A model generated the notes under the pieces. The model was not told where the DNA came from. It did not search any database and worked only from the letters and a program-made list of their open reading frames with translations. From Pararhodobacter zhoushanensis (GTDB lineage Bacteria; Pseudomonadota; Alphaproteobacteria; Rhodobacterales; Rhodobacteraceae), in assembly GCF_025949695.1 (NCBI RefSeq), contig NZ_JAPDFL010000001.1, positions 2,607,501-2,671,500 on the forward strand: a DNA stretch of 64,000 bases, in the 5' to 3' direction. Shown piece by piece: positions 1 to 64,000 of the stretch (position 1 is its first letter; each line of letters starts with the position of its first letter). The translations under genes and the position numbers were made by a program.

Positions 1-1
1 C

Positions 2-340
2 CACAAGATTGCCGCAGGGCAGGGGTATGACTGCCCTGTGCCAGACACTGCCCGCTGCTGGTGGCTGTCACGCCCGGCCTGTGTCGACGCGTTCCTGCAC
101 GCCAGCACGCTGGACGGGGATGCGGTGATCCAGCCGCCGGTGTTGCACCTGACCACCGGCGCGGTCGCGCAGGCGGTGGCCGAGGTGACGGGGCAGACCA
201 GCCGCGTTATCTGGGGCGATGACGCCCGGCTGACCGGGCTGTTCGGTGCCCTGCCTGATCTCGATGCGTCCCCCGCGCTCAACGCCGGGTTTCGCGCGGA
301 TGCCGATGCCCGCGCGCTGGTGCGCAACGCGCTGGCCTGA
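2..340 (+). CDS. C-terminal fragment of an NAD-dependent epimerase/dehydratase, D-erythronate dehydrogenase-like
   Basis: The reading frame is open from the left edge of the window to a TGA at 338-340, so the N-terminal part, with the NAD-binding Rossmann fold, lies outside. What remains is about 112 residues. The layout 'PVPDTARCW', 'SRPACVDAFLHA', 'VLHLTTGAVAQAVAEV' resembles the substrate-binding C-terminus of the DenD group of extended short-chain dehydrogenases, which oxidise D-erythronate to 2-dehydro-D-erythronate. This assignment is from memory of the family and rests on the non-catalytic half, so the exact substrate is uncertain. The gene converges on the minus-strand lipid-transport operon with a 4-base gap. 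Confidence 0.55.
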   Translation, partial: HKIAAGQGYDCPVPDTARCWWLSRPACVDAFLHASTLDGDAVIQPPVLHLTTGAVAQAVAEVTGQTSRVIWGDDARLTGLFGALPDLDASPALNAGFRADADARALVRNALA

Positions 341-344
341 GGGC

Positions 345-980
345 TCAGTTCACGCGAACGGCGGTCATCGCCCAGGGCGCGAAGTCGCGCATCACCTGCG
401 CCACGGCGGCATCGAAGGCGTCCACCAGCACCGGCGTGTCGCTCGATGCGGCGGGCACGCTGGCGGTAAACGTCCGCGAGGCGACGATGCCCAGATCGCG
501 TTCGCGCACGATGCGGGCGATCAGGCGGACCTCAACGGTGGCGCTGTTGGCATCGGGGGCCAGATCAGCCTGAAAATCCACCAGTTCGCTGACGATGGCG
601 AAATCGCCGCTGGCACCCAAGGGCCGCCGACCGACGTAACGCAGCCCCTGCGTGGCATCCAGCGTCCGCAGCATCAGCGTTTGTACCATCACCGGCGTCG
701 GCTCGCTCCAGCGCACATCGGGTAGGTATTGCGCCTGCAAGGGGCTGGGGCGCACCATGATCCGGTCGGTGGCCAGCGCGCCGCCCGAGGTCGGCAGCTC
801 GATCACCACATCGCGTTGCAGCGCCCGTCCGGTTGCGACCGGCAGATCGGCAGGCACGCGCAGTTCATAGACGTCCAGCGCCGCCGTGGCACCGTTGATC
901 GCGGATATCGCCCCGCAGCCCGAGAGCAGGGGCAGGCAGACAGCCAGCAGAACTGTCCTGATGGAAGAGGCATAGGTCAT
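345..980 (-). CDS. ABC-type transport auxiliary lipoprotein (PqiC/LptE-like), Mla-type operon
   Basis: This 211-residue protein starts with a lipoprotein signal peptide: hydrophobic residues 9-19 followed by the lipobox LSGC, with Cys22 as the lipidation site. The rest matches the general pattern of the ABC_trans_aux family, outer-membrane lipoproteins that accompany MCE-type lipid transporters. It is the last gene of a minus-strand operon, 7 bases after the MCE protein gene, so its likely role is to couple the periplasmic MCE protein to the outer membrane. Family membership is inferred from sequence pattern and gene context. Confidence 0.8.
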   Translation of the reverse strand: MTYASSIRTVLLAVCLPLLSGCGAISAINGATAALDVYELRVPADLPVATGRALQRDVVIELPTSGGALATDRIMVRPSPLQAQYLPDVRWSEPTPVMVQTLMLRTLDATQGLRYVGRRPLGASGDFAIVSELVDFQADLAPDANSATVEVRLIARIVRERDLGIVASRTFTASVPAASSDTPVLVDAFDAAVAQVMRDFAPWAMTAVRVN

Positions 981-987
981 TCAAGTC

Positions 988-2727
988 TTACCTTCTGAAG
1001 GTCGGGACGTCCTGGTCCAGAAAGAACCGGGCCGGAGAGCGCGAGATCTGCTGCGTAAGCTGGTCGAGATTGTCTATCAGTTCGCGCGTCTCCTGGGCTA
1101 GACGCGTATAAAGCGGCAGGCCTGTCGTCGCAAACTCGCGCACACCGGGGGCCGAGGAATCCACAAGCCGCTGAACCTGCGCGAAGGTGTCCGCCGCCGA
1201 TTGTCCGGCTGCCCGCAGGTTGGCCGAAATCCCCGGCAGATCGGCTGAAACCTGACCGACAGCCTGATTGACCCCTTCCACCGTCGCGCGCAGCTCCGTC
1301 ATCAAGCCGTCGATATCCTCGTTCAGGAAACGGTCGGCGCCGGTGAAGGTGCTCTCGGCAGCGGCAAGGGTCCGCTCGCCCACGGCCAATGCGCTGTTGA
1401 TGGCGCTCAGGGTCTGGTTGGCATCGCTGAAGGTGGTGGTGATCTGCGTCAGCGTGGCGCGCGCATCGGTCACGACACCGCCGACTCCGTCCGCCGCTGT
1501 GGTCAGTGTGGTGCCCAGATCGGCAATCACCGTGCGGGCGTTTTCGACCGCGGCCTGAACATTGGCGATGGTTGCGGGCAATTGCGTCTGCGTCACGGCG
1601 TTGACCGAGCGGATGGTCTGCGTGGCCTCGGCCACCGCGACCCGCGTTTCCGCCAGAAGCGGCGCGGCGTCGCTTTCGATCAACCCGTCGATGCGCGTGG
1701 CGACATCGGTGACCGATCCCGCGGTTGTCTCCAGTCCGGTCATCAGCGCCTCGGCCCGGGTGAACAGCGCCTGAAGCTCTTCCAGCCGCGCGGTCGCCGT
1801 CTGGCCGGTGGTGTCGAAGGTGGTCATCAGCCTGTCGGCGTCAGCACTCAGCGTTGCAAGCTGGGTGTTCAGATCGACCAGGGTGCTGCGAACGGTGGTG
1901 GTGACCGGGGTCAGATCTTCGGTGATATAGCGCTCGGCCTCGGCGACGGCGGCTTCGATCGACACGACGGCAACGGTGCCGTTGTCCACCAGAACGGTCG
2001 AGCGCGCGGCGAGTGTGGTGATGGATTCAAGCGTCTCGTCCGCCGTTGACAGAACCCCGGTCAGACTGGTGGTGAGCGTGTCCAGCGTTGTGTTGAACCG
2101 GTTTATTTGCTGCGCAAACTCGTCAACCGTTCCGGCGACGCCAGAGAAGCCTTGCAACGCGGTGGACAAGCCTTCGGACGCGGTTTCCGCATTCGTCAGG
2201 ATCGCCTGAATACGCTGCTGGTTTTCGTCACTCAACAGCGCGCTGATCCCCTCCACCACACGCAGCGTCTCGTTGACCAGTTGCGGCCCGTCCTCGGACA
2301 GGGTTTGCAGGATCGAGCGCCCGGCGGTGATCTCGGGCACTGACTGGCGTGCGGTGGGAACCAGCAAGGGCTCGGTCGAGGTGCCCGCGCTGATGCCCAC
2401 ATAGGACACACCAGTGACCCCCTGCGATTCGATGGTGGCAACACTGTCAGCACGGACCGGCGTATCGGCGGCAATTTCCAGCCGCACGGTGATGCTGCCA
2501 TCGTTGTCCGGCGACAGGCGCACCGCGACGACCTGACCAACCGGCAATCCGCTGAAGCGCACGTCAGACGCGTTGCTCAACCCCGACACCGAGTCAAAAC
2601 GCACGTCGTAATAGGCGAACTGGCGGTCCAGCTCGACCTGTGCGAACCAGATAAAGAACCCCAGAAGCCCGACAATTCCGGCGATGGTGAACAGGCCGAT
2701 AAGAACGTAATTGGCTTTCGTTTCCAC
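988..2727 (-). CDS. MlaD-family MCE protein with long helical tail
   Basis: A 579-residue periplasmic lipid-binding subunit of an MCE transporter. One N-terminal transmembrane helix (about residues 8-28) is followed by one MCE domain (about 38-115), containing the typical 'VSGLSNASDVRFSGLPVGQV' segment. The remaining 450 residues are rich in Ala, Thr, Leu and Glu with heptad-like spacing and no obvious fold other than helix. Proteobacterial MlaD is about 180 residues, so this is the long, helical-needle type, closer to YebT/PqiB or mycobacterial Mce in shape. It directly abuts the ATPase gene (stop-to-start, no gap) and precedes the lipoprotein. Probable job: forming the periplasmic channel for phospholipid exchange. 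Confidence 0.85.
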   Translation of the reverse strand: METKANYVLIGLFTIAGIVGLLGFFIWFAQVELDRQFAYYDVRFDSVSGLSNASDVRFSGLPVGQVVAVRLSPDNDGSITVRLEIAADTPVRADSVATIESQGVTGVSYVGISAGTSTEPLLVPTARQSVPEITAGRSILQTLSEDGPQLVNETLRVVEGISALLSDENQQRIQAILTNAETASEGLSTALQGFSGVAGTVDEFAQQINRFNTTLDTLTTSLTGVLSTADETLESITTLAARSTVLVDNGTVAVVSIEAAVAEAERYITEDLTPVTTTVRSTLVDLNTQLATLSADADRLMTTFDTTGQTATARLEELQALFTRAEALMTGLETTAGSVTDVATRIDGLIESDAAPLLAETRVAVAEATQTIRSVNAVTQTQLPATIANVQAAVENARTVIADLGTTLTTAADGVGGVVTDARATLTQITTTFSDANQTLSAINSALAVGERTLAAAESTFTGADRFLNEDIDGLMTELRATVEGVNQAVGQVSADLPGISANLRAAGQSAADTFAQVQRLVDSSAPGVREFATTGLPLYTRLAQETRELIDNLDQLTQQISRSPARFFLDQDVPTFRR

Positions 2728-3531
2728 TTAGTCGCCCTTCCCGGCAGTCTGGCTGTTGGCGTGGTCCAGTGCGGCGCGTGCGCGCGGACCGTGAAAATAA
2801 CTGTGCACCCACGGATGATCGACGCTGAGCATTTCTTGCATCGTGCCGGTGACCAGAACCTTGCGTTCAGCCAGAACGGCGATCCTGTCGCAGATAGCAT
2901 GTAGCGTATCCAGATCGTGAGTCACGAGGAATACGGTCAAGCCCAGCGATCGGCTGAGGCCCTTGATCAGCTGATCGAAATCTGCGGCACCAATCGGGTC
3001 AAGCCCTGCTGTGGGCTCGTCAAGAAACACGATATCGGGGTCCAGCGCCAAGGCCCGCGCCAGACCGGCCCGCTTGCGCATGCCGCCTGACAGCTCGGAC
3101 GGGTATTTGTCGCCCGCCAGATAGGGCAGGCCGACCATCGAAATCTTCAGATCGGCCAAAGCCCGCACGGTTTCGCGTGACAGACCCGGCACGCTGCGCA
3201 TCGGCACCTCGACGTTTTCGCGCACGGTCAGCGAGGAAAACAGCGCGCCGTCCTGAAACATCACGCCCCAGCGCGCCTCGATGGCTTTGCGCTGGTCTTC
3301 GGTCGCCGTGCTCAGGTCGGTGCCCAGCACGGTGATGGTGCCGGCAGCGGGCTGCTGCAATCCGGCGATGGTGCGCAGCAGCACCGATTTCCCGGTGCCG
3401 GAACCGCCGACCACACCCAGAATTTCGCCGCGCCAGACATCAAGGTCAAGAGCGTCATGCACCAGATGCGTGCCGAACTGGTTGCGCACGCCGCGCACCG
3501 TGATCACCGCATCCGAGGGGGCGTCAGTCAT
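2728..3531 (-). CDS. MlaF-type ABC transporter ATP-binding protein
   Basis: A 267-residue nucleotide-binding subunit. Walker A is GGSGTGKS at residues 42-49; the ABC signature region reads LSGGMRKR, the variant typical of MlaF/Ttg2A ATPases, and Walker B with the following D-loop is VFLDEPTAGLD. I chose the ATG at 3529-3531 because the protein aligns from there (MTDAPSD) and the upstream permease stops 2 bases before; a longer in-frame extension upstream merely runs through the permease gene in another frame. It powers lipid transport across the inner membrane together with the STAS-permease and the MCE protein. Confidence 0.9.
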   Translation of the reverse strand: MTDAPSDAVITVRGVRNQFGTHLVHDALDLDVWRGEILGVVGGSGTGKSVLLRTIAGLQQPAAGTITVLGTDLSTATEDQRKAIEARWGVMFQDGALFSSLTVRENVEVPMRSVPGLSRETVRALADLKISMVGLPYLAGDKYPSELSGGMRKRAGLARALALDPDIVFLDEPTAGLDPIGAADFDQLIKGLSRSLGLTVFLVTHDLDTLHAICDRIAVLAERKVLVTGTMQEMLSVDHPWVHSYFHGPRARAALDHANSQTAGKGD

Positions 3532-3533
3532 TG

Positions 3534-4670
3534 TCAGAACCCGATCTGTGCGAAGAAAATCGAAAACGCGGCATCGGCGACGATCACCGAGAAGATCGCC
3601 ATCACCACGGCTTTCGAGGTCATCTGCCCCAGCGATTCCGCGTTGCTTTGCACCTGCATGCCCGACCGGCAGCCGATCACGCCGATGATCAGCGCAAAGA
3701 CCGGGGCCTTGATCACACCGGCCAGAAAATGGCTGACATCCGTGCCTTCGACCAGCCGGGTCCGGAACATGGCAGGCGAGATGCCCAGCTCGACCCATGC
3801 CATCAGCGCGCCGCCGAATAGCCCGGCGATATCGGCGATCAGGCCAAGGATCGGCAGCATCAGCAACAGCGCCAGAATGCGCGGCACGAACAGCGTCATG
3901 CCGGGGTCCAGCCCCAGCGTGCGCATCGCGTCGATCTCTTCGCGCATCTTCATCGAGCCGATGGCGGCGGTGAAGGCCGAGGCCGTGCGACCGGCCACGA
4001 TGATCGAGGTCAGCAGAATGCCCAGCTCGCGCAGGATGGACACGGCGATCAGGTCGACGACAAACACCTCGGCCCCGAACTGCCGCAGCTGCGAGGCACC
4101 CTGAAACGCCAGAACCACGCCGATCAGAAACGCCATGAGGGCGACGATGGGAACCGCCTTGAGCCCGACTTCTTCGCAATGATGCACCAGTGCCGTCAGG
4201 CGGAATTCACGCGGGTGGCGGAAGGCGCGGGCAAGCCGCGCCAGAAACATGCCGAAATACCCCAACAGGCTGAGCAGCAGGCTGACGCCGCCAACCACCG
4301 CCGCGCCGATCCCGGCAACCAGATCGGCAAGGGTCTTGCGCTCGGCGCTCGCGGCCTCGGGGTGTGGCATCGCTTTTTCGACGCTGTCGAGAAAGCTCTG
4401 GGCTTCGGGCGCAAGGCCGCGAACCTCGAACCCGGCACCGCGCGCGGTGATCTTTTCCCTGAGCGTCGTCACGAGCCATGCACCGGCTGTGTCCAGCCGC
4501 GTGACCTGCGTCAGATCGAGCGACACATCCGGCCCTTCGGGAAGGTTGGCAAGCTGCGTCTGGACCGCGCTGAGCGAATAGATCGTGACCTGCCCGCGGA
4601 TTGCCACCGTGGTGGACGCAGGCTCGGCGACGACAGTAATCTCGGGGGCAAGGTCTGGCGGCACCGTCAT
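3534..4670 (-). CDS. MlaE-type ABC permease with N-terminal STAS domain
   Basis: A 378-residue inner-membrane protein. Residues about 10-100 look like a STAS domain (as in MlaB or anti-sigma antagonists), while residues about 120-378 form the MlaE permease with several hydrophobic helices and the conserved stretch 'GRTASAFTAAIGSMK'. In E. coli the STAS protein MlaB is separate; here it is fused to the permease, a known arrangement in alphaproteobacteria. It is the first gene of the minus-strand lipid transporter operon (permease, ATPase, MCE protein, lipoprotein), with 2 bases between it and the ATPase. Confidence 0.9.
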   Translation of the reverse strand: MTVPPDLAPEITVVAEPASTTVAIRGQVTIYSLSAVQTQLANLPEGPDVSLDLTQVTRLDTAGAWLVTTLREKITARGAGFEVRGLAPEAQSFLDSVEKAMPHPEAASAERKTLADLVAGIGAAVVGGVSLLLSLLGYFGMFLARLARAFRHPREFRLTALVHHCEEVGLKAVPIVALMAFLIGVVLAFQGASQLRQFGAEVFVVDLIAVSILRELGILLTSIIVAGRTASAFTAAIGSMKMREEIDAMRTLGLDPGMTLFVPRILALLLMLPILGLIADIAGLFGGALMAWVELGISPAMFRTRLVEGTDVSHFLAGVIKAPVFALIIGVIGCRSGMQVQSNAESLGQMTSKAVVMAIFSVIVADAAFSIFFAQIGF

Positions 4671-4869
4671 GAACTCCGTTCAAGCGCATTTTGCTTGAGG
4701 TTACAAGGATAGCGCGGCTGATCTGATAGAACAGAGCCCGGCGAGAGAGTAAAGCCAAGGTGCACCACCCCTTGGACAGATTGTGATCGCCATGCCTGCA
4801 ACTGCGGCATTGTGTGCGGGGCGACTTGTCGGCACCATAGGCGAAAATGAAAAAATGGTGGGCAGAGTG

Positions 4870-6015
4870 ATGCAGATGAACAGACGCCTCTTTGGTCTGG
4901 GGCTGGGCAGCCTTGGGTTGGCGGCTTGCTCGCGGTCGGTGACAGCGCGCATGAGTACGGCCGAACCAGAGGGCCTTCCCGCCGACCTTTTGCCCGCGTC
5001 CAACCGGGCCTATGACGCCTGGGTGGTGTCGTTCCGTGAGCGGGCGATGGGGCAGGGGATCACCAGCGCCACCCTGAACACGGCGTTTCAGGGGGCAGGC
5101 TTTTTGCCCGGCGTGGTGACGCGCGATCAGAACCAGACCGAATTCCGCCGCACGCTTGAGGATTACCTCGCCATCGCCGCCTCGGATGAACGGGTCGAGA
5201 AGGGCCGCGCCGCCTATGCCCGCCATCGCCGGACGCTGTTTGCGATCGAAGAGAATACCGGCGTCGATGCCAAGATCGTCACGGCAATCTGGGGGCTGGA
5301 AAGCTATTACGGCGAACGTCAGGGGCTGATCCCGGTGATCTCGGCCACCTCGACGCTGGCGTTTGAGGGAAGACGTGGGCGGTATTTCGAGCGCGAGCTT
5401 ATTGCCGCGCTCAGGATCGTGCAGAACGGCGACATTCAGGCCAGCCGGATGACCGGCAGTTGGGCCGGGGCGATGGGGCACACGCAGTGCATGCCCACGG
5501 TCTTTCAGGAATACGCGGTGGATTTCACCGGCGACGGCCGGCGCGACATCTGGTCCGAGGATCCCTCGGACGCCTTGGCGACGACAGCGGCCTATCTGGA
5601 ACGTCACGGCTGGGTCCGGGGCATGAGCTGGGGACGCGAGCTGGTCAGCGGATCGCCCAGCGGCACGGTGATCCAACCGCAGGCGGGTGGGCCGCAGTTC
5701 GACACCACGCGCAATTTCCGGGTGATCAAGCGCTATAACCCGTCGGAAGCCTATGCGCTGGGGGTCGGGCATCTGGCCGACCGGATCGGCGGCGCCGGGC
5801 CGCTGCGTGGCAGCTTCCCGCCCGATGCCAATGGCCTGACCAAGAACGACCGCATCGCCCTGCAAGAGCGCCTCACCGCGCGCGGCTTCGACACGCAGGG
5901 CGCGGACGGCGTGATCGGGTCGAACACCGAAAGCGCGATCAGCGCCTATCAGGCCAGCCGTGGCTTGCCGGTCACCGGAACCCCGTCACAAGCGCTGCTG
6001 CAAAGCCTGCGCTGA
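4870..6015 (+). CDS. Lytic murein transglycosylase, MltB-like lipoprotein with peptidoglycan-binding domain
   Basis: This 381-residue enzyme cleaves the glycan strand of peptidoglycan to form 1,6-anhydro ends. The N-terminus has a double-arginine and lipobox (RRLFGLGLGSLGLAAC, Cys20), so it is probably a Tat- or Sec-exported lipoprotein. An SLT_2 domain covers about residues 40-310, with catalytic Glu144 in 'WGLESYYGE' and the 'GSWAGAMGHTQ' motif. A PG_binding_1 domain fills the last 60 residues ('LQERLTARGFD', 'AISAYQASRGL'). I prefer the ATG at 4870 (or 4876) over an upstream in-frame ATG at 4783, because the signal peptide begins there. It stands alone, upstream of gamma-glutamyltransferase. 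Confidence 0.9.
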   Translation: MQMNRRLFGLGLGSLGLAACSRSVTARMSTAEPEGLPADLLPASNRAYDAWVVSFRERAMGQGITSATLNTAFQGAGFLPGVVTRDQNQTEFRRTLEDYLAIAASDERVEKGRAAYARHRRTLFAIEENTGVDAKIVTAIWGLESYYGERQGLIPVISATSTLAFEGRRGRYFERELIAALRIVQNGDIQASRMTGSWAGAMGHTQCMPTVFQEYAVDFTGDGRRDIWSEDPSDALATTAAYLERHGWVRGMSWGRELVSGSPSGTVIQPQAGGPQFDTTRNFRVIKRYNPSEAYALGVGHLADRIGGAGPLRGSFPPDANGLTKNDRIALQERLTARGFDTQGADGVIGSNTESAISAYQASRGLPVTGTPSQALLQSLR

Positions 6016-6070
6016 GGGGAGAAAACCACAGCGGGACAAAACCCCGCCTGCCAACCAGAAGGGAATGACC

Positions 6071-7861
6071 ATGCGCCTTGTCTCAGCCAGTTTCCTGCTG
6101 CTCTGCGGCTCGGCCTTGGCCGCCCATGCCCAGCAAGCCGCCGATACCGTGGCCCCGGAAGCGGCGACCTCTGCCGGGGTCTGGGCGCTTGGCGAGGCGT
6201 CGCAGGCCGCGCTGGCAACACGGGATGCGGGGCTGCCGGTGACAGCCGAGCACTGGATGGTCGCCGTCGCCAATCCGCTGGCGGCTGAGGCCGGGGCAGG
6301 CGTCCTGGCCGCCGGTGGTACGGCGGCCGATGCGATGGTGGCGGTGCAGACGGTGCTCGGACTGGTCGAGCCGCAAAGCTCGGGGCTGGGCGGCGGCGCG
6401 TTTCTGGTCTGGTATGATGCGCAAACCGGCGCACTGACCACGCTCGACGGGCGCGAACGCGCGCCGCTTGCCGCCGATCCGACGCTGTTTCAGGTCGATG
6501 GCGCGGCCATGGGGTTCTGGGATGCGGTGGTCGGCGGGCGCTCGGTCGGTGTGCCGGGCACGCCCGCGCTGATGCAGATGGCGCATGACCGTTGGGGACG
6601 GGCCGACTGGTCGGATCTGTTCACGCCCGCGATCACGCTGGCCGAGGACGGCTTTGCCGTCTCGCCGCGCATGGCCGAGTCCATTGCCGCCGATGCCGAA
6701 CGCCTGTCGCGCTTTGCCCCGACCGCTGATTATTTCCTGCCCGGCGGGGTGCCGCTTGCGGCAGGCGCGATGCTGACCAACCCGGCCTATGCCGCGACCC
6801 TTCGGGCTTTGGCGGCTCAGGGTGCTGGCGTCTTCTATCACGGTGACATCGCGCAAGGCATTGTCGATACAGTGCAAAACGCGCCGGGCAATCCGGGTCG
6901 GCTGGCGATGATCGACCTCGCCGCCTATGAGGCGGTCGAACGGCCCGCCGTTTGCGCTGCGTATCGCAGCTATGAGGTCTGCGGCATGGGGCCGCCCTCG
7001 TCGGGGGCGCTGACCGTCGGGCAGATCCTCGGACAGCTCAGCCATTTTGATCTGGCCGCGATGGGCCCGGGCGATCCGCAGACCTGGCGGTTGATCGGCG
7101 ATGCCTCGCGTCAGGCCTTCGCCGACCGGGAACGCTATATGGCCGACCCCGATTATGTGCCGGTGCCGACCGCTGGGCTTGTCGATCCTGCCTATCTGTC
7201 GTCGCGGGCCGAGGCGTTGCGGGGTGATCGGGCGTTGGAGAGCGTCGAGGCCGGAATGCCGGTGTTCGAGCACGCGCTGAACTGGGCGGATAACGTGCCG
7301 ATCGAAATGCCTGCCACCAGCCATATCTCCATCGTTGATGCCTATGGCAACGCGCTGTCGATGACGACCACCATCGAGAACGGCTTCGGCTCTCGCCTGA
7401 TGGCGCCGGGCGGGTTTTTGCTCAACAACGAGCTGACGGATTTCTCGTTCCGCAGCCATGACAACGGCGTGCCGATTGCCAACCGGGTCGAGCCGGGCAA
7501 GCGGCCCCGGTCGTCGATGGCGCCAACCATCGTGATGCAGGACGGCGCACCGGTTCTGGTCATCGGCTCGCCGGGCGGCAGCCAGATCATCGGCTACGTC
7601 GCGCAGGCGATCATCGGGTTTCTGGATTGGAATATGAACGTGCAGGAAGCCGTCGACATGGCGCATGCGGTGAACCGCTTTGGCCGCTATGATCTGGAAG
7701 AAGGCACCGTCGCGGCAGATTTTGCCGGTGCGCTGAGCGAGCTTGGTTACGCGGTGCAGGTGGGGGCGATGACCTCTGGCCTGCAGGCAATCGAGATCAC
7801 GCCCGACGGTCTGTCGGGCGGCGCGGACCGCCGCCGCGAGGGGATCGCGCTGGGAGGATAG
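6071..7861 (+). CDS. ggt: Gamma-glutamyltransferase (periplasmic, autoprocessing)
   Basis: A 596-residue precursor of gamma-glutamyltransferase, which hydrolyses or transfers the gamma-glutamyl group of glutathione and related compounds. It carries a Sec signal peptide ending in AHAQ. Conserved family segments include 'PQSSGLGGGAFLVW' in the large subunit and 'RPRSSMAPTIV', 'GSPGGSQIIGYV' in the small subunit. Self-cleavage should occur before Thr416 in 'PATSHISIVDAYGNA', the catalytic nucleophile. The start at 6071 is preferred over the ATG at 6065 because the AGAAGG ribosome-binding sequence is then at normal spacing. It lies 55 bases after the transglycosylase gene, perhaps in the same transcript. 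Confidence 0.93.
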   Translation: MRLVSASFLLLCGSALAAHAQQAADTVAPEAATSAGVWALGEASQAALATRDAGLPVTAEHWMVAVANPLAAEAGAGVLAAGGTAADAMVAVQTVLGLVEPQSSGLGGGAFLVWYDAQTGALTTLDGRERAPLAADPTLFQVDGAAMGFWDAVVGGRSVGVPGTPALMQMAHDRWGRADWSDLFTPAITLAEDGFAVSPRMAESIAADAERLSRFAPTADYFLPGGVPLAAGAMLTNPAYAATLRALAAQGAGVFYHGDIAQGIVDTVQNAPGNPGRLAMIDLAAYEAVERPAVCAAYRSYEVCGMGPPSSGALTVGQILGQLSHFDLAAMGPGDPQTWRLIGDASRQAFADRERYMADPDYVPVPTAGLVDPAYLSSRAEALRGDRALESVEAGMPVFEHALNWADNVPIEMPATSHISIVDAYGNALSMTTTIENGFGSRLMAPGGFLLNNELTDFSFRSHDNGVPIANRVEPGKRPRSSMAPTIVMQDGAPVLVIGSPGGSQIIGYVAQAIIGFLDWNMNVQEAVDMAHAVNRFGRYDLEEGTVAADFAGALSELGYAVQVGAMTSGLQAIEITPDGLSGGADRRREGIALGG

Positions 7862-7871
7862 CGGCGCGCAC

Positions 7872-7893
7872 CACGCGACTCTGGCGTGCTTTT
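7872..7893 (+). terminator. Possible weak intrinsic terminator after ggt
   Basis: A 5-bp stem CACGC/GCGTG with a 7-base loop, followed by CTTTT, sits 11 bases after the ggt stop codon. The stem is short and the U-run is only four bases, so this is a weak call. Confidence 0.35.
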
Positions 7894-7990
7894 GTGCGCC
7901 TGAATCTTTCCTAATGCCATGAAAAACAAAAGGTAAATCTGCTTCTGTGGCGGGAAGACGCATGACCCTGCCAAGACCGCACACGGCACA

Positions 7991-8020
7991 TTGACAAGCC
8001 TTGGGCCTTTGGCGCAGGTT
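7991..8020 (+). promoter_or_regulatory. Candidate sigma-70 promoter of the thi operon
   Basis: A perfect -35 hexamer TTGACA lies at 7991-7996, shortly before the TPP riboswitch. The -10 is poor: CAGGTT at 8015-8020 is the best spaced candidate (18 bases). Position relative to the riboswitch is right for a leader starting at about 8027. Confidence 0.4.
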
Positions 8021-8027
8021 GGGCGCA

Positions 8028-8135
8028 CTCACCCGGGGGGTCTCGACAAGAGGCTGAGATACTGATCGTGCCGCAAGGCGCAGCGCAGTGACCCGATGAA
8101 CCTGATCCAGTTCATACTGGCGTAGGGATGGTGCA
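8028..8135 (+). promoter_or_regulatory. TPP riboswitch (THI element) upstream of thiC
   Basis: The two conserved parts of the thi box are present: 'GAGGCTGAGAT' at about 8050-8060, which binds the pyrimidine end of thiamine pyrophosphate, and ACCCGATGAACCTGATCC then 'ACTGGCGTAGGGA' at about 8091-8129, which holds the pyrophosphate end. It lies 108 bases upstream of the thiC start. Control is probably by hiding the thiC ribosome-binding site or by termination; no clear expression-platform terminator was seen between 8136 and 8235, so translational control is more likely. Confidence 0.95.
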
Positions 8136-8240
8136 CCGGCTGCGCGGCTCTTGCCGATACGTCACAGGCGTATTCCGTTCAGCCTTTCTCCATTCGACGC
8201 GGAACTGGGTCTCCAACGCTTTGAGCACTGGAGGCTCTGA

Positions 8241-10848
<2,608 letters not shown>

Positions 10849-10852
<4 letters not shown>

Positions 10853-11490
10853 AAGCGTTCGATCTATCCGTCTATCTCGTGCTCGATCCCGGCCTTTGCG
10901 CCGGGGTCGGCATGGTCGAAACCGCCCGCCGTGCTGTGGCGGGCGGGGTGACGATGGTGCAGCTGCGCGACAAGCGGGCCGATACGGCGGCGATGATCGC
11001 GACCGGTCGGGCCTTGCAGGCGGCGCTGGCGGGCAGTGGCGCGCGGCTGATCATCAACGATGATGTCGCCGCGGCGGTGGCGCTGGGGGCGGACGGGCTG
11101 CACATCGGGCAGGGCGATATGTCGGTGGCCGAGGCGCGGGCGCGCCTCGGGGCCGGGGCGATCCTTGGCCTGTCGGTCGAGACGCCGGCGCTGGCGGCGG
11201 CGGCTGACCCCGCGCTCGTGGATTACATCGGCGCGGGGCCGGTCTTTGCCACGCCGACCAAGACCGACCACAAGCAGCCCATCGGCTTTGACGGGCTGGC
11301 CGCGCAAGTGGCCGCAAGCCGCCTGCCCGCCGTGGCCATCGGCGGGCTGAAAGCGGCGCATGTCGCGCAGGTGATTGCGGCGGGTGCGCAAGGGCTGGCC
11401 GTGGTCTCGGCCCTTTGCGGGCAGCCTGATCCTGAGGCGGCGGCGCGGACGCTCGCGCAGGCCGTGGCGCAGGCGCGGCGGTCAGTCTGA
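10849..11490 (+). CDS. thiE: Thiamine phosphate synthase ThiE
   Basis: A 213-residue TIM-barrel enzyme that joins HMP pyrophosphate and thiazole phosphate into thiamine phosphate. Conserved features: 'MVQLRDKRAD', 'LIINDDVAAAVALGADGLHIGQ', 'GPVFATPTKTDHKQPIG' and 'AIGGL'. The start codon is GTG at 10849, embedded in the thiM stop (GTGA). A second ThiE-like protein is encoded at 24525-25154; this one, in the riboswitch operon and with all the active-site segments, is the more probable genuine ThiE. Confidence 0.95.
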
Positions 11491-11525
11491 GGGTCAGCGT
11501 TCCGCCGCTTCCCGTCGCGCCACTC

Positions 11526-12272
11526 TCAGAAGGCGGTGACCAAAAGCTTGATCGCAAGGATCGCAAGCAGGCCCAGGATCACGCGATCAAAGACTTCCTT
11601 GGGCAGATGCCGCACCAGACGCGCGCCCAGAGGCATCGCCGCGGTCAGCGGGATCAGTGCGGCCGCCGACAGCAGCGCGCGCTCGGGCGTCAGGAACCCG
11701 TAGCCGATCAGCATCGGGATCTGTACCACCCCCAGACCGATGAAAAACGTCGAAACGGTGGGAATGAAGGCCGCGCGATCCAGTTTCATCGCGCTCAGAA
11801 ACGTGACCGATGCCGGGGCGGACAAGCCGGACGCGGTTTGCAGCATCCCGGCGATAAACCCGACCGGCGGGGCCAGTTTCACGGCCTTGGGGTAGGGCAG
11901 AATCCAATGCGGGCGCAGAAGGCGAAAACCGATGTAGAGAAGGACAGCACCCGCGACGCCGAGCGGTAGCAGATCCGTGGGGGCATTGGCCAGAACCCAG
12001 GTGCCACAGGCCGCGCCCAGCATGCCAGCCAGCGTGAAGGGCACGACAAAGCGCAATGGCAACAGCGTCTTGCGATAGGCCCATGCCTGCCAGATGTTGG
12101 GCAGGATATTCGGGATCGAGAAGATCACGATGGCAAAGCGCACGTCGAAATAGATCGCCAGCAACGGCACCGCGATGATCGGAGCGCCGACGCCGGTCGC
12201 GCCTTTGAGAATACCGCCTAGCGCGAAGCCGATGGCGATGACGGTAATGGTTTCAATCAGTTCCAGTGTCAT
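11526..12272 (-). CDS. TauE/SafE family membrane exporter
   Basis: A 248-residue inner-membrane protein with about 8 hydrophobic helices and two repeated halves, typical of the TauE/SafE (DUF81) family of anion permeases, whose members move sulfite, sulfonates or organic acids. The N-terminal 'GGILKGATGVGAPIIAVPLLA' region is the family signature. It overlaps the upstream FAD monooxygenase gene by 4 bases and is the last gene of the catabolic operon, so it may export a waste product of that pathway. The substrate cannot be told from the sequence. Confidence 0.85.
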   Translation of the reverse strand: MTLELIETITVIAIGFALGGILKGATGVGAPIIAVPLLAIYFDVRFAIVIFSIPNILPNIWQAWAYRKTLLPLRFVVPFTLAGMLGAACGTWVLANAPTDLLPLGVAGAVLLYIGFRLLRPHWILPYPKAVKLAPPVGFIAGMLQTASGLSAPASVTFLSAMKLDRAAFIPTVSTFFIGLGVVQIPMLIGYGFLTPERALLSAAALIPLTAAMPLGARLVRHLPKEVFDRVILGLLAILAIKLLVTAF

Positions 12273-13870
12273 GAAGGCTCGCTGCTATGCCCTGCGGCAC
12301 GGGTGAGAATCCGGGTGGCATCCGTGGCATCGCTGCCCGACCAGGCCACATAGTGATCCGGGCGCACGAGCACCAGCGGCGCTTCATAGCGCGCGCCAGC
12401 CGCGCCGCCGTGCGGCTGTTGGACAAGGGTCAGCGGGATGCCTGCCGCGTCGGCGGCACGGCGAAAGGCCTGCGTCGCCTCGGGTGGGGCACCGAAGGCC
12501 AACAGGGTGAACCCGCGGCCCAATGTGTCGAAAACCGCGCGCCCATCGTCCAGCGTTGCCGGTGCAAGGTGATGCCCGCCCCGGGTGGCAAACTGATGCG
12601 TCCCGCGCGCGTCCGGGTGTCCCGGCGCGCCGGTCACGAGGGGCGAGCCCTGATAATTGGGCGCGAAAGACATCACTTCGCTCGATCCCTCGTTCCGGCT
12701 GTCCCACGCCTTGCGGAAGGCCGCCTCGCCCTGCTCTTCGGGGCTGTGGGCGTTGAGGAAATCGCGGTCTTCGCGGATGAAACGCTCGATGAAATGCTCG
12801 GCTGTGCCCTTGAAAACCGGCTGGCGTTCCGCGCTGTAGCTGTCGAGCAAGGCGTCCCCGGCCCAGCCTTCAAGCGCGGCGGCCAGTTTCCAGCCCAGGT
12901 TGCGCGCGTCTTCCAGCCCGGTATTGACCCCGTAGCCGCCATAAGGCGGGTGCGAATGGCAGGCGTCGCCCGCGATGAAAACGCGCCCTGCGCGGTAGGT
13001 GTCTGCCAGCGCGATGCGCAGATCCCAAAAGCCGATATGTTCGAACTCGACACCAATCGGCGCGCCGACCGCCTGTTCCAGATAGGCCTTGAAGTCGAAG
13101 TTCTCTCGCGTCGTGCCGACCGGGACCGGCGCGTGGAAAAACCACGTCGTGCCCAGATCGACCCGGCCAAAGAACAGCCAATAGCCTTCAAGCGCGCGGT
13201 CCAGCACGCAATAGAACTGCTTGCCGGGATAGCGTTTGAGGTGATCATGCAGATCGGTCGATTTGAACACCAGCAGGACCATCAGCTTGTCATGTTCCGA
13301 GCTGGTTTGCACGATGCCGACGGCCTCGCGGATCGCTGAGCGTGCGCCGTCGCACCCGACGACGTAGCGGCCTGTCACTGTGGCGGGGTTGCCTTGGGCA
13401 TCGGCGAGCGTGATCGTCGCACTCTCGGCGGTCTGCGCGACATCCCGGGCGGTCCAGCCAAGCGCCATGTCGACGCCCGGCAGTTCAGCGGCACGCGCGC
13501 GCAGGACGGCTTCGGTCTGGTACTGCGGCAGGCGTTCATTGGCGGCGTTGTAATAGGGCGCGACCAGATCGCGTTGCAGCCAGTCGTAGTGATACCCCGA
13601 CAACAGTGTGCGATACGCGGTCATGCCGCCAATCGCATAGCCCTGAGGCACGGTGCGGGCCGCGCGGATCTCGGCCTCGCATCCCCAGGACTGAAAATGC
13701 TCCATCGTCCGCTGTGTCAGGTTCTGGCCCCGGGGCACCTGATGGAGTGTGGCGTGGTGTTCGATCAGGGCGACCGAGTGGCCGCGTTGTCCCAGCTCGA
13801 TGGCCAGCCCGGTGCCGACCGGGCCGCCACCGACAATCACCACGTCATAGGTTTTTGAGAAATCAATCAT
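12269..13870 (-). CDS. FAD-dependent aromatic monooxygenase (PheA/TfdB/MhpA-like)
   Basis: A 533-residue class A flavoprotein hydroxylase. The ADP-binding GGGPVG is at residues 14-19, the DG motif reads 'GCDGARSAIREAVG', and the second FAD motif reads 'FIAGDACHSHPPYGGYGVNTGLED' in two adjoining parts. The C-terminal 100 residues look like the thioredoxin-like domain of phenol hydroxylases. Such enzymes insert one oxygen into an aromatic or N-heterocyclic ring using NAD(P)H and FAD. Neighbours (metal-dependent decarboxylase-like amidohydrolase, TAXI-TRAP uptake, IclR regulator) support a pathway that takes up and hydroxylates an aromatic acid. The actual substrate is unknown. Confidence 0.85.
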   Translation of the reverse strand: MIDFSKTYDVVIVGGGPVGTGLAIELGQRGHSVALIEHHATLHQVPRGQNLTQRTMEHFQSWGCEAEIRAARTVPQGYAIGGMTAYRTLLSGYHYDWLQRDLVAPYYNAANERLPQYQTEAVLRARAAELPGVDMALGWTARDVAQTAESATITLADAQGNPATVTGRYVVGCDGARSAIREAVGIVQTSSEHDKLMVLLVFKSTDLHDHLKRYPGKQFYCVLDRALEGYWLFFGRVDLGTTWFFHAPVPVGTTRENFDFKAYLEQAVGAPIGVEFEHIGFWDLRIALADTYRAGRVFIAGDACHSHPPYGGYGVNTGLEDARNLGWKLAAALEGWAGDALLDSYSAERQPVFKGTAEHFIERFIREDRDFLNAHSPEEQGEAAFRKAWDSRNEGSSEVMSFAPNYQGSPLVTGAPGHPDARGTHQFATRGGHHLAPATLDDGRAVFDTLGRGFTLLAFGAPPEATQAFRRAADAAGIPLTLVQQPHGGAAGARYEAPLVLVRPDHYVAWSGSDATDATRILTRAAGHSSEPS

Positions 13871-13884
13871 GGCTTGGTCCTGTT

Positions 13885-14901
13885 TCAGAGTTTCAGACCC
13901 AGAAGCGCCACGGCATTGTCCTGAAACAGTTTGCGGCGCAGCGCATCGCTGATCTCCATGTCTTCGATGATGCGGATGGTCTCGCGGATATACATTGGCC
14001 CGCCTTCGGGATCGAACGGCGCATCCGAGGCAAACAGCACCCGGTCCTCGCCAAAGAAGGAAATCGCGTGCTCGATCGCCTGACGGGAGCCAAAGGTGGC
14101 GGTGTCGGCGTGGAACTCTTTGAAATAGTCCAGATGCGGTCGCTTGAGGGATGTCAGCACCGGCTTGAGATCGCGGTCCGTGGTGCGTGCGCCCATCTGA
14201 TCCCAGCCCGGCCCGACGCGCCCTTCGAAATAGGGCACCATGCCGCCTGCGTGATGGGTGATGACTTTCAGGCCGGGAAAGCGGTCGAAGAACCCCGAAA
14301 ACACCATGCGCGCCATCGCGGCCGAGGTTTCATAGGGCCAGCCAAAGGTCCACCAGATCTCGTATTCCGAGCGGGTCTCGTTCTTGTAATCCGAAAACCC
14401 CATCCCGCGCGCGGGATGCAGCCAGACCGGCTTGCCTGCCTTGGCCATGTAGTCAAAGAACGGGGCGTATTGCGCCAGATCCACCGGGTCACCGGCGATG
14501 TTGGTAAAGATCTGCATGCCGACAGCGCCCAGATCTTCGATGGCGCGGCGGCATTCGTCGATGCAGGCGTCCATGTTGTTCATCGGTGCGGTGCCGATAA
14601 AGCCGGGAAAGCGGTCGGGGTATTTCTGGCACAGCTCGGCCATCGCATCCGAACCGATCCGGCTCAGTTCGAGCGCCTTTTGCGGACCCGCCAGCAGTTC
14701 CAGCGGCGGCGACGCCAGCGACAGGATCTGCACGTACTCAGGCCCGAACAGATCCATCACCGCGAAGCGGCGGTCGAGATTGGTCATCATCGGAACCTGA
14801 CCCGAACGGTTGGTGATATCGCTCATCGTGCCGATGTGATCGATCAGCGCCTCGTAGAAGGGCGTGGGCCAGATATGGTTGAAGACATCGATCTTTTTCA
14901 T
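13885..14901 (-). CDS. Amidohydrolase-family protein, ACMSD/decarboxylase-like
   Basis: A 338-residue TIM-barrel protein resembling aminocarboxymuconate semialdehyde decarboxylase and resorcylate decarboxylases. 'VITHHAGGMVPYFEGR' and 'ASDAPFDPEGG' are the usual later metal and acid positions. At the N-terminus the HxH metal motif is changed to F7-N8-H9 ('KIDVFNHIWP'), so the first histidine ligand is missing. I chose the ATG at 14899-14901, preceded by GGAGCGACC, rather than an in-frame start further upstream inside the preceding gene. It sits between the TRAP/IclR gene (25 bases away) and the FAD monooxygenase (14 bases). Probable role: decarboxylation or ring-cleavage step of the same pathway. 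Confidence 0.8.
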   Translation of the reverse strand: MKKIDVFNHIWPTPFYEALIDHIGTMSDITNRSGQVPMMTNLDRRFAVMDLFGPEYVQILSLASPPLELLAGPQKALELSRIGSDAMAELCQKYPDRFPGFIGTAPMNNMDACIDECRRAIEDLGAVGMQIFTNIAGDPVDLAQYAPFFDYMAKAGKPVWLHPARGMGFSDYKNETRSEYEIWWTFGWPYETSAAMARMVFSGFFDRFPGLKVITHHAGGMVPYFEGRVGPGWDQMGARTTDRDLKPVLTSLKRPHLDYFKEFHADTATFGSRQAIEHAISFFGEDRVLFASDAPFDPEGGPMYIRETIRIIEDMEISDALRRKLFQDNAVALLGLKL

Positions 14902-14926
14902 GGTCGCTCCGTTTCGGACATTGGTC

Positions 14927-17653
14927 TCAGGCATTGGCCGCCCGGCGCGGGGGATCCTGATCCGTGCGCCGCTGGCCCAGATCGGCGGACAAAGCCGCAG
15001 CATGGCGCATGATGTCCGAGGCGATCGCATCCAGCCGCTCAGGCGTCACTTCATGCCCGGCGATGGTGACCGTCAGCGCTGCAATCGGTGCTTGCCCCGC
15101 GTCAAAGACCGGGGCCGACACACCGATCACGCCGGGTGTGACCTCGCCATGGGCGGTGGCAAACCCCGCGCGGCGTACCCGGCGCAGCGTGGCCAGCACC
15201 TCGTCGGTGGTGCGACCCAGACCGACGCTCGACATTTCGGCCAGATTGTCCTCGACCATCGTCTGCAGCTGGCGGCTTGGCAGCCATGCCATGATCGCCC
15301 GGCTGATCGCACCCCGGGCCAAGGGCATCGGCCGTCCGCGCGGATACGAGGACAGCGGATGCGGGGTCGAACACTCGGACGCGACGCACAGCAGTTTGCT
15401 GCCATACCAGCGCACCAGAAGGGCCGAACAGGGGTAGGCTTGCGTCAGGGATCGCAGGATGGACTGCCCGGACGCGACCAGTGGATCGGATTTGCGCATC
15501 AGATAGTCCAGCTCGACCATGCGCGGGCCCAAGGTAAAGCCCGCTCCGGGCTGCGAGATCAGCAGCCCAGATTCGCGCAGGGACTTGAGATAGCGATAGA
15601 GCGTCGGGCGCGAATAGCCCAAGGCGGCCATCAGATCCTCAGGCGTCCATTCCAGACGATCCTCGGTGAACAGATCGAGGATCGCAAGAATGCGGTCAGC
15701 GCTGTTGGTGCCGCTCATGCTGCCCCCGGTGGCGAGCCGTTTGCGTTTGATGATCTCGAAGGCCATCACCGCGATCCCGCCAGCGACGCCGAACAGATCG
15801 GACACCTCGGCCCCCGGGAACGCCCCTGCAGGGATCAGCGCGAGCAGGCCGAAGGCGGCAAACAACCCGCGCATCGTCCCCGACAGCCGCCGGGCAAAGT
15901 ACCCGGCGAACGCAGCCGAGATCAGCCAGACGCCCATCACGGCAGTGATGATCGCGATGGCGATATCGACAGGGGCGCCGATCATGATCAGCGTCGGCGA
16001 GAACACGAACAACACCGGGATCACATAGGCCGACCAGCCAAACCGCATCGCCGCCCAGCCCGTCGCCATCGCCGGCGCGCGCGCAATCGAGGCTGCCGCA
16101 AAAGCGGCAAGCGCGATGGGCGGGGTGATCATCGACATCATGCCGAAGTAAAGCACGTACAGATGCGCGGCGATCGGTTCGATGCCAACCTGCACCAGCG
16201 CAGGCGCAACCAGAGCGGCAAGCAGCACATAGACGCCCAACGTCGGCAGGCCCATGCCCAGAATGATGCACACGATGGCCGAGAGTGCCAGCAACGCGAT
16301 CACCGACCCGCCACCGACCTGCACCAGCAGATAGGTCAGGTTGAACGACAGGCCGGTCACGTTCAGCGCCCCGATCACAAGGCCCGAGGCGGCGGAGATC
16401 AGGATGATCTCGACCACTGCGTGCCCGGTCGAGGCCAGCGTGCCGATCAGCGCGCCGATCTTTGGCCGCTCGCCCTGATAGCCAAAGACCAGCGCCGTCA
16501 GCATCAGCGACAACGCGCCCAGCAGCGCCGCTTTCTCTGGCTGCCAGCGCATCACGAACAGCGCATAGATCAGCACGGCAAAAGCAAAGACGAAATGCAG
16601 GCCAAAGATCACGCCCTTGCCCGAGGGCAGGGAGTCCTTGGGGACCGGGGCGATGTTCAGCCGCGCGGCCTCAAGATCGGCCTGAATGAACAGGGCGACG
16701 TAATACAGGATCGCCGGGACAAGGGCGGCGACGACGATGGTCGAATAGGGCACCGACAGGAACTCGGCCATCAGAAAGGCCGACGCGCCCATCACCGGCG
16801 GCATCAGCTGCCCGCCGGTTGAGGCGACGGCCTCGATCGCGGCGGCCTTGTGCGCGGGGTAGCCGTCTTTCTTGATCATCGGGATGGTGATCACGCCGGT
16901 TCCGACCACATTGGCCACCGCCGAGCCCGAGATCGAGCCGAAAAGCCCCGAGGCCAGAACGGCGATCTTCATCGAGCCGCCGCGAAACCGGCCCATACCC
17001 AGCATCGCTGCGTCGGTGAAAAAGCGGGTGCCGCCAGTCGTGGCCAGCAACGAGCCGAACAGGATAAACGTGATCACCACAGTCGCGGCGACCGAAATGG
17101 GCAAGCCAAGGATGCCATTGGAATCAAACGCCATATACCCGGCCAGCAAATCCCAGGGCTGGGCACGGCCCTGCAGGCGTCCGGGGATGTAATTGCCGAA
17201 CATGGCATAGATCAGAAAGGCGGCGATGATGATCACCAGCGCCCAGCCCGTGGCCCGGCGCAAGGCTTCCAGCACCAGAAGCGTCACGATCAGACCCGGC
17301 AGCCAGACGGCCATGGGGCGGCTGAAGATCTGAAGCACCAGTTGCGGGTAGTTGACGGTGATATAGAGCATCGTGGCCATGGCCAGAACCGCCAGCGCCA
17401 GATCATGCCAGGGCAGGGTGATGCGTTGTGACGTGCGCCGTGCAGGATAGCTCAGGAAGGCCAGCGGCAGTGCCATCGACAGGATCAGCGCAAAGAATTG
17501 CTGCGGGTAATAGCTGACACCCAGATAGCGCGGCACGTTCAGCGCCCACGCGCAGGCGATGAGGATCAGCAGAGCGGCCAGCCCGTTGGCCACAGGACGC
17601 CAGAGCTGGGGAGAGAGGCCGCGAACGGCCCCTCCGGTACTGGTTTCGGACAT
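14927..17653 (-). CDS. TRAP transporter fused permease (TAXI type) read in frame into an IclR-family regulator
   Basis: One uninterrupted frame of 908 residues covers two normally separate proteins. Residues 1-645 are a fused 4TM/12TM TRAP permease of the TAXI class ('GSISGSAVANVVGTGVITIPMI', 'ASTGGQLMPPVMGASAF', 'MGLPTLGVYVLLAALVAPAL' in part). The last helix ends in IIKRKR, which by the positive-inside rule puts the C-terminus in the cytoplasm. Residues 646-908 are a complete IclR regulator: winged helix ('YSRPTLYRYLKSLRESGLL') and effector domain. The IclR part has its own ATG at 15716-15718 behind a GGGGGC ribosome-binding-like sequence. If the C5 run at 15723-15727 were one base shorter, the permease would stop at a TGA overlapping this ATG (ATGA). 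So either a real fusion or two coupled genes with an indel. Confidence 0.75.
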   Translation of the reverse strand: MSETSTGGAVRGLSPQLWRPVANGLAALLILIACAWALNVPRYLGVSYYPQQFFALILSMALPLAFLSYPARRTSQRITLPWHDLALAVLAMATMLYITVNYPQLVLQIFSRPMAVWLPGLIVTLLVLEALRRATGWALVIIIAAFLIYAMFGNYIPGRLQGRAQPWDLLAGYMAFDSNGILGLPISVAATVVITFILFGSLLATTGGTRFFTDAAMLGMGRFRGGSMKIAVLASGLFGSISGSAVANVVGTGVITIPMIKKDGYPAHKAAAIEAVASTGGQLMPPVMGASAFLMAEFLSVPYSTIVVAALVPAILYYVALFIQADLEAARLNIAPVPKDSLPSGKGVIFGLHFVFAFAVLIYALFVMRWQPEKAALLGALSLMLTALVFGYQGERPKIGALIGTLASTGHAVVEIILISAASGLVIGALNVTGLSFNLTYLLVQVGGGSVIALLALSAIVCIILGMGLPTLGVYVLLAALVAPALVQVGIEPIAAHLYVLYFGMMSMITPPIALAAFAAASIARAPAMATGWAAMRFGWSAYVIPVLFVFSPTLIMIGAPVDIAIAIITAVMGVWLISAAFAGYFARRLSGTMRGLFAAFGLLALIPAGAFPGAEVSDLFGVAGGIAVMAFEIIKRKRLATGGSMSGTNSADRILAILDLFTEDRLEWTPEDLMAALGYSRPTLYRYLKSLRESGLLISQPGAGFTLGPRMVELDYLMRKSDPLVASGQSILRSLTQAYPCSALLVRWYGSKLLCVASECSTPHPLSSYPRGRPMPLARGAISRAIMAWLPSRQLQTMVEDNLAEMSSVGLGRTTDEVLATLRRVRRAGFATAHGEVTPGVIGVSAPVFDAGQAPIAALTVTIAGHEVTPERLDAIASDIMRHAAALSADLGQRRTDQDPPRRAANA

Positions 17654-17662
17654 CTGCCGCCC

Positions 17663-18611
17663 TCAGTTCAGGCCGGCTTCGGTGAAGAACCGAAGCGCAC
17701 CCGGGTGGAACGGAACCACGCCGGGATCACCGTGCATGCTTTCGGGGTCGAAGGCGCCAAACGGCGGGAACACGGCGATCATGTCGTCGCGCCCTTCGTA
17801 CATCGCCCGGGCCATGGCGTAGACCACGTCATCGGACACGCTGGCATTGGTGAAGAGCACTTGCGGGAACGAGATATAGACGCCGTCCTCAAGCACACCG
17901 GGCGCGGATCCGGCCGCCATCGTCACAAAGGACGCGGTGGGCCAGAAAGCCCGCGCTGCCGCGAGCCCGGCCTCGGACGAGATCCGTTACGGTCAGAGCG
18001 CGCAAGCCGCCAACGGCCGCATCCGCCTCGCGAACCTTGCCAGCGCCATGGGCAAAGATGAAGCCAACGGCGTCACCCGAGATGAAGGCATCGGCACCGG
18101 CAACCACCGATGCGACGTTGACGCCGGTCATCTCGTCCCGCGTCATCCCGGCAGTTGCATAGATCGCATCGAGCTGCGGCAGGATGGTGTTCTGGGCAGT
18201 GTAGCCATCCGTCATCGGCTGCCCGCGCAGGTCTTCCAGCGTCATGATATCGCTGTCGGCCCGCACAAAGATCGCTTCATTGAGCGGCATCAGCATGCCG
18301 ACGATCCTGAGGTTGGGGTTCTGCACACCGCTCCACCACGCCTCGCCAGAGAAGGCGTAGTTGACCTCTTGCAGGTTGGCGACGCCGAATTCGATCCCGC
18401 CCGAATTCAGGTAGGGAATGAACTGGTTGGGGCTGGTCGCGGGTTGGATGGTGGTGTTGAGCCCGGCATTGTTGGCCGCGTTCGCGACGGCGGTGCCAAT
18501 GTTGTAAAACAGCGACCCCGGGTTCGAGGTGGCGATACCGACGGTTTGACCGGACGCCACCGTTGCAGCCAGTCCAAGTCCCAAGCCCGCCGCGATGAGT
18601 GTTCTGAGCAT
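17663..18611 (-). pseudogene. TAXI-family TRAP solute-binding protein, interrupted by a +1 frameshift
   Basis: The first 205 or so residues (from ATG at 18611) are a normal TAXI periplasmic binding protein: Sec signal peptide, 'GIATSNPGSLFYNIGTAVAN', 'LRGQPMTDGYTAQN', 'GVNVASVVAGADAFISGDAVG'. After 'GGLRALTV' the frame goes wrong and ends at 17889 with about 30 unrelated residues. The correct C-terminus continues in the next frame ('AAARAFWPTASFVTMAAGS' to 'FFTEAGLN', stop at 17663). Removing one base between about 17976 and 17990 restores a protein of about 315 residues. No long homopolymer is there. It is first in the operon, 9 bases before the permease, so without it TRAP uptake should fail. 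Either a real mutation or a sequence error. Confidence 0.8.
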
Positions 18612-18633
18612 GTCTTCCTCCCTAGTGTTTTCG

Positions 18634-18652
18634 TTGACCGAGAATTCGGCAA
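18634..18652. promoter_or_regulatory. Imperfect inverted repeat upstream of the TRAP operon, possible IclR operator
   Basis: TTGACCGA (18634-18641) and TCGGCAA (18646-18652) form an almost symmetrical pair with one unpaired base, located 23-41 bases upstream of the binding-protein start and just before its GGAGG ribosome-binding site. An IclR-type regulator encoded in the same operon could bind here. Only symmetry and position support this. Confidence 0.3.
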
Positions 18653-18659
18653 GAATCTC

Positions 18660-19294
18660 CCCCGGTGAGACTGGAAGACTACCGGTGTTGGCCTTTTAGG
18701 CAAGCTTGAATCCGTCTCACGCAGGGAACGCTGCGGGCGAGGTTATGGTATGGTGCGATTTTGGGGTCGAATTTCACACCGAAGGGGCCACAATCGGACC
18801 CGACGCGCAAGGTCTGGTGGGGATTTTGCCGAGGGAGGTAGCGTCAAAAATCTTGATAAATGAGATTGAGAAGGGCGTGCATGGGCTGCACCAAAATCAC
18901 CAACCCCATGTCGGCGCGAAGCTTGTCAAAGGAGTTTGGTGTTTCCCGCGCCGGATAGTGCGTCGGTGCAGGACATTAAGCCGTCACACATCGCTCGACC
19001 CTGGCGGTGAAGAACCGCGCCGCCGCGCGTCTTGTTCTTCCGACCAGCTTGGATACGTGCGCGCTGTCGCGCCCTTACAACGTTCAGCCTGCAATGCGCA
19101 GCGGGCAGGACGCTTGACGGTCAACTAAAGGGGGTGCCGAAAAAATGTTCAAGACCAAGGGTGTGGCTGACATCGCCAGTAGCCGAGAGCATCGGCAGAT
19201 CGTCGCGGATCGTGCGACGGCCCCACAGGCGCGACACGCAGGGCTCCACCACTACTGGTGTCGCCAAGGCGTTCATTTCACACAAGGAATGAGT
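18660..19294. other. Gene-poor spacer without recognisable coding sequence
   Basis: About 630 bases between the TRAP operon and tRNA-Gln. The base composition is visibly less GC-rich than the neighbours and codon-position bias is lost. An open frame at 18706-19128 (+) exists but has no ribosome-binding site, no recognisable domain and irregular composition. A short frame from the ATG at 19145 is also unconvincing. The stretch may be a decayed gene or old insertion next to the tRNA; no inverted terminal repeats or direct tRNA-end duplication were found by eye. Confidence 0.5.
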
Positions 19295-19369
19295 TGGCTG
19301 GGGCGGTAGGATTCGAACCTACGGTACACGGTACCAAAAACCGATGCCTTACCACTTGGCCACGCCCCA
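19295..19369 (-). tRNA. tRNA-Gln (anticodon TTG), CCA encoded
   Basis: The minus strand folds as a 75-base cloverleaf: acceptor stem TGGGGCG/CGCCCCA, D-arm GCC-AAGTGGTAA-GGC, anticodon loop TTTTGGT with TTG at positions 34-36, T-arm GTAGG-TTCGAAT-CCTAC, discriminator G and a genomic CCA. The anticodon stem has a T-T mismatch at the 27:43 pair; all other stem pairs are good. Confidence 0.97.
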
Positions 19370-19379
19370 ACTGCGGCGG

Positions 19380-19408
19380 TATTTACCCAACAGGCATGGG
19401 GGCCGCAA
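19380..19408 (-). promoter_or_regulatory. Promoter of tRNA-Gln
   Basis: On the minus strand TTGCGG (19403-19408) and TAAATA (19380-19385) are separated by exactly 17 bases, and the -10 lies 10 bases before the tRNA 5' end, as expected for a short-leader tRNA promoter. Confidence 0.6.
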
Positions 19409-19646
19409 GAGGGGCTTGGGAAAAAAATGTGACAGTTTGTGCGACGGCACGGGCGTCGCGCTGCGCGGCCCTGAGAAACTTGGAAAAGAACGCGGCCTGG
19501 GGGCGCAAATTTTTTGCCAGGGGGCGACAAACTGGGGGTCTGTCACCCCGGTCAACCCGCTGAAAAGCGCCGACACAGACCCGCGACCCACGCGAATCTC
19601 TTCCATCACCTGCGGCTGGACTTCGCTTTGCCCACAACCCGCCGTC

Positions 19647-19666
19647 GCGTGACTGTTCAGTCACGC
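19647..19666. promoter_or_regulatory. Perfect 20-base palindrome, TetR-type operator candidate
   Basis: Two 9-base arms, GCGTGACTG and CAGTCACGC, are exact reverse complements with a TT centre. The core TGACTGNNCAGTCA is of the kind bound by TetR-family repressors. It lies 42 bases upstream of the flavoprotein start at 19708. No TetR gene is present in the window, so the binding protein would be encoded elsewhere. The rest of the spacer 19409-19646 shows nothing else. Confidence 0.5.
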
Positions 19667-19707
19667 CTGCGCAGTGTACGAGGGCGCGATTGTTGGAGGC
19701 AGTAGCA

Positions 19708-20871
19708 ATGTGGGATGTGATCGTACTGGGCGCAGGGGCCGCGGGGCTGATGTGCGCCATCGAGGCAGGGCGTCGTGGGCGGCGCGTGCTGGTGCTGGAT
19801 CACGCCAAGGCACCGGGCGAGAAAATCCGCATCTCGGGCGGCGGGCGGTGCAATTTCACCAACCTGCAGATCGCGCCCGAGCGTTTCTTGTCACAAAACC
19901 CGCGCTTCGCCCTGTCCGCCCTGCGCCGCTACACCCAGCGCGATTTTATCGCGCGCATGGATCGGGCGGGAATCGCGTGGCATGAAAAGACGCTGGGCCA
20001 GCTGTTCTGCGACGGCTCGGCGCGGCAAGTGGTGGACATGCTGCTGCGCGATCTGGCCGAAGCCGGGGGCGAGCTGCGGCTGGGTGTTTCGGTCAAGGCT
20101 GTGCGGCCGGGGTATGAGGTCGAGACGGATCAGGGCGTGCTCAAGGCTGCGTCTGTCGTCGTGGCGACGGGCGGCAAGTCGATCCCCAAGATGGGCGCGA
20201 CCGGTATGGGTTACCAGATCGCCGAGGCTTTCGACCTGCCGATCATCGAGCCGCGCCCCGGTCTGGTGCCGCTGACCTTCACCGATGCGCAGCTTGACGG
20301 GATGAAGGCGCTGGCGGGCGTCAGTGTGCAGGCGCGCGTCGGGGTCAAGGGGGCGAAGATCGCTTTCGAGGAGGGGATGTTGTTCACCCACCGGGGCTTG
20401 TCCGGCCCGTCGATCCTGCAGATCTCCAGCTACTGGCGCGAGGGGCAGGAGATCACCGTCGATCTGGCCATGGGCCGCGATCTGGGGGCAGAGGCGCAGG
20501 CGGCACGCGCTGAGCGCGGCGCGCGTGAACTGGCGAATGCGCTGGATCTGCCCGACAAGCTGGCGCGCGCGATCACCGAGCGCGCCGGGCTCTCGGGCAA
20601 GCTGGCCACCCAGTCCAAGGCCGCGCTGCACAGCCTGAGCGACGCGACCCACCGCTGGCACCTGACCCCGGCGGGCACCGAGGGATGGCGCACCGCCGAG
20701 GTCACGCTGGGCGGCGTGGATACCACCGCGCTGGACGCCAGGACGATGCAGGCGCGCGCCGTGCCGGGCCTCTATTTCATCGGCGAGGTGGTCGATGTGA
20801 CCGGCTGGCTGGGCGGGTATAATTTCCAGTGGGCGTGGTCCTCGGGCTGGGCGGCGGGGCAGGCGGTCTGA
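19708..20871 (+). CDS. NAD(P)/FAD-dependent oxidoreductase, HI0933/BaiN-like flavoprotein
   Basis: A 387-residue flavoprotein. N-terminal dinucleotide motif GAGAAG (residues about 8-13), then 'GEKIRISGGGRCNFTN', the signature of the HI0933-like family, and a C-terminal 'VTGWLGGYNFQWAWSSGWA' FAD motif. Family members include the TIGR03862 group; the physiological substrate is generally unknown. The ATG at 19708 is preferred over an upstream TTG because GGAGG lies at 19694-19698, 9 bases before it. A palindromic operator-like sequence lies upstream. Confidence 0.85.
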   Translation: MWDVIVLGAGAAGLMCAIEAGRRGRRVLVLDHAKAPGEKIRISGGGRCNFTNLQIAPERFLSQNPRFALSALRRYTQRDFIARMDRAGIAWHEKTLGQLFCDGSARQVVDMLLRDLAEAGGELRLGVSVKAVRPGYEVETDQGVLKAASVVVATGGKSIPKMGATGMGYQIAEAFDLPIIEPRPGLVPLTFTDAQLDGMKALAGVSVQARVGVKGAKIAFEEGMLFTHRGLSGPSILQISSYWREGQEITVDLAMGRDLGAEAQAARAERGARELANALDLPDKLARAITERAGLSGKLATQSKAALHSLSDATHRWHLTPAGTEGWRTAEVTLGGVDTTALDARTMQARAVPGLYFIGEVVDVTGWLGGYNFQWAWSSGWAAGQAV

Positions 20872-20947
20872 GGCGCGCTTTGCCGCGGCGCGCTTGCTTG
20901 CGCGGCGGCGCGGGCGGCTGTAAGCGGGCAGGATGAAGGTGAACACG

Positions 20948-21697
20948 ATGAAAGAGCTGTCGACCGAGCTGGGGCAGGTGCCTCTGGTGGTCCTCACCCG
21001 CCCGCAAATGGGCGAGAACATCGGCGCGGCGGCGCGGGCGATGCTGAACTTTGGTCTGGAACACATGCGCCTTGTCGCGCCGCGCGATGGCTGGCCGAAT
21101 CCTGCCGCCACGGCGATGGCCTCGGGCGCCAGTGTGGTGCTGGATCATGCCGGGGTCTTCCCCGATGTCGGCGCGGCCGTGGCAGATTGCGATTATGTCT
21201 ATGCCACGACCGCGCGCAGCCGTGGGCTGGTCAAGCCGGTGCTGACGCCCGAAACCGCGATGGCCGAGGCCCGCGCGATGATCGCGGCGGGCAAGCGGGT
21301 GGCGGTCTTGTTCGGGCCGGAACGCGCGGGGCTTGAGAATGACGACGTCGCCCATGCCAACGCTATCATCACCGTGCCGGTGAACCCCGGTTTCTATTCG
21401 CTCAATCTGGCGCAATGCGTGCTGCTGACGGCCTATGAGTGGATGCGTCAGGGCACCGATGTGCCCGGCATGCGGCTGGATCTGGCCGGCACCGATCTGG
21501 CCAGCGCGATCGAGCTGGAAAAGCTGGGCGACCATTTCGAGGAAAAGCTCGAAGCGGCCAACTTCTTTCACCCGCCGGAAAAAGCGCCTTTCATGAAGAT
21601 GAACCTGCGCAACATGCTGGGGCGCTGGGGCATGACCCGGTCCGAGGCCCAGACCCTGCACGGGATCTTGCGGCAACTGGTGCGCGGGCGCTCTTGA
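20948..21697 (+). CDS. trmJ: tRNA (cytidine/uridine-2'-O-)-methyltransferase, TrmJ-like (SpoU/TrmH superfamily)
   Basis: A 249-residue SPOUT methyltransferase. It has the three family motifs: 'RPQMGENIGAAARAMLNFGL' (motif 1), 'VLFGPERAGLENDDV' (motif 2) and 'VPVNPGFYSLNLAQCVLL' (motif 3), which form the knotted SAM site. TrmJ methylates ribose 32 in the anticodon loop of certain tRNAs. The start at 20948 has AAGGTG at 6 bases; an ATG 15 bases upstream (20933) has none. Its neighbour upstream ends 76 bases before. The TrmJ assignment within SpoU is by overall resemblance. Confidence 0.85.
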   Translation: MKELSTELGQVPLVVLTRPQMGENIGAAARAMLNFGLEHMRLVAPRDGWPNPAATAMASGASVVLDHAGVFPDVGAAVADCDYVYATTARSRGLVKPVLTPETAMAEARAMIAAGKRVAVLFGPERAGLENDDVAHANAIITVPVNPGFYSLNLAQCVLLTAYEWMRQGTDVPGMRLDLAGTDLASAIELEKLGDHFEEKLEAANFFHPPEKAPFMKMNLRNMLGRWGMTRSEAQTLHGILRQLVRGRS

Positions 21698-21745
21698 AGC
21701 CCTGAGGCCCCGGTCCTAATTTGGCGCGAACCAAGGAGCCTGCGC

Positions 21746-22912
21746 ATGGCGAAACGCCCGATATTCGAGGAAACCGCCGCACCGGCCACCGCCCCTGCGC
21801 CCCGCGCCGGGATCGAAGCCCCCAAGGGCGCGCGCCGGGCAATCCAGATCTGGCTGGGCCTGCTGTTTGTCATGGTGCTGGCGATGATCACCGTCGGCGG
21901 CATGACCCGGCTGACGGACTCTGGCCTGTCGATCACCGAATGGCGGCCTTTGTCCGGCGCGCTGCCGCCGATGTCGCAGGCAGACTGGCAGTCGGAATTC
22001 GACCTCTATCAGCAGATCGACCAGTTCCACCTGCTTAACGCCGACATGACGCTGGGCGAGTTCAAGCGCATCTACTGGTGGGAATGGTCGCACCGGCAGC
22101 TGGGTCGCGCGGTCGGGCTGGTCTGGGCGGTGGGTTTCCTGTTCTTCTGGGCAACCAGGCGCATTCCCAGCGGCTGGACCGGGCGGCTGATCCTGCCCGG
22201 TGCGCTGGGGGGCGTGCAGGGCGCGATTGGCTGGTGGATGGTGTCCTCGGGCATCACGCAGGGCGACGGCGTGACCTCGGTCGCCTCTTACCGACTGGCG
22301 CTGCATCTGGGGCTGGCCTTTGTCATCCTCGGCGTGATCGCGTGGTACACGCTGCTGCTGGGCCGACCCGAGGCGCAACTGTTGCAGGCGCGCCGGGCGC
22401 GCGAGGCCAAGCTGTTCTCGATGTCCACCGGCCTGATGCACTTTGCCTTCCTGCAGATCCTGCTGGGCGCGCTGGTTGCGGGCATCGACGCGGGCCGGGG
22501 CTATACCGACTGGCCGCTGATGGCGGGCGGGGTCTTTCCGCCGGGCATGTGGGACCTGACGCCGGTCTGGCGCAACCTCTTTGAAAATGACGGCACAGTG
22601 CAGTTCATCCACCGTGTCTCGGGCTATCTGGTGGCGATTTTCGGCGTCGTGGTCTGGGCGCGTGGGCGTCGCAGCGCCTATGGCGACACGCGCAAAGCCT
22701 TTCACATGGTCCTGGGCGCGCTGTCCTTGCAGATCGTGCTGGGCATCGTCACCGTGATGTACGGCGCGCCGCTGGAACTGGGCATCGCGCATCAGTTGAT
22801 GGCCGTGCTTTTGTGGGTGCTGATCATCCGTGCCCGTTATCTGGCCCAGTATCCGCTGGGCCGCACCATCCGGGGGCCGCATGAGCGCTTTCGACAACAT
22901 CGCCGCGCATGA
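21746..22912 (+). CDS. ctaA: Heme A synthase (COX15/CtaA, type 2)
   Basis: A 388-residue integral membrane enzyme that oxidises heme O to heme A for cytochrome aa3 oxidase. It has eight transmembrane helices in two four-helix bundles. The four heme ligands are visible: His116 ('EWSHRQLGR'), His187 ('ALHLGLAF'), His289 ('FIHRVSGY') and His349 ('IAHQLMAV'). 'GGMTRLTDSGLSITEW' is the family signature. It lacks the cysteine pair of Gram-positive enzymes, as expected for the alphaproteobacterial/mitochondrial type. AAGGAG lies 11 bases before the ATG. It overlaps the M32 peptidase gene by 32 bases. Confidence 0.96.
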   Translation: MAKRPIFEETAAPATAPAPRAGIEAPKGARRAIQIWLGLLFVMVLAMITVGGMTRLTDSGLSITEWRPLSGALPPMSQADWQSEFDLYQQIDQFHLLNADMTLGEFKRIYWWEWSHRQLGRAVGLVWAVGFLFFWATRRIPSGWTGRLILPGALGGVQGAIGWWMVSSGITQGDGVTSVASYRLALHLGLAFVILGVIAWYTLLLGRPEAQLLQARRAREAKLFSMSTGLMHFAFLQILLGALVAGIDAGRGYTDWPLMAGGVFPPGMWDLTPVWRNLFENDGTVQFIHRVSGYLVAIFGVVVWARGRRSAYGDTRKAFHMVLGALSLQIVLGIVTVMYGAPLELGIAHQLMAVLLWVLIIRARYLAQYPLGRTIRGPHERFRQHRRA

Positions 22913-24350
22913 GCGTACAAGCTGGTCGCTGGCGCAGGTCATGGGCCGTCTGGGCTGGGATCAGGAAACCGTCATGCCGCGCGGCGCTGCCGAGCAGCGC
23001 GGCGAGGAAATGGCCGCGCTGGAGGAAGTGCTGCACGCCCGCCGCACCGATCCGCAACTGGGGGAATGGCTGGCCGAGGCCGTCGCACCGGACGCCAAGG
23101 GCGAGGCTCTGCTGCGCCACGTCCGCCGCTCTTACGGGCGCAACACCCGCGTACCGGCCCGGCTCGCCTCGGAACTGGCCCGCGTGACCTCGGTTGCGCA
23201 GAGCACCTGGGCCGAGGCGCGCGCCAAGGATGACGTCGCCCATTTCCTGCCAACGCTTGCGCGGGTGATCGCGTTGAAGCGCGAGGAAGCCGCCGCGCTG
23301 GCGCAGAACGGCGATCTTTACGACGCGCTGCTCGCTGATTACGAGCCGGGGATTACCGGCGACGAAATCGGCGCCATGTTCGCCCGGATGCGCCCGCGGT
23401 TGGTGGCGCTGCGCGAAAAGGTGCTGGGGGCGGCGTACCAACCCAAGCCGCTGACCGGCAGCTTTGGCCGCGAGGGTCAGCTGCGGCTAAGCACCAGGCT
23501 GGCGCAGATCTACGGCTATGACTTCGCGCATGGTCGTATCGACATGGCCGTGCACCCGTTCTCGTCGGGCTCGGGCGGCGATGTGCGCATCACCACGCGG
23601 GTGGCCGAGACTGACCCGTTCAACTGCCTCTACTCGACCATCCACGAGGTCGGCCACGCCTGTTACGAGCAGAGCATCGACCCCGACTACCGCTATTCGC
23701 CGCTGGGCGAGGGGGTCTCGATGGGCGTGCACGAAAGCCAGAGCCGCATCTATGAGAACCAGCTTGGCCGCTCCAAGGCGCTGACCGGCTGGCTGCACGA
23801 CCAGATGAGCGCCGAATTCGGCGATCTGGGCATGGACCCGACTGCCTTCTACGGCGCGGTGAATCGGGTGCAGCCGGGCTATATCCGTACCGAATCCGAT
23901 GAGGTGCAGTACAATCTGCACATCATGATGCGCTTCGATCTGGAACGCGCGCTGATCGCGGGCGATCTGTCGCCCGGCGATCTTGAAACGGCGTGGAACG
24001 ACCGCTTCCTTGCCGATTTCGGCGTGGCGGTGGACCGGCCCTCGAACGGCATGCTGCAGGATGTGCACTGGTCGGTGGGGCTGTTTGGCTATTTCCCCAC
24101 CTATTCGCTGGGGAATGTCTATGCTGGCTGCCTGATGAAAGCCCTGCGCGCCGATCTGCCCGACATCGACGCAGCACTGGCCGCCGGTCAACCCACCGTC
24201 GCCACCGCCTGGCTGCGCGAGAAGCTGCAACAACACGGGGGCTTGCGTGAACCGCGCGACACGATCACGCAGGCCTGCGGTTTCGAGCCGGACGAGGGGC
24301 CGCTGCTGGACTACCTGGAAGCAAAATTCGGCGCCATTTACGGCGTGTAA
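22881..24350 (+). CDS. Carboxypeptidase M32
   Basis: A 489-residue zinc (or cobalt) metallocarboxypeptidase related to Taq carboxypeptidase. The HEXXH motif is HEVGH at residues 255-259, with Glu256 as the catalytic base; 'HESQSRIYENQLGRSK' gives the downstream ligand Glu, and 'VNRVQPGYIRTESDEV' contains the signature IRTESDE. Length is normal. The gene starts inside ctaA (ATG at 22881), so the ribosome-binding site would lie in coding sequence; translational coupling is possible. Confidence 0.95.
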   Translation: MSAFDNIAAHERTSWSLAQVMGRLGWDQETVMPRGAAEQRGEEMAALEEVLHARRTDPQLGEWLAEAVAPDAKGEALLRHVRRSYGRNTRVPARLASELARVTSVAQSTWAEARAKDDVAHFLPTLARVIALKREEAAALAQNGDLYDALLADYEPGITGDEIGAMFARMRPRLVALREKVLGAAYQPKPLTGSFGREGQLRLSTRLAQIYGYDFAHGRIDMAVHPFSSGSGGDVRITTRVAETDPFNCLYSTIHEVGHACYEQSIDPDYRYSPLGEGVSMGVHESQSRIYENQLGRSKALTGWLHDQMSAEFGDLGMDPTAFYGAVNRVQPGYIRTESDEVQYNLHIMMRFDLERALIAGDLSPGDLETAWNDRFLADFGVAVDRPSNGMLQDVHWSVGLFGYFPTYSLGNVYAGCLMKALRADLPDIDAALAAGQPTVATAWLREKLQQHGGLREPRDTITQACGFEPDEGPLLDYLEAKFGAIYGV

Positions 24351-24376
24351 CGCAGCGGGGCCAGCCCCGCACCCCG

Positions 24377-24401
24377 CTTAAGGGGGGCACGCCCCCTTAA
24401 G
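24377..24401 (+). terminator. Strong hairpin after the M32 peptidase gene
   Basis: CTTAAGGGGG (24377-24386) pairs perfectly with CCCCCTTAAG (24392-24401) around a 5-base loop. No U-run follows, so it may act as an mRNA 3'-end stabiliser or a Rho-assisted stop rather than a classic terminator. Confidence 0.45.
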
Positions 24402-24410
24402 GATCCCCGT

Positions 24411-24478
24411 GGATATTTAACAGAGCAAAGAGCGGACTTAACGAAAGGTTAACGCGCCTCTTTGCTCTTCAAATATCC
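24411..24478. repeat. Interrupted inverted repeat in the M32/thiE-like spacer
   Basis: GGATATTT (24411-24418) and GAGCAAAG (24423-24430) are repeated in inverse order as CTTTGCTC (24460-24467) and AAATATCC (24471-24478), with a 29-base central part that is AT-richer than the neighbourhood. This may be a copy of an intergenic repeat family; a genome-wide count would tell. Confidence 0.6.
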
Positions 24479-24504
24479 CGGGGGTGAATTCGCTGAAAGC
24501 GAAG

Positions 24505-24521
24505 AGGGGGCTGGCCCCCCT
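24505..24521 (-). terminator. Short GC hairpin after the ThiE-like gene
   Basis: AGGGGG and CCCCCT around a short loop lie 4 bases beyond the stop codon of the minus-strand ThiE-like gene. The stem is strong but no U-run is present. Confidence 0.35.
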
Positions 24522-24524
24522 GCC

Positions 24525-25154
24525 TCAGTAGCCCGCAGGCGCGACGAGGGTTTTGAGCGCGGCCAAAGGATCGTCCTGCCCCCAGATCTCATCGCCGATG
24601 GCGAAGAAATCGGTGATCGGGGTCAGGGTCTCGACCAGCGCCTGCGTCAGCGCGCCTTCGGCGACGACCGGCACTTCGATCACTTCCGACCACCACGAGA
24701 ACAGCTCGATATCCGCCACGCCGCCGGTCCCCAGCCCGGTCTCGCCCATTGGCCCGAAGGCGACGTAATCCGCCCCGGCCTCGGCCGCCGTCAGCCCGTC
24801 ATGGCGCGAGGTGCCGCAAGCGGTGCCGATGATCGCGTCATCGCCCAGCGTCTTGCGCAGCTTGCGCAGGTCGCGCGCGCCTTGCGGCAGGTGCACACCG
24901 TCCAGACCCAGCCGTTCGGCCAGCACCACGTGACGCTCGATGACCAGCGCGATGTCACGGGCATGCGCCACTTCGCGCAATGCATCCGCGGCGCGCGAGA
25001 TTGCGTCCTCGTCCTGCCCGGCCATCGCCAGACGCAGGCAGGCGACCTCGACCCCGTCGAGCACCCGCGCAAGGCGCGGTGCAAAGACGTCGGGATCAAA
25101 CGCGGCGGGCGTGATCAGATAGAGCTGCGGGCGTTCGGGGGTGGTGTCGGACAT
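24525..25154 (-). CDS. Second thiamine-phosphate-synthase-like protein (ThiE/TenI family)
   Basis: A 209-residue TIM-barrel protein of the ThiE/TenI type: 'YLITPAAFDPDVFAP' at the start, 'GLDGVHLPQGARDLRKLRK', 'GTACGTSRHDGLTAAEAGADYVAFGP'. Compared with the ThiE at 10849-11490 it lacks the thiazole-side 'TPTKTDH' segment; the corresponding part reads 'GPMGETGLGTGG'. It may therefore be a paralogue with another role rather than a working ThiE. The ATG at 25152-25154 was chosen because family similarity begins there. Monocistronic. Confidence 0.75.
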   Translation of the reverse strand: MSDTTPERPQLYLITPAAFDPDVFAPRLARVLDGVEVACLRLAMAGQDEDAISRAADALREVAHARDIALVIERHVVLAERLGLDGVHLPQGARDLRKLRKTLGDDAIIGTACGTSRHDGLTAAEAGADYVAFGPMGETGLGTGGVADIELFSWWSEVIEVPVVAEGALTQALVETLTPITDFFAIGDEIWGQDDPLAALKTLVAPAGY

Positions 25155-25244
25155 CGGGGAAACCTCGGGCAATTCGGCCCTCAATAGACGCGCCCGGCGA
25201 GGCGCGCAATGCTCCTCGGCCGGGCGGTTCCGTTTCGGCGGCTC

Positions 25245-26885
25245 TCAGTTGCCGGCGCTGGTCATCTTGCGGGTCTCGATGACATGCTCCAGCCAGCCCA
25301 GTTTCATTTCGGGCACCGAGGACAAGAGCAGATCGGTGTAGTCATCGAAGGGCGGTGCCAGCACGTCGCTTTTGGGACCGTAACGCTGCACGCGGCCCCG
25401 GTACATCACCGCGATGCTGTCGGCGATGGCACGGACGGTGGCGATGTCATGGGTGATGAACAGATACGCCACCCCCTCGCGCTTTTGCAGATCGAGCAGC
25501 AGCTTGAGGATGCCATCCGCCACCAGTGGGTCCAGCGCCGAGGTGACCTCGTCGCAGATGATCAGCTTGGGCTTGGCTGCCAAGGCGCGGGCTATGCACA
25601 CGCGTTGCTTCTGACCGCCCGACAGCTCGGCCGGGTAGCGGTCGCCAAACCCCTTGCCCAGCTCGATCGCGTCGAGCAGTTCCTGCACGCGGGTGTCGCG
25701 CGCCTTGCCGCGCAGGCCGAAGTAGAATTCCAGCGGCCGTCCGATGATTGCCGCGACCGTCTGGCGCGGATTCATCGCCACATCGGCCATCTGGTAGATC
25801 ATCTGCAACTCGCGCAGTTCCTCGCGCGAGCGGTTTTTCAGCGCCGGGGGCAGGGGCTTGCCGTCGAACAGGATCTCTCCCTTGCGGGGTGGCAACAGCC
25901 CGGTGATCACCCGCGCCATCGTCGACTTGCCGGACCCTGACTCGCCCACCAATGCCAGCGTCTGGCCCGGATGCACCTCGACCGAGACATCGCTGAGCAC
26001 GTCCTTGCCGATCAGACCATAGCGGGCGCTGACGTTCTGCACGGTCAGCAGCGGCGCGGGGCTGGGCAGCTTTTCCTTGTGGTCAATCGAGCGGACCGAG
26101 ATCAGCGCCTTGGTGTAGTCTTCGCGCGGCGCTTCGATGATCTGCTGGACTGTGCCATGTTCGACCATCTTGCCTTGACGCAGCACCATGATCTCATCGG
26201 ACACCTGCGCCACCACCGCCAGATCGTGGGTGATATAGAGCGCGGCCACGCCGGTTTCGGCAATCGCCGTCTTGATCGCGGCCAGCACGTCGATCTGCGT
26301 GGTCACGTCCAGCGCCGTCGCCGGCTCATCAAAAATCACCAGATCCGGCTTTGGGCACAGCGCCATCGCCGTCATTGCCCGCTGCAACTGTCCGCCCGAG
26401 ACCTGGTGCGGATAGCGGCGGCCAAAGGTTTCAGGGTCAGGCAGCGACAGGGTGCGGAACAGATCGACGGCTCGGGCCTCGGCCTCGGATTGTGACATCA
26501 GGCCATGATGCAGCGTGGCCTCGATGACCTGTTCCATCAACCGCTTGGCCGGGTTGAACGCGGCGGCGGCGGATTGCGCGACGTAAGTGACCTCGCGCCC
26601 GCGCAAGCTGCGCAGAGTTCCCGCCCCGGCACCGCGGATCTGGCGACCATTGAGCACGATCTCCCCGCCCGACAGCCGGATACCACCGCGCCCATAGGCC
26701 AGAGCGGCCAGCCCGATGGTGGATTTCCCCGCCCCGGATTCGCCGATCAGCCCCATCACCTTGCCGCGTTCCAGCGTCAGTGAGACGTCATCGACGATCA
26801 CCGCATTGCGGGGCTTTTCGCCCGGTGCGTAGATCGTCGCTTCGATACGCAGGTTCTTGATCTCTAAGAGAGTGTCAGCCACCAC
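25245..26885 (-). CDS. Dipeptide/oligopeptide ABC transporter ATPase, two fused ATP-binding domains (DppD-DppF type)
   Basis: A 546-residue protein with two ABC cassettes in tandem. First half: Walker A GESGAGKS, signature VSGGQLQRAM, Walker B VIFDEPATALD. Second half: Walker A GESGSGKS, signature LSGGQKQRVC, Walker B LIICDEVTSALD. Each half keeps its own set, so both sites look active. The start is GTG at 26885, within the last codons of the permease gene (11-base overlap). Last gene of a minus-strand peptide-type uptake operon. Confidence 0.92.
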   Translation of the reverse strand: MVADTLLEIKNLRIEATIYAPGEKPRNAVIVDDVSLTLERGKVMGLIGESGAGKSTIGLAALAYGRGGIRLSGGEIVLNGRQIRGAGAGTLRSLRGREVTYVAQSAAAAFNPAKRLMEQVIEATLHHGLMSQSEAEARAVDLFRTLSLPDPETFGRRYPHQVSGGQLQRAMTAMALCPKPDLVIFDEPATALDVTTQIDVLAAIKTAIAETGVAALYITHDLAVVAQVSDEIMVLRQGKMVEHGTVQQIIEAPREDYTKALISVRSIDHKEKLPSPAPLLTVQNVSARYGLIGKDVLSDVSVEVHPGQTLALVGESGSGKSTMARVITGLLPPRKGEILFDGKPLPPALKNRSREELRELQMIYQMADVAMNPRQTVAAIIGRPLEFYFGLRGKARDTRVQELLDAIELGKGFGDRYPAELSGGQKQRVCIARALAAKPKLIICDEVTSALDPLVADGILKLLLDLQKREGVAYLFITHDIATVRAIADSIAVMYRGRVQRYGPKSDVLAPPFDDYTDLLLSSVPEMKLGWLEHVIETRKMTSAGN

Positions 26886-27693
26886 GGCCTCCCTTCAGGC
26901 TGGTGGTGCGGTTGAGCGCCCAGTCAGCCACCAGATTGACCGAGATCGACAACGTGACGATGGCAATGGCCGGGATCAGGGCCGCCGGGATGCCATAGAC
27001 GATGCCTTCACGGTTTTCCTTGACGATGCCACCCCAATCCGCCGACGGCGGCTGAATGCCCAGGCCCAGGAACGAGAGGGTCGAGATGAAGAGAATCGCG
27101 AAGATGAAGCGCAGGCCCAGTTCGGCGACCAGCGGCGACAGGGCGTTTGGCAGGATCTCGCGGAAGATCACCCAGCGCTGGCCCTCACCGCGCAGACGCG
27201 CAGCCTCGACGAAGTCCATCACGTTGATGTCCACCGCCACGGCCCGCGACAGGCGGAACACGCGGGTGCTGTCCAGCAGACCCATGACCAGGATCAGCAC
27301 GGGCAGGGTGACGGGCATCACCGACAGCACCACCAGCGCAAAGATCAGCGTCGGGATAGACATGACCAGATCGTTCAGGCGCGACATCACCTGATCGGTA
27401 ACGCCGCCATACACGGCTGCTGTGAAGCCCAGAATCGAGCCCAGCGTGAACGACACCGCCGTTGCCATGGTGGCGACGAAGATCGTTGTCTGGCCGCCAT
27501 AGATCATGCGGGTCAGCAGGTCGCGCCCCAGATTGTCGGTGCCCAGCCAGAACTGGCTCGAGGCCGGTTCCCAGACATCGCCGACGATCTGCGACATGCC
27601 ATAAGGCGCGATCCACGGCGCGAAGATCGCGGCCAGAAAATACAGCCCGGTGATGAAAAGCCCCAGAAGGGCGGAAATCGGTATGCCCTTCAT
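26875..27693 (-). CDS. ABC transporter permease, DppC-like
   Basis: A 272-residue inner-membrane permease of the peptide/nickel family. It has an N-terminal helix, then a BPD_transp_1 domain with the EAA loop 'EAARLRGEGQRWVIFREILP', the contact point for the ATPase. 'WLGTDNLGRDLLTRMIYGGQ' is the DppC/OppC signature. It overlaps both neighbours (4 bases with the DppB-like gene, 11 with the ATPase). Confidence 0.92.
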   Translation of the reverse strand: MKGIPISALLGLFITGLYFLAAIFAPWIAPYGMSQIVGDVWEPASSQFWLGTDNLGRDLLTRMIYGGQTTIFVATMATAVSFTLGSILGFTAAVYGGVTDQVMSRLNDLVMSIPTLIFALVVLSVMPVTLPVLILVMGLLDSTRVFRLSRAVAVDINVMDFVEAARLRGEGQRWVIFREILPNALSPLVAELGLRFIFAILFISTLSFLGLGIQPPSADWGGIVKENREGIVYGIPAALIPAIAIVTLSISVNLVADWALNRTTSLKGGRGG

Positions 27694-28646
27694 TTAGGAT
27701 GCCTCAATCTTGGGTTGGACAGGATCGACACGATGTCGGCGGTCAGGTTCAGGCCGATGTAGATGGTCGCAAAGATCAGCCCGCAGGCCTGCACGACCGG
27801 CACATCACGTTTGGACACATGGTCGACCAGATACTGCCCCATGCCGGGATAGACAAAGACCACCTCGATCACCACGACGCCGACCACCAGATAGGCAAGG
27901 TTGATCATCACCACATTGACGATCGGGGCGATGGCGTTCGGCATGGCGTGGCGGGCGATCAGGGTCAGGCGGCGCAGGCCCTTCAACTCGGCGGTTTCGA
28001 TATAGGCCGATTGCATGACGTTCAGGATCGCCGCGCGGGTCATGCGCATCATATGCGCCAGAACCACCAGCGTGAGCACCATGGCAGGCAGGGCGACGGC
28101 GTTCAGCTTTTGCCAGAACGACATCGAGCTGTTGATGTTGGACACCGAGGGGAACCAGCCCAGCTTGACCGCGAAGATATACATCAACACATAACCCAGC
28201 AGGAACTCGGGCAGCGAAATCGTGGTCAGCGTGATCGCCGAGATTAGCTTGTCAGGCCAGCGGTCCCGGTAGCGCACGGCCACAAGGCCGAGCAGGATCG
28301 CCAGAGGGACCGAGATCACAGCGGCGACCGACGCAAGAAAGAGGGTATTGCCCATGCGTTGACCGATCGAGTCCGCGATATCGCGTCCGTTCGACAAAGC
28401 GACACCAAGGTCGCCGTGCACCGCATTGTAAAGCCATTCAAAATATCGGATATAGGCGGGCCGGTCGAGGCCCATCTCTGCGCGCATATTGGTCAGGGCT
28501 TGCTCGGTCGCCCCTTGCCCAAGGATCGCTTGAGCCACGTCTCCCGGCAGGATCTGCGTACCGATAAAGATCAGCACCGACGCTGCCAGAAGAAGCAGGA
28601 GACCCAGCGCAAGGCGCTGGATCACCACTTTGAGGATCGGATGCAT
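27690..28646 (-). CDS. ABC transporter permease, DppB-like
   Basis: A 318-residue permease of the peptide/nickel family. It shows the DppB/OppB N-terminal helix and periplasmic segment ('QILPGDVAQAILGQGA', 'YIRYFEWLYNAVHGDLG'), a BPD_transp_1 domain and an EAA-like loop ('AELKGLRRLTLIARHAMPNA'). It pairs with the DppC-like subunit to form the membrane pore. It lies 6 bases after the binding-protein gene. Confidence 0.92.
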   Translation of the reverse strand: MHPILKVVIQRLALGLLLLLAASVLIFIGTQILPGDVAQAILGQGATEQALTNMRAEMGLDRPAYIRYFEWLYNAVHGDLGVALSNGRDIADSIGQRMGNTLFLASVAAVISVPLAILLGLVAVRYRDRWPDKLISAITLTTISLPEFLLGYVLMYIFAVKLGWFPSVSNINSSMSFWQKLNAVALPAMVLTLVVLAHMMRMTRAAILNVMQSAYIETAELKGLRRLTLIARHAMPNAIAPIVNVVMINLAYLVVGVVVIEVVFVYPGMGQYLVDHVSKRDVPVVQACGLIFATIYIGLNLTADIVSILSNPRLRHPK

Positions 28647-28652
28647 CGGCGC

Positions 28653-30238
28653 TTACGTCGCCGACCACATCATGATGGGGGCGCGCCCGGCCATCAGCTC
28701 GGCCGAGGGGTTCGCCTCCCAGCCAGCAATCTGGTCGTTATGCGCGTCGATGAAATCGTTGAACATCGGCGCAATCAGGCCGCCGTCGTCGCGCACCATC
28801 GTGCCCATTTCGCTGTAGATCGCCTTGCGGCGCGTCTGGTCCAGCTCGCCGCGCGCTTCGATCAGCAGGCTGTCGAACCGGTCGTTGAAGAAGCGCGTGT
28901 CGTTCCAGTCAGCGTTCGACAGATAGGCGGTCGAATACATCTGGTCCTGCACCGGACGGCCCCCCAGTACGAGGCGCTGAACGGCTGCACGTTCCAGGTT
29001 TCCGACCAATAGCCGTCACCCGGCTCGCGGATGATCTCCAGCTCGATCCCGGCGGCGGCGGCGCTTTCCTGAAACAGCTGGGCGGCATCGATGGCGCCCG
29101 GGAAGGCCACTTCCGAGGTGCGCATCTGGATCGGACCGGAATGGCCCGAACGCTCGTAGTGGAAGCGTGCCTGATCGGGGTCATAGGTGCGCTGCGGGAT
29201 GGTGTCATCGAACAGCGGATAGGCGGCGTTGATCGGCATGTCGTTCCCGACCGAGCCATAGCCGCGCAGGATCCGCTCGACCATGTCTTCGCGGTCGATG
29301 GCCAGTTTCAGCGCCATGCGCAGGTCGTGGTTGTCGAAGGGCGCGGTGTTGCAATGCATGATGAACACATAGTGCCCGCGACCGGCGGTGGATTGCACCG
29401 ACACGTTCGGCGCGCGCGCCAGCAGACCGGCAACCCGCGGCTCGACGCGGTTGATCAGCTGCACCTGACCCGATTGCAGCGCCGAGTTGCGCGCTGTCGC
29501 GTCGTTGATCACCAGGATCTCGATGCTGTCGAAGTGGCCGACGCTGGGATCCCAGTGGTTGGCGAATTTTTCCATGACGTGACGCACGCCCGGCTCGTTC
29601 TCGGCCCATTTGTACGGGCCGGTGAAGATACCGGCGTTCGGATCATCAAAACCGCCATTTGGCTGAATGACCAGGTGATAATCGGCCAGCAGGTAAGGAA
29701 GGTCGGCGTTCGGCGTCGTGGTTTGCAAAACGACCCAGTCGCCCTCGACCGAGATGGACGACACGCCCCGCATGATGCCCAGCGCGCCCGACTGCGGATC
29801 CTCGTTCGAGTGGCGGCGCAGGGTTTGCGCGACGTCCTCGGCGGTCAGGGTCTGGCCGTTGTGGAACTCGACCCCGCTGCGGATCTTGAAGCGCCAGGTC
29901 TGCGCATCCGCCGAGGCATCCCATTCTTCGGCCAGCTTGGGCACCAGATTACCCTGCGGGTCGATGATCAGCATCGTCTCGCCGGTGCAATAGCCATAGG
30001 TGAAAGGCACCTGGCTGGCGGCCTGTGCCGGGTCCAGCGAGTTGGTGCTTTCGCCCCCCTGCATGCCCATCACCAGACGGCCACCGCTGCGCGGTCCCTG
30101 GGCCAGAACGGCCTTGGACAGCAGCCCGGTGGCCGCAGTGCTGGCCACGCCGAGCGCGGCGGCACGCCCGAGAAAGGCGCGGCGGTCCAGTTTGCCGCGG
30201 GCAGCGCGCGCAAGCAGATAGCGGAATTCGTCGTTCAT
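28653..30238 (-). pseudogene. Peptide-type ABC transporter substrate-binding protein, frameshifted at a C6 run
   Basis: From ATG 30238 the frame gives a Tat signal (DRRAFLGRAAALG) and an SBP_bac_5 protein ('GGRLVMGMQGGESTNSLDP', 'FKIRSGVEFHNGQTLTAEDV') up to 'QPFSASYWG'. It then turns into nonsense and stops at 28862. The right C-terminus continues in another frame ('GGRPVQDQMYSTAYLSNADW' onward, stop at 28653). The change occurs exactly at the C6 run 28960-28965 (G6 on the coding strand); one more base there restores a protein of about 528 residues. As read, the C-terminal 110 residues of the substrate-binding lobe are lost. Real mutation or homopolymer error cannot be decided here. Confidence 0.85.
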
Positions 30239-30379
30239 CGGTTTCTCCCTGGGAAGGCTTCGTTGAGGAAGCGCATCGTGTTGAACACCATTAGTGGCGC
30301 CCGATTTTTGTTGACTGATAAATCAATAACAGCGGATTTGCGCAGCAATCAACGATTATGTTGCCGGTAACTGTAACAA

Positions 30380-32341
30380 TCATACGTGGGTGCGCGCAAC
30401 ACGCGTACTAAAATTTCTTTCGATGATTTCCGGTACTTCCGAGCCGTCCTTGATGTAAGCGGTGACCGTCGCCTGCAAGATCAGCGCCTCGGCGTCGCAG
30501 GTTTGAGTCGCTTTCACCTCGGTTTGCACGCTCCACGTGTCGCGCTGGAAGCTCTGCGTCCAGACAACTTCCGCCCGTGCGGCGAGCGGATCTTCGGGGT
30601 GAGTCTCCCATGTTTCGACCATCGTGTCATGGGTGCGCAGCCCGTGGTCGGGGTTCTCGGCTTCGCCACTGTCAGCGCTGACGATCAACCGCTCAACGCC
30701 GCTCAGCAGGTCGATCTCGCGCCGCCGCGCGTCGCGGCCGGGCGTGAGCGCGATCAGCCTCGAGGCGGGCACGTCCTCGGGCTCGGCAAAGGTCCAACCC
30801 GGTGCCGCGCCGGTATAGCGCGGCAGATCCAGCGCGCCGCCGGTAAGGTGCAATGCAACCTTTGCGGGTGAGGGCCAGACGAACGGCCAGTAGCTGTTGG
30901 ACAGCGCCAGTCGCAGCCGGTGGCCGGGCGCGAGGTCATAGGCGCATTGATCCAGCGTCACGGTGACCGTGATCGCCTTGCCGGGAACCAGCGGTTCGGG
31001 GGGATCGCAGCGGTGGTGCAGGTTCAGCATGCCATGCGCGATTCGGGTCGAAGACCCGTCCGGCGCGACATCGCACAGCCGTGCGACCAGAAAGCCAAAG
31101 GGCTGATCGGCGCTGAGCGTCACCGTCAGGCGCGGTGCGCCCAGCAGCTGCACGCCATCGGGGCAGGGGTGTTCAAAGCACACCGACAGCGCGTCATCGG
31201 CGCGCTGATCGCCGGGCATCTCGGCGTTCAGACCCATGGGGAAGAACTCGCCCGAGGTGATGCCCAGCGTTTGCGGCGTGGCAATCGTCACATCGGGTGC
31301 CCCGTCGCCGCCAAGCACACCGCCTGCCCCCAGGGGCAGCGTCAGCGGCTCAACGTCAGGCGAGGGCAGGCTCGCCGCGATCCAATAGCCGGGCCGTTCG
31401 GCCGCCGAGGCATCGGGTGGCGCGCTGGTCAGCATATAGGCGCGGTAATTGGGCCAGCTCTCGGCCCCGTTCTCAACGCCTTTCAGCCAGCGATCCCACC
31501 ATGTCTTCATCTCGGACAGGAACCCGATGCGCGGCGCGGGCACGGCGGTGTGGGGATACTGGTGGACCCAGGGGCCAACGATCGCCTTGCCCATCGCAAT
31601 GTTTTCAACAAGATGCGCGGGGGCGTTCATGTAATTGTCGTTCCAGCCGCCCACCGTCAGCACGGCAGCTTTCATGCGGGTGTAATCCTCGCACACTGAC
31701 CCATGCTTCCAGTAGCCATCACGCGCCTGATGGCTGGACCACAGTTCCGTCAGGTGCGGCAGCGTAGCAAGACGCTGGCGGAAATCCTCGCGCCAGTCCG
31801 CCCGCAACAGCGGGTCAGCGGGGCGCGAGGCGTAGGACAGCATCAAAGAGCCCCAGCCGAAATTCTCCCCCAGCAGGCAGCCGCCCTTGTAGTGGATGTC
31901 ATCGGCAAAGCGGTCCACCGTGGCGCAGACGCTGACCACGGCCTTCAGCGCAGGCGGGTTCAGGAAGGCGGTCTGCAGGCAATTGAACCCACCCCAGCTT
32001 TTGCCCATCATCGCGACCGCGCCGCTGCACCAGTCCTGCGCGGCGATCCACGCGATCACGTCGCAGGCGTCCTGCAGCTCTTGCGCCGAATATTCGTCGT
32101 CAAACACCCCCTCGCTGTCGCCATTGCCGCGAATATCCACCCGCAGGCAGGCGTAGCCCTGTGCCGCCATCCACGGGTGGATCGTCTCGTCGCGGGGCAG
32201 CGTGTTGTCGCGTTTGCGGTAGGGGATGTATTCCAGAACGGCAGGAACGGCAGGTCCATTCGCCGGTCGCCAGAGCCGCGCGGACAGGCGCGTGCCATCG
32301 GGCAGGGGGATCATAAGGTCGTCTTGGTCGATCAGGTCCAC
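30380..32341 (-). CDS. CocE/NonD-family serine hydrolase (X-Pro dipeptidyl-peptidase-like)
   Basis: An alpha/beta hydrolase of about 653 residues. It has the S15 catalytic domain with the nucleophile elbow GKSWGG (Ser115 in this numbering) and a C-terminal jelly-roll PepX_C domain ('YDLAPGHRLRLALSNSYWP'). Such enzymes cleave acyl esters, amides or X-Pro peptides. I prefer the GTG at 32339-32341, preceded by GAGAG, over a GTG at 32428, because the domain begins right after it and it leaves a 150-base divergent promoter region with the amidase gene. It lies 141 bases upstream of the peptide-type ABC operon in the same direction, suggesting joint use of amide or peptide substrates. Confidence 0.85.
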   Translation of the reverse strand: MDLIDQDDLMIPLPDGTRLSARLWRPANGPAVPAVLEYIPYRKRDNTLPRDETIHPWMAAQGYACLRVDIRGNGDSEGVFDDEYSAQELQDACDVIAWIAAQDWCSGAVAMMGKSWGGFNCLQTAFLNPPALKAVVSVCATVDRFADDIHYKGGCLLGENFGWGSLMLSYASRPADPLLRADWREDFRQRLATLPHLTELWSSHQARDGYWKHGSVCEDYTRMKAAVLTVGGWNDNYMNAPAHLVENIAMGKAIVGPWVHQYPHTAVPAPRIGFLSEMKTWWDRWLKGVENGAESWPNYRAYMLTSAPPDASAAERPGYWIAASLPSPDVEPLTLPLGAGGVLGGDGAPDVTIATPQTLGITSGEFFPMGLNAEMPGDQRADDALSVCFEHPCPDGVQLLGAPRLTVTLSADQPFGFLVARLCDVAPDGSSTRIAHGMLNLHHRCDPPEPLVPGKAITVTVTLDQCAYDLAPGHRLRLALSNSYWPFVWPSPAKVALHLTGGALDLPRYTGAAPGWTFAEPEDVPASRLIALTPGRDARRREIDLLSGVERLIVSADSGEAENPDHGLRTHDTMVETWETHPEDPLAARAEVVWTQSFQRDTWSVQTEVKATQTCDAEALILQATVTAYIKDGSEVPEIIERNFSTRVARTHV

Positions 32342-32491
32342 GAAGTTCTCTCGGTTGGCGTGTGATGAGCCGACGCTACTCTGCGCGGCAATGCTTGGCA
32401 AATTGCGACGCGGGTGATGGCTGAACACGACAGCTTGGCCTTGCCAAGCGCGATTTCGCGTCGATTATTGCGAAGAAACAAGGCGGGGGCG

Positions 32492-33901
32492 ATGATGGAC
32501 GATCTGTTGGACAAGGGCGCGCTGGCGCAAGCGGCGGCGCTGGAGTCGCGCGCGGTCTCGGCCGAGGAGCTGATGCAGGCGACGCTGGCGCGGATCGCTG
32601 CGCGCAACCCGGCGGTCAACGCCATCGTCAGCCTGCGCGACGAAGACGCGCTGCTGGCCGAGGCACGCGCAGCCGACAACGCGCCGCGCAAGGGCTGGCT
32701 GCACGGGCTGCCGATGGCGGTCAAAGATCTGGCCAATGTCGCCGGACTGCCGACCAGCATGGGCTCGCCGATCATGGCAGGCCAGATGGCACGCAAGGAT
32801 GATCTGCTCGTCGCCCGGATGCGCGCTGCGGGCGCGCTGTTTATCGGCAAGACCAACACGCCCGAATTCGGTCTGGGCTCGCACACCTTCAACCCGGTAC
32901 ATGGCGCGACGGGCAACGCCTATGATCCGACGCGCAGCGCCGGGGGGTCGTCAGGCGGCGCGGCGGTGGCGCTGGCGTGCAAGATGGTCGCGGTCGCCGA
33001 TGGCTCGGACATGATGGGCAGCCTGCGCAACCCGGCGGGCTGGAACAATGTCTACGGCTTCCGCCCCAGCTGGGGCCGGGTGCCGGATGAGGCACAAGGC
33101 GACACGTTCCTGCACCCGCTTGCCACCAACGGCCCGATGGCGCGCAACCCGCGCGATCTGGCGGCACTGCTCGAGGTGCAGTCGGGTCCGGTGGCGGGTC
33201 GCCCCTTCACCCTGCCGAAGGAACCCTATCTGTCGCGCATCGACGCCGATATGCGCGGGCGTCGGGTGGCGTGGCTGGGCGACTGGGGCGGGGCCTATCC
33301 GATGGAGGCCGGGGTGCTGGAAACCTGCGAGGCCGCGCTCAAACGCTTTGACGCCTTGGGCGTCACGGTCGAAGCCCTGCCGGCCCCCTTTGACGCGCGC
33401 AAGCTCTGGCAGTCGTGGCTGGATCTGCGGGCTTTCGCCAATGCCAACCGACTGGGACCGCTCTATGGCAATCCCGTCTGGCGCAAGCAGCTGAAAGCGA
33501 CGGCGATCTGGGAGATCGAGACGGGCCATTCCCTGACCCTTGCCGCGGTGCAGGCGGCCAGTCTGGCGCGCTCGGAATGGTATGCGCGGGCGGCAGAGCT
33601 GTTCGACAGCTTTGACGCCCTGATCTTGCCGACAGCGCAGGTCTGGCCTTTCCCGCTTGAGGTCGAATACCCGACCGAGATCGCCGGGCTCCCCATGGAC
33701 ACCTATCACCGCTGGATGGAGGTGGTGATCCCCGCCTCGCTGATCGGGCTGCCTGCGCTGGCGGTTCCGGCGGGATTCGGGGCGGCGGGGCTGCCGATGG
33801 GGCTGCAACTGATCGGGCGGCACGGCAATGACCTGGCGCTGCTGCAACTGGCCGAGGCCTGGCATCAAACCAAGCCGCAAGAGCGGGCGTTAACCTATTA
33901 A
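32492..33901 (+). CDS. Amidase (amidase-signature family)
   Basis: A 469-residue amidase-signature hydrolase related to GatA and bacterial amidases. The Ser-cisSer-Lys triad can be placed as Lys78 ('MAVKDL'), Ser154 ('AGGSSGGAAVA') and Ser177 ('DGSDMMGSLRNPA'). The usual GSDTGGSIR is GSDMMGSLR here, an unusual oxyanion segment. ATGs at 32492 and 32495 follow AAGGCGGGGG; an upstream frame extension is unlikely because it would overlap the divergent hydrolase. Probably hydrolyses short amides. Absence of gatB/gatC nearby and the sequence argue against a tRNA amidotransferase role. Confidence 0.9.
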   Translation: MMDDLLDKGALAQAAALESRAVSAEELMQATLARIAARNPAVNAIVSLRDEDALLAEARAADNAPRKGWLHGLPMAVKDLANVAGLPTSMGSPIMAGQMARKDDLLVARMRAAGALFIGKTNTPEFGLGSHTFNPVHGATGNAYDPTRSAGGSSGGAAVALACKMVAVADGSDMMGSLRNPAGWNNVYGFRPSWGRVPDEAQGDTFLHPLATNGPMARNPRDLAALLEVQSGPVAGRPFTLPKEPYLSRIDADMRGRRVAWLGDWGGAYPMEAGVLETCEAALKRFDALGVTVEALPAPFDARKLWQSWLDLRAFANANRLGPLYGNPVWRKQLKATAIWEIETGHSLTLAAVQAASLARSEWYARAAELFDSFDALILPTAQVWPFPLEVEYPTEIAGLPMDTYHRWMEVVIPASLIGLPALAVPAGFGAAGLPMGLQLIGRHGNDLALLQLAEAWHQTKPQERALTY

Positions 33902-34007
33902 TAATAAATGACTATCGCAGGCGCCGGGCGTGGCTTTGGCGCATTCCGCCATAGTTTTGACCCAATCCGCTGCCAAGCCATAACGACACCCCTTGCTGGA
34001 GGTCATC

Positions 34008-34214
34008 ATGGTCCGTCACGTCTATCGCTTCCTGTCGGATGAGACGGGCGCTGTGACGGTGGACTGGGTGGTGCTGGCTGCGATTTCGGCGGGGTTTGGT
34101 ATCATGGTGTTTACAACGCTGGGCAGCGGAGCCGATGACGTCGCCGCCACGATGGAAACCTCGCTGACCGCAATGGAAGTCGCGCCGTTGCAAGAGCTGG
34201 GCTATTCGCAATAG
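34008..34214 (+). CDS. Small Flp-pilin-like membrane protein
   Basis: A 68-residue protein with the plan of Flp/Fap type IVb pilins: a short charged leader ('YRFLSDETGAVTVDWVVLAA'), one hydrophobic helix of about 20 residues beginning near a Gly-Ala-Val-Thr-Val-Asp/Glu position, and a short C-terminal tail. Glu5 of true pilins is replaced by Asp in 'AVTVDWVVL'. A GGAGG site lies 5 bases before the ATG. There are no tad or cpa genes near, so it is an orphan. It may be a pseudopilin or a small secreted peptide. Confidence 0.75.
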   Translation: MVRHVYRFLSDETGAVTVDWVVLAAISAGFGIMVFTTLGSGADDVAATMETSLTAMEVAPLQELGYSQ

Positions 34215-34216
34215 CC

Positions 34217-35254
34217 TCAGCCGACCACCTTCCAATGCACGTCAAAGCCCGGTTCGAACACGGTAACCGGCCCGGCCCCGGTCTGGATCTTGGCGGGAAA
34301 GCGCACCGGCTCTGCCTGCTTTTCCAGTGTGATGGTCGTGGCGTTGCGCGGCAGGCCATAGAAGTCAGCACCGTGGTGCGCGGTGAAGCCTTCCAGCTTG
34401 TCCAGCGCGCCCTCACGCTCGAACACCTGCGCGAGCAGCGGCATGGTGTTGGTCGCGGTGAAACACCCGGCAGCGCAGCACTCGCATTCCTTGCGGTCGT
34501 CGCTGTGCGGGGCCGAGTCTGTGCCCAGAAAGAACCGCGCATCGCCCGAGATTGCCGCCTCGACCAGCGCCTGACGGTGCAGTTCGCGCTTGGCGACCGG
34601 CAGGCAGAAGTAATGCGGGCGCATGCCGCCCACCAGCAGGTTGTTGCGGTTGATGATCAGGTGATGCGTGGTAATCGTCGCACCCAAGCCCTTGGGGTTG
34701 GCGCGCACATACTCCACTGCGTCCTTGGTCGTCACATGCTCCATGATCACCCGCAGGCCCGGATTGGCCCGGCGGATCGGATCGAGCACGCGGTCGATGA
34801 ACACCGCCTCGCGGTCAAAGATGTCGATCTCGGCGTCGGTGACTTCACCGTGCAGGCACAGCGGCACGCCCGCCTCGGCCATCGCGTCGAACACCGGGCG
34901 CACCTTGTCAAAATCCCGCACGCCCGAGGCCGAGTTGGTCGTCGCCCCGGCCGGGTACAGCTTGACCGCTGCGATGATGCCCGCCTTGTGCGCGGCAACG
35001 ACATCGGCCGGGTCGGTGGTCTCGGTCAGATAGAGCGTCATCAGCGGCGTGAAATCCGACCCCGGCAGCGCCGCAGCAATCCGCTCGCGGTAGGCAGCGG
35101 CTTGCGCACCCGTCACGACCGGTGGCACCAGATTGGGCATGATGATCGCACGGGCGAAATCGCGCGCCGTTTCGGGCGCGATCCCGGCCAACATGGCGCC
35201 GTCGCGCAGGTGCAGGTGAAAATCGTCGGGGCGGGTGAGGGTAAGGCGGGTCAT
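34217..35254 (-). CDS. pyrC: Dihydroorotase (type II, PyrC)
   Basis: A 345-residue zinc enzyme of pyrimidine synthesis that closes N-carbamoyl-aspartate to dihydroorotate. Metal and active-site features: HxH in '[10 protein letters not shown]', the carboxylated lysine in '[14 protein letters not shown]', 'LCLHGE', 'TTHHL' and 'GTDSAPH'. Length matches E. coli PyrC (348). The ATG at 35252-35254 follows a GGGGGCGGT stretch. It ends 2 bases from the convergent pilin-like gene. Confidence 0.96.
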
Positions 35255-35294
35255 ACCGCCCCCATAACGCGCCGACGCGGGGCTGTGAAGAGGT

Positions 35295-36221
35295 TTAGCG
35301 TTGCGCTGCTTCGACCTTGGCCAGTGCCTGTTTGAGCTGCGGGTGATCAACCCTTTTGTTCGCCGCCCGCAAGGCGCGCAGCAAAAGGCCGGGGCGGTTC
35401 AGCGTCTGCAACCGACCGATCAGCCGACCCAGGTAATGCGGGTTATCGCGCCGCGCGCGCCACAGGGCATAGAAACGTTGCGGGGTCAGCGTGCCGTCAC
35501 AGGCCGCGTCAAGCAGCGGGCGCAACACATTGATGCGCGCCAGCTCGGCTTGCGGGTCGCGCCCGACATTGCGCGCCCGCAGCCGTGAGACATGCGCACC
35601 CTTGAACAAGGCCGCATGCACCGCGTCGACCTGCTGGATCGGATCATAGACAATGAACACGCGCTCACAGCCTTCGGACATATCCGGGGCATAGCCAAAG
35701 CGCGTGTTGAAATCATAGCGCCGCGCGCGCAGGAACCGGCGGTCCCACTCGGCGACGTCGGTGTCCAGCGTCGCCTGCGGCGCCAGCGCCACAACGGTGC
35801 AGCCCGGTGCGGCGACCGAGAACGCCGCTGCGCCATAGCCCCCCATGCCCGCGCCGTAAAACACCACCCGGTCGAAATCTTCAAAGAAGGCGTCGTCAAT
35901 CAGCCGGTCGACATAGCCGTAAAGATTGGCGTCGCGAAACCACGTCTCATCATGCGCGAGGATCGTCAGGGATGACCAGCCGCGCGGGGCTGCGATCTGA
36001 TAGCCCAAAGGCATCTGTCCGCCGCCCGCCTGACGCACGCCCGACAGGGTTTCAAAGCTGACCAGCAGAACGCCGCCCAGATCCGAGAAAAACGCCGAAT
36101 GCTTGTCACCCAGAGGCGAGAAATATCCCGCCTCTTCGCCGATTTCCTCCAGGATCGACAGCCAGTCGGCGTCGGTCTCGGCCTCGCTGGCGTCGAACAT
36201 CTCGATTGTGTCGTTACTCAT
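35295..36221 (-). CDS. Alpha/beta-hydrolase-like protein with a Gly in place of the nucleophile serine
   Basis: A 308-residue cytoplasmic protein without signal or membrane segments. The centre contains a strand-turn-helix '[18 protein letters not shown]', which looks like a nucleophile elbow (GxSxG), but the serine position is Gly125. '[21 protein letters not shown]' follows. Related Rhodobacterales proteins are often labelled phosphoadenosine phosphosulfate reductase, which this sequence does not support (no CGLH motif or PP-loop). A non-catalytic or differently catalytic hydrolase fold is my reading; function unknown. Confidence 0.65.
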
Positions 36222-36457
36222 GGACCCTCGTCACACTACAGGATGACCGTCACTGATTTACAACGGTTACACCAAGGCCGCGTGGCGGAAAACCGGACAG
36301 GCAAAGGCATCCGTGTGGTTTTTGGTGGCTTCGGCGGAAACGAACCAAGCGCATTGATGCCCAATGGGAAACAAAGGGGCGGTGATAGCCGGGCTTGCGG
36401 GACGGCGACGCGCATCCTAGCGTTGAAACCAGAGTTTGCGCGTTCACAGGAATCCCC

Positions 36458-37159
36458 ATGAAATTCGATGAAATTCCCGGCTGGTTCATGCCGATTGATC
36501 AGGCCGCCTTCAGCTGGATCTTGCAGCATCAGAACAAGGTGCAATCAGAGGGCAGTCTGGTCGAACTGGGCGTGTTCATGGGCAAGAGCGCCGTGTTGAT
36601 CGGCAATCATCGCCGCGACGCCGAGGTTTTCACCTGCGTCGATCTGTTCGAGGACATCGCAACCTCGGATCAGGCGGACCCGGGCGAAAGGCAGTTCTTC
36701 ACCAACCAAGGCCAGACACAGGCAGCGTTCGAGCGCAATTATCTGGCGTTTCACCGCAATCTGCCGCGCGTGGTACGCGGGCCGACGGCGGTGCTGACGC
36801 GCCATGTCGCCCCGCAGACCGTGCGCTTTCTCCATGCCGACGCGGGCCAGACCTATGATCTGTTGCGCCAAGACATTGCCTCGGCCCGGACGGTTTTGCG
36901 ACAGGACGGCGTGGTCGCGTTCGGCGATTACCGCAAGCCTGCGACCATCGGCACCGCAGCGGCGGTCTGGGAGGCAATTCTGAACGACGGCCTCAAGCCG
37001 ATCGCCCATACGGATTTCAAGCTTTACGCAACCTGGGGTGATCCGGCACCGTATCAGGCGGACCTGATTGCCCGCGCCGCTGAATCAGGCTGGTGCACGA
37101 CACAACAGGGCGTGTCGATCCGCAACATGCCAATGGTTTATTTGCACCGTAAAGCCTGA
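36458..37159 (+). CDS. Class I SAM-dependent methyltransferase-like protein (Methyltransf_24)
   Basis: A 233-residue protein. 'LVELGVFMGKSAVLIGNHRRD' fits motif I of the class I methyltransferases that act on O-linked sugars or small molecules, followed by 'FTCVDLFED', 'RFLHADAGQTYDLLRQDI' and 'VVAFGDY'. The start at 36458 is set by AGGA at 7 bases. It lies divergent to the hydrolase-like gene (236-base spacer), which may share a promoter region. Acceptor unknown. Confidence 0.7.
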   Translation: MKFDEIPGWFMPIDQAAFSWILQHQNKVQSEGSLVELGVFMGKSAVLIGNHRRDAEVFTCVDLFEDIATSDQADPGERQFFTNQGQTQAAFERNYLAFHRNLPRVVRGPTAVLTRHVAPQTVRFLHADAGQTYDLLRQDIASARTVLRQDGVVAFGDYRKPATIGTAAAVWEAILNDGLKPIAHTDFKLYATWGDPAPYQADLIARAAESGWCTTQQGVSIRNMPMVYLHRKA

Positions 37160-37254
37160 GGCTTAACCAGTTTGGGTGTAGAGGCGCCCGCCGATTCGGC
37201 GCATCCTGTGGCTTTCAGGGCCACTTGTGGGCCGATGTCGTCCAGGGGTGTTTG

Positions 37255-38166
37255 ATGCGCGCGTTGTTCTTCGCCTTGTCGCTGGCGGCAGTCAGCCTGA
37301 CCGCCCCCTCGTCACGCGCCGAGCCGATCTCGAGCCTTGCCGCAACCGCCGCGACCCCGGACTATGCTGCTGCATATGAGGTGTTCATCGGTGGGCGCCA
37401 CGCTGAAGCCTTGCGGATGCTGCTCCCTCTGGCCGAATCCGGTGACGCAAGGGCGCAGAACTTGATCGGTGTCGCCCATGATGACGGGCTGGGGGTCGCG
37501 GTCGATCCGCTGGCCGCGCGGCGCTGGTTCGAGCGGGCGGCAGCGCAGGGCAACGCCCGCGCGCAGATGAATCTGGGCCAGATGCTGCGCGATGGACGCC
37601 CGGGTGTGGCGATCGACTTTGCCATGGCGCGGCGCTTCTTTGAGGCGTCGGCGGGGCATGGCTATGGCCCGGCGCAGTCCGCTTTGGGCAGGATGTGGGA
37701 AAACGGCGAGGGCGGCCCTGCCGATCTGGCGCGCGCGCAGGCGCTCTACCAAGAGGGCCGCGCTGCAGGCGATCCCTGGGCGGCGGAGTATCTGGGGCAT
37801 CTGTATTACAGCGGCGAGGGCGTCGCTGCGGATCCGGTCCACGCCCGCGCGCTGTTTGCCGAGGCGTCCGAGCGCGGTCTGGCGCAATCGACCAACAATC
37901 TGGCCTACATGATCGAACGCGGGATGGGCGGGCCGTCGGATCTGGTCGAGGCCGAGCGGCTCTACCGTCAGGCCATCGACGGCGATTATGCCCGCGCCGG
38001 GATCAATTTGGCGTGGATGCTCTACGAGAATGCTGACACCCACGCTCGCACGATCGAAGCCTCGGGGTACTGCATCTGGGCGATGGATCACGGCGACGCG
38101 ATGGATCGCGCCGCCTGGGCCGATGATTGCATGACCATCGGCAAAGCTGCCGCGCAGCTCAGGTGA
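37255..38166 (+). CDS. Secreted Sel1-repeat (TPR-like) protein
   Basis: A 303-residue protein with a Sec signal peptide (cleavage near 'PSSRA-EP') and about six Sel1 repeats of 36 residues, seen as recurrent 'A...LG.M...G.GG..D...A...Y..AA..G' units between residues 60 and 270. Sel1 proteins are adaptor solenoids, here periplasmic; binding partner unknown. AGGGG precedes the ATG at 37255. It overlaps the convergent hpt gene by 8 bases. Confidence 0.85.
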
Positions 38167-38695
38167 AGCGGACCTTGCCGATATAGGGCAGGTTGCGGTT
38201 GCGCTGCGCGTAGTCGATGCCATAGCCGACGACGAATTCATCGGGGATCTCGAACCCGGTCCAGGTGGCTTTCATGTCCACCTCACGGCGCGACGGCTTG
38301 TCGAGCAGCGCGCAGATTTCCAGCCGCCGGGGTTCCCGGCTGAGCAGCAGTTTCTGAACGTGGTGCAGGGTAAAGCCGGTGTCGACGATATCCTCGACCA
38401 CCAGCACGTCGCGCCCGCCGATCTCGCCGCGCAGATCCTTGAGAATGCGCACCTCGCGGCTCGACTGCATCGAGTTGCCGTAGGAACTGGCCTCAAGGAA
38501 ATCGACCTCGACCGGCAGGTCGATCTCGCGCACAAGATCGGCGATGAACACGAAGGAGCCGCGCAGCAAACCAACGACGATCAGTTTGTCGGTGCCCTTG
38601 AACGCGGTGGTGATCTCTTCGGCAAGCTGCTCGACACGGGCGGCGATCCGCTTGGCCGAGATCATCTGATCGATCACGTAAGGCTGCTGGGGCAT
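38159..38695 (-). CDS. hpt: Hypoxanthine phosphoribosyltransferase
   Basis: A 178-residue purine salvage enzyme that converts hypoxanthine (or guanine) and PRPP to the nucleotide. The PRPP-binding motif reads '[11 protein letters not shown]', preceded by '[14 protein letters not shown]' and followed by '[20 protein letters not shown]', which carries the purine-binding residues. The start at 38693-38695 follows the family; the longer in-frame extension reads through the spacer to the divergent gene. Confidence 0.95.
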
Positions 38696-38771
38696 TGGTC
38701 TCTCGGGTTTTGGGGGTTGAAAACTCGGACCCACTCTAGGAAAAGGCGCCCGCATATGCCAGAGGTGCCGC

Positions 38772-39227
38772 ATGCCCAAACACAGTGAAAACCGTGTTCT
38801 GCCTTACTCGGCGGCTCAGATCTATGATCTGGTCGCCGATGTTGCGCGGTATCCTGAGTTCCTGCCCTGGACCGCCGCCGCCCGCATTCGTTCGCGCGAC
38901 CCGCTGCCTGAGCGCGGCGAGGGTGCCGAGGTGATGGAGGCGGATCTGGTGATCAGCTTCAAGGTCTTCCGCGAGAAGTTCGGCTCGCGCGTGGTGCTGC
39001 TGCCCGCCGAACGGCGCATCGAGACCGATTATATCGACGGGCCGTTCAAATATCTGCATTCCTTCTGGGTGGTCGAACCCGAGGGTGACGGATGCCGCGT
39101 GCGCTTCGAGGTCGATTTCGAGTTCCGCAACGCCATGCTGCAGGGCATCATCGGGCTGGTGTTTGACGAGGCCATGCGCCGCGTGGTGGGCGCGTTCGAG
39201 GCCCGCGCGCACAAGCTCTACGGCTGA
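38772..39227 (+). CDS. Coenzyme Q-binding protein Coq10/RatA-like (START-type polyketide cyclase domain)
   Basis: A 151-residue single-domain protein of the SRPBCC/START fold. The N-terminus '[20 protein letters not shown]' and '[13 protein letters not shown]' are characteristic of the Coq10/RatA group. In mitochondria and alphaproteobacteria the group supports ubiquinone function; E. coli RatA was described as a ribosome-associated toxin. In this lineage a ubiquinone chaperone is the more probable role. Divergent from hpt with a 76-base spacer. Confidence 0.88.
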
Positions 39228-39348
39228 ACTGGTCTCCATCCGTGGTTTGAGCGCGCTGTCCTCAGCCCCCGGACGCATGGTTTTCCGACGTGGCAGGTCG
39301 CAGGCTTGTGGCGAGCCGTACCTCAGCGGCTCGTTGCAAGGAAATGCC

Positions 39349-39633
39349 ATGATCACCCGTTTCAAACCCGCAGCCGCCGCGCTGATCTTGACCGCCAGCT
39401 TTGCCCTGCCGCTTCCCGCGCAAGCGTGGAGCTGGCCGGCGTTTCCGGACTCTGGCGTCGATACCGAGACACAGGCCCGCATCGTGGCAAGTCTTGAACC
39501 GCAAGGATATCAGGTCTTTACCGTTGAACGCGAACGCGGCGGCTACGAGGTCAAGGCCGAGCGCGAAGGCCGGTTGTGGGAGCTGCGGCTGAACGCCGAT
39601 CTGACCGTGACACGCAGCGAACTGGATGACTGA
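39349..39633 (+). CDS. Small periplasmic PepSY-like protein
   Basis: A 94-residue protein with a Sec signal peptide (residues 1-26, ending PAQA) and a short mature part with the PepSY-like pattern 'GYQVFTVERERGGYEVKAER' then 'LRLNADLTVTRSELD'. AAGGAA lies 7 bases before the ATG. It overlaps the cytochrome b gene by 8 bases, so the two are probably coupled. PepSY domains are often attached to membrane electron carriers or inhibit proteases. Confidence 0.75.
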   Translation: MITRFKPAAAALILTASFALPLPAQAWSWPAFPDSGVDTETQARIVASLEPQGYQVFTVERERGGYEVKAEREGRLWELRLNADLTVTRSELDD

Positions 39634-40168
39634 GGCGGTCACGCACCGGGGCTGGGATCCCGTGGTGCGTGCCTTGCACGGGGCGCTGGCGCTGAGTTTT
39701 CTGGCCAATGCTGCGCTGATTGACCGCCACAGCCTGCTGCACCGCTGGATCGGCTACGGCATCGTGGCGCTGGTGCTTGCGCGGCTGGCGTGGGGAATGA
39801 TCGGCCCGCGCCACGCCCGCTTTGCCGATTTTCCGCCCGATCTGACCGCCGTCGCCGCGCAAATTCGCGACCTCGCGCTGGGGCGGCGGCGACAGCCTGT
39901 CGGCCACGCGCCGTTGCGGGCACTGATGGTCTGTAACCTGCTGGCGGTGATGCTGCTGTTGGGCCTGACCGGCTGGATCGTGACCCTGCCCGAGGCCACG
40001 CTGGGCCATGATCCCGAATGGGCGGAAGAGCTGCACGAACTGCTGTCTGGCTGGGCAGTGATCAGCGTGCTTGTTCATATCGTTGTGGTCGTGTTTCTAT
40101 CGTTGCGAACCCGCGTCACCCTGATCCGGGCCATGAAACCAAGGCGCAAGACCTTCCTTGATGAGTAA
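39626..40168 (+). CDS. Cytochrome b561-type di-heme membrane protein
   Basis: A 180-residue protein with four hydrophobic helices. Heme-ligand histidines are likely in 'RALHGALALSF', 'HSLLHRWIGYG', 'EELHELLSGW' and 'VLVHIVVVV'. It resembles the bacterial cytochrome b561 / Ni,Fe-hydrogenase b-subunit domain. It is sandwiched by 8-base overlaps between a PepSY-like protein and a membrane LuxR regulator. Probable role: transmembrane electron transfer to a periplasmic partner. Confidence 0.85.
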   Translation: MTEAVTHRGWDPVVRALHGALALSFLANAALIDRHSLLHRWIGYGIVALVLARLAWGMIGPRHARFADFPPDLTAVAAQIRDLALGRRRQPVGHAPLRALMVCNLLAVMLLLGLTGWIVTLPEATLGHDPEWAEELHELLSGWAVISVLVHIVVVVFLSLRTRVTLIRAMKPRRKTFLDE

Positions 40169-40712
40169 AATGCAGGCTTTTCCGACCGCCTCGCCGCGTC
40201 TGGTGCGCGCCATCGTCCTGCTGATTGCCCTGCAGGCGGCCTGCGCGGTGTTCTTCGCGCTGGATGTGATCGACGATCTGTCGGTTTATGGCCGGTTGGG
40301 GCTGGGGACCATTACCCTGCACCTGTGGGTTGAAGCCGCCGCCAGCCTCGCGCTGGTCGTGGCCATCGTGCTCGAGGTCCGGCTTGTGCTGTGGCTGCTG
40401 CGGCGGCAGGCGCTGATGGAGCACGACCTGCGGCTTGCCAGCTCGGCCGTGCAGGAAGTGGTGCTCGAGCATTTCGAGCTGTGGCGGTTGACCGGTGCCG
40501 AGCAGGACGTCGCCATGTTCATGGTCAAGGGCCAGTCAATTGCCGAGATCGCGGCGCTGCGCGGCTCGACCGAGGCGACGGTGAAAAGCCACCTCAACGC
40601 GATCTACCGCAAATCGGGCACCAGCGGGCGCCCGGATTTGTTGGCCTTGATCCTCGACAGCCTGATGGGGCGGGTGCCCGACCCGGCTGCCGAGGCGCCG
40701 CTCAGGACGTGA
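40161..40712 (+). CDS. Membrane-bound LuxR-family transcriptional regulator
   Basis: A 183-residue protein with two transmembrane helices (about residues 14-34 and 52-77), then a linker helix and a LuxR/GerE helix-turn-helix (about 110-175: 'LTGAEQDVAMFMVKGQSIAE', 'STEATVKSHLNAIYRKSG'). Both ends of the membrane hairpin lie in the cytoplasm, so the DNA-binding domain would be tethered to the inner membrane. No receiver or autoinducer domain is present. The ATG at 40161 overlaps the cytochrome b stop by 8 bases, tying it to the PepSY and cytochrome genes. It ends 11 bases inside the convergent amt gene. Confidence 0.8.
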   Translation: MSKMQAFPTASPRLVRAIVLLIALQAACAVFFALDVIDDLSVYGRLGLGTITLHLWVEAAASLALVVAIVLEVRLVLWLLRRQALMEHDLRLASSAVQEVVLEHFELWRLTGAEQDVAMFMVKGQSIAEIAALRGSTEATVKSHLNAIYRKSGTSGRPDLLALILDSLMGRVPDPAAEAPLRT

Positions 40713-41880
40713 TGTCGTAAGCCCGCTCGCCATGGACCATGATGTCCAGACCGCTTGTCTCGGTCTCGGCATCGACGCGCAGCGGCGTGACCAGCCCGAC
40801 CAGCTTGACCAGTGCGAAGGACACAACCACCGTCCAGACCCCGACAATCGCCAGTGCCCCCAGCTGCGCGGCCCATGCGCCGTGACCGAGCACCGCGATC
40901 ATGATCGTGCCAAAGATCCCGCCGACACCGTGGACGGCGAACACGTCCAGCGTATCGTCCAGTTTCAGCCGGTTGCGCAGCAGATTGACCGCTTCCTGAC
41001 ACAGGATGCCCGCCACGCCGCCAATCACCAGCGCCGCCACCGGCCCGACATAGCCCGAGGCCGGGGTGATCGACGCCAGACCCGCAATCGTGCCGGTGAC
41101 CAGACCGACCATCGAGGTGCGACCGAACTTGATGCGCTCCCACAGGCCCCAGGTGAGCGACGCTGCCGCCGCCGACAGATGCGTGACCGTGATCGCCATG
41201 GCCGCTTGCCCGTTCGCCGCCAGCGCCGAGCCGCCGTTGAAGCCGAACCAGCCGACCCACAGCATTGCCGCGCCCATCATTACCATGCCCGGCTGATGCG
41301 GCGGGGTGGTGCGGTGCAGGCGCGGCCCCAGCGCCAGTGCGATGACCAGCGCGGCCAGACCGGCGGTTTCGTGCACCACGATCCCGCCCGCAAAGTCGCG
41401 CGTGCCGATGGCGCCAAAGATCCCGCCATCCGACAGAAAGCCGCCGCCCCAGATCCAGTGCACGACCGGCGCATAGACCAGCAGCATCCACAGGGCCGAG
41501 AAGACCAACACAAAGCCGTAGCCGATGCGCTCGACATAGGCACCGACGATCAGCGCCGGGGTGATGATCGCGAAAGTCATCTGGAAGGTGAAGAACAACA
41601 CCTCGGGCACGGTGCCGCTGAGGCTGTCGGCATCGACGCCGGTCAGGAAGACCTTGCCCAGCCCGCCCCACAGCGCGTTCCCCTCGCCAAAGGCGATGGA
41701 GTAACCGAAGGCGAGCCAGAGCACCGACATCAGGCAAGCCAGCGAAAAGACATGCATGAACACGCTGAGCACGTTACGCGCCCGGACCAGCCCGCCGTAA
41801 AACAGCGCCAGCGCGGGCAGGGTCATGAACAGCACAAGGGCTGTGGCAGTGATCAGAAAGGCAGTATCGGCAGCGTTCAT
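40702..41880 (-). CDS. amt: Ammonium transporter (Amt/MEP/Rh family)
   Basis: A 392-residue protein with 11 hydrophobic helices. The twin pore histidines are in 'VVHETAG' and 'VFAVHGVGGI', and the signature 'GNALWGG', 'WGGGFLSDGG', 'WFGFNGGSA' is present. The C-terminus is short and cytoplasmic. Unlike the usual arrangement there is no glnK gene next to it. Expression is probably under nitrogen control via NtrC, whose gene lies 5 kb away; a candidate operator-like repeat lies upstream. Confidence 0.95.
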   Translation of the reverse strand: MNAADTAFLITATALVLFMTLPALALFYGGLVRARNVLSVFMHVFSLACLMSVLWLAFGYSIAFGEGNALWGGLGKVFLTGVDADSLSGTVPEVLFFTFQMTFAIITPALIVGAYVERIGYGFVLVFSALWMLLVYAPVVHWIWGGGFLSDGGIFGAIGTRDFAGGIVVHETAGLAALVIALALGPRLHRTTPPHQPGMVMMGAAMLWVGWFGFNGGSALAANGQAAMAITVTHLSAAAASLTWGLWERIKFGRTSMVGLVTGTIAGLASITPASGYVGPVAALVIGGVAGILCQEAVNLLRNRLKLDDTLDVFAVHGVGGIFGTIMIAVLGHGAWAAQLGALAIVGVWTVVVSFALVKLVGLVTPLRVDAETETSGLDIMVHGERAYDITS

Positions 41881-41952
41881 GGGGTTCCTCCGTGTCCTTG
41901 CTGCTCGTCAGAGCGTCAAAAGACTGGGTGGAAAAGCGCCATTCCGGCTGAT

Positions 41953-41980
41953 AAGCGCAATTTATGCACTCAAAGCGCAA
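41953..41980. promoter_or_regulatory. Direct repeat AAGCGCAA, twice at 20-base spacing, upstream of amt
   Basis: AAGCGCAA occurs at 41953-41960 and again at 41973-41980, exactly two helical turns apart, 73-100 bases upstream of the amt start. This suits cooperative binding by a regulator on one DNA face. It does not look like the enteric NtrC site. The remaining spacer 41881-42042 shows no clear -24/-12 promoter. Confidence 0.35.
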
Positions 41981-42042
41981 ACTGCGGGCCAATGGGTCGA
42001 ATATTGACCTGTCGTGCCGGGATAATAAGCGAAACTGAAACG

Positions 42043-42528
42043 CTAGATGGCGCTCATGAGCAACCGCAGGGCATGCGCGACCGACGCCTGCCGCACATTT
42101 GCGCGGCCCCGTGGGCCGAATTCGACGGTCTCAACCCGGCAGCTGCCGTTTTTCCGGGCAATCCCGAAACAGACACGGCCCTCCGGCTTGTGCTCAGAGC
42201 CGCCCGGCCCGGCAATTCCGGTGATCGACACGGCCAGATCGACAGGCGCATGGGCCAGCACCCCCAACGCCATTTCGCGCGCAACCTCTTCGCTGACCGC
42301 GCCGTGGGCCTCAAGCGTCTCGACCTTCACGCCCAGCATCTCGCGCTTGGCGGTGTTGGAGTAGGTGACAAAGCCACGCTCGACCACATCCGAGGAGCCG
42401 GCAATATCCGTCAGCGCCCCGGCCACCAGCCCGCCTGTGCAGCTTTCCGCCGTGGCGATGGTCAGGCCGGCAGCGCGGGCGGCGGCCAGTACCTGCTCGG
42501 CCAGTCCCTGTTCGGCCAGCGCGGTCAC
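42043..42528 (-). CDS. CinA-family nicotinamide-nucleotide amidohydrolase (PncC)
   Basis: A 161-residue single-domain CinA protein that deamidates NMN to nicotinate mononucleotide in pyridine nucleotide recycling. Signature motifs: 'ATAESCTGGLVAGALTDIAG', 'ERGFVTYSN' and 'VSITGIAGPGG'. The start codon is GTG at 42528, overlapping the pgpA stop (GTGA). Third gene of ispDF-pgpA-cinA. Confidence 0.94.
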   Translation of the reverse strand: MTALAEQGLAEQVLAAARAAGLTIATAESCTGGLVAGALTDIAGSSDVVERGFVTYSNTAKREMLGVKVETLEAHGAVSEEVAREMALGVLAHAPVDLAVSITGIAGPGGSEHKPEGRVCFGIARKNGSCRVETVEFGPRGRANVRQASVAHALRLLMSAI

Positions 42529-43019
42529 ATCAAGAGCCCATGTGCCGCGCCCGCGGCGACGATCACGGCGACACCGGCAAACAGCCCGGCCAGCAGGTCA
42601 TCAAGCATCACACCCTGCCAATCGGCGCGGCGGTCGGCGCGACCGATGATCCACGGCTTCCAGATATCGAACAGGCGGAAGAACACGAAAGCAGCGACCC
42701 AGCCGGGGTAGGGCATCCAGTCGTCCCAGCCACGCCACCAGAAGGCGACAGCGGGGAAGAGAAGGGCGATCCACTGACCGGCGACCTCATCAATCACGAT
42801 CTCGGACGGGTCTGCACCGGGCCGGTCGCGCAGCTCGGCATGGCAGGACCAGAACCCGGCGAGAATCGCCGCGACGGTCGCCGCGGCCAGCACCGGCGCG
42901 CCGAGATAGCGGTCAATGACCAGCCCGATGGCCAGCGCCCCCGCCGAACCCCAGGTGCCGGGTGCAGGGCGCAGAAGGCCAAGGCCGAAGCCGATGGAGG
43001 TCAGGCGGGCAAGGGTCAT
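42525..43019 (-). CDS. pgpA: Phosphatidylglycerophosphatase A
   Basis: A 164-residue membrane enzyme removing the phosphate of phosphatidylglycerophosphate. Family features: '[15 protein letters not shown]' and '[14 protein letters not shown]' with the acidic metal-binding residues, then '[11 protein letters not shown]' and '[14 protein letters not shown]'. It starts inside the ispDF stop (ATGA) and overlaps the cinA start. Confidence 0.94.
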
Positions 43020-44185
43020 GATTTCACCAGGGTTGCGGTGGCAATAGAGGCAATGCCTTCCTCGCGACCGGTAAAACCCAGCCGTTCCGAGGTTGTGGCC
43101 TTGACCGAGACGCGCTCGACCTCGATCTGCATGATCTCGGCCAGCATCGCGCGCATCGACTCGGCATGCGGTCCGATCTTGGGCAGTTCGCAGATCAGCG
43201 TGACATCGCAATTGCTGATCGCAAAGCCCTTGGCGCGGGCCAGATCGGCGGCGTGGCGCAAGAAGATATGGCTCTCGGCGCCTTTCCACTGTGGGTCGGA
43301 CGGCGGGAAGTGGCGGCCAATATCCCCCTCGGCCATGGCCCCATACAGCGCATCGGTCAGGGCGTGCATGCCGACATCGGCATCCGAATGACCAAGCAGG
43401 GCCTTGTCATGGGGAACCTTGATGCCGCAAATCCAGCAATGATCGCCTTCTGTGAACGCGTGCACATCGAAGCCGTTGCCGAGGCGAATGTCCATTGTCT
43501 GACTTTCAGTTTTCCGGTGGGCGATCAAGATCTGCTCGGCGCGCTGGAAATCGGCAGGATAGGTGAGCTTGATATTCGCTTCACTCCCCTGCGTGATCCA
43601 CACGTCCATCCCGGCAGCCTGCGCGATGGCGACGTCGTCAGCGGCTTCCTCGGGGTGGGCGCGGTAGGCGGCCAGCAAGGCGGGAAAGTCGAAGCCTTGC
43701 GGTGTTTGCGCCCGGTACAACCCGTCCCGAGGCTGCGTTCCCGCCACCTTGCCCGCCGCGCCGCGCCACAAGGCGTCGGTTACGGGCAGGGCCGGGGCGG
43801 CGGCGGGATGGGTTTTGAGGGCCTCAAGCACCGCGTCGATCTGCGCGACCTCAATCAAAGGCCGCGCGCCGTCATGGATCAGCACGCGCGCCGGGGCATC
43901 GGTAGCGAGCATCTCCAGCGCTGCGCGCACCGACTCGGTTCGTGTGACGCCGCCATGGACCAGTTGCAGGCCGAAAGGCTCGGCGCGCGCGTGGTCATCG
44001 GGGTGAATGACCAGAAGGATCCGCTCCAACCCCGCCGCGCGAAACGCGGCAACGGTATGCGCCAGCACCGGCTGACCGGCCAGATCGCGCCATTGTTTGG
44101 GCAAATCACCGCCCATCCGGCTGCCGCGACCGGCGGCGACCAGAATAACGGCTGTATCAAAGGACATCGGGCTGACAAAGGACAT
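43016..44185 (-). CDS. ispDF: Bifunctional IspD/IspF enzyme of the MEP isoprenoid pathway
   Basis: A 389-residue fusion. Residues 1-222 are 2-C-methyl-D-erythritol 4-phosphate cytidylyltransferase ('[20 protein letters not shown]', '[11 protein letters not shown]', 'QTPQGF'). Residues about 230-389 are MECDP synthase ('[11 protein letters not shown]', '[19 protein letters not shown]', '[18 protein letters not shown]'). IspDF fusions are frequent in alphaproteobacteria. The third enzyme (IspE), normally acting between these two steps, is not in the window; IspG is at 57687-58811. First gene of ispDF-pgpA-cinA, divergent from dusB. Confidence 0.96.
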
Positions 44186-44395
44186 GCCACCGGATTAGGC
44201 GAAGGTGTATGGCGCTGCAAGGCCAAGTCACCGTGCCGCTGCGCGAATAACGCCTAATTATCGGGCGATTGGAGTTGATAGATGCATACTAAAGACGCGA
44301 AAGATGAAAGACTGGGCAAAACTGTAGGCACTTGCCTTTCCGACCAGCCAATCTGCGCGCTATATGAGCACGAAATCTCTGCCGCACAGGGGCCT

Positions 44396-45385
44396 ATGAC
44401 ATCTGCCGCTTTCCCTGTTGACCTGCATCCGCCCGTTGTTCTGGCGCCCATGTCGGGAATTACTGACCTGCCTTTCCGGCAGGCGGTTGCCGGATTCGGC
44501 GCAGGTCTGTTGGTCAGCGAGATGATTGCCTCGGGTGAAATGGTCACGGCACGGCCCTCGCGCCGTGCAGCCTCGCGGGCGCGGGCCGAGGTGGATGACC
44601 GAATTCCCACTGCCGTACAGCTGGCCGGACGCACGCCCGAGGCCATGGCCGAAGCCGCGCGCATCGCCGAAGGGCAGGGCGCGCCGCTGATCGATATCAA
44701 TATGGGGTGCCCGGCCAAGAAGGTTGTCGGCGGGGCGGCAGGCTCGGCGCTGATGCGCGAGCCGGATCTGGCGCTGTCGCTGATCGACGCGGTTGTCGGC
44801 GCGGTCTCGGTTCCGGTTACGCTGAAGATGCGGCTGGGGTGGGACAGTGACTGCCTGAACGCGGCGTCCATCGCCGCGCGGGCCGAGGCGGCGGGCGTGC
44901 AGATGATCACCATCCACGGCCGCACCCGCGCACAGTTCTATACCGGGCAGGCCGACTGGCAGGCGATCCGCGCGGTGACCGAGGCGACAAGCGTGCCGGT
45001 GATCGTCAATGGCGACATCGACGGCCCCGCCGCCGCCCGCCGCGCGCTGGCCCAATCGGGGGCGGCCGGGATCATGGTGGGGCGCGCCGCGCAAGGCCGT
45101 CCGTGGCTTTTGGCGCAGATCGGGGCGGCGCTGTATGGCACCCCTGCGCCCTTGGTGCCGCAAGCAGCCGCGCTGGTCGAGCTGGTAGCGACGCATTACG
45201 ACGCGATGCTGAGCTTTTACGGACGCGATCTGGGCATCCGCATCGCGCGCAAGCATCTGGGTTGGTACATCGACGCGGCGCAGGGCCCGGCAGAGCTGCG
45301 GGCGCGGCTGATGCGCGAAAGCGACCCGGCTGCGGTGATCGCCGCGCTGCCCGATGCGCTTGCCCCAACAAAGGCCGCAGCATGA
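44396..45385 (+). CDS. dusB: tRNA-dihydrouridine synthase DusB (NifR3)
   Basis: A 329-residue FMN-dependent enzyme reducing uridine 17/20-type positions in tRNA. 'PVVLAPMSGITDLPFRQAV' binds FMN; Cys in 'INMGCPAKKVVGG' is the proton donor; 'VPVTLKMRLGWD' and 'ITIHGRTRAQFYTGQADW' follow. In Rhodobacter the gene is called nifR3 and lies before ntrBC in the same operon, as here. The start at 44396 follows AGGGG; the longer frame upstream has no support. It overlaps ntrB by 4 bases. Confidence 0.96.
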   Translation: MTSAAFPVDLHPPVVLAPMSGITDLPFRQAVAGFGAGLLVSEMIASGEMVTARPSRRAASRARAEVDDRIPTAVQLAGRTPEAMAEAARIAEGQGAPLIDINMGCPAKKVVGGAAGSALMREPDLALSLIDAVVGAVSVPVTLKMRLGWDSDCLNAASIAARAEAAGVQMITIHGRTRAQFYTGQADWQAIRAVTEATSVPVIVNGDIDGPAAARRALAQSGAAGIMVGRAAQGRPWLLAQIGAALYGTPAPLVPQAAALVELVATHYDAMLSFYGRDLGIRIARKHLGWYIDAAQGPAELRARLMRESDPAAVIAALPDALAPTKAAA

Positions 45386-46485
45386 CGACAGACCCCGCTC
45401 AAGTACCGGTCCCGGGGGCGATCTTTTCGGCCTTGCCGATTCCCGCCTTCATGATCGGTGTGCGCGACGGGGATGAGATTATCCTCGACTGCAATCCGGC
45501 AGCCGAGCAGTTTCTGTCGGCCTCGGCCCCCATCCTGCGCGGGGCTGTCGCCACCGACCGGCTTTATATCGACGCCCCGATGGAAGAGGCGATGGCCCGC
45601 GCCCGCCACAACCGCGCGCCGATCTTCATCAATGATTGCGATGTCAGCACCAGCGACAAACCATCGGTCCTGTGCACCATCCAGATCGCGCCGATGAATG
45701 ATCCGGCTGACACGCTGCTCTTGCTGGTCACCCCGCGCGACATCGCCGGGCGGCTGGGGCGCACGCGGGTGGTCAAGGCGGCGGCGAAATCGGCCATCGG
45801 CATGTCCGAGATGCTGGCGCATGAGATCAAGAACCCGCTGGCCGGTATCGCCGGCGCGGCACAGCTGCTGTCGATGGGGCTGAACGCGGCGGACCGCGAA
45901 CTGACCGATCTGATCGTCGCCGAGACGCGGCGGATCGTGAAGCTGCTCGATCAGGTCGAACAATTCGGCGATCAGCGCCCGCCGGATCGCAAGCCGATCA
46001 ATATCCATGACGTGCTCGAGCGCGCGCGCCGGTCGGCGACGGTCAGCTTTGGCGCGCATATGCAACTGAGCGATGACTACGATCCGTCGCTCCCCGACGT
46101 CTGGGCCGACCCCGACCAGTTGCAGCAGGTGTTTCTGAACCTGATCAAGAATGCGTCCGAAGCCCAGCCTCAGGGCGGCAAGATCCGCATCCACACCTAT
46201 TTCGAGCGCGGCCTGCAGGTTGCAGGCCATGACGAGCGGCGCGTGGCCCTCCCGCTGCATGTTGAAATCATCGACGATGGCCCCGGCCTGCTTCCGGCCA
46301 TCGCCGAGAATATCTTCGAGCCTTTCGTATCGGGCCGTGAAAACGGCACCGGGCTGGGGCTGGCGCTGGTCTCGAAGATCATCGCCGCGCATGAGGGCTG
46401 GATCGAGGTCAAGTCACGCCCCGGCCAGACCATCTTTCGGGTGTCGCTGCCAATGGCCCCCACCACAACCAAGGAGACCCGCTGA
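45382..46485 (+). CDS. ntrB: Nitrogen regulation histidine kinase NtrB (GlnL)
   Basis: A 367-residue cytoplasmic sensor kinase. A PAS domain (about residues 15-110) is followed by the dimerisation and phosphoacceptor helix with His147 in '[12 protein letters not shown]', and the ATP-binding domain ('[13 protein letters not shown]', 'DDGPGLLPA', '[12 protein letters not shown]'). It phosphorylates NtrC when PII signals nitrogen shortage. It overlaps dusB (ATGA) and shares one base with ntrC. Confidence 0.96.
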
Positions 46486-47885
46486 TGGATGGAACCGTCC
46501 TCGTCGCTGATGACGACCGCACGATCCGCACCGTGCTGACCCAGGCGCTGACGCGCGCCGGGTGCCGGGTTCACGCCACGTCCAGCCTGACCACGCTGTT
46601 GCGTTGGGTCGAAGAGGGCAAGGGCGATCTGGTGGTGACCGATGTGATGATGCCGGATGGCAACGGCATCGAGATGTTGCCGCGCATCAAGACCCTGCGC
46701 CCGGGGCTGCCGGTGATCGTGATCTCGGCGCAGAACACCATCATGACCGCCATTCAGGCAACCGAGGCCGAGGCCTGGGATTACCTGCCCAAACCGTTCG
46801 ATCTGCCCGACCTGCTGTCGCGGGCGGGCAAGGCGATGGAAAGTTCGCGTCGCGGGGTGCGCGCCCCGGCGCCGTCACAGACCCCGGCACCGATTTCCCT
46901 GCCCGAGCCTTCGGCCGCCGAAGACCTGCCGCTGGTCGGGCGGACACCCTCGATGCAGGCGCTGTACCGGCTGGTCGCACGGGTGATGAACGCCGAGCTT
47001 CCGGCACTGATCACCGGCGAATCCGGCACCGGCAAGTCGCTGATTGCGCGGGCGCTGCATGATTTCTCGGATCGTCGGGCGCAGCCGTTCGTGCTGGCCT
47101 CGGCGCAGGATTTCGGCACCGATCAGGGCAGTTCGGGCGCGGCGCTGATGGCGCGCGCACGCGGCGGCTCGCTGGTCATCGACGGGTTGGGCGATCTGGA
47201 CGGCCCGGCGCAGGCGCGTCTGGTGCGTCTGCTTGATGCGCTGCCTGCCGACGGCCCGCGTATCATCGCCATCGCCGATGGCAGCCTGACCGGCGCGCTG
47301 GAGTCGGGCCTGTTCCGCCATGACCTCTATTACCGGCTGTCCGGCGTGACGCTGCATGTGCCGCCCCTGCGCGAACGGATCGAGGATATTCCGCTGCTGG
47401 CCGAGCATTTCCTCGCCCGCGCCGCCCGCGAAGGCGGCAACCCGCGCCGTCTGTCGGCCTCGGCGCTGGAACTGGTGCGTCAGTACCGCTGGCCCGGCAA
47501 CGTGCGTCAGCTCGAAAACGTGATCCGGCGGCTGGTGATCACCGGGCAAGAGCCTGATATCACCCGGGCCGAGATGGAATCGGCGCTCAACGCCCACCCC
47601 GCCACCTCGCCAGCTGGCGAATCGACCGAAGCGGGGACCTTGGCCGAGTCCGTGGCCCGTCATGTGCGTCGCTACTTCGAGTTGCACGGTGCCGACCTGC
47701 CGCCACCGGGGGTCTACCAGCGCATCCTGCGCGAAGTCGAAGCGCCGCTGATTGATATCGCCCTGGAATACACGGGCGGAAATCAGGCACGCTGTGCTGA
47801 TTTGCTGGGTATCAACCGAAACACGCTGCGAAAGAAGACAAACGAGCTGGATATTCGCGTGACACGGCGGCGCAAATTGATGTAG
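46485..47885 (+). CDS. ntrC: Response regulator NtrC, Rhodobacter type without the GAFTGA loop
   Basis: A 466-residue regulator. Receiver domain with phosphoacceptor Asp53 ('[10 protein letters not shown]'), AAA+ domain with Walker A GESGTGKS (178-185), and a C-terminal Fis-type helix-turn-helix ('[20 protein letters not shown]'). Where sigma-54 activators have 'GAFTGA', this protein has '[14 protein letters not shown]', so the loop that contacts sigma-54 is missing. R. capsulatus NtrC is known to lack this loop and to activate sigma-70 RNA polymerase; the same is expected here. Target genes probably include amt and glnB-type genes. Confidence 0.96.
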
Positions 47886-47968
47886 TCAGGCAACAGGGCG
47901 TGGCCTAAGTGCCGCACCTGCTGACCTTATACCGCGTTGTTGCCGCCCGTGTTGCCTGAATCTCGTCC

Positions 47969-50269
47969 ATGAGCCCGTCTGACAGCCCTGTTGGCGTGAC
48001 TGCGCCCGCGGCAGAGCATGTCTTGCCGCGCCGCAGTCTGTTTCAGCGGCGGCTTCAGGCTGGCGGTACGCTTGTTCTGGTTGTGCTGGCACCCGTGCTC
48101 GTCGTGGCGACGACTCTGGTGCTGGGTCCGTTCTCCTTCGTGCAGAACCTGCCGTCGCTGCGTCTCGTGCTGGTTGCGGACCTGTTCTACATTCTGGTCG
48201 TGGCGGGACTGGTGCTGTTGCGCATCAGCTGGATGATCGGCGCGCGGCGTTCGCGGTCTGCAGGGTCACGGTTGCACCTGCGCTTGTCCGCCTTTTTTGC
48301 GCTGATTGCGTTGCTGCCAGCCATCACCGTCGCAGTCTTTGCCGTGGTGACGATCAATCTGGGGCTCGAGGGCTGGTTTTCCGACCGGGTGCGCAATGTG
48401 GTCGGCAACTCGCTGGCCGCCGCCGAGGCCTATCAGGCCGAGCAGGAGCGCAACCTGACCGAAGACGCGCAGGCCGTTGCAAACCTGCTCGAAAGCGCCC
48501 GCCGCGCCAGCCCTGCGCTGTCCGAAGGCGATACGCGCCAGTTGCTCAGTCAGGCGCAGGCCGCCATTCAGCGCGGGCTGCGCGTGGCGTTCATCATCGA
48601 TTTTCAGGGCACGCTCCGGCTGCGCGGCGAGCGATCGTATCTCTTTGATTTCATTCAACCCGATCGCGCGGACCTGGCGCAGGCCGCCGGGGGGCAGCTG
48701 ACGCTGATCAAGGACTGGCCCAACAGCGAATTCCGCGCGCTGGTGCCGCTGACGGGGTATCCGAACCGGTTGCTCTATGTCGCGCGGGCGGTGGATGGTG
48801 AAATCCTCAGCCTGCTGGACGAAACCCAGCAGACCATCCAGCTTTACAACCAGCTCGAGGCCGAGCGCGGCACGGTGCTGTTCAATTTCGCGCTGCTCTA
48901 TATCGGCTTTGCGCTGATCCTGATTCTGGCCGCTGTCTGGCTGGGGATGTGGTTCGCCGAAGGGCTGTCGCGGCCCATCGGGCGGCTGGCGGGGGCAGCC
49001 GAGAGAGTCGGGGACGGCGATCTGGACGTGCAGGTGCCCGAACAGCGCGGCGAAGATGAGATCGCCACCATGGGCCGGGTGTTCAACCAGATGATCCGCC
49101 AGCTGAAGGGGCAGCGCGAAACGCTGCTGACCAACACCCGCCAGATCGAAGAGCGCCGCCGGTTGTTTGATTCCGTGCTGGGCTCGGTCACCGCCGGGGT
49201 GATCGGCCTGACCGCCGACGGGCGCGTTGATTTCGTCAACCGTGCCGCCGAGACGCTGACCAAGATTTCCGCTGACGGCGTCGCGCATCAGTCGCTGGTC
49301 GAGGTCGTGCCCGAGTTCGGCCCGCTGCTCTCACGGCTGCAAGGCGGCGAGGGGCGCATGGTCGGCGGGCGGGTACAGGACGAGGTCCGCATCAGCCGCA
49401 ACGGACGGCTGGAAAGCCTGCTGGTCCGGCTGGCGGAACGGCGCAACGCCAGCGGCGAGCTTGAGGGCTATGTGGTTGCCTTTGACGATGTGACCGAGCT
49501 GGTCTCGGCCCAGCGGATGGCTGCATGGGGCGACGTCGCGCGCCGCATCGCGCATGAGATCAAGAACCCGCTGACGCCGATCCAGCTGTCGGCCGAGCGC
49601 ATCAAGCGCAAATTCGGCAAGATGTTGCAAGACGAGGATGCGGCATCGCTTGGCCAGCTGAGTGACGTTATTGTCCGTCAAACCAATGACTTGCGGCGTA
49701 TTGTTGATGAATTCTCGCGCTTTGCGCGTATGCCGGAACCGGACCGCCGTCCGACCGATCTGGTGCAACTGCTGCGCGATGCGACGATGTTGCAAGAGGC
49801 CGGGCAGGAAAGTGTGGCGTTCGAGGTCCAACTGCCGACCGAGCCGCTGATCGTCGAAATTGACCCCACGATGATCACGCAGGCGATGACCAATTTGCTC
49901 AAGAACGCGGGCGAAGCCATTGAAGGGCTTATCGAAGCCGGTCGCGCTCCTGATGGCTTTCAACCTCAGATCCGCGTGTCGATGGCGGTCAGCCCCGAGC
50001 GCGCGACCATCGAGATTGCCGACAATGGTGTGGGCTTGCCGGAAGACCGCGCGCGGTTGTTTGAACCCTACGTGACGACGCGCGAGCGGGGCACCGGGCT
50101 GGGCCTGCCGATCGTCAAGAAGATCATCGAAGAACACGGCGGTACACTGGTGCTGCGCGATGCACCCGCCATGGCGGGCTGCACGCACAGCGGTGCGCTG
50201 GCTGAAATCCGGTTGCCGGTCTTGCGCTCTGCGCGCGGCGGCCATGCTGACACAGGAGCCGAAACATGA
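47969..50269 (+). CDS. ntrY: Membrane sensor kinase NtrY
   Basis: A 766-residue kinase. Three to four transmembrane segments (about residues 32-60, 70-90, 105-128, 305-325) frame a periplasmic sensor part, followed by HAMP, PAS (about 400-500), the phosphoacceptor His529 in '[20 protein letters not shown]', and an ATP-binding domain with 'NLLKNAGEAIEG' and 'GTGLGLPIVKKI'. NtrY acts with NtrX in redox and nitrogen control in alphaproteobacteria. 83 bases separate it from ntrC; it overlaps ntrX by 4 bases. Confidence 0.95.
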   Translation: MSPSDSPVGVTAPAAEHVLPRRSLFQRRLQAGGTLVLVVLAPVLVVATTLVLGPFSFVQNLPSLRLVLVADLFYILVVAGLVLLRISWMIGARRSRSAGSRLHLRLSAFFALIALLPAITVAVFAVVTINLGLEGWFSDRVRNVVGNSLAAAEAYQAEQERNLTEDAQAVANLLESARRASPALSEGDTRQLLSQAQAAIQRGLRVAFIIDFQGTLRLRGERSYLFDFIQPDRADLAQAAGGQLTLIKDWPNSEFRALVPLTGYPNRLLYVARAVDGEILSLLDETQQTIQLYNQLEAERGTVLFNFALLYIGFALILILAAVWLGMWFAEGLSRPIGRLAGAAERVGDGDLDVQVPEQRGEDEIATMGRVFNQMIRQLKGQRETLLTNTRQIEERRRLFDSVLGSVTAGVIGLTADGRVDFVNRAAETLTKISADGVAHQSLVEVVPEFGPLLSRLQGGEGRMVGGRVQDEVRISRNGRLESLLVRLAERRNASGELEGYVVAFDDVTELVSAQRMAAWGDVARRIAHEIKNPLTPIQLSAERIKRKFGKMLQDEDAASLGQLSDVIVRQTNDLRRIVDEFSRFARMPEPDRRPTDLVQLLRDATMLQEAGQESVAFEVQLPTEPLIVEIDPTMITQAMTNLLKNAGEAIEGLIEAGRAPDGFQPQIRVSMAVSPERATIEIADNGVGLPEDRARLFEPYVTTRERGTGLGLPIVKKIIEEHGGTLVLRDAPAMAGCTHSGALAEIRLPVLRSARGGHADTGAET

Positions 50270-51657
50270 GCGACATCCTTATCGTGGACGACGAACGCGA
50301 TATTCGCGAGCTGGTTGCCGAGATCCTGCGTGACGAAGGGTATTCGACCCGCGTCGCCGCCAATTCCGATGATGCGATGGCAGCGGTGGTCAGTGACCCG
50401 CCGATGCTGATGATCCTCGACCTGTGGTTGCGGGATTCCAAGCTGGACGGCATCGGTATTCTGATGTCGGTCAAGCGCGAGTATCCGTCAATTCCGGTGG
50501 TCATCATCTCAGGTCACGGCAACATCGAGATCGCGGTCGAGGCGATCAAGAAGGGGGCCTATGACTTTGTCGAAAAGCCCTTCAACACCGATCAGCTGCT
50601 GGTGGTGATCGGCCGCGCGATGGAAACCTCGCGGCTGCGGCGCGAAAACACCAAACTGCGCAAGCGCGACACCGGCCCGACCGAGATGATCGGACAGTCG
50701 GCGGCGATGAAGTTCCTGCGCGCGCAACTGGGCAAGGTCACGCGGTCGAACGGGCGGGTGATGCTGACCGGGCCGTCGGGCAGCGGCAAAGAGGTCGCGG
50801 CGCGGTATATCCACGCGCAATCCAACCGCGCCGATGCGCCTTTCGTCACGGTCTCTTGTGCGTCGATCGAGCCGGACAAGATGGAAACGGTGCTCTTTGG
50901 TCAGGAAAGCGGCGCGCGGGGGATCATTCCGGGTCTGCTGGAACAGGCAAATGGCGGGGTGCTGTACCTTGACGAGGTGGCCGATATGCCCCTTGGCACG
51001 CAGTCCAAAATCCTGCGTGTGCTGGTCGAGCAGACCTTCACCCGCGTCGATGGTGCAGACCGGGTGCGCGTCGATCTGCGGGTGATCTCGTCGACCACGC
51101 GCGACCTGCGCGCCGAGATTGCGGCGGGGACGTTCCGTCAGGAGCTGTATGACCGGCTCAATGTCGTGCCGATCCAGGTTCCCGCGCTGACCGACCGGCG
51201 CGAGGATATCCCGGTGCTGGCCCGCCATTTCGTCGAGCTGTTGCACCAGACGCAAGGCCTGCCCAAGCGCGAGCTGTCCGAGGACGCCGAGACTCAGCTG
51301 CAATCGATGAACTGGCCCGGCAACATCCGCCAGCTGCGCAACGTCATTGAGCGGGCGCTGATTCTGGGGGACGGGCAAGAGGCGATTGAAGCGCGCGATC
51401 TGATCGCGGAATCCGCCGATCCCGAGGAAGAAGGTCGTGTCGTGCTGGGCGGCGGTCTGGCGGCCTTGCCGCTGCGCGAGGCGCGCGAGTTGTTCGAGCG
51501 CGAATATCTTTTGACGCAAATCAACCGCTTCGGCGGCAACATCTCGCGTACCGCTGCGTTTGTCGGTATGGAACGCTCTGCGTTGCATCGTAAACTGAAA
51601 TCGCTGGGGGTGAACACCGCAGCGCTTTCAGGCGGACGCGGCGGGCGCGACGACTGA
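50266..51657 (+). CDS. ntrX: Response regulator NtrX
   Basis: A 463-residue regulator. Receiver with Asp52 ('MLMILDLWLRDS'), AAA+ domain with Walker A GPSGSGKE (169-176; the last residue is Glu instead of the usual Ser/Thr), and a C-terminal Fis-type helix-turn-helix ('FGGNISRTAAFVGMERSALH'). The GAFTGA motif is replaced by 'GQESGARGIIPGLL', so sigma-54 activation is unlikely. Partner of NtrY. Confidence 0.95.
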   Translation: MSDILIVDDERDIRELVAEILRDEGYSTRVAANSDDAMAAVVSDPPMLMILDLWLRDSKLDGIGILMSVKREYPSIPVVIISGHGNIEIAVEAIKKGAYDFVEKPFNTDQLLVVIGRAMETSRLRRENTKLRKRDTGPTEMIGQSAAMKFLRAQLGKVTRSNGRVMLTGPSGSGKEVAARYIHAQSNRADAPFVTVSCASIEPDKMETVLFGQESGARGIIPGLLEQANGGVLYLDEVADMPLGTQSKILRVLVEQTFTRVDGADRVRVDLRVISSTTRDLRAEIAAGTFRQELYDRLNVVPIQVPALTDRREDIPVLARHFVELLHQTQGLPKRELSEDAETQLQSMNWPGNIRQLRNVIERALILGDGQEAIEARDLIAESADPEEEGRVVLGGGLAALPLREARELFEREYLLTQINRFGGNISRTAAFVGMERSALHRKLKSLGVNTAALSGGRGGRDD

Positions 51658-51678
51658 CGACATAGGGATTAACGGGCG

Positions 51679-53055
51679 ATGAAAATCATCATCTGCGGCG
51701 CGGGGCAGGTTGGCTGGCAGATCGCCCGTCATCTTGCGGGCGAGGCGAACGATGTCTCGATTGTCGACAACAACGCAGCCCTCGTGCGCCGCGCGACGGA
51801 TACGCTTGAGGTTCAAGGGGTTGTCGGCTTTGCCTCGCACCCCGATGTGCTGGAACAGGCCGGCGCGCGTGAGGCCGATATGATCATCGCCGCCACGCAT
51901 TCCGACGAGGTGAACATGGTCACCTGTCAGGTCGCGCATTCGGTGTTCAATGTGACGCGCAAGATCGCGCGGCTGCGCGCGCAAAGCTATCTTGAGCCGC
52001 GCTATACCGAACTGTTTCGCCGTGATCACATGCCCATCGACGTGGTCATCAACCCGGAACGCGAGGTTTCGCGTGCCGCTTTGCGGCGGCTGGCGGCGCC
52101 GTCGACCTTTGACATTCAGGACTTTCTGGACGGCAGCGTGCGCATGGCGGGCATCTCGCTGGACGCCGATTGCCCGGTGCTGAACACACCGCTGCGCCAG
52201 CTGACCGAGCTTTTCTCCAGCTTGCGCGCCATCGTTGTCGGCGTGCGGCGCGGTGGCAAGCTGTTCGCGCCCGAGCCGGGGGATCAGTTGTTTGACGGCG
52301 ACCAGATTTATGTGGTTTCCGAAAGCAGCGATTTGGCCCGGACGCTGGCGATCTTCGGCAAACCGCTGGCCAAGCAGGAACGCATCGTCATCGTCGGGGC
52401 TGGCAATGTCGGTCTGGGCGTTGCGCGGGCGCTGGAAACCCAGCGTGACCGCGTCCGCGTCAAGGTGATCGAACGGGACCGCGCCCGCGCCGAGGTGGCC
52501 GCCGATGCGCTGGAGCGTACCATCGTGCTGCACGGTGACGGGATGGACAGCGAGTTGCTGACCGAAGCCGCGATTGAAAGCGCCGATGCGGTGCTGGCCG
52601 TGACGGATGACGACAAGACCAACCTGCTGGCCTGCGTGCGGGCCAAGGCGATGGGCTCGAAGATGACCATTGCGCTGGTGAACGACCCGTCGCTGGTACC
52701 GTTGATGGACCACCTCGGGATCGACGCGCATATCAACCCGCGCGCCACCACCGTCTCGTCGATCCTGCGTCACGTGCGTCTGGGGCGCGTCAGTTCGATC
52801 TATACCATCGGCGATGGCGAGGCCGAGGTCATCGAGGCGCAAGTGCTGTCCACCTCGCCACTGGCCGGGCGGACCATCGGCGCGATCGGTTTCCCTGAGG
52901 GGGCACTGGTCGGTGCGGTCAAGAAGAACGGCGAGTTCGTCAAACCGACCGGCACGACCGAGTTGCAGGAAGGCGACCAGCTGGTCATCTTCGCCCTGCG
53001 CAACGATGTGCCGGTGATCGAACGCCTGCTGCAGGTGGCGGTGGAGTATTTCTGA
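51679..53055 (+). CDS. trkA: K+ uptake regulatory protein TrkA
   Basis: A 458-residue cytoplasmic subunit made of two RCK units: NAD(H)-binding motifs 'IICGAGQVGWQIARHLAGE' at residue 4 and 'IVIVGAGNVGLGVARALE' at about 236, each followed by a TrkA-C domain. It gates the TrkH channel encoded directly downstream (1 base between stop and start). The dusB-ntr-trkA arrangement is typical of Rhodobacterales. Confidence 0.96.
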   Translation: MKIIICGAGQVGWQIARHLAGEANDVSIVDNNAALVRRATDTLEVQGVVGFASHPDVLEQAGAREADMIIAATHSDEVNMVTCQVAHSVFNVTRKIARLRAQSYLEPRYTELFRRDHMPIDVVINPEREVSRAALRRLAAPSTFDIQDFLDGSVRMAGISLDADCPVLNTPLRQLTELFSSLRAIVVGVRRGGKLFAPEPGDQLFDGDQIYVVSESSDLARTLAIFGKPLAKQERIVIVGAGNVGLGVARALETQRDRVRVKVIERDRARAEVAADALERTIVLHGDGMDSELLTEAAIESADAVLAVTDDDKTNLLACVRAKAMGSKMTIALVNDPSLVPLMDHLGIDAHINPRATTVSSILRHVRLGRVSSIYTIGDGEAEVIEAQVLSTSPLAGRTIGAIGFPEGALVGAVKKNGEFVKPTGTTELQEGDQLVIFALRNDVPVIERLLQVAVEYF

Positions 53056-53056
53056 G

Positions 53057-54550
53057 ATGCCCGAGCGCCTGACACGGGTGCCGCCGCTGGTCGCGCTGAT
53101 CGCCATCGCCGGGGCGCTGATGATGGTCCCGGCGGGCAAGGCGGTGGTCGACGGCAACGCCAGTCTGGCGCGGATCTTCTTCTACTGGGGGCTGTTGTGT
53201 CTGCTGCTGGCCGGGTTCGTGGCCATCGCCATGGCGGGTCAGACCCGCCGCAGCAGCGTCCCCGGCGGCCCGTTTCCGCTGCTGGCCGCGATCTATATCC
53301 TGCTCCCCGCCGTCATGGCGCTGCCGCTGGCGGATGCTTTGCCGCAATTGCGCTATGTCGATGCGTGGTTCGAGATGATCTCAAGCTTTACCACCACCGG
53401 GGCCTCGATGCTCGATCTGCCCCGGCGGGTGCCCAATGCGGTGCATCTGTGGCGCGGTATGGCGGGCTGGCTGGGCGGGCTGTTCATTCTGTCTGCCGCC
53501 ACGGCGCTGCTGGCCCCGTTGCGGCTGGGTGGCTACGAGATGATCCGCCGCAACCCGATGACGATCCCCCGCAGCGGTGCTGCGGCGGGCAGCGGGATGC
53601 GTCTGCGGGCGCATACGATGATCCTGCTGCCCGCCTTCGCCGGGCTGACACTGGCGCTGTGGATGCTGCTGACGATGATGGGCGTGCCGGGCTTTGACGC
53701 GTTGATGCAGGCGATGGCGACGCTGTCGACCTCGGGCGTGCTCCCGCGCGAGACGCTGGGCAACATCGGCCTTGGCGCCGAAGTGGCGATCTTCGCCTTC
53801 CTGTGTCTGGCGCTCAGCCGCCGGTTCCTGCCCGGCCACGGCGCACGAACCCGCCCCCTGCACCGCGACCCGGAAATCCTGACCGCCGTTGTGCTGATCT
53901 CGCTGATGACGCTGTTTGTCGTGGCCCGACACTGGGCCGGTGCGTTTGAGACGCGTGAGGGCGAGAACCTGCCCGCCATGGGTCGCGCAGCCTGGGGGGC
54001 GGCGTTCACCTCGCTGTCCTTCCTGACCACAACCGGGTTCGTCAATCAGGACTGGATCGCCAGCCGGGTCTGGTCCGGGCTGACCCCTCCGGGCCTGATC
54101 CTGATGAGCATGGCCCTGCTCGGCGGGGGTGGCGACAACAGCGGGTGGGATCAAGCTGCTGCGGCTCTATTCGCTGGGCCGCCTCAGCCGGTTCGAGCTG
54201 ATGCGGATGATCTACCCGTCTATGGTGGTGGGGGGAATGAGTACGACCGCTTTCTCGCCACCACCGCCGCACGCTCGGCCTGGCTGTTCTCGATGGTTTT
54301 CGCACTGACCTCGGTCGTGGTGGTGGCCTTGCTGCTGTTTAGCGGCATGAGTCTGGAAACCGCGATGATCTTCGGTGTCGCCGCGCTGACCAACACAGGG
54401 CAGCTGGTCCAGGTGGCGGGCGATCTGCCACTTTATTGGGTTCTGCTAAGCGATCCCGCCCGTGTTGTCTTGGCACTTGCCATGATTCTTGGCAGGCTCG
54501 AAATTCTTGTTTTGCTGGCTGCGATCCTTGACCGATCGCGGCGCAATTGA
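53057..54550 (+). CDS. trkH: K+ transporter TrkH with an internal out-of-frame stretch between two G-runs
   Basis: A 497-codon frame for the ten-helix K+ translocating subunit. The N-terminal and central parts are normal ('WFEMISSFTTTGASML', 'TLSTSGVL', 'SLSFLTTTGFVNQDW'). But codons 358 to 392 read as a nonsense segment rich in Gly, Asp and Ala. Reading that part in another frame gives 'GVATTAGGIKLLRLYSLGRL' and 'RFELMRMIYPSMVVGG', the fourth selectivity loop of TrkH. The frame leaves the correct one at the G5 run 54125-54129 (one base too many) and comes back at the G6 run 54230-54235 (one too few). The two indels cancel. As read the channel would lack a filter segment; an error in the sequence is probable. 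Confidence 0.85.
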   Translation: MPERLTRVPPLVALIAIAGALMMVPAGKAVVDGNASLARIFFYWGLLCLLLAGFVAIAMAGQTRRSSVPGGPFPLLAAIYILLPAVMALPLADALPQLRYVDAWFEMISSFTTTGASMLDLPRRVPNAVHLWRGMAGWLGGLFILSAATALLAPLRLGGYEMIRRNPMTIPRSGAAAGSGMRLRAHTMILLPAFAGLTLALWMLLTMMGVPGFDALMQAMATLSTSGVLPRETLGNIGLGAEVAIFAFLCLALSRRFLPGHGARTRPLHRDPEILTAVVLISLMTLFVVARHWAGAFETREGENLPAMGRAAWGAAFTSLSFLTTTGFVNQDWIASRVWSGLTPPGLILMSMALLGGGGDNSGWDQAAAALFAGPPQPVRADADDLPVYGGGGNEYDRFLATTAARSAWLFSMVFALTSVVVVALLLFSGMSLETAMIFGVAALTNTGQLVQVAGDLPLYWVLLSDPARVVLALAMILGRLEILVLLAAILDRSRRN

Positions 54551-54561
54551 TCAAAGCACGC

Positions 54562-54578
54562 CTGACGACTCACGTCAG
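54562..54578 (+). terminator. Small hairpin after trkH
   Basis: CTGACG and CGTCAG form a perfect 6-base stem with a 5-base loop 11 bases after the trkH stop. No U-run follows, so termination is doubtful; the spacer to hfq (54551-54718) shows no clear promoter by eye. Confidence 0.25.
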
Positions 54579-54718
54579 TGATGCGATTCGCCGTGTAATC
54601 CGCTGAAAAGGCGCTCTTTCGGGCTGGAAACTTGCGGAGCCTCCCTTCATACTGCAGCGCGCAGGGGGAGACTACGCCAGCATATGGCTGCGTGGGCCGA
54701 TAACAAAAGGCAAAGAAA

Positions 54719-54952
54719 ATGGCCGTAGACAAACAGAATTTGCAGGACGCTTTTCTCAACCATGTTCGCAAGAACAAGGTTCCAGTAACGATTTTCCTGA
54801 TCAACGGGGTCAAGCTGTTGGGCGTGATCACGTGGTTTGACAACTTCTGCGTGCTTCTGCGCCGTGAAGGGCAGAGCCAACTGGTCTATAAACATGCCAT
54901 TTCGACCATCATGCCGGGCCAACCGATTTCCCTGTATAACGGTGAGGATTGA
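54719..54952 (+). CDS. hfq: RNA chaperone Hfq
   Basis: A 77-residue Sm-like protein. Sm1 motif '[19 protein letters not shown]' and Sm2 motif '[10 protein letters not shown]' are complete; the N-terminal '[14 protein letters not shown]' carries the residues that bind U-rich 3' ends. It lacks a long C-terminal tail, as usual in alphaproteobacteria. It forms a hexamer that helps small RNAs pair with mRNAs. 21 bases upstream of hflX. Confidence 0.98.
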
Positions 54953-54973
54953 GGTCCGTCTGGGCCGCCTATC

Positions 54974-56302
54974 GTGACCATTGACGTAAGCGAACTGGAC
55001 GGAGACGGTGGAACCCGGCGCCAAAAGGCGCTGGTGCTGCACCCTGATATCCGGGGCAATGACGCCTCGCGCAGTGCCGAGGCCTTGCTGGCCGAGGGGC
55101 TGGCGCTGGCGATGGCCCTGCCGGGGATCGACGTTGTGCGCGGCCAGATCGTGCGGCTGCCCAAGGCACTGCCGGGGCGGTTGTTCGGGTCGGGCAAGGT
55201 CGAAGAGCTGAAAGCGCAGATCGAGGCTGACGAGATCGAGCTGGTGCTCGTCGATGGCCGGGTCACGCCTGTGCAGCAGCGCAATCTGGAAAAGGACTGG
55301 GGCGTCAAGCTTCTGGACCGCACCGGGTTGATTTTGGAGATTTTCGCCGACCGCGCGCGGACCCGCGAGGGCGTGCTGCAGGTCGAACTGGCGGCGCTGA
55401 GCTATCAGCGCACGCGGCTGGTGCGCGCCTGGACCCACCTTGAGCGTCAGCGCGGCGGCCTGGGTTTTGTCGGGGGCCCCGGCGAGACGCAGATCGAGGC
55501 GGACCGCCGCGCGATCGACGTACAGATGGTGCGCCTGCGCCGGCAGCTGGACAAGGTCGTGCGCACGCGCGAGCTGCACCGCGCCGCTCGGCGGCGGGTG
55601 CCGTATCCGGTGGTTGCGCTGGTGGGCTATACCAACGCCGGAAAATCGACGCTGTTCAACCACTTGACCGGTGCAGATGTGATGGCGAAAGACATGCTTT
55701 TCGCCACGCTGGACCCGACGATGCGCGCGGTCACGCTACCCGGCGGGTTGTCGGTGATCCTGTCGGATACCGTGGGCTTCATCTCGGAACTGCCGACGCA
55801 GCTGGTCGCGGCCTTCCGCGCCACGCTGGAAGAGGTGCTTGAGGCCGATCTGATCCTGCACGTCCGCGACATTTCGCATCCCGACACCGAAGCGCAGGCA
55901 GCGGATGTCGAGTCGATCCTGTCCGACCTTGGCGTCGGCAAGGACGTGCCGCGCATCGACGTGTGGAACAAGATCGACCTGCTTCCCGCCGAAGACCCGC
56001 TGCAAACCGTGGCTGCGCGGACGGATAACGTGATCGCGGTGTCTGCGCTGACCGGGCAGGGACTGGATGATCTGGTCGCGGCGATGGGTCAGGCGCTGGG
56101 TGACGAACGCCGGGTCGAGACCGTCGCGATCAGCCATAGCGAGGGCAAAGCGCGCGCCTGGGCCTATGCCGAAGGCATCGTGCAGAGCGAAGAGGGCACC
56201 GATGACGGACCCGTCCTGACAGTGTCGTGGTCGGCCAAGCAAAAGCGGCGATTCGAGTCGATGCTCACGGCGGTGGTTGCCCCGCCGGATGACGAGAGCT
56301 GA
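54974..56302 (+). CDS. hflX: GTPase HflX
   Basis: A 442-residue ribosome-associated GTPase that rescues stalled or heat-damaged ribosomes. N-terminal HflX domain ('VRLPKALPGRLFGSGKVEEL', 'DRTGLILEIFADRARTREG', 'LGFVGGPGETQIEADRR'), then the G domain: G1 'GYTNAGKST', G3 'DTVGF', G4 'NKID'. The start is GTG at 54974. The hfq-hflX pair is common in proteobacteria. Confidence 0.96.
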   Translation: MTIDVSELDGDGGTRRQKALVLHPDIRGNDASRSAEALLAEGLALAMALPGIDVVRGQIVRLPKALPGRLFGSGKVEELKAQIEADEIELVLVDGRVTPVQQRNLEKDWGVKLLDRTGLILEIFADRARTREGVLQVELAALSYQRTRLVRAWTHLERQRGGLGFVGGPGETQIEADRRAIDVQMVRLRRQLDKVVRTRELHRAARRRVPYPVVALVGYTNAGKSTLFNHLTGADVMAKDMLFATLDPTMRAVTLPGGLSVILSDTVGFISELPTQLVAAFRATLEEVLEADLILHVRDISHPDTEAQAADVESILSDLGVGKDVPRIDVWNKIDLLPAEDPLQTVAARTDNVIAVSALTGQGLDDLVAAMGQALGDERRVETVAISHSEGKARAWAYAEGIVQSEEGTDDGPVLTVSWSAKQKRRFESMLTAVVAPPDDES

Positions 56303-56310
56303 GCAGCGCC

Positions 56311-57432
56311 TCACTCGTCTTCATCGTCATCCTCGCGCAGGGTGATTTCCCCGTCTTCGACCAGCGTTCGCACAGCATTGACCACCGCAGACAACGCCGC
56401 CTCTGCCTCTTTCGGTTTGATCTTGCCGCGGTTTTCAACCTCATCGCGCAGGGTCGAGGCCATACGTTGCGACATGTTTGACAGCATGAACGTCGCCGCC
56501 TGACCATTCGGACTGTCGGGCGCCGCCAGTGAGGCGGCCAGCGCGATGATAAGGTCGTTTTGCGGCAGTTCGCGCAGCACTTTGGGCACATCGCGGGGAT
56601 TGAGCCGCTCGGACAGATTGGCAAAGGTGAAGATTGCCCGTCTGACACCCTCGGCGAAATCCACGTCTTCCTCGGTCAACCCGTCCAGCAAGGTGTCGCG
56701 GACCTGTGCGCTGGTGTTGTTCAGCATTGCCCCAACGCGCGAGGCCGGCGCCGCCGGGAAGGCGCGGGTGGGGCGGTTGTCCAACTCTCCGGCGATGGCA
56801 TAGCCGATGCGGGCGACCATGGGCGGGGCGATCCCTTCGGTCAGGGACACGGCATAGGCCACCCGCCGCGCCCGTTCGCCGGGCAGCCTGCCCAGCACTT
56901 CGGCCGCGCGCTTGACCGGCAGTTTGGACAGCACGACCGCCGCCACCTCGGCGCTTTCGGGCTCCAGGACGGCGATCAGCGTGTTGGTATCGGCCTGCAA
57001 CACCCGCTCCCACGGGTCCGTCCCATCGCGGGCCATCTGGCGCAGGCGCGCGCTGGCGCCTTGGCTCAGCTTGCCATCCAGCGCCTTGAGCGCGCCGCCC
57101 AGCCCGCCCGGAAAACTGAGTCCGACCTGCTCGATCGTTTCGATGAACTCACTGATCACGGCGCTGAGCGTATCGCGGTCGACCAGACGCATTTCGCCCA
57201 GCGTTTCGGTCAGCTTGGTTTGCATCTCTTCAGGCAGGGTCGAGAGTTTGACATCCGCACCCTCAGCCAGCAGCAACCGCACCAGGATGGCGGCCTTTTG
57301 CTTGCCAGTCAGCGCCCGGATGCTGCGCCCCGTGGGCGCGGTGCCCCGCGCTGCACGCATGGCGGGCACATCATCATCAAGCGCGGCTGCGGCAAGCGCG
57401 AGGGGCGAGAGGGCGGGCAAGTCCATGGGCAT
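56311..57432 (-). CDS. fliG: Flagellar motor switch protein FliG
   Basis: A 373-residue rotor protein. It has the FliG-N ('KQKAAILVRLLLAEGADV'), FliG-M ('AEVAAVVLSKLPVKRAAEVL') and FliG-C ('NLSERLNPRDVPKVLRELPQ') domains. The usual 'FEDI' of FliG-C appears as 'FTFANL', a diverged form. Two ATGs, at 57432 and 57426, are possible. No other flagellar gene is in the window. It is convergent with hflX (8 bases). As the lone flagellar gene it may be transcribed alone; function as a true rotor part is inferred from the domains. Confidence 0.85.
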   Translation of the reverse strand: MPMDLPALSPLALAAAALDDDVPAMRAARGTAPTGRSIRALTGKQKAAILVRLLLAEGADVKLSTLPEEMQTKLTETLGEMRLVDRDTLSAVISEFIETIEQVGLSFPGGLGGALKALDGKLSQGASARLRQMARDGTDPWERVLQADTNTLIAVLEPESAEVAAVVLSKLPVKRAAEVLGRLPGERARRVAYAVSLTEGIAPPMVARIGYAIAGELDNRPTRAFPAAPASRVGAMLNNTSAQVRDTLLDGLTEEDVDFAEGVRRAIFTFANLSERLNPRDVPKVLRELPQNDLIIALAASLAAPDSPNGQAATFMLSNMSQRMASTLRDEVENRGKIKPKEAEAALSAVVNAVRTLVEDGEITLREDDDEDE

Positions 57433-57522
57433 ACGCGATTCCGTTTCTGGATACGCTCACACTGCCCTGACTCGGTTAATCGACGGATAATGTCGCAGGC
57501 CGTACCGGGAAAAATCGGTCGG

Positions 57523-57536
57523 TTGATCCAGATCAA
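57523..57536 (+). promoter_or_regulatory. FNR/FnrL box of a predicted small RNA
   Basis: TTGATCCAGATCAA matches the FNR consensus TTGATNNNNATCAA at every fixed position. Its centre (57529.5) is 31 bases upstream of the centre of the -10 candidate TTTAAA (57558-57563), as expected for class II activation at -41.5 of a start near 57571. The minus-strand fliG could in theory also use it, but no -10 at the right distance was found in that direction. Confidence 0.75.
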
Positions 57537-57570
57537 GGATCGCTGCACCTGCAAGGGTTTAAACAGCAGG

Positions 57571-57676
57571 CGAAGGGCTGGCCCCGGGCCTGACCTTCAT
57601 CTCCCGTTTCCTGGGCGCACCTCCCTGTACCCGGAACACTAATCGCCGCGAGACCTCCCTCTCGCGGCGTTCTTTT
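57571..57676 (+). ncRNA. Predicted FNR-activated small RNA with CUCCC motifs (about 105 nt)
   Basis: In the spacer between the two minus-strand genes fliG and ispG, the plus strand has a full transcription unit: FNR box at 57523-57536, -10 TTTAAA at 57558-57563, and a strong terminator at 57644-57676. No convincing open frame with a ribosome-binding site lies between. The RNA contains ATCTCCC, ACCTCCC and again ACCTCCC, the last in the terminator loop. Such C/U-rich loops pair with Shine-Dalgarno sequences in the alphaproteobacterial anti-SD RNAs. hfq lies 3 kb away. Start and function are predictions only. Confidence 0.6.
57644..57676 (+). terminator. Intrinsic terminator, plus strand
   Basis: CGCCGCGAGA (57644-57653) pairs perfectly with TCTCGCGGCG (57660-57669); the loop is CCTCCC and the tail is TTCTTTT. 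It cannot serve the minus-strand ispG, since no U-run exists in that direction. So it must end a plus-strand RNA. Confidence 0.9.
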
Positions 57677-57686
57677 ATGCGATCAC

Positions 57687-58811
57687 TTATTCCGCGGCTT
57701 CCTTTGCCGCCGCCTCAAGCTGGGCTGCGCGGGCTTCGACCAGTTCGACGATATGCTCGATCATGCGGTCGTTGGACAGTTTGTGGTCCTGTTTGCCCGC
57801 CATATAGATCATGCCGGACCCGGCACCGCCGCCCGTGAACCCGATGTCGGTCATCAGCGCCTCACCGGGGCCGTTCACCACGCAGCCGATGATCGACAGG
57901 CTCATCGGTGTCTTGATGTGAGACAGCCGGTCTTCCAGCGCCTCGACCGTCTTGATCACGTCAAAACCCTGCCGCGCGCAGCTGGGGCACGAGATGATTT
58001 GCACACCGCGCGTGCGCAGACCCAGCGATTTGAGGATCTCGTAGCCGACCTTGACCTCTTCGACCGGGTCCGCCGAGAGCGAGACGCGGATCGTGTCACC
58101 GATCCCGGCCCAGAGCAGGTTGCCCATACCCACAGCCGATTTCACCGCGCCTGAAACGAAACCGCCCGCTTCGGTGATGCCCAGATGGATCGGTGCATCC
58201 GTTGCGTCGGCCAGCTGCTGATAGGCAGCGGCAGCAAGGAACACATCCGAGGCCTTCACGCTGATCTTGAATTCGTGAAAATCGTTATCCTGCAACAGCT
58301 TGATGTGGTCCATGCCACTTTCGACCATGGCGTCGGGGCAGGGCTCGCCGTATTTGTCGAGCAGGTGCTTTTCCAGCGACCCGGCGTTTACGCCGATGCG
58401 GATGGAACAGCCGTGATCGCGCGCCGCCTTGATCACCTCCCGCACCCGCTCGGACGAGCCGATGTTGCCGGGGTTGATCCGCAGACAGGCGGCACCGGCC
58501 TGCGCGGCTTCGATGGCGCGTTTATAGTGGAAGTGGATGTCCGCAACGATCGGCACCGGGCTTTCGCGGGTGATTTCACGCAGGGCACGGGTGCTGGATT
58601 CGTCGGGGGTGGAGACGCGCACGATGTCGGCGCCAGCTTCGGCGGCAGCGATGATCTGCGCCAGCGTCGCCTTGACGTCCGAGCTGTCGGTGTTGGTCAT
58701 CGTCTGCACCGAGATCGGCGAGTCGCCCCCCACGGGGACGTTGCCCACCATGATCTTGCGCGACACGCGCCGTTCGATGTTGCGCCAGGGACGGATCGGG
58801 TTCAGCGACAT
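57687..58811 (-). CDS. ispG: (E)-4-hydroxy-3-methylbut-2-enyl-diphosphate synthase IspG (GcpE)
   Basis: A 374-residue iron-sulfur enzyme turning MEcPP into HMBPP, the last but one step of the MEP pathway. TIM barrel with '[12 protein letters not shown]' and 'RINPGNIG', then the [4Fe-4S] ligands Cys275, Cys278 and Cys310 ('SCPSC' and '[11 protein letters not shown]'). Length and residues are normal. It lies 104 bases after rodZ, in the same direction. Confidence 0.97.
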
Positions 58812-58915
58812 GGGGATTTCCGGGCCTTGATCAGTTCGCCCCAGACATAAGCCCGGGGCAGGCTAAGGGCAATGCGGCGGACAGCAAAAGGCCCGCGCGG
58901 GGCGGGCCAGTCGGG

Positions 58916-60127
58916 CTATTGGTCGGTCAGTTGGGCGACAAAGACCGCAAGGTCCTGATCGCGTCCAATATCGGCGACCTGATAGTCGTCGCGCAGCGCG
59001 GCGACATCGAGCGGCACGTTGCGCACCACCTGCGCACCGGGGGCCGAGGGGCCATACGCCTGACCGTTGATCAGGAAATAGACCGAGCCCGAGTTGCCCG
59101 CATGCAAGGTCGGCGGCTGTTCGGTCTGCGGGATGGTGTAGCGTTCACCGGCATCCAGAATCCGCTCGAAGATCACCGAGCCGTCAGCCCCGCGGACGCG
59201 CAGCCACGATGGGCGCACGGCCAACAGTTCAACGGTATCCGGCCCGGCACCCACAACCTGCGGCGCGGCGGGATCGTCCGACAGCGCCAGCATCACGGCC
59301 GCATCGGTCGAGGCGTTGCTTTGCTGCGGCTGGGCAGCTTCAGGCACGATCGACGCAATCGGTCCATCACGCGGCACCAGAACCGGAACGTCCAGCGCCG
59401 GAGCGCGGGCGATACGGACCAGACCTTCGGCCCCGGTGGTGGGGCTTTCGGGCGCTTGCGTGCGCGGCGCGGTGCCGGCACCCAGAAGCGGGTCGGTTTC
59501 ATTGGCTGCCAAAGCGCCGCCCGGGCTGCGCATCTCGGCGCCCAAGGGGTTGATATCGCTGGCAACGTTGGGAACCATGTCTGCCGGAGCAACCTGCACG
59601 CGCTGCACTTCTTTCAGCACGGTCCAGCCCGCATAGCCCAGACCCAGAATCAGCGCCAGCAACACGCTGACCGATCCCAGCGCACCGGGTTCGATCCGGC
59701 GCCAGAAGGGCTCGGGATCCGGGAGAATGCCAACGCCTTTCAGCGCGCCCGAGCGATACTCGGGCCGTTCGATCTTGGCGACCTTGGGTGTGGCATTGGC
59801 GAAGCCGGACATGCCGTGCGCGACCTGAAAGCCGTGCTCGACGCAGAACCGCTCATAGACCCATTCGGGTTCCATGCCGAGATACCGCGCGTAAGACCGC
59901 ACGAACCCGGCAATAAAACTTGGGGTTTCAAAGGCTTGGAGATCGCCGTTCTCGATGGCCGCGATATAGGTCGCGCGGATGTGCAGCTCTCGCTGAACGT
60001 CGAGCAGCGATTTTCCCAGCGTGGCGCGCTCGCCTCGCAGGATATCCCCCAATCGCAGTTCGAAATCGTCGAACCCGCGTTGGCTGACCTCAGGCTGAGC
60101 CGGAGGCTGTTCCTTACGCCAAATCAT
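58916..60127 (-). CDS. rodZ: RodZ-like cell-shape protein (helix-turn-helix plus DUF4115)
   Basis: A 403-residue bitopic membrane protein. A cytoplasmic xre-type helix-turn-helix (about residues 25-95, 'LRGERATLGKSLLDVQREL', 'FIAGFVRSYARYLG') binds MreB rather than DNA in known RodZ. One transmembrane helix (about 172-192) is followed by a Pro/Ala-rich periplasmic linker and a C-terminal DUF4115 domain ('SWLRVRGADGSVIFERIL'). It precedes ispG, the usual order in proteobacteria. Confidence 0.9.
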   Translation of the reverse strand: MIWRKEQPPAQPEVSQRGFDDFELRLGDILRGERATLGKSLLDVQRELHIRATYIAAIENGDLQAFETPSFIAGFVRSYARYLGMEPEWVYERFCVEHGFQVAHGMSGFANATPKVAKIERPEYRSGALKGVGILPDPEPFWRRIEPGALGSVSVLLALILGLGYAGWTVLKEVQRVQVAPADMVPNVASDINPLGAEMRSPGGALAANETDPLLGAGTAPRTQAPESPTTGAEGLVRIARAPALDVPVLVPRDGPIASIVPEAAQPQQSNASTDAAVMLALSDDPAAPQVVGAGPDTVELLAVRPSWLRVRGADGSVIFERILDAGERYTIPQTEQPPTLHAGNSGSVYFLINGQAYGPSAPGAQVVRNVPLDVAALRDDYQVADIGRDQDLAVFVAQLTDQ

Positions 60128-60278
60128 CTGCCCTGTCCCTGCTTACCGCCTGCTCGCCTCGGGTCGTTTTGGGTGCAGCCTGCGTGGCGTCGGGATGAAC
60201 GCACGCGAGTCGCACCGTAACGACCTCTTGATCACAGTCTTAGCAGATCGCGAGAAGCATTTGAAGCATAAGGCGTTG

Positions 60279-61508
60279 TTACGCCGACAACTCAGCGCGA
60301 TTCAGCGCACAGTGCGACCAGAGCCGATCCATCGCCTTCACAAGCGCGTCAATTTCCTTGGGATCGTGCACCGGCGACGGGGTGAAGCGCAAACGCTCGG
60401 TCCCGCGGGGCACGGTTGGGAAGTTGATGGGCTGAACGTAGACGCCGAAATCTTCCAGCAGCATGTCCGACAGCATCTTGCAGTGCACCGGGTTGCCGAC
60501 ATGGACGGGGACGATGTGGCTGCCGTGATCGATGATCGGCAGACCCATGCCCTTGAGCCGGTTTTTCAGGATGCGGGCGTGCAGTTGCTGTGCGTCGCGC
60601 AGATGCTGGCCTTCTGCGGTCTTGAGCAGGGCAATCGACGCCGCGCAACCGGCCGCAATCGCGGGCGGCAGCGAGGTGGTGAAGATGAAGCCCGGCGCAT
60701 AAGAGCGTACAGCGTCTACCATTTTTGCCGATGCAGCGATGTAGCCGCCCATCACGCCAAAGGCTTTCGCCATCGTGCCGTTGATGATGTCGATCCGGTG
60801 CATCAGCCCGTCACGCTCGGCCACGCCGCCACCGCGGGGGCCGTACATGCCGACGGCGTGAACCTCATCAAGATAGGTCAGCGCGTTGAACTCGTCCGCC
60901 AGATCGCAGATCGCTTCGATCGGACCAAAGTCGCCATCCATCGAATAGATCGACTCGAAGGCGATCAGCTTGGGGGCCTTGGGATCGTCGGCTTCCAGCA
61001 GGGCGCGCAGATGCGCGGTGTCGTTGTGACGGAAGATGCGCTTTTCCCCGCCGTTGCGACGCACGCCTTCGATCATCGACGCATGGTTGAGCGCATCGGA
61101 ATAGATGATCAGGCCGGGGAAGAGCTTGTGCAGGGTGCTCAGCGTCGCGTCATTGGCGATATAGGCCGAGGTGAAGACCAGCGCTGCCTCTTTCTGGTGC
61201 AGGTCGGAAATCTCGGCCTCAAGGCGGTTGTGGTACACCGTGGTGCCCGAGATATTGCGCGTGCCGCCCGACCCGGCGCCGGTCGCATCAATTGCCTCAT
61301 GCATCGCTTCCAGCACGACAGGGTGTTGACCCATGCCCAGATAATCGTTGCCGCACCAGACGGTTATGTCCTTCTCCGTGCCATCGCGCTTCGTCCACAC
61401 GGCGTGCGGAAAATGACCCTTTTTGCGCTCGATATCGATAAAGGTCCGGTAACGGCCTTCATCATGAAGACGTTGAAGGGCGGAATCGAGGGCTGCGTCG
61501 TAGGTCAA
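60279..61508 (-). CDS. hemA: 5-aminolevulinate synthase HemA (C4 pathway)
   Basis: A 409-residue PLP enzyme that condenses glycine and succinyl-CoA, the first step of heme and bacteriochlorophyll synthesis in alphaproteobacteria. PLP lysine is Lys248 ('[12 protein letters not shown]'), the same number as in Rhodobacter ALAS; '[20 protein letters not shown]' and '[16 protein letters not shown]' are typical. The start codon is TTG (61506-61508), 7 bases behind AGGAG, and matches the position of M1 in known HemA. An FNR-like box lies 90 bases upstream. Confidence 0.97.
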
Positions 61509-61597
61509 GGGTCTTCTCCTGGCGTCCTGCTGGGCACGATTTTCAGGGCCCAGATGTAAAGCTGGACGTTCTTTGCATGTTTGAATGCGCTAAAAAC

Positions 61598-61611
61598 ATG
61601 ACCTGGATCAA
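61598..61611 (-). promoter_or_regulatory. FNR-like box upstream of hemA
   Basis: On the minus strand TTGATCCAGGTCAT matches the FNR consensus in 8 of 10 fixed positions, 90 bases before the hemA start. Rhodobacter hemA genes are known FnrL targets, which strengthens the call. No confident -10 was identified. Confidence 0.55.
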
Positions 61612-61654
61612 TTCTAAAAAGTGTCGCAGGCCGCTGCGCAGGCTACTTTTTTAG

Positions 61655-62245
61655 TCAATCGGCAATAACGACGGCGCAATCGGAAACTTCGGTGTCGGCC
61701 TGACAGGCCGCGACGGCCTCAGCGGGCGCACCGTTCCCGCGACCGATTCCCCACTGACCCGAGGCCAGCGACACTGCAAAGGCCCGCGATCCGCGTGCCC
61801 GGCGATAGTCTTCGTCGAATGCCGTTGTCGCATCCGCCGACAGCATCAGATCGCGTGCTTGCCATCCCTCAGGCCGGACCTCCATGGCCAACTGGCAGGG
61901 ACGTCCCCCGTCGCGCCGGGCGTTGCAGCCGCTGAACGCGGCCTCGCGGGCGGCGTCGGGCGAGTGGTAATTGGCAGCCAGCACCGTCGGTTCAGCCATG
62001 ATGCCAGCATCGGGCGCAAAAGCAATGGCAGCATAGTATTTCTGGGTTTGCGCAACCGTGGTCAGCACAGTGACTTCCTGCTCGCTCAACCCCGTCACGT
62101 CATAGCGCAGCACCTCGACCCGGTCTGCGGGGAACAACTGGCCGCGGGCCGAGGCGGCATCCAGCGGATCGGCGGCGGCCGGCAGGGCAATGGCGGCACA
62201 CAGCGCGCTGGTTGCAAGCAGGGCAAGGGCGGGACGGAAAGGCAT
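61655..62245 (-). CDS. Small secreted protein with duplicated DUF4189-like units
   Basis: A 196-residue exported protein (signal peptide 1-25, 'ALPAAADP'). The mature part seems to contain two similar units: 'YYAAIAFAPDAGIM...YHSPDAAREAAFSGCNARR' (shortened) and 'RAFAVSLASGQWGIGRGNG' with 'AEAVAACQADTEVSDCAVV'. The Ala/Cys spacing is of the DUF4189 kind. Cysteines occur as C..C pairs, consistent with disulfides in the periplasm. It lies upstream of hemA in the same direction; proteins at this place are sometimes mislabelled as aminolevulinate synthase. Function unknown. Confidence 0.65.
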   Translation of the reverse strand: MPFRPALALLATSALCAAIALPAAADPLDAASARGQLFPADRVEVLRYDVTGLSEQEVTVLTTVAQTQKYYAAIAFAPDAGIMAEPTVLAANYHSPDAAREAAFSGCNARRDGGRPCQLAMEVRPEGWQARDLMLSADATTAFDEDYRRARGSRAFAVSLASGQWGIGRGNGAPAEAVAACQADTEVSDCAVVIAD

Positions 62246-62422
62246 GGTCAACTCCACAGCGCGTCTGAGAACACCCCTGTCTAGCGGATTTGTTGCGCCG
62301 GTGCAGCCCCTTACGCGGGGCTTTGCCAACACACGTTCGGTTGAACACGGCGTCCCCGCGCGCCTGCTGGACTCATCGGCGTTGCCGGGACTAGGTTGAC
62401 GCATAACCATTGGGAAAATGTG

Positions 62423-63811
62423 ATGACTTCTGACGCCGTGACTCCTGTCCTTGCCCATGTCGATGCTCAACTGGACGCCTCGGTCGAGCGCCTGATGGGG
62501 CTGCTGCGTGTGCCCTCGATCTCGACCGACCCGGCCTTCAAGGCGGACTGCGACAAGGCCGCCGACTGGCTGGTCGAAGAACTGGCCGAACTGGGCTTTG
62601 ACGCCGCCAAACACACCACGCCCGGCCATCCGATGGTCGTCGCCCATGATGACGAGGGCGAGGGTATCCATGTGTTGTTCTATGGTCACTATGACGTGCA
62701 ACCCGTTGATCCGCTTAACCTTTGGAACCGGGAACCGTTCGATCCGGCCATCGAGGATACGCCCAAGGGCAAGGTGATCCGCGGTCGTGGCGCCGCCGAC
62801 GACAAGGGCCAGCTGATGACCTTCGTCGAAGCCTGCCGCGCGTGGCGCGCGGTGCATGACGACCTGCCGATCAAAGTGTCGATGTTCTTTGAGGGCGAAG
62901 AGGAAAGCGGCTCGCCGTCGCTGGTGCCATACCTCAAGGCCCATGCCGAGGATCTGAAGGCCGACATCGCGCTGATCTGTGACACCGGCATGTTCGACCC
63001 CGAAACCCCGGCGATCACCACCGCGCTGCGGGGCCTGGCCAAGCTGGAGCTGGTGATCACCGGCCCGAACAAAGACCTGCATTCGGGCATGTTCGGCGGG
63101 GCGGCGCGCAATCCGGCGCATGTGCTGTCGCGGGTGCTGGCCGATCTGCACGACGAAGACGGGGCCTGCACGCTGGAGGGATTCTATGACGGCGTGCCCG
63201 AACTGAGCAACGCCCAGCGCGCGCAGTGGGACAATCTGGGCTTTGACGCCGAAGCTTTCCTTGGCAGCGTCGGTCTGTCGGTCCCGGCGGGTGAGAAAGG
63301 CCGCTCGGCGCTGGAAATGATCTGGTCGCGGCCAACCTGCGAAGTGAACGGCATGACGTCGGGCTACACCGGCGCCGGGTTCAAGACGGTGCTGCCGTCG
63401 AAAGCCTCGGCCAAGGTCAGCTTCCGTCTGGTCGGCACGCAGGATCCGCAGGCCGTGCTGGCCGCGTTCAAGGCCCATGTCGCGGCCCGGATGCCCGCCG
63501 ATTGCAGCTTTGAACTGCTCGACACCGAGGGCAGTTCAGCGACCACAATGCCGATCGAGAACCCGGCCTTCGAGGCGGCGCGTCAGGCACTGTCCGATGA
63601 ATGGCCGCGCCCGGCGGCGTTTATCGGCTGCGGCGGCTCGATCCCGGTTGCCGGGCATTTCCAGAACATTCTGGGGATGGATTCGATGCTGATCGGCTTT
63701 GGCAATGACGACGACCAGATCCATTCGCCGAACGAGAAATACGACCTGACCGCGTTCCATAAGGGGATCCGCAGCTGGGTCCGGGTTCTGGACGCGCTGT
63801 CGCGGCTCTGA
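62423..63811 (+). CDS. M20-family metallopeptidase (dipeptidase)
   Basis: A 462-residue di-zinc peptidase of the M20/M25/M40 group. Metal ligands can be placed in 'FYGHYDVQP', 'GRGAADDKGQ', 'EGEEESGSPS', 'ICDTGMF' and the final 'DQIHSPNEKY'. A dimerisation lid domain lies between about residues 200 and 350. It resembles the dipeptidase/succinyl-diaminopimelate-like cytosolic enzymes. An ATG at 62423 is chosen; an earlier TTG in frame has no ribosome-binding site. Confidence 0.93.
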   Translation: MTSDAVTPVLAHVDAQLDASVERLMGLLRVPSISTDPAFKADCDKAADWLVEELAELGFDAAKHTTPGHPMVVAHDDEGEGIHVLFYGHYDVQPVDPLNLWNREPFDPAIEDTPKGKVIRGRGAADDKGQLMTFVEACRAWRAVHDDLPIKVSMFFEGEEESGSPSLVPYLKAHAEDLKADIALICDTGMFDPETPAITTALRGLAKLELVITGPNKDLHSGMFGGAARNPAHVLSRVLADLHDEDGACTLEGFYDGVPELSNAQRAQWDNLGFDAEAFLGSVGLSVPAGEKGRSALEMIWSRPTCEVNGMTSGYTGAGFKTVLPSKASAKVSFRLVGTQDPQAVLAAFKAHVAARMPADCSFELLDTEGSSATTMPIENPAFEAARQALSDEWPRPAAFIGCGGSIPVAGHFQNILGMDSMLIGFGNDDDQIHSPNEKYDLTAFHKGIRSWVRVLDALSRL

Positions 63812-64000
63812 TCAGCGCCGCGTGTGGCGGCAGGCGGCGGTGGTGAGGATCACCCAGACGCCTGCCGCCCCAAAGGCCAGCGCCACGCCAAGTGGCAGGC
63901 CGGGATGCATCAGGACCAGCGCGACTGGCAAGCTGAACGCCAGCGCGCTCCACACCATCGCCAGCAACGGATGACACCGGGCTGCAGGCAGCACCAGCGC
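63812..64000 (-). CDS. C-terminal fragment of a small membrane protein
   Basis: The frame runs on past the right end of the window, so only the last 62 codons are seen. They hold two hydrophobic helices ('LLAMVWSALAFSLPVALVLM', 'GVALAFGAAGVWVILTTAA') and a basic tail CRHTRR. The form recalls the small DUF2484 membrane proteins of Rhodobacterales, but the similarity is too short to rely on. It converges on the M20 peptidase with no gap. Confidence 0.5.
   Translation of the reverse strand, partial: ALVLPAARCHPLLAMVWSALAFSLPVALVLMHPGLPLGVALAFGAAGVWVILTTAACRHTRR

Follow-up and report, generated by a model that had tools for sequence, protein, structure and literature searches.

A Predicted FNR-Activated Small RNA of Pararhodobacter with a Conserved Seed of Probable Anti-Shine–Dalgarno Function and ctaD as Candidate Target

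Introduction

In Pararhodobacter zhoushanensis, the spacer between the minus-strand genes fliG and ispG holds a perfect FNR box, a TTTAAA hexamer at the distance expected for class II activation and a 10-bp terminator. An earlier note on this DNA had picked out all three, and all three are present at 57523–57676 on the plus strand of the 64-kb stretch analyzed here (the window). Do these elements delimit an RNA and, if so, what would that RNA act on? We consider it highly probable, judging from sequence and conservation, that the RNA is real and has an FNR-dependent promoter. The reading that we favor, with moderate confidence, is a trans-acting small RNA that is activated by FNR at low oxygen and whose seed blocks Shine–Dalgarno sites, ctaD being the likeliest conserved target.

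Results

An FNR Box and a Terminator Frame a Predicted RNA

The features of the locus are collected in Table 1. The FNR box is the sole perfect one across the window, and boxes with at most one mismatch number five against 0.92 expected, a count reached in none of 100 shuffles. A further box of the form TTGA[TC]N4[AG]TCAA, TTGACGCAAATCAA at 51511–51524 (+), lies inside the ORF 50266–51657, which we take to be ntrX, and is probably a chance occurrence. The center of the box and the −10 element together place the putative start of the RNA near 57571; with the start so placed, the box stands near −41.5, as expected of the promoters of FNR-activated small RNAs. A scan for sigma-70-type promoters, which requires a −35 element, found none at the locus; class II FNR promoters can do without a −35.

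Table 1. Features of the fliG–ispG spacer and neighboring genes (window coordinates)
Feature	Position	Strand	Basis or remark
hfq, possible RNA chaperone gene	54719..54952	+	about 2.6 kb from the RNA
fliG, neighbor gene	56311..57432	−	Pfam
FNR/FnrL box TTGATCCAGATCAA	57523..57536	+	center 57529.5, about −41.5 from the predicted start
−10 element TTTAAA	57558..57563	+	position conserved in relatives, letters not
Predicted small RNA, noncoding, about 105 nt	57571..57676	+	fold, covariance model, conservation
5′ hairpin GAAGGG...CCUUC	57572..57598	+	fold; compensatory changes in 3 of 4 modeled helix 1 pairs
Seed AUCUCCCGUUUCC with CUCCC motif 1 (57601–57605)	57599..57611	+	CUCCCGUU universal in the genus
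Second hairpin, CUCCC motif 2 (57621–57625) in loop	57606..57639	+	5 of 8 pairs with compensatory change
Intrinsic terminator: 10-pair stem, CUCCC motif 3 (57655–57659) in loop, T-run	57644..57676	+	5 of 10 pairs compensatory
ispG (GcpE), convergent neighbor	57687..58811	−	Pfam

The RNA 57571–57676 folds at −44.8 kcal/mol (z = −4.1), a value equaled by none of 200 shuffles, and contains no ATG, GTG or TTG up to the end of the terminator. The CUCCC motifs at 57601, 57621 and 57655, in the contexts AUCUCCCGUU, CCUCCCUG and CCUCCCUC, have mean unpaired probabilities of 0.99, 1.00 and 1.00. The two halves of the seed differ in the predicted fold: AUCUCCC is unpaired, whereas GUUUCC is mostly paired in hairpin 2 (unpaired probability 0.07–0.36). 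At the 3′ end, the inverted repeat 57644–57669 of 10 pairs is followed by TTCTTTT. Three terminator-like sites were counted in 2 kb around the locus against 1.4 expected; the stem 57644–57669 is listed on both strands, with the tail TTCTTTTATG on the plus and ATTAGTGTTC on the minus strand, and the remaining site, at 57586–57571 (−), is a stem of 5 pairs.

At gathering score, Rfam found two families in the window, neither of them at the RNA locus. Among the Rfam matches elsewhere in the 64 kb are a TPP riboswitch at 8024–8146 (+; 65.5 bits) and a tRNA gene at 19298–19369 (−). The best weak match to the RNA was anti-hemB (23 bits against a cut-off of 49.5), followed by sX13 (18.7), suhB/mmgR (16.4) and ar7 (15 bits), with MIR7510 and snoU82P also appearing; the subthreshold plus-strand matches were mostly bacterial small RNAs, several of them RNAs with C-rich loops. 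FnrS, for which Rfam includes a model, was not among the weak matches.

The earlier note had also drawn attention to hfq and to hemA with an FNR-like box. Both are nearby, hemA by our own presumption: in the ORF 60279–61508 (−), which we take to be that gene, Pfam detects an aminotransferase only, and the FNR-like box beside it (61598–61611) has 8 of the 10 letters. These neighbors say little about the RNA.

The Predicted RNA Is Conserved across the Genus

A blastn search found the RNA in 11 of the 18 Pararhodobacter genomes. The covariance model R1, itself built from 11 of the 15 genus loci, finds it in 15 of 18, including all 12 genomes of good quality; the three without a match (G006, G016 and G017) are 85, 89 and 70% complete. 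In the closest genome, P. zhoushanensis ZQ420, which is 94% identical to the window over 8 kb, box and RNA are the same. A core-pattern scan of named genomes gave nine matches, three in Pararhodobacter, one in Rhodobacter sp., two in "Rhodobacteraceae bacterium" and three (L021–L023) judged to be chance.

The pattern TTGA[TC]N4[AG]TCAA is present at all 15 genus RNA loci and starts 44–50 nt upstream of the R1 model start. Among 11 aligned loci, the mean pairwise identity is highest in the seed block (94%), the box (89%) and the terminator (86%), and falls to 41% in the −10 region and 39% in the spacer. The DNA from box to start thus drifts between conserved ends, and the terminator is kept together with its T-run. 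The −10 element keeps its position, with variable letters, and looks poor by eye in 3 of the 11 loci. The conservation that the earlier note had asked of box, −10 element and terminator therefore holds for the first and the last, and for the −10 element in position alone.

Structure is conserved as well. In an alignment of 15 sequences that had been fitted to R1, compensatory changes are seen at 13 of the 22 base pairs, a number that none of 500 shuffles reaches, and 95% of the cells pair, against 32–47% for slid structures. RNAalifold, run anew on the same alignment, predicted 20 pairs, 12 of them with double changes. Fold and phylogenetic distribution support the proposal of a plus-strand RNA of about 105 nt between two minus-strand genes, and the covariance search that had been suggested as its check turned out in its favor.

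The three CUCCC motifs fared differently. They exist in this strain, one of them in the terminator loop as had been noted, but three copies are not a conserved design: CUCCCGUU, which contains the first, occurs at 15 of 15 genus loci, whereas the second is found at 7 and the third at 5, so that four loci have three motifs, four have two and seven have one. Since the first motif is universal and the others are sporadic, the working part would be a single seed, to which some species add spare copies, rather than three loops.

Candidate Targets of the Seed

A seed of this kind would pair with G-rich Shine–Dalgarno sequences, GG(A)AACGGGAG, before start codons and block ribosome binding; its 5′ half would be free to do so, and its 3′ half would need opening from hairpin 2. 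In the strain's own genome, the complement of the seed, AACGGGAG, stands 3–11 nt before an ATG 17 times and the reversed pattern 4 times; in six genomes the numbers are 141 and 30, the backwards pattern being the only control. As AACGGGAG is a good Shine–Dalgarno sequence, such an excess is expected anyway, and ribosome binding could explain why close relatives conserve it.

The proteins encoded downstream were clustered; the set had 130 entries with a minimum length of 35 aa, two of them duplicate rows for ctaD. Orthologous groups that keep AACGGGAG are acyl-CoA synthetase (6 of 6 genomes), ctaD (5 of 6), a LigA-like protein (5 of 6) and FlgB (4 of 6). Three further groups keep it in 5 of 6 genomes; these we take to be FixH-like, metallo-hydrolase-like and DUF2147-like. 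NCBIfam backs CtaD, LigA, FlgB and acyl-CoA synthetase, on partial sequences and below the whole-protein cut-offs, and gave no match for the 60-aa starts of the three further groups.

The ctaD gene, whose product is subunit I of the aa3 cytochrome oxidase, a low-affinity enzyme, stands out as the likeliest conserved target; further candidates are aromatic-degradation genes such as LigA and an acyl-CoA synthetase. In 14 of 17 genus copies of ctaD the leader sequence is GGAACGGGAG, and the DNA upstream of it is variable. The three that deviate are the copies of the strain studied here (GGATACGGGAG) and of G016 (GGAACTGGAG) and the second one of G014; a further genus ctaD match with an unreadable start (L178) is outside the 17. 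In G006 and G017, two incomplete genomes where the RNA was not found, the leader retains GGAACGGGAG. Scored as ungapped helices between the CUCCC regions and the ctaD Shine–Dalgarno sequence, 8 of 10 genus genomes reach 10.3 (shuffle p 0.000–0.005), and the remaining two reach 7.0 (the strain studied here) and 8.0 (G003). In this strain, pairing extends over 7 bp and then meets a mismatch (shuffle p 0.072); the leaders of 44 mechanically called ORFs in the window give a maximum of 7.3, and 7 is reached by 4 of the 44. Whole-RNA duplex energies were tried as a target measure and dropped as uninformative.

The conserved seed and a coherent candidate target lend support to the anti-Shine–Dalgarno reading of the earlier note, and that the RNA acts by Shine–Dalgarno pairing appears probable. 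We regard ctaD as a plausible direct target in the genus, on balance; for the strain studied here the same claim is doubtful, if still a real possibility.

Similar RNAs in Other Rhodobacteraceae

In 295 genomes of the family, blastn gave five matches, two within the genus and three in other genera; the latter, of 24–36 nt, were judged to be chance, and one is barely more than the FNR box. With R1, 394 family genomes gave 86 matches at E ≤ 0.01, which is not a prevalence, since 15 of the 28 loci read (L044–L071) resemble plain terminators; in 11 others CUCCC repeats lie close to an FNR box, and in 2 such repeats occur with no box.

An FNR box followed by two CTCCC occurs in 15 of 295 genomes, against 1 for the backwards control and 16 for the GGGAG counterpart; the count alone shows no excess over the latter, a poor control that takes in the Shine–Dalgarno sites of mRNAs. 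By eye, 10 of the 15 are multihairpin RNAs. Weaker family matches and pattern matches taken together, 14 genomes outside the genus have an FNR box with two to six CUCCC in the 260 nt after it.

Seven RNAs from other genera, alike among themselves and built differently from the Pararhodobacter RNA, served to make a second covariance model, R2. At E ≤ 1e-4 it has matches in 16 of the 394 genomes of the family, nine of them below 1e-19; seven of these nine had built the model, and the new ones are G033 and G355. The 10 best matches all have an FNR box 45–46 nt upstream, and flanking DNA ties many of the R2-type loci together, near a CoxE-like VWA gene and an XdhC gene. In the window's genome R2 has no match at E ≤ 1e-4. 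The R2-type alignment (A3) has double changes in only 2 of 24 pairs and an unfavorable covariation term (+0.61); two of the RNAs folded singly have z of about −5.9. Rfam returned no family at cut-off among the 19 loci scanned. For the longest ORFs beside the RNAs of other genera, Pfam was empty in 20 of 30 cases, as antisense ORFs were often chosen, and the remaining neighbors are mixed (CoxE-like VWA, XdhC, AbrB, OmpA, YkuD and an endonuclease family).

Two loci without an FNR box in the stretch read are recorded here for their hairpins. In G223, of another genus, a DUF1127 gene is followed by three CUCCC hairpins (L045/L223), which looks like a CcsR-like locus. In G366 (L222) there are several CUCCC hairpins, and the DNA on either side resembles that around the FNR-box RNAs of G337 and G379.

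ctaD Leaders in Genomes with the R2-Type RNA

Genomes with an R2-type RNA and a readable ctaD have two or more GGGAG within 75 nt in 8 of 8 cases against 3 of 45 others (Fisher 1.9e-7), and an FNR box within 400 nt of ctaD in 0 of 8 against 20 of 45 (p 0.019); as the CtaD tree unites seven of the eight with G040 in a single group (support 89/82) and sets G041 apart, these are one or two events, so that the first value overstates the case and the second is equally weak. The 45 comparison genomes include some with FNR-box CUCCC RNAs of other builds (G315, G337, G121 and G146), and a partial match (L350) and a second copy in G026 (L351) were left out of the GGGAG count. In Pararhodobacter, 0 of 16 ctaD genes have two GGGAG and 11 of 16 have an FNR box. 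The pattern of two GGGAG and no box was predicted beforehand for G033 and G355; G033 fits, and G355 has no ctaD match.

Seed helices in the genomes with R2-type RNA score from 6.3 to 10 (shuffle p 0.001–0.31), those of G222, G041 and G029 not being significant at 0.05. The Pararhodobacter RNAs pair with the ctaD leaders of these genomes nearly as well (9.46 against 9.88), so that on the Pararhodobacter side there is no clean lineage-specific matching. At the cut-offs used, a ctaD match is absent from G268, G355, G379 and G341 (the last 70% complete), all of which have FNR-box CUCCC RNAs; ctaD cannot therefore be the sole target. The ctaD leaders L185 of G027 (GGAAACGGGAG) and L182 of G057 (GGGAACGGGAG) are near-perfect complements of the Pararhodobacter seed; neither genome has an R1 or R2 match at cut-off.

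We offer as a tentative extension, which we hold to be rather unlikely as a whole, that the Rhodobacteraceae have a widespread class of FNR-activated anti-Shine–Dalgarno RNAs with ctaD as a recurrent target, and that in one clade the RNA replaced the FNR operator of ctaD. In that clade, the two GGGAG of the ctaD leader, one upstream and one in the Shine–Dalgarno sequence, would face the CUCCC loops of the RNA.

Discussion

Our favored model runs as follows. At low oxygen, an FNR-type regulator would bind the box and activate a class II promoter, as box, spacing and conservation suggest; the terminator, to which sequence, structure and covariation point, would end the RNA; and the seed would then occupy Shine–Dalgarno sites, above all that of ctaD.

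The nearest known kind is the anti-Shine–Dalgarno RNAs of the cuckoo or alpha-r14 group (CcsR1–4 of Rhodobacter sphaeroides and NfeR1 of Sinorhizobium meliloti), which are not described as FNR-driven. They are likewise alphaproteobacterial and carry C-rich anti-Shine–Dalgarno motifs in unpaired hairpin regions. NfeR1 pairs with ntrB at its translation start and so silences it (PMC10746234), and CcsR shares a transcript with a DUF1127 gene, made from an RpoHI/HII promoter (PMC10253847). The cuckoo RNAs are further described as having CCUCCUCCC, whereas the RNA studied here has the seed CUCCCGUU, an FNR-type promoter of its own and ispG as a neighbor. A derivation from this family, followed by capture under FNR control, is unlikely in our view, and it survives better than the other alternatives. 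It would account for the same working part, CUCCC in loops that include the terminator loop, and for weak Rfam matches that are mostly bacterial small RNAs; the G223 locus, with a DUF1127 gene before its CUCCC hairpins, has the arrangement described for CcsR. Against it, CCUCCUCCC is absent from the window RNA, a DUF1127 (CcaF1) gene was not found beside it, the neighbors being ispG and fliG, and both promoter type and seed are unlike those of cuckoo RNAs. At least two anti-Shine–Dalgarno hairpins are the mark of a cuckoo RNA; this strain has three CUCCC, and 7 of 15 genus loci have one only.

Other alternatives concern what the RNA or the box is for. The transcript might act by sponging up another RNA, or as a protein-binding decoy: its C-rich loops could titrate a G-rich partner RNA, and hfq is close by. 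We think this very unlikely, since conservation is higher in the seed letters than in the loops of hairpin 2 and the terminator and a decoy would leave the extended match to ctaD leaders unexplained. Slightly less likely still is that the box serves fliG, or both directions, and that the plus-strand RNA is incidental. The box is palindromic and stands 91 nt upstream of the fliG start, and of the 12 relatives' loci whose sequence continues for over 1 kb on that side, 11 have fliG there; L036 and L037 stop short of it. In the exception, L011 of G008, other genes are in the place of fliG, which has no match in 1.4 kb of flank, yet box, RNA and terminator are kept, so that the box is not conserved for fliG alone; the distance of box and RNA, kept within 44–50 nt, and the covarying helices speak against the idea as well. 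Least likely of all is action in cis, as a read-through RNA antisense to the end of ispG or as a bidirectional terminator: ispG adjoins in all 14 relatives' loci searched, its stop codon is 11 nt from the RNA 3′ end and the stem is symmetrical and on both strands' lists, but the longer T-run is that of the plus strand and is kept so in aligned relatives, the most conserved block is the seed rather than the ispG-proximal part, and RNAs of similar design occupy other loci in other genera.

The favored model, a trans-acting RNA on Shine–Dalgarno sites, has parallels in oxygen control. FnrS of Escherichia coli is an FNR-activated small RNA that represses functions dispensable without oxygen (PMC8139620); the outline of action is alike, and bacterial class and seed differ. 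PcrZ of R. sphaeroides is a small RNA induced at low oxygen whose expression depends on PrrA and FnrL (PMC8139620, PMC8307010). It shares family and condition with the RNA studied here and differs, by its description, in its PrrA site, its perhaps indirect FnrL control and its photosynthesis targets. Work on FnrL in R. sphaeroides reports that FnrL binds the aa3 oxidase genes and apparently represses them, and that for six FnrL-bound regions no oxygen-regulated transcript was known; small RNAs are what the authors mention in this connection (PMC2908626). A later ChIP-seq study lists 13 FnrL sites outside annotated promoters, two of them at small RNAs (PMC4263372). That setting, with the small RNAs RSs0019 and RSs2461, is similar to ours by its description, and RSs0019 (Pos19) is described as a 219-nt coding RNA of the RpoE regulon. 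In Dinoroseobacter shibae, too, FnrL mediates repression of the aa3 oxidase (PMC5398030). In the open-licence PMC literature searched, we found no description in Rhodobacteraceae of an FNR-driven anti-Shine–Dalgarno RNA or of a small RNA acting on ctaD.

The RNA between fliG and ispG is a concrete, conserved candidate for the small RNAs suggested at unassigned FnrL ChIP sites. If it acts on ctaD, it would bring in control at the level of translation, on top of the transcriptional repression that FnrL is known to exert on the aa3 oxidase in relatives, and it offers a hypothesis for how facultative bacteria may shut off translation of the aerobic oxidase. Should the replacement in the R2-type clade be true, oxygen control of ctaD would there have passed from operator DNA to a small RNA.
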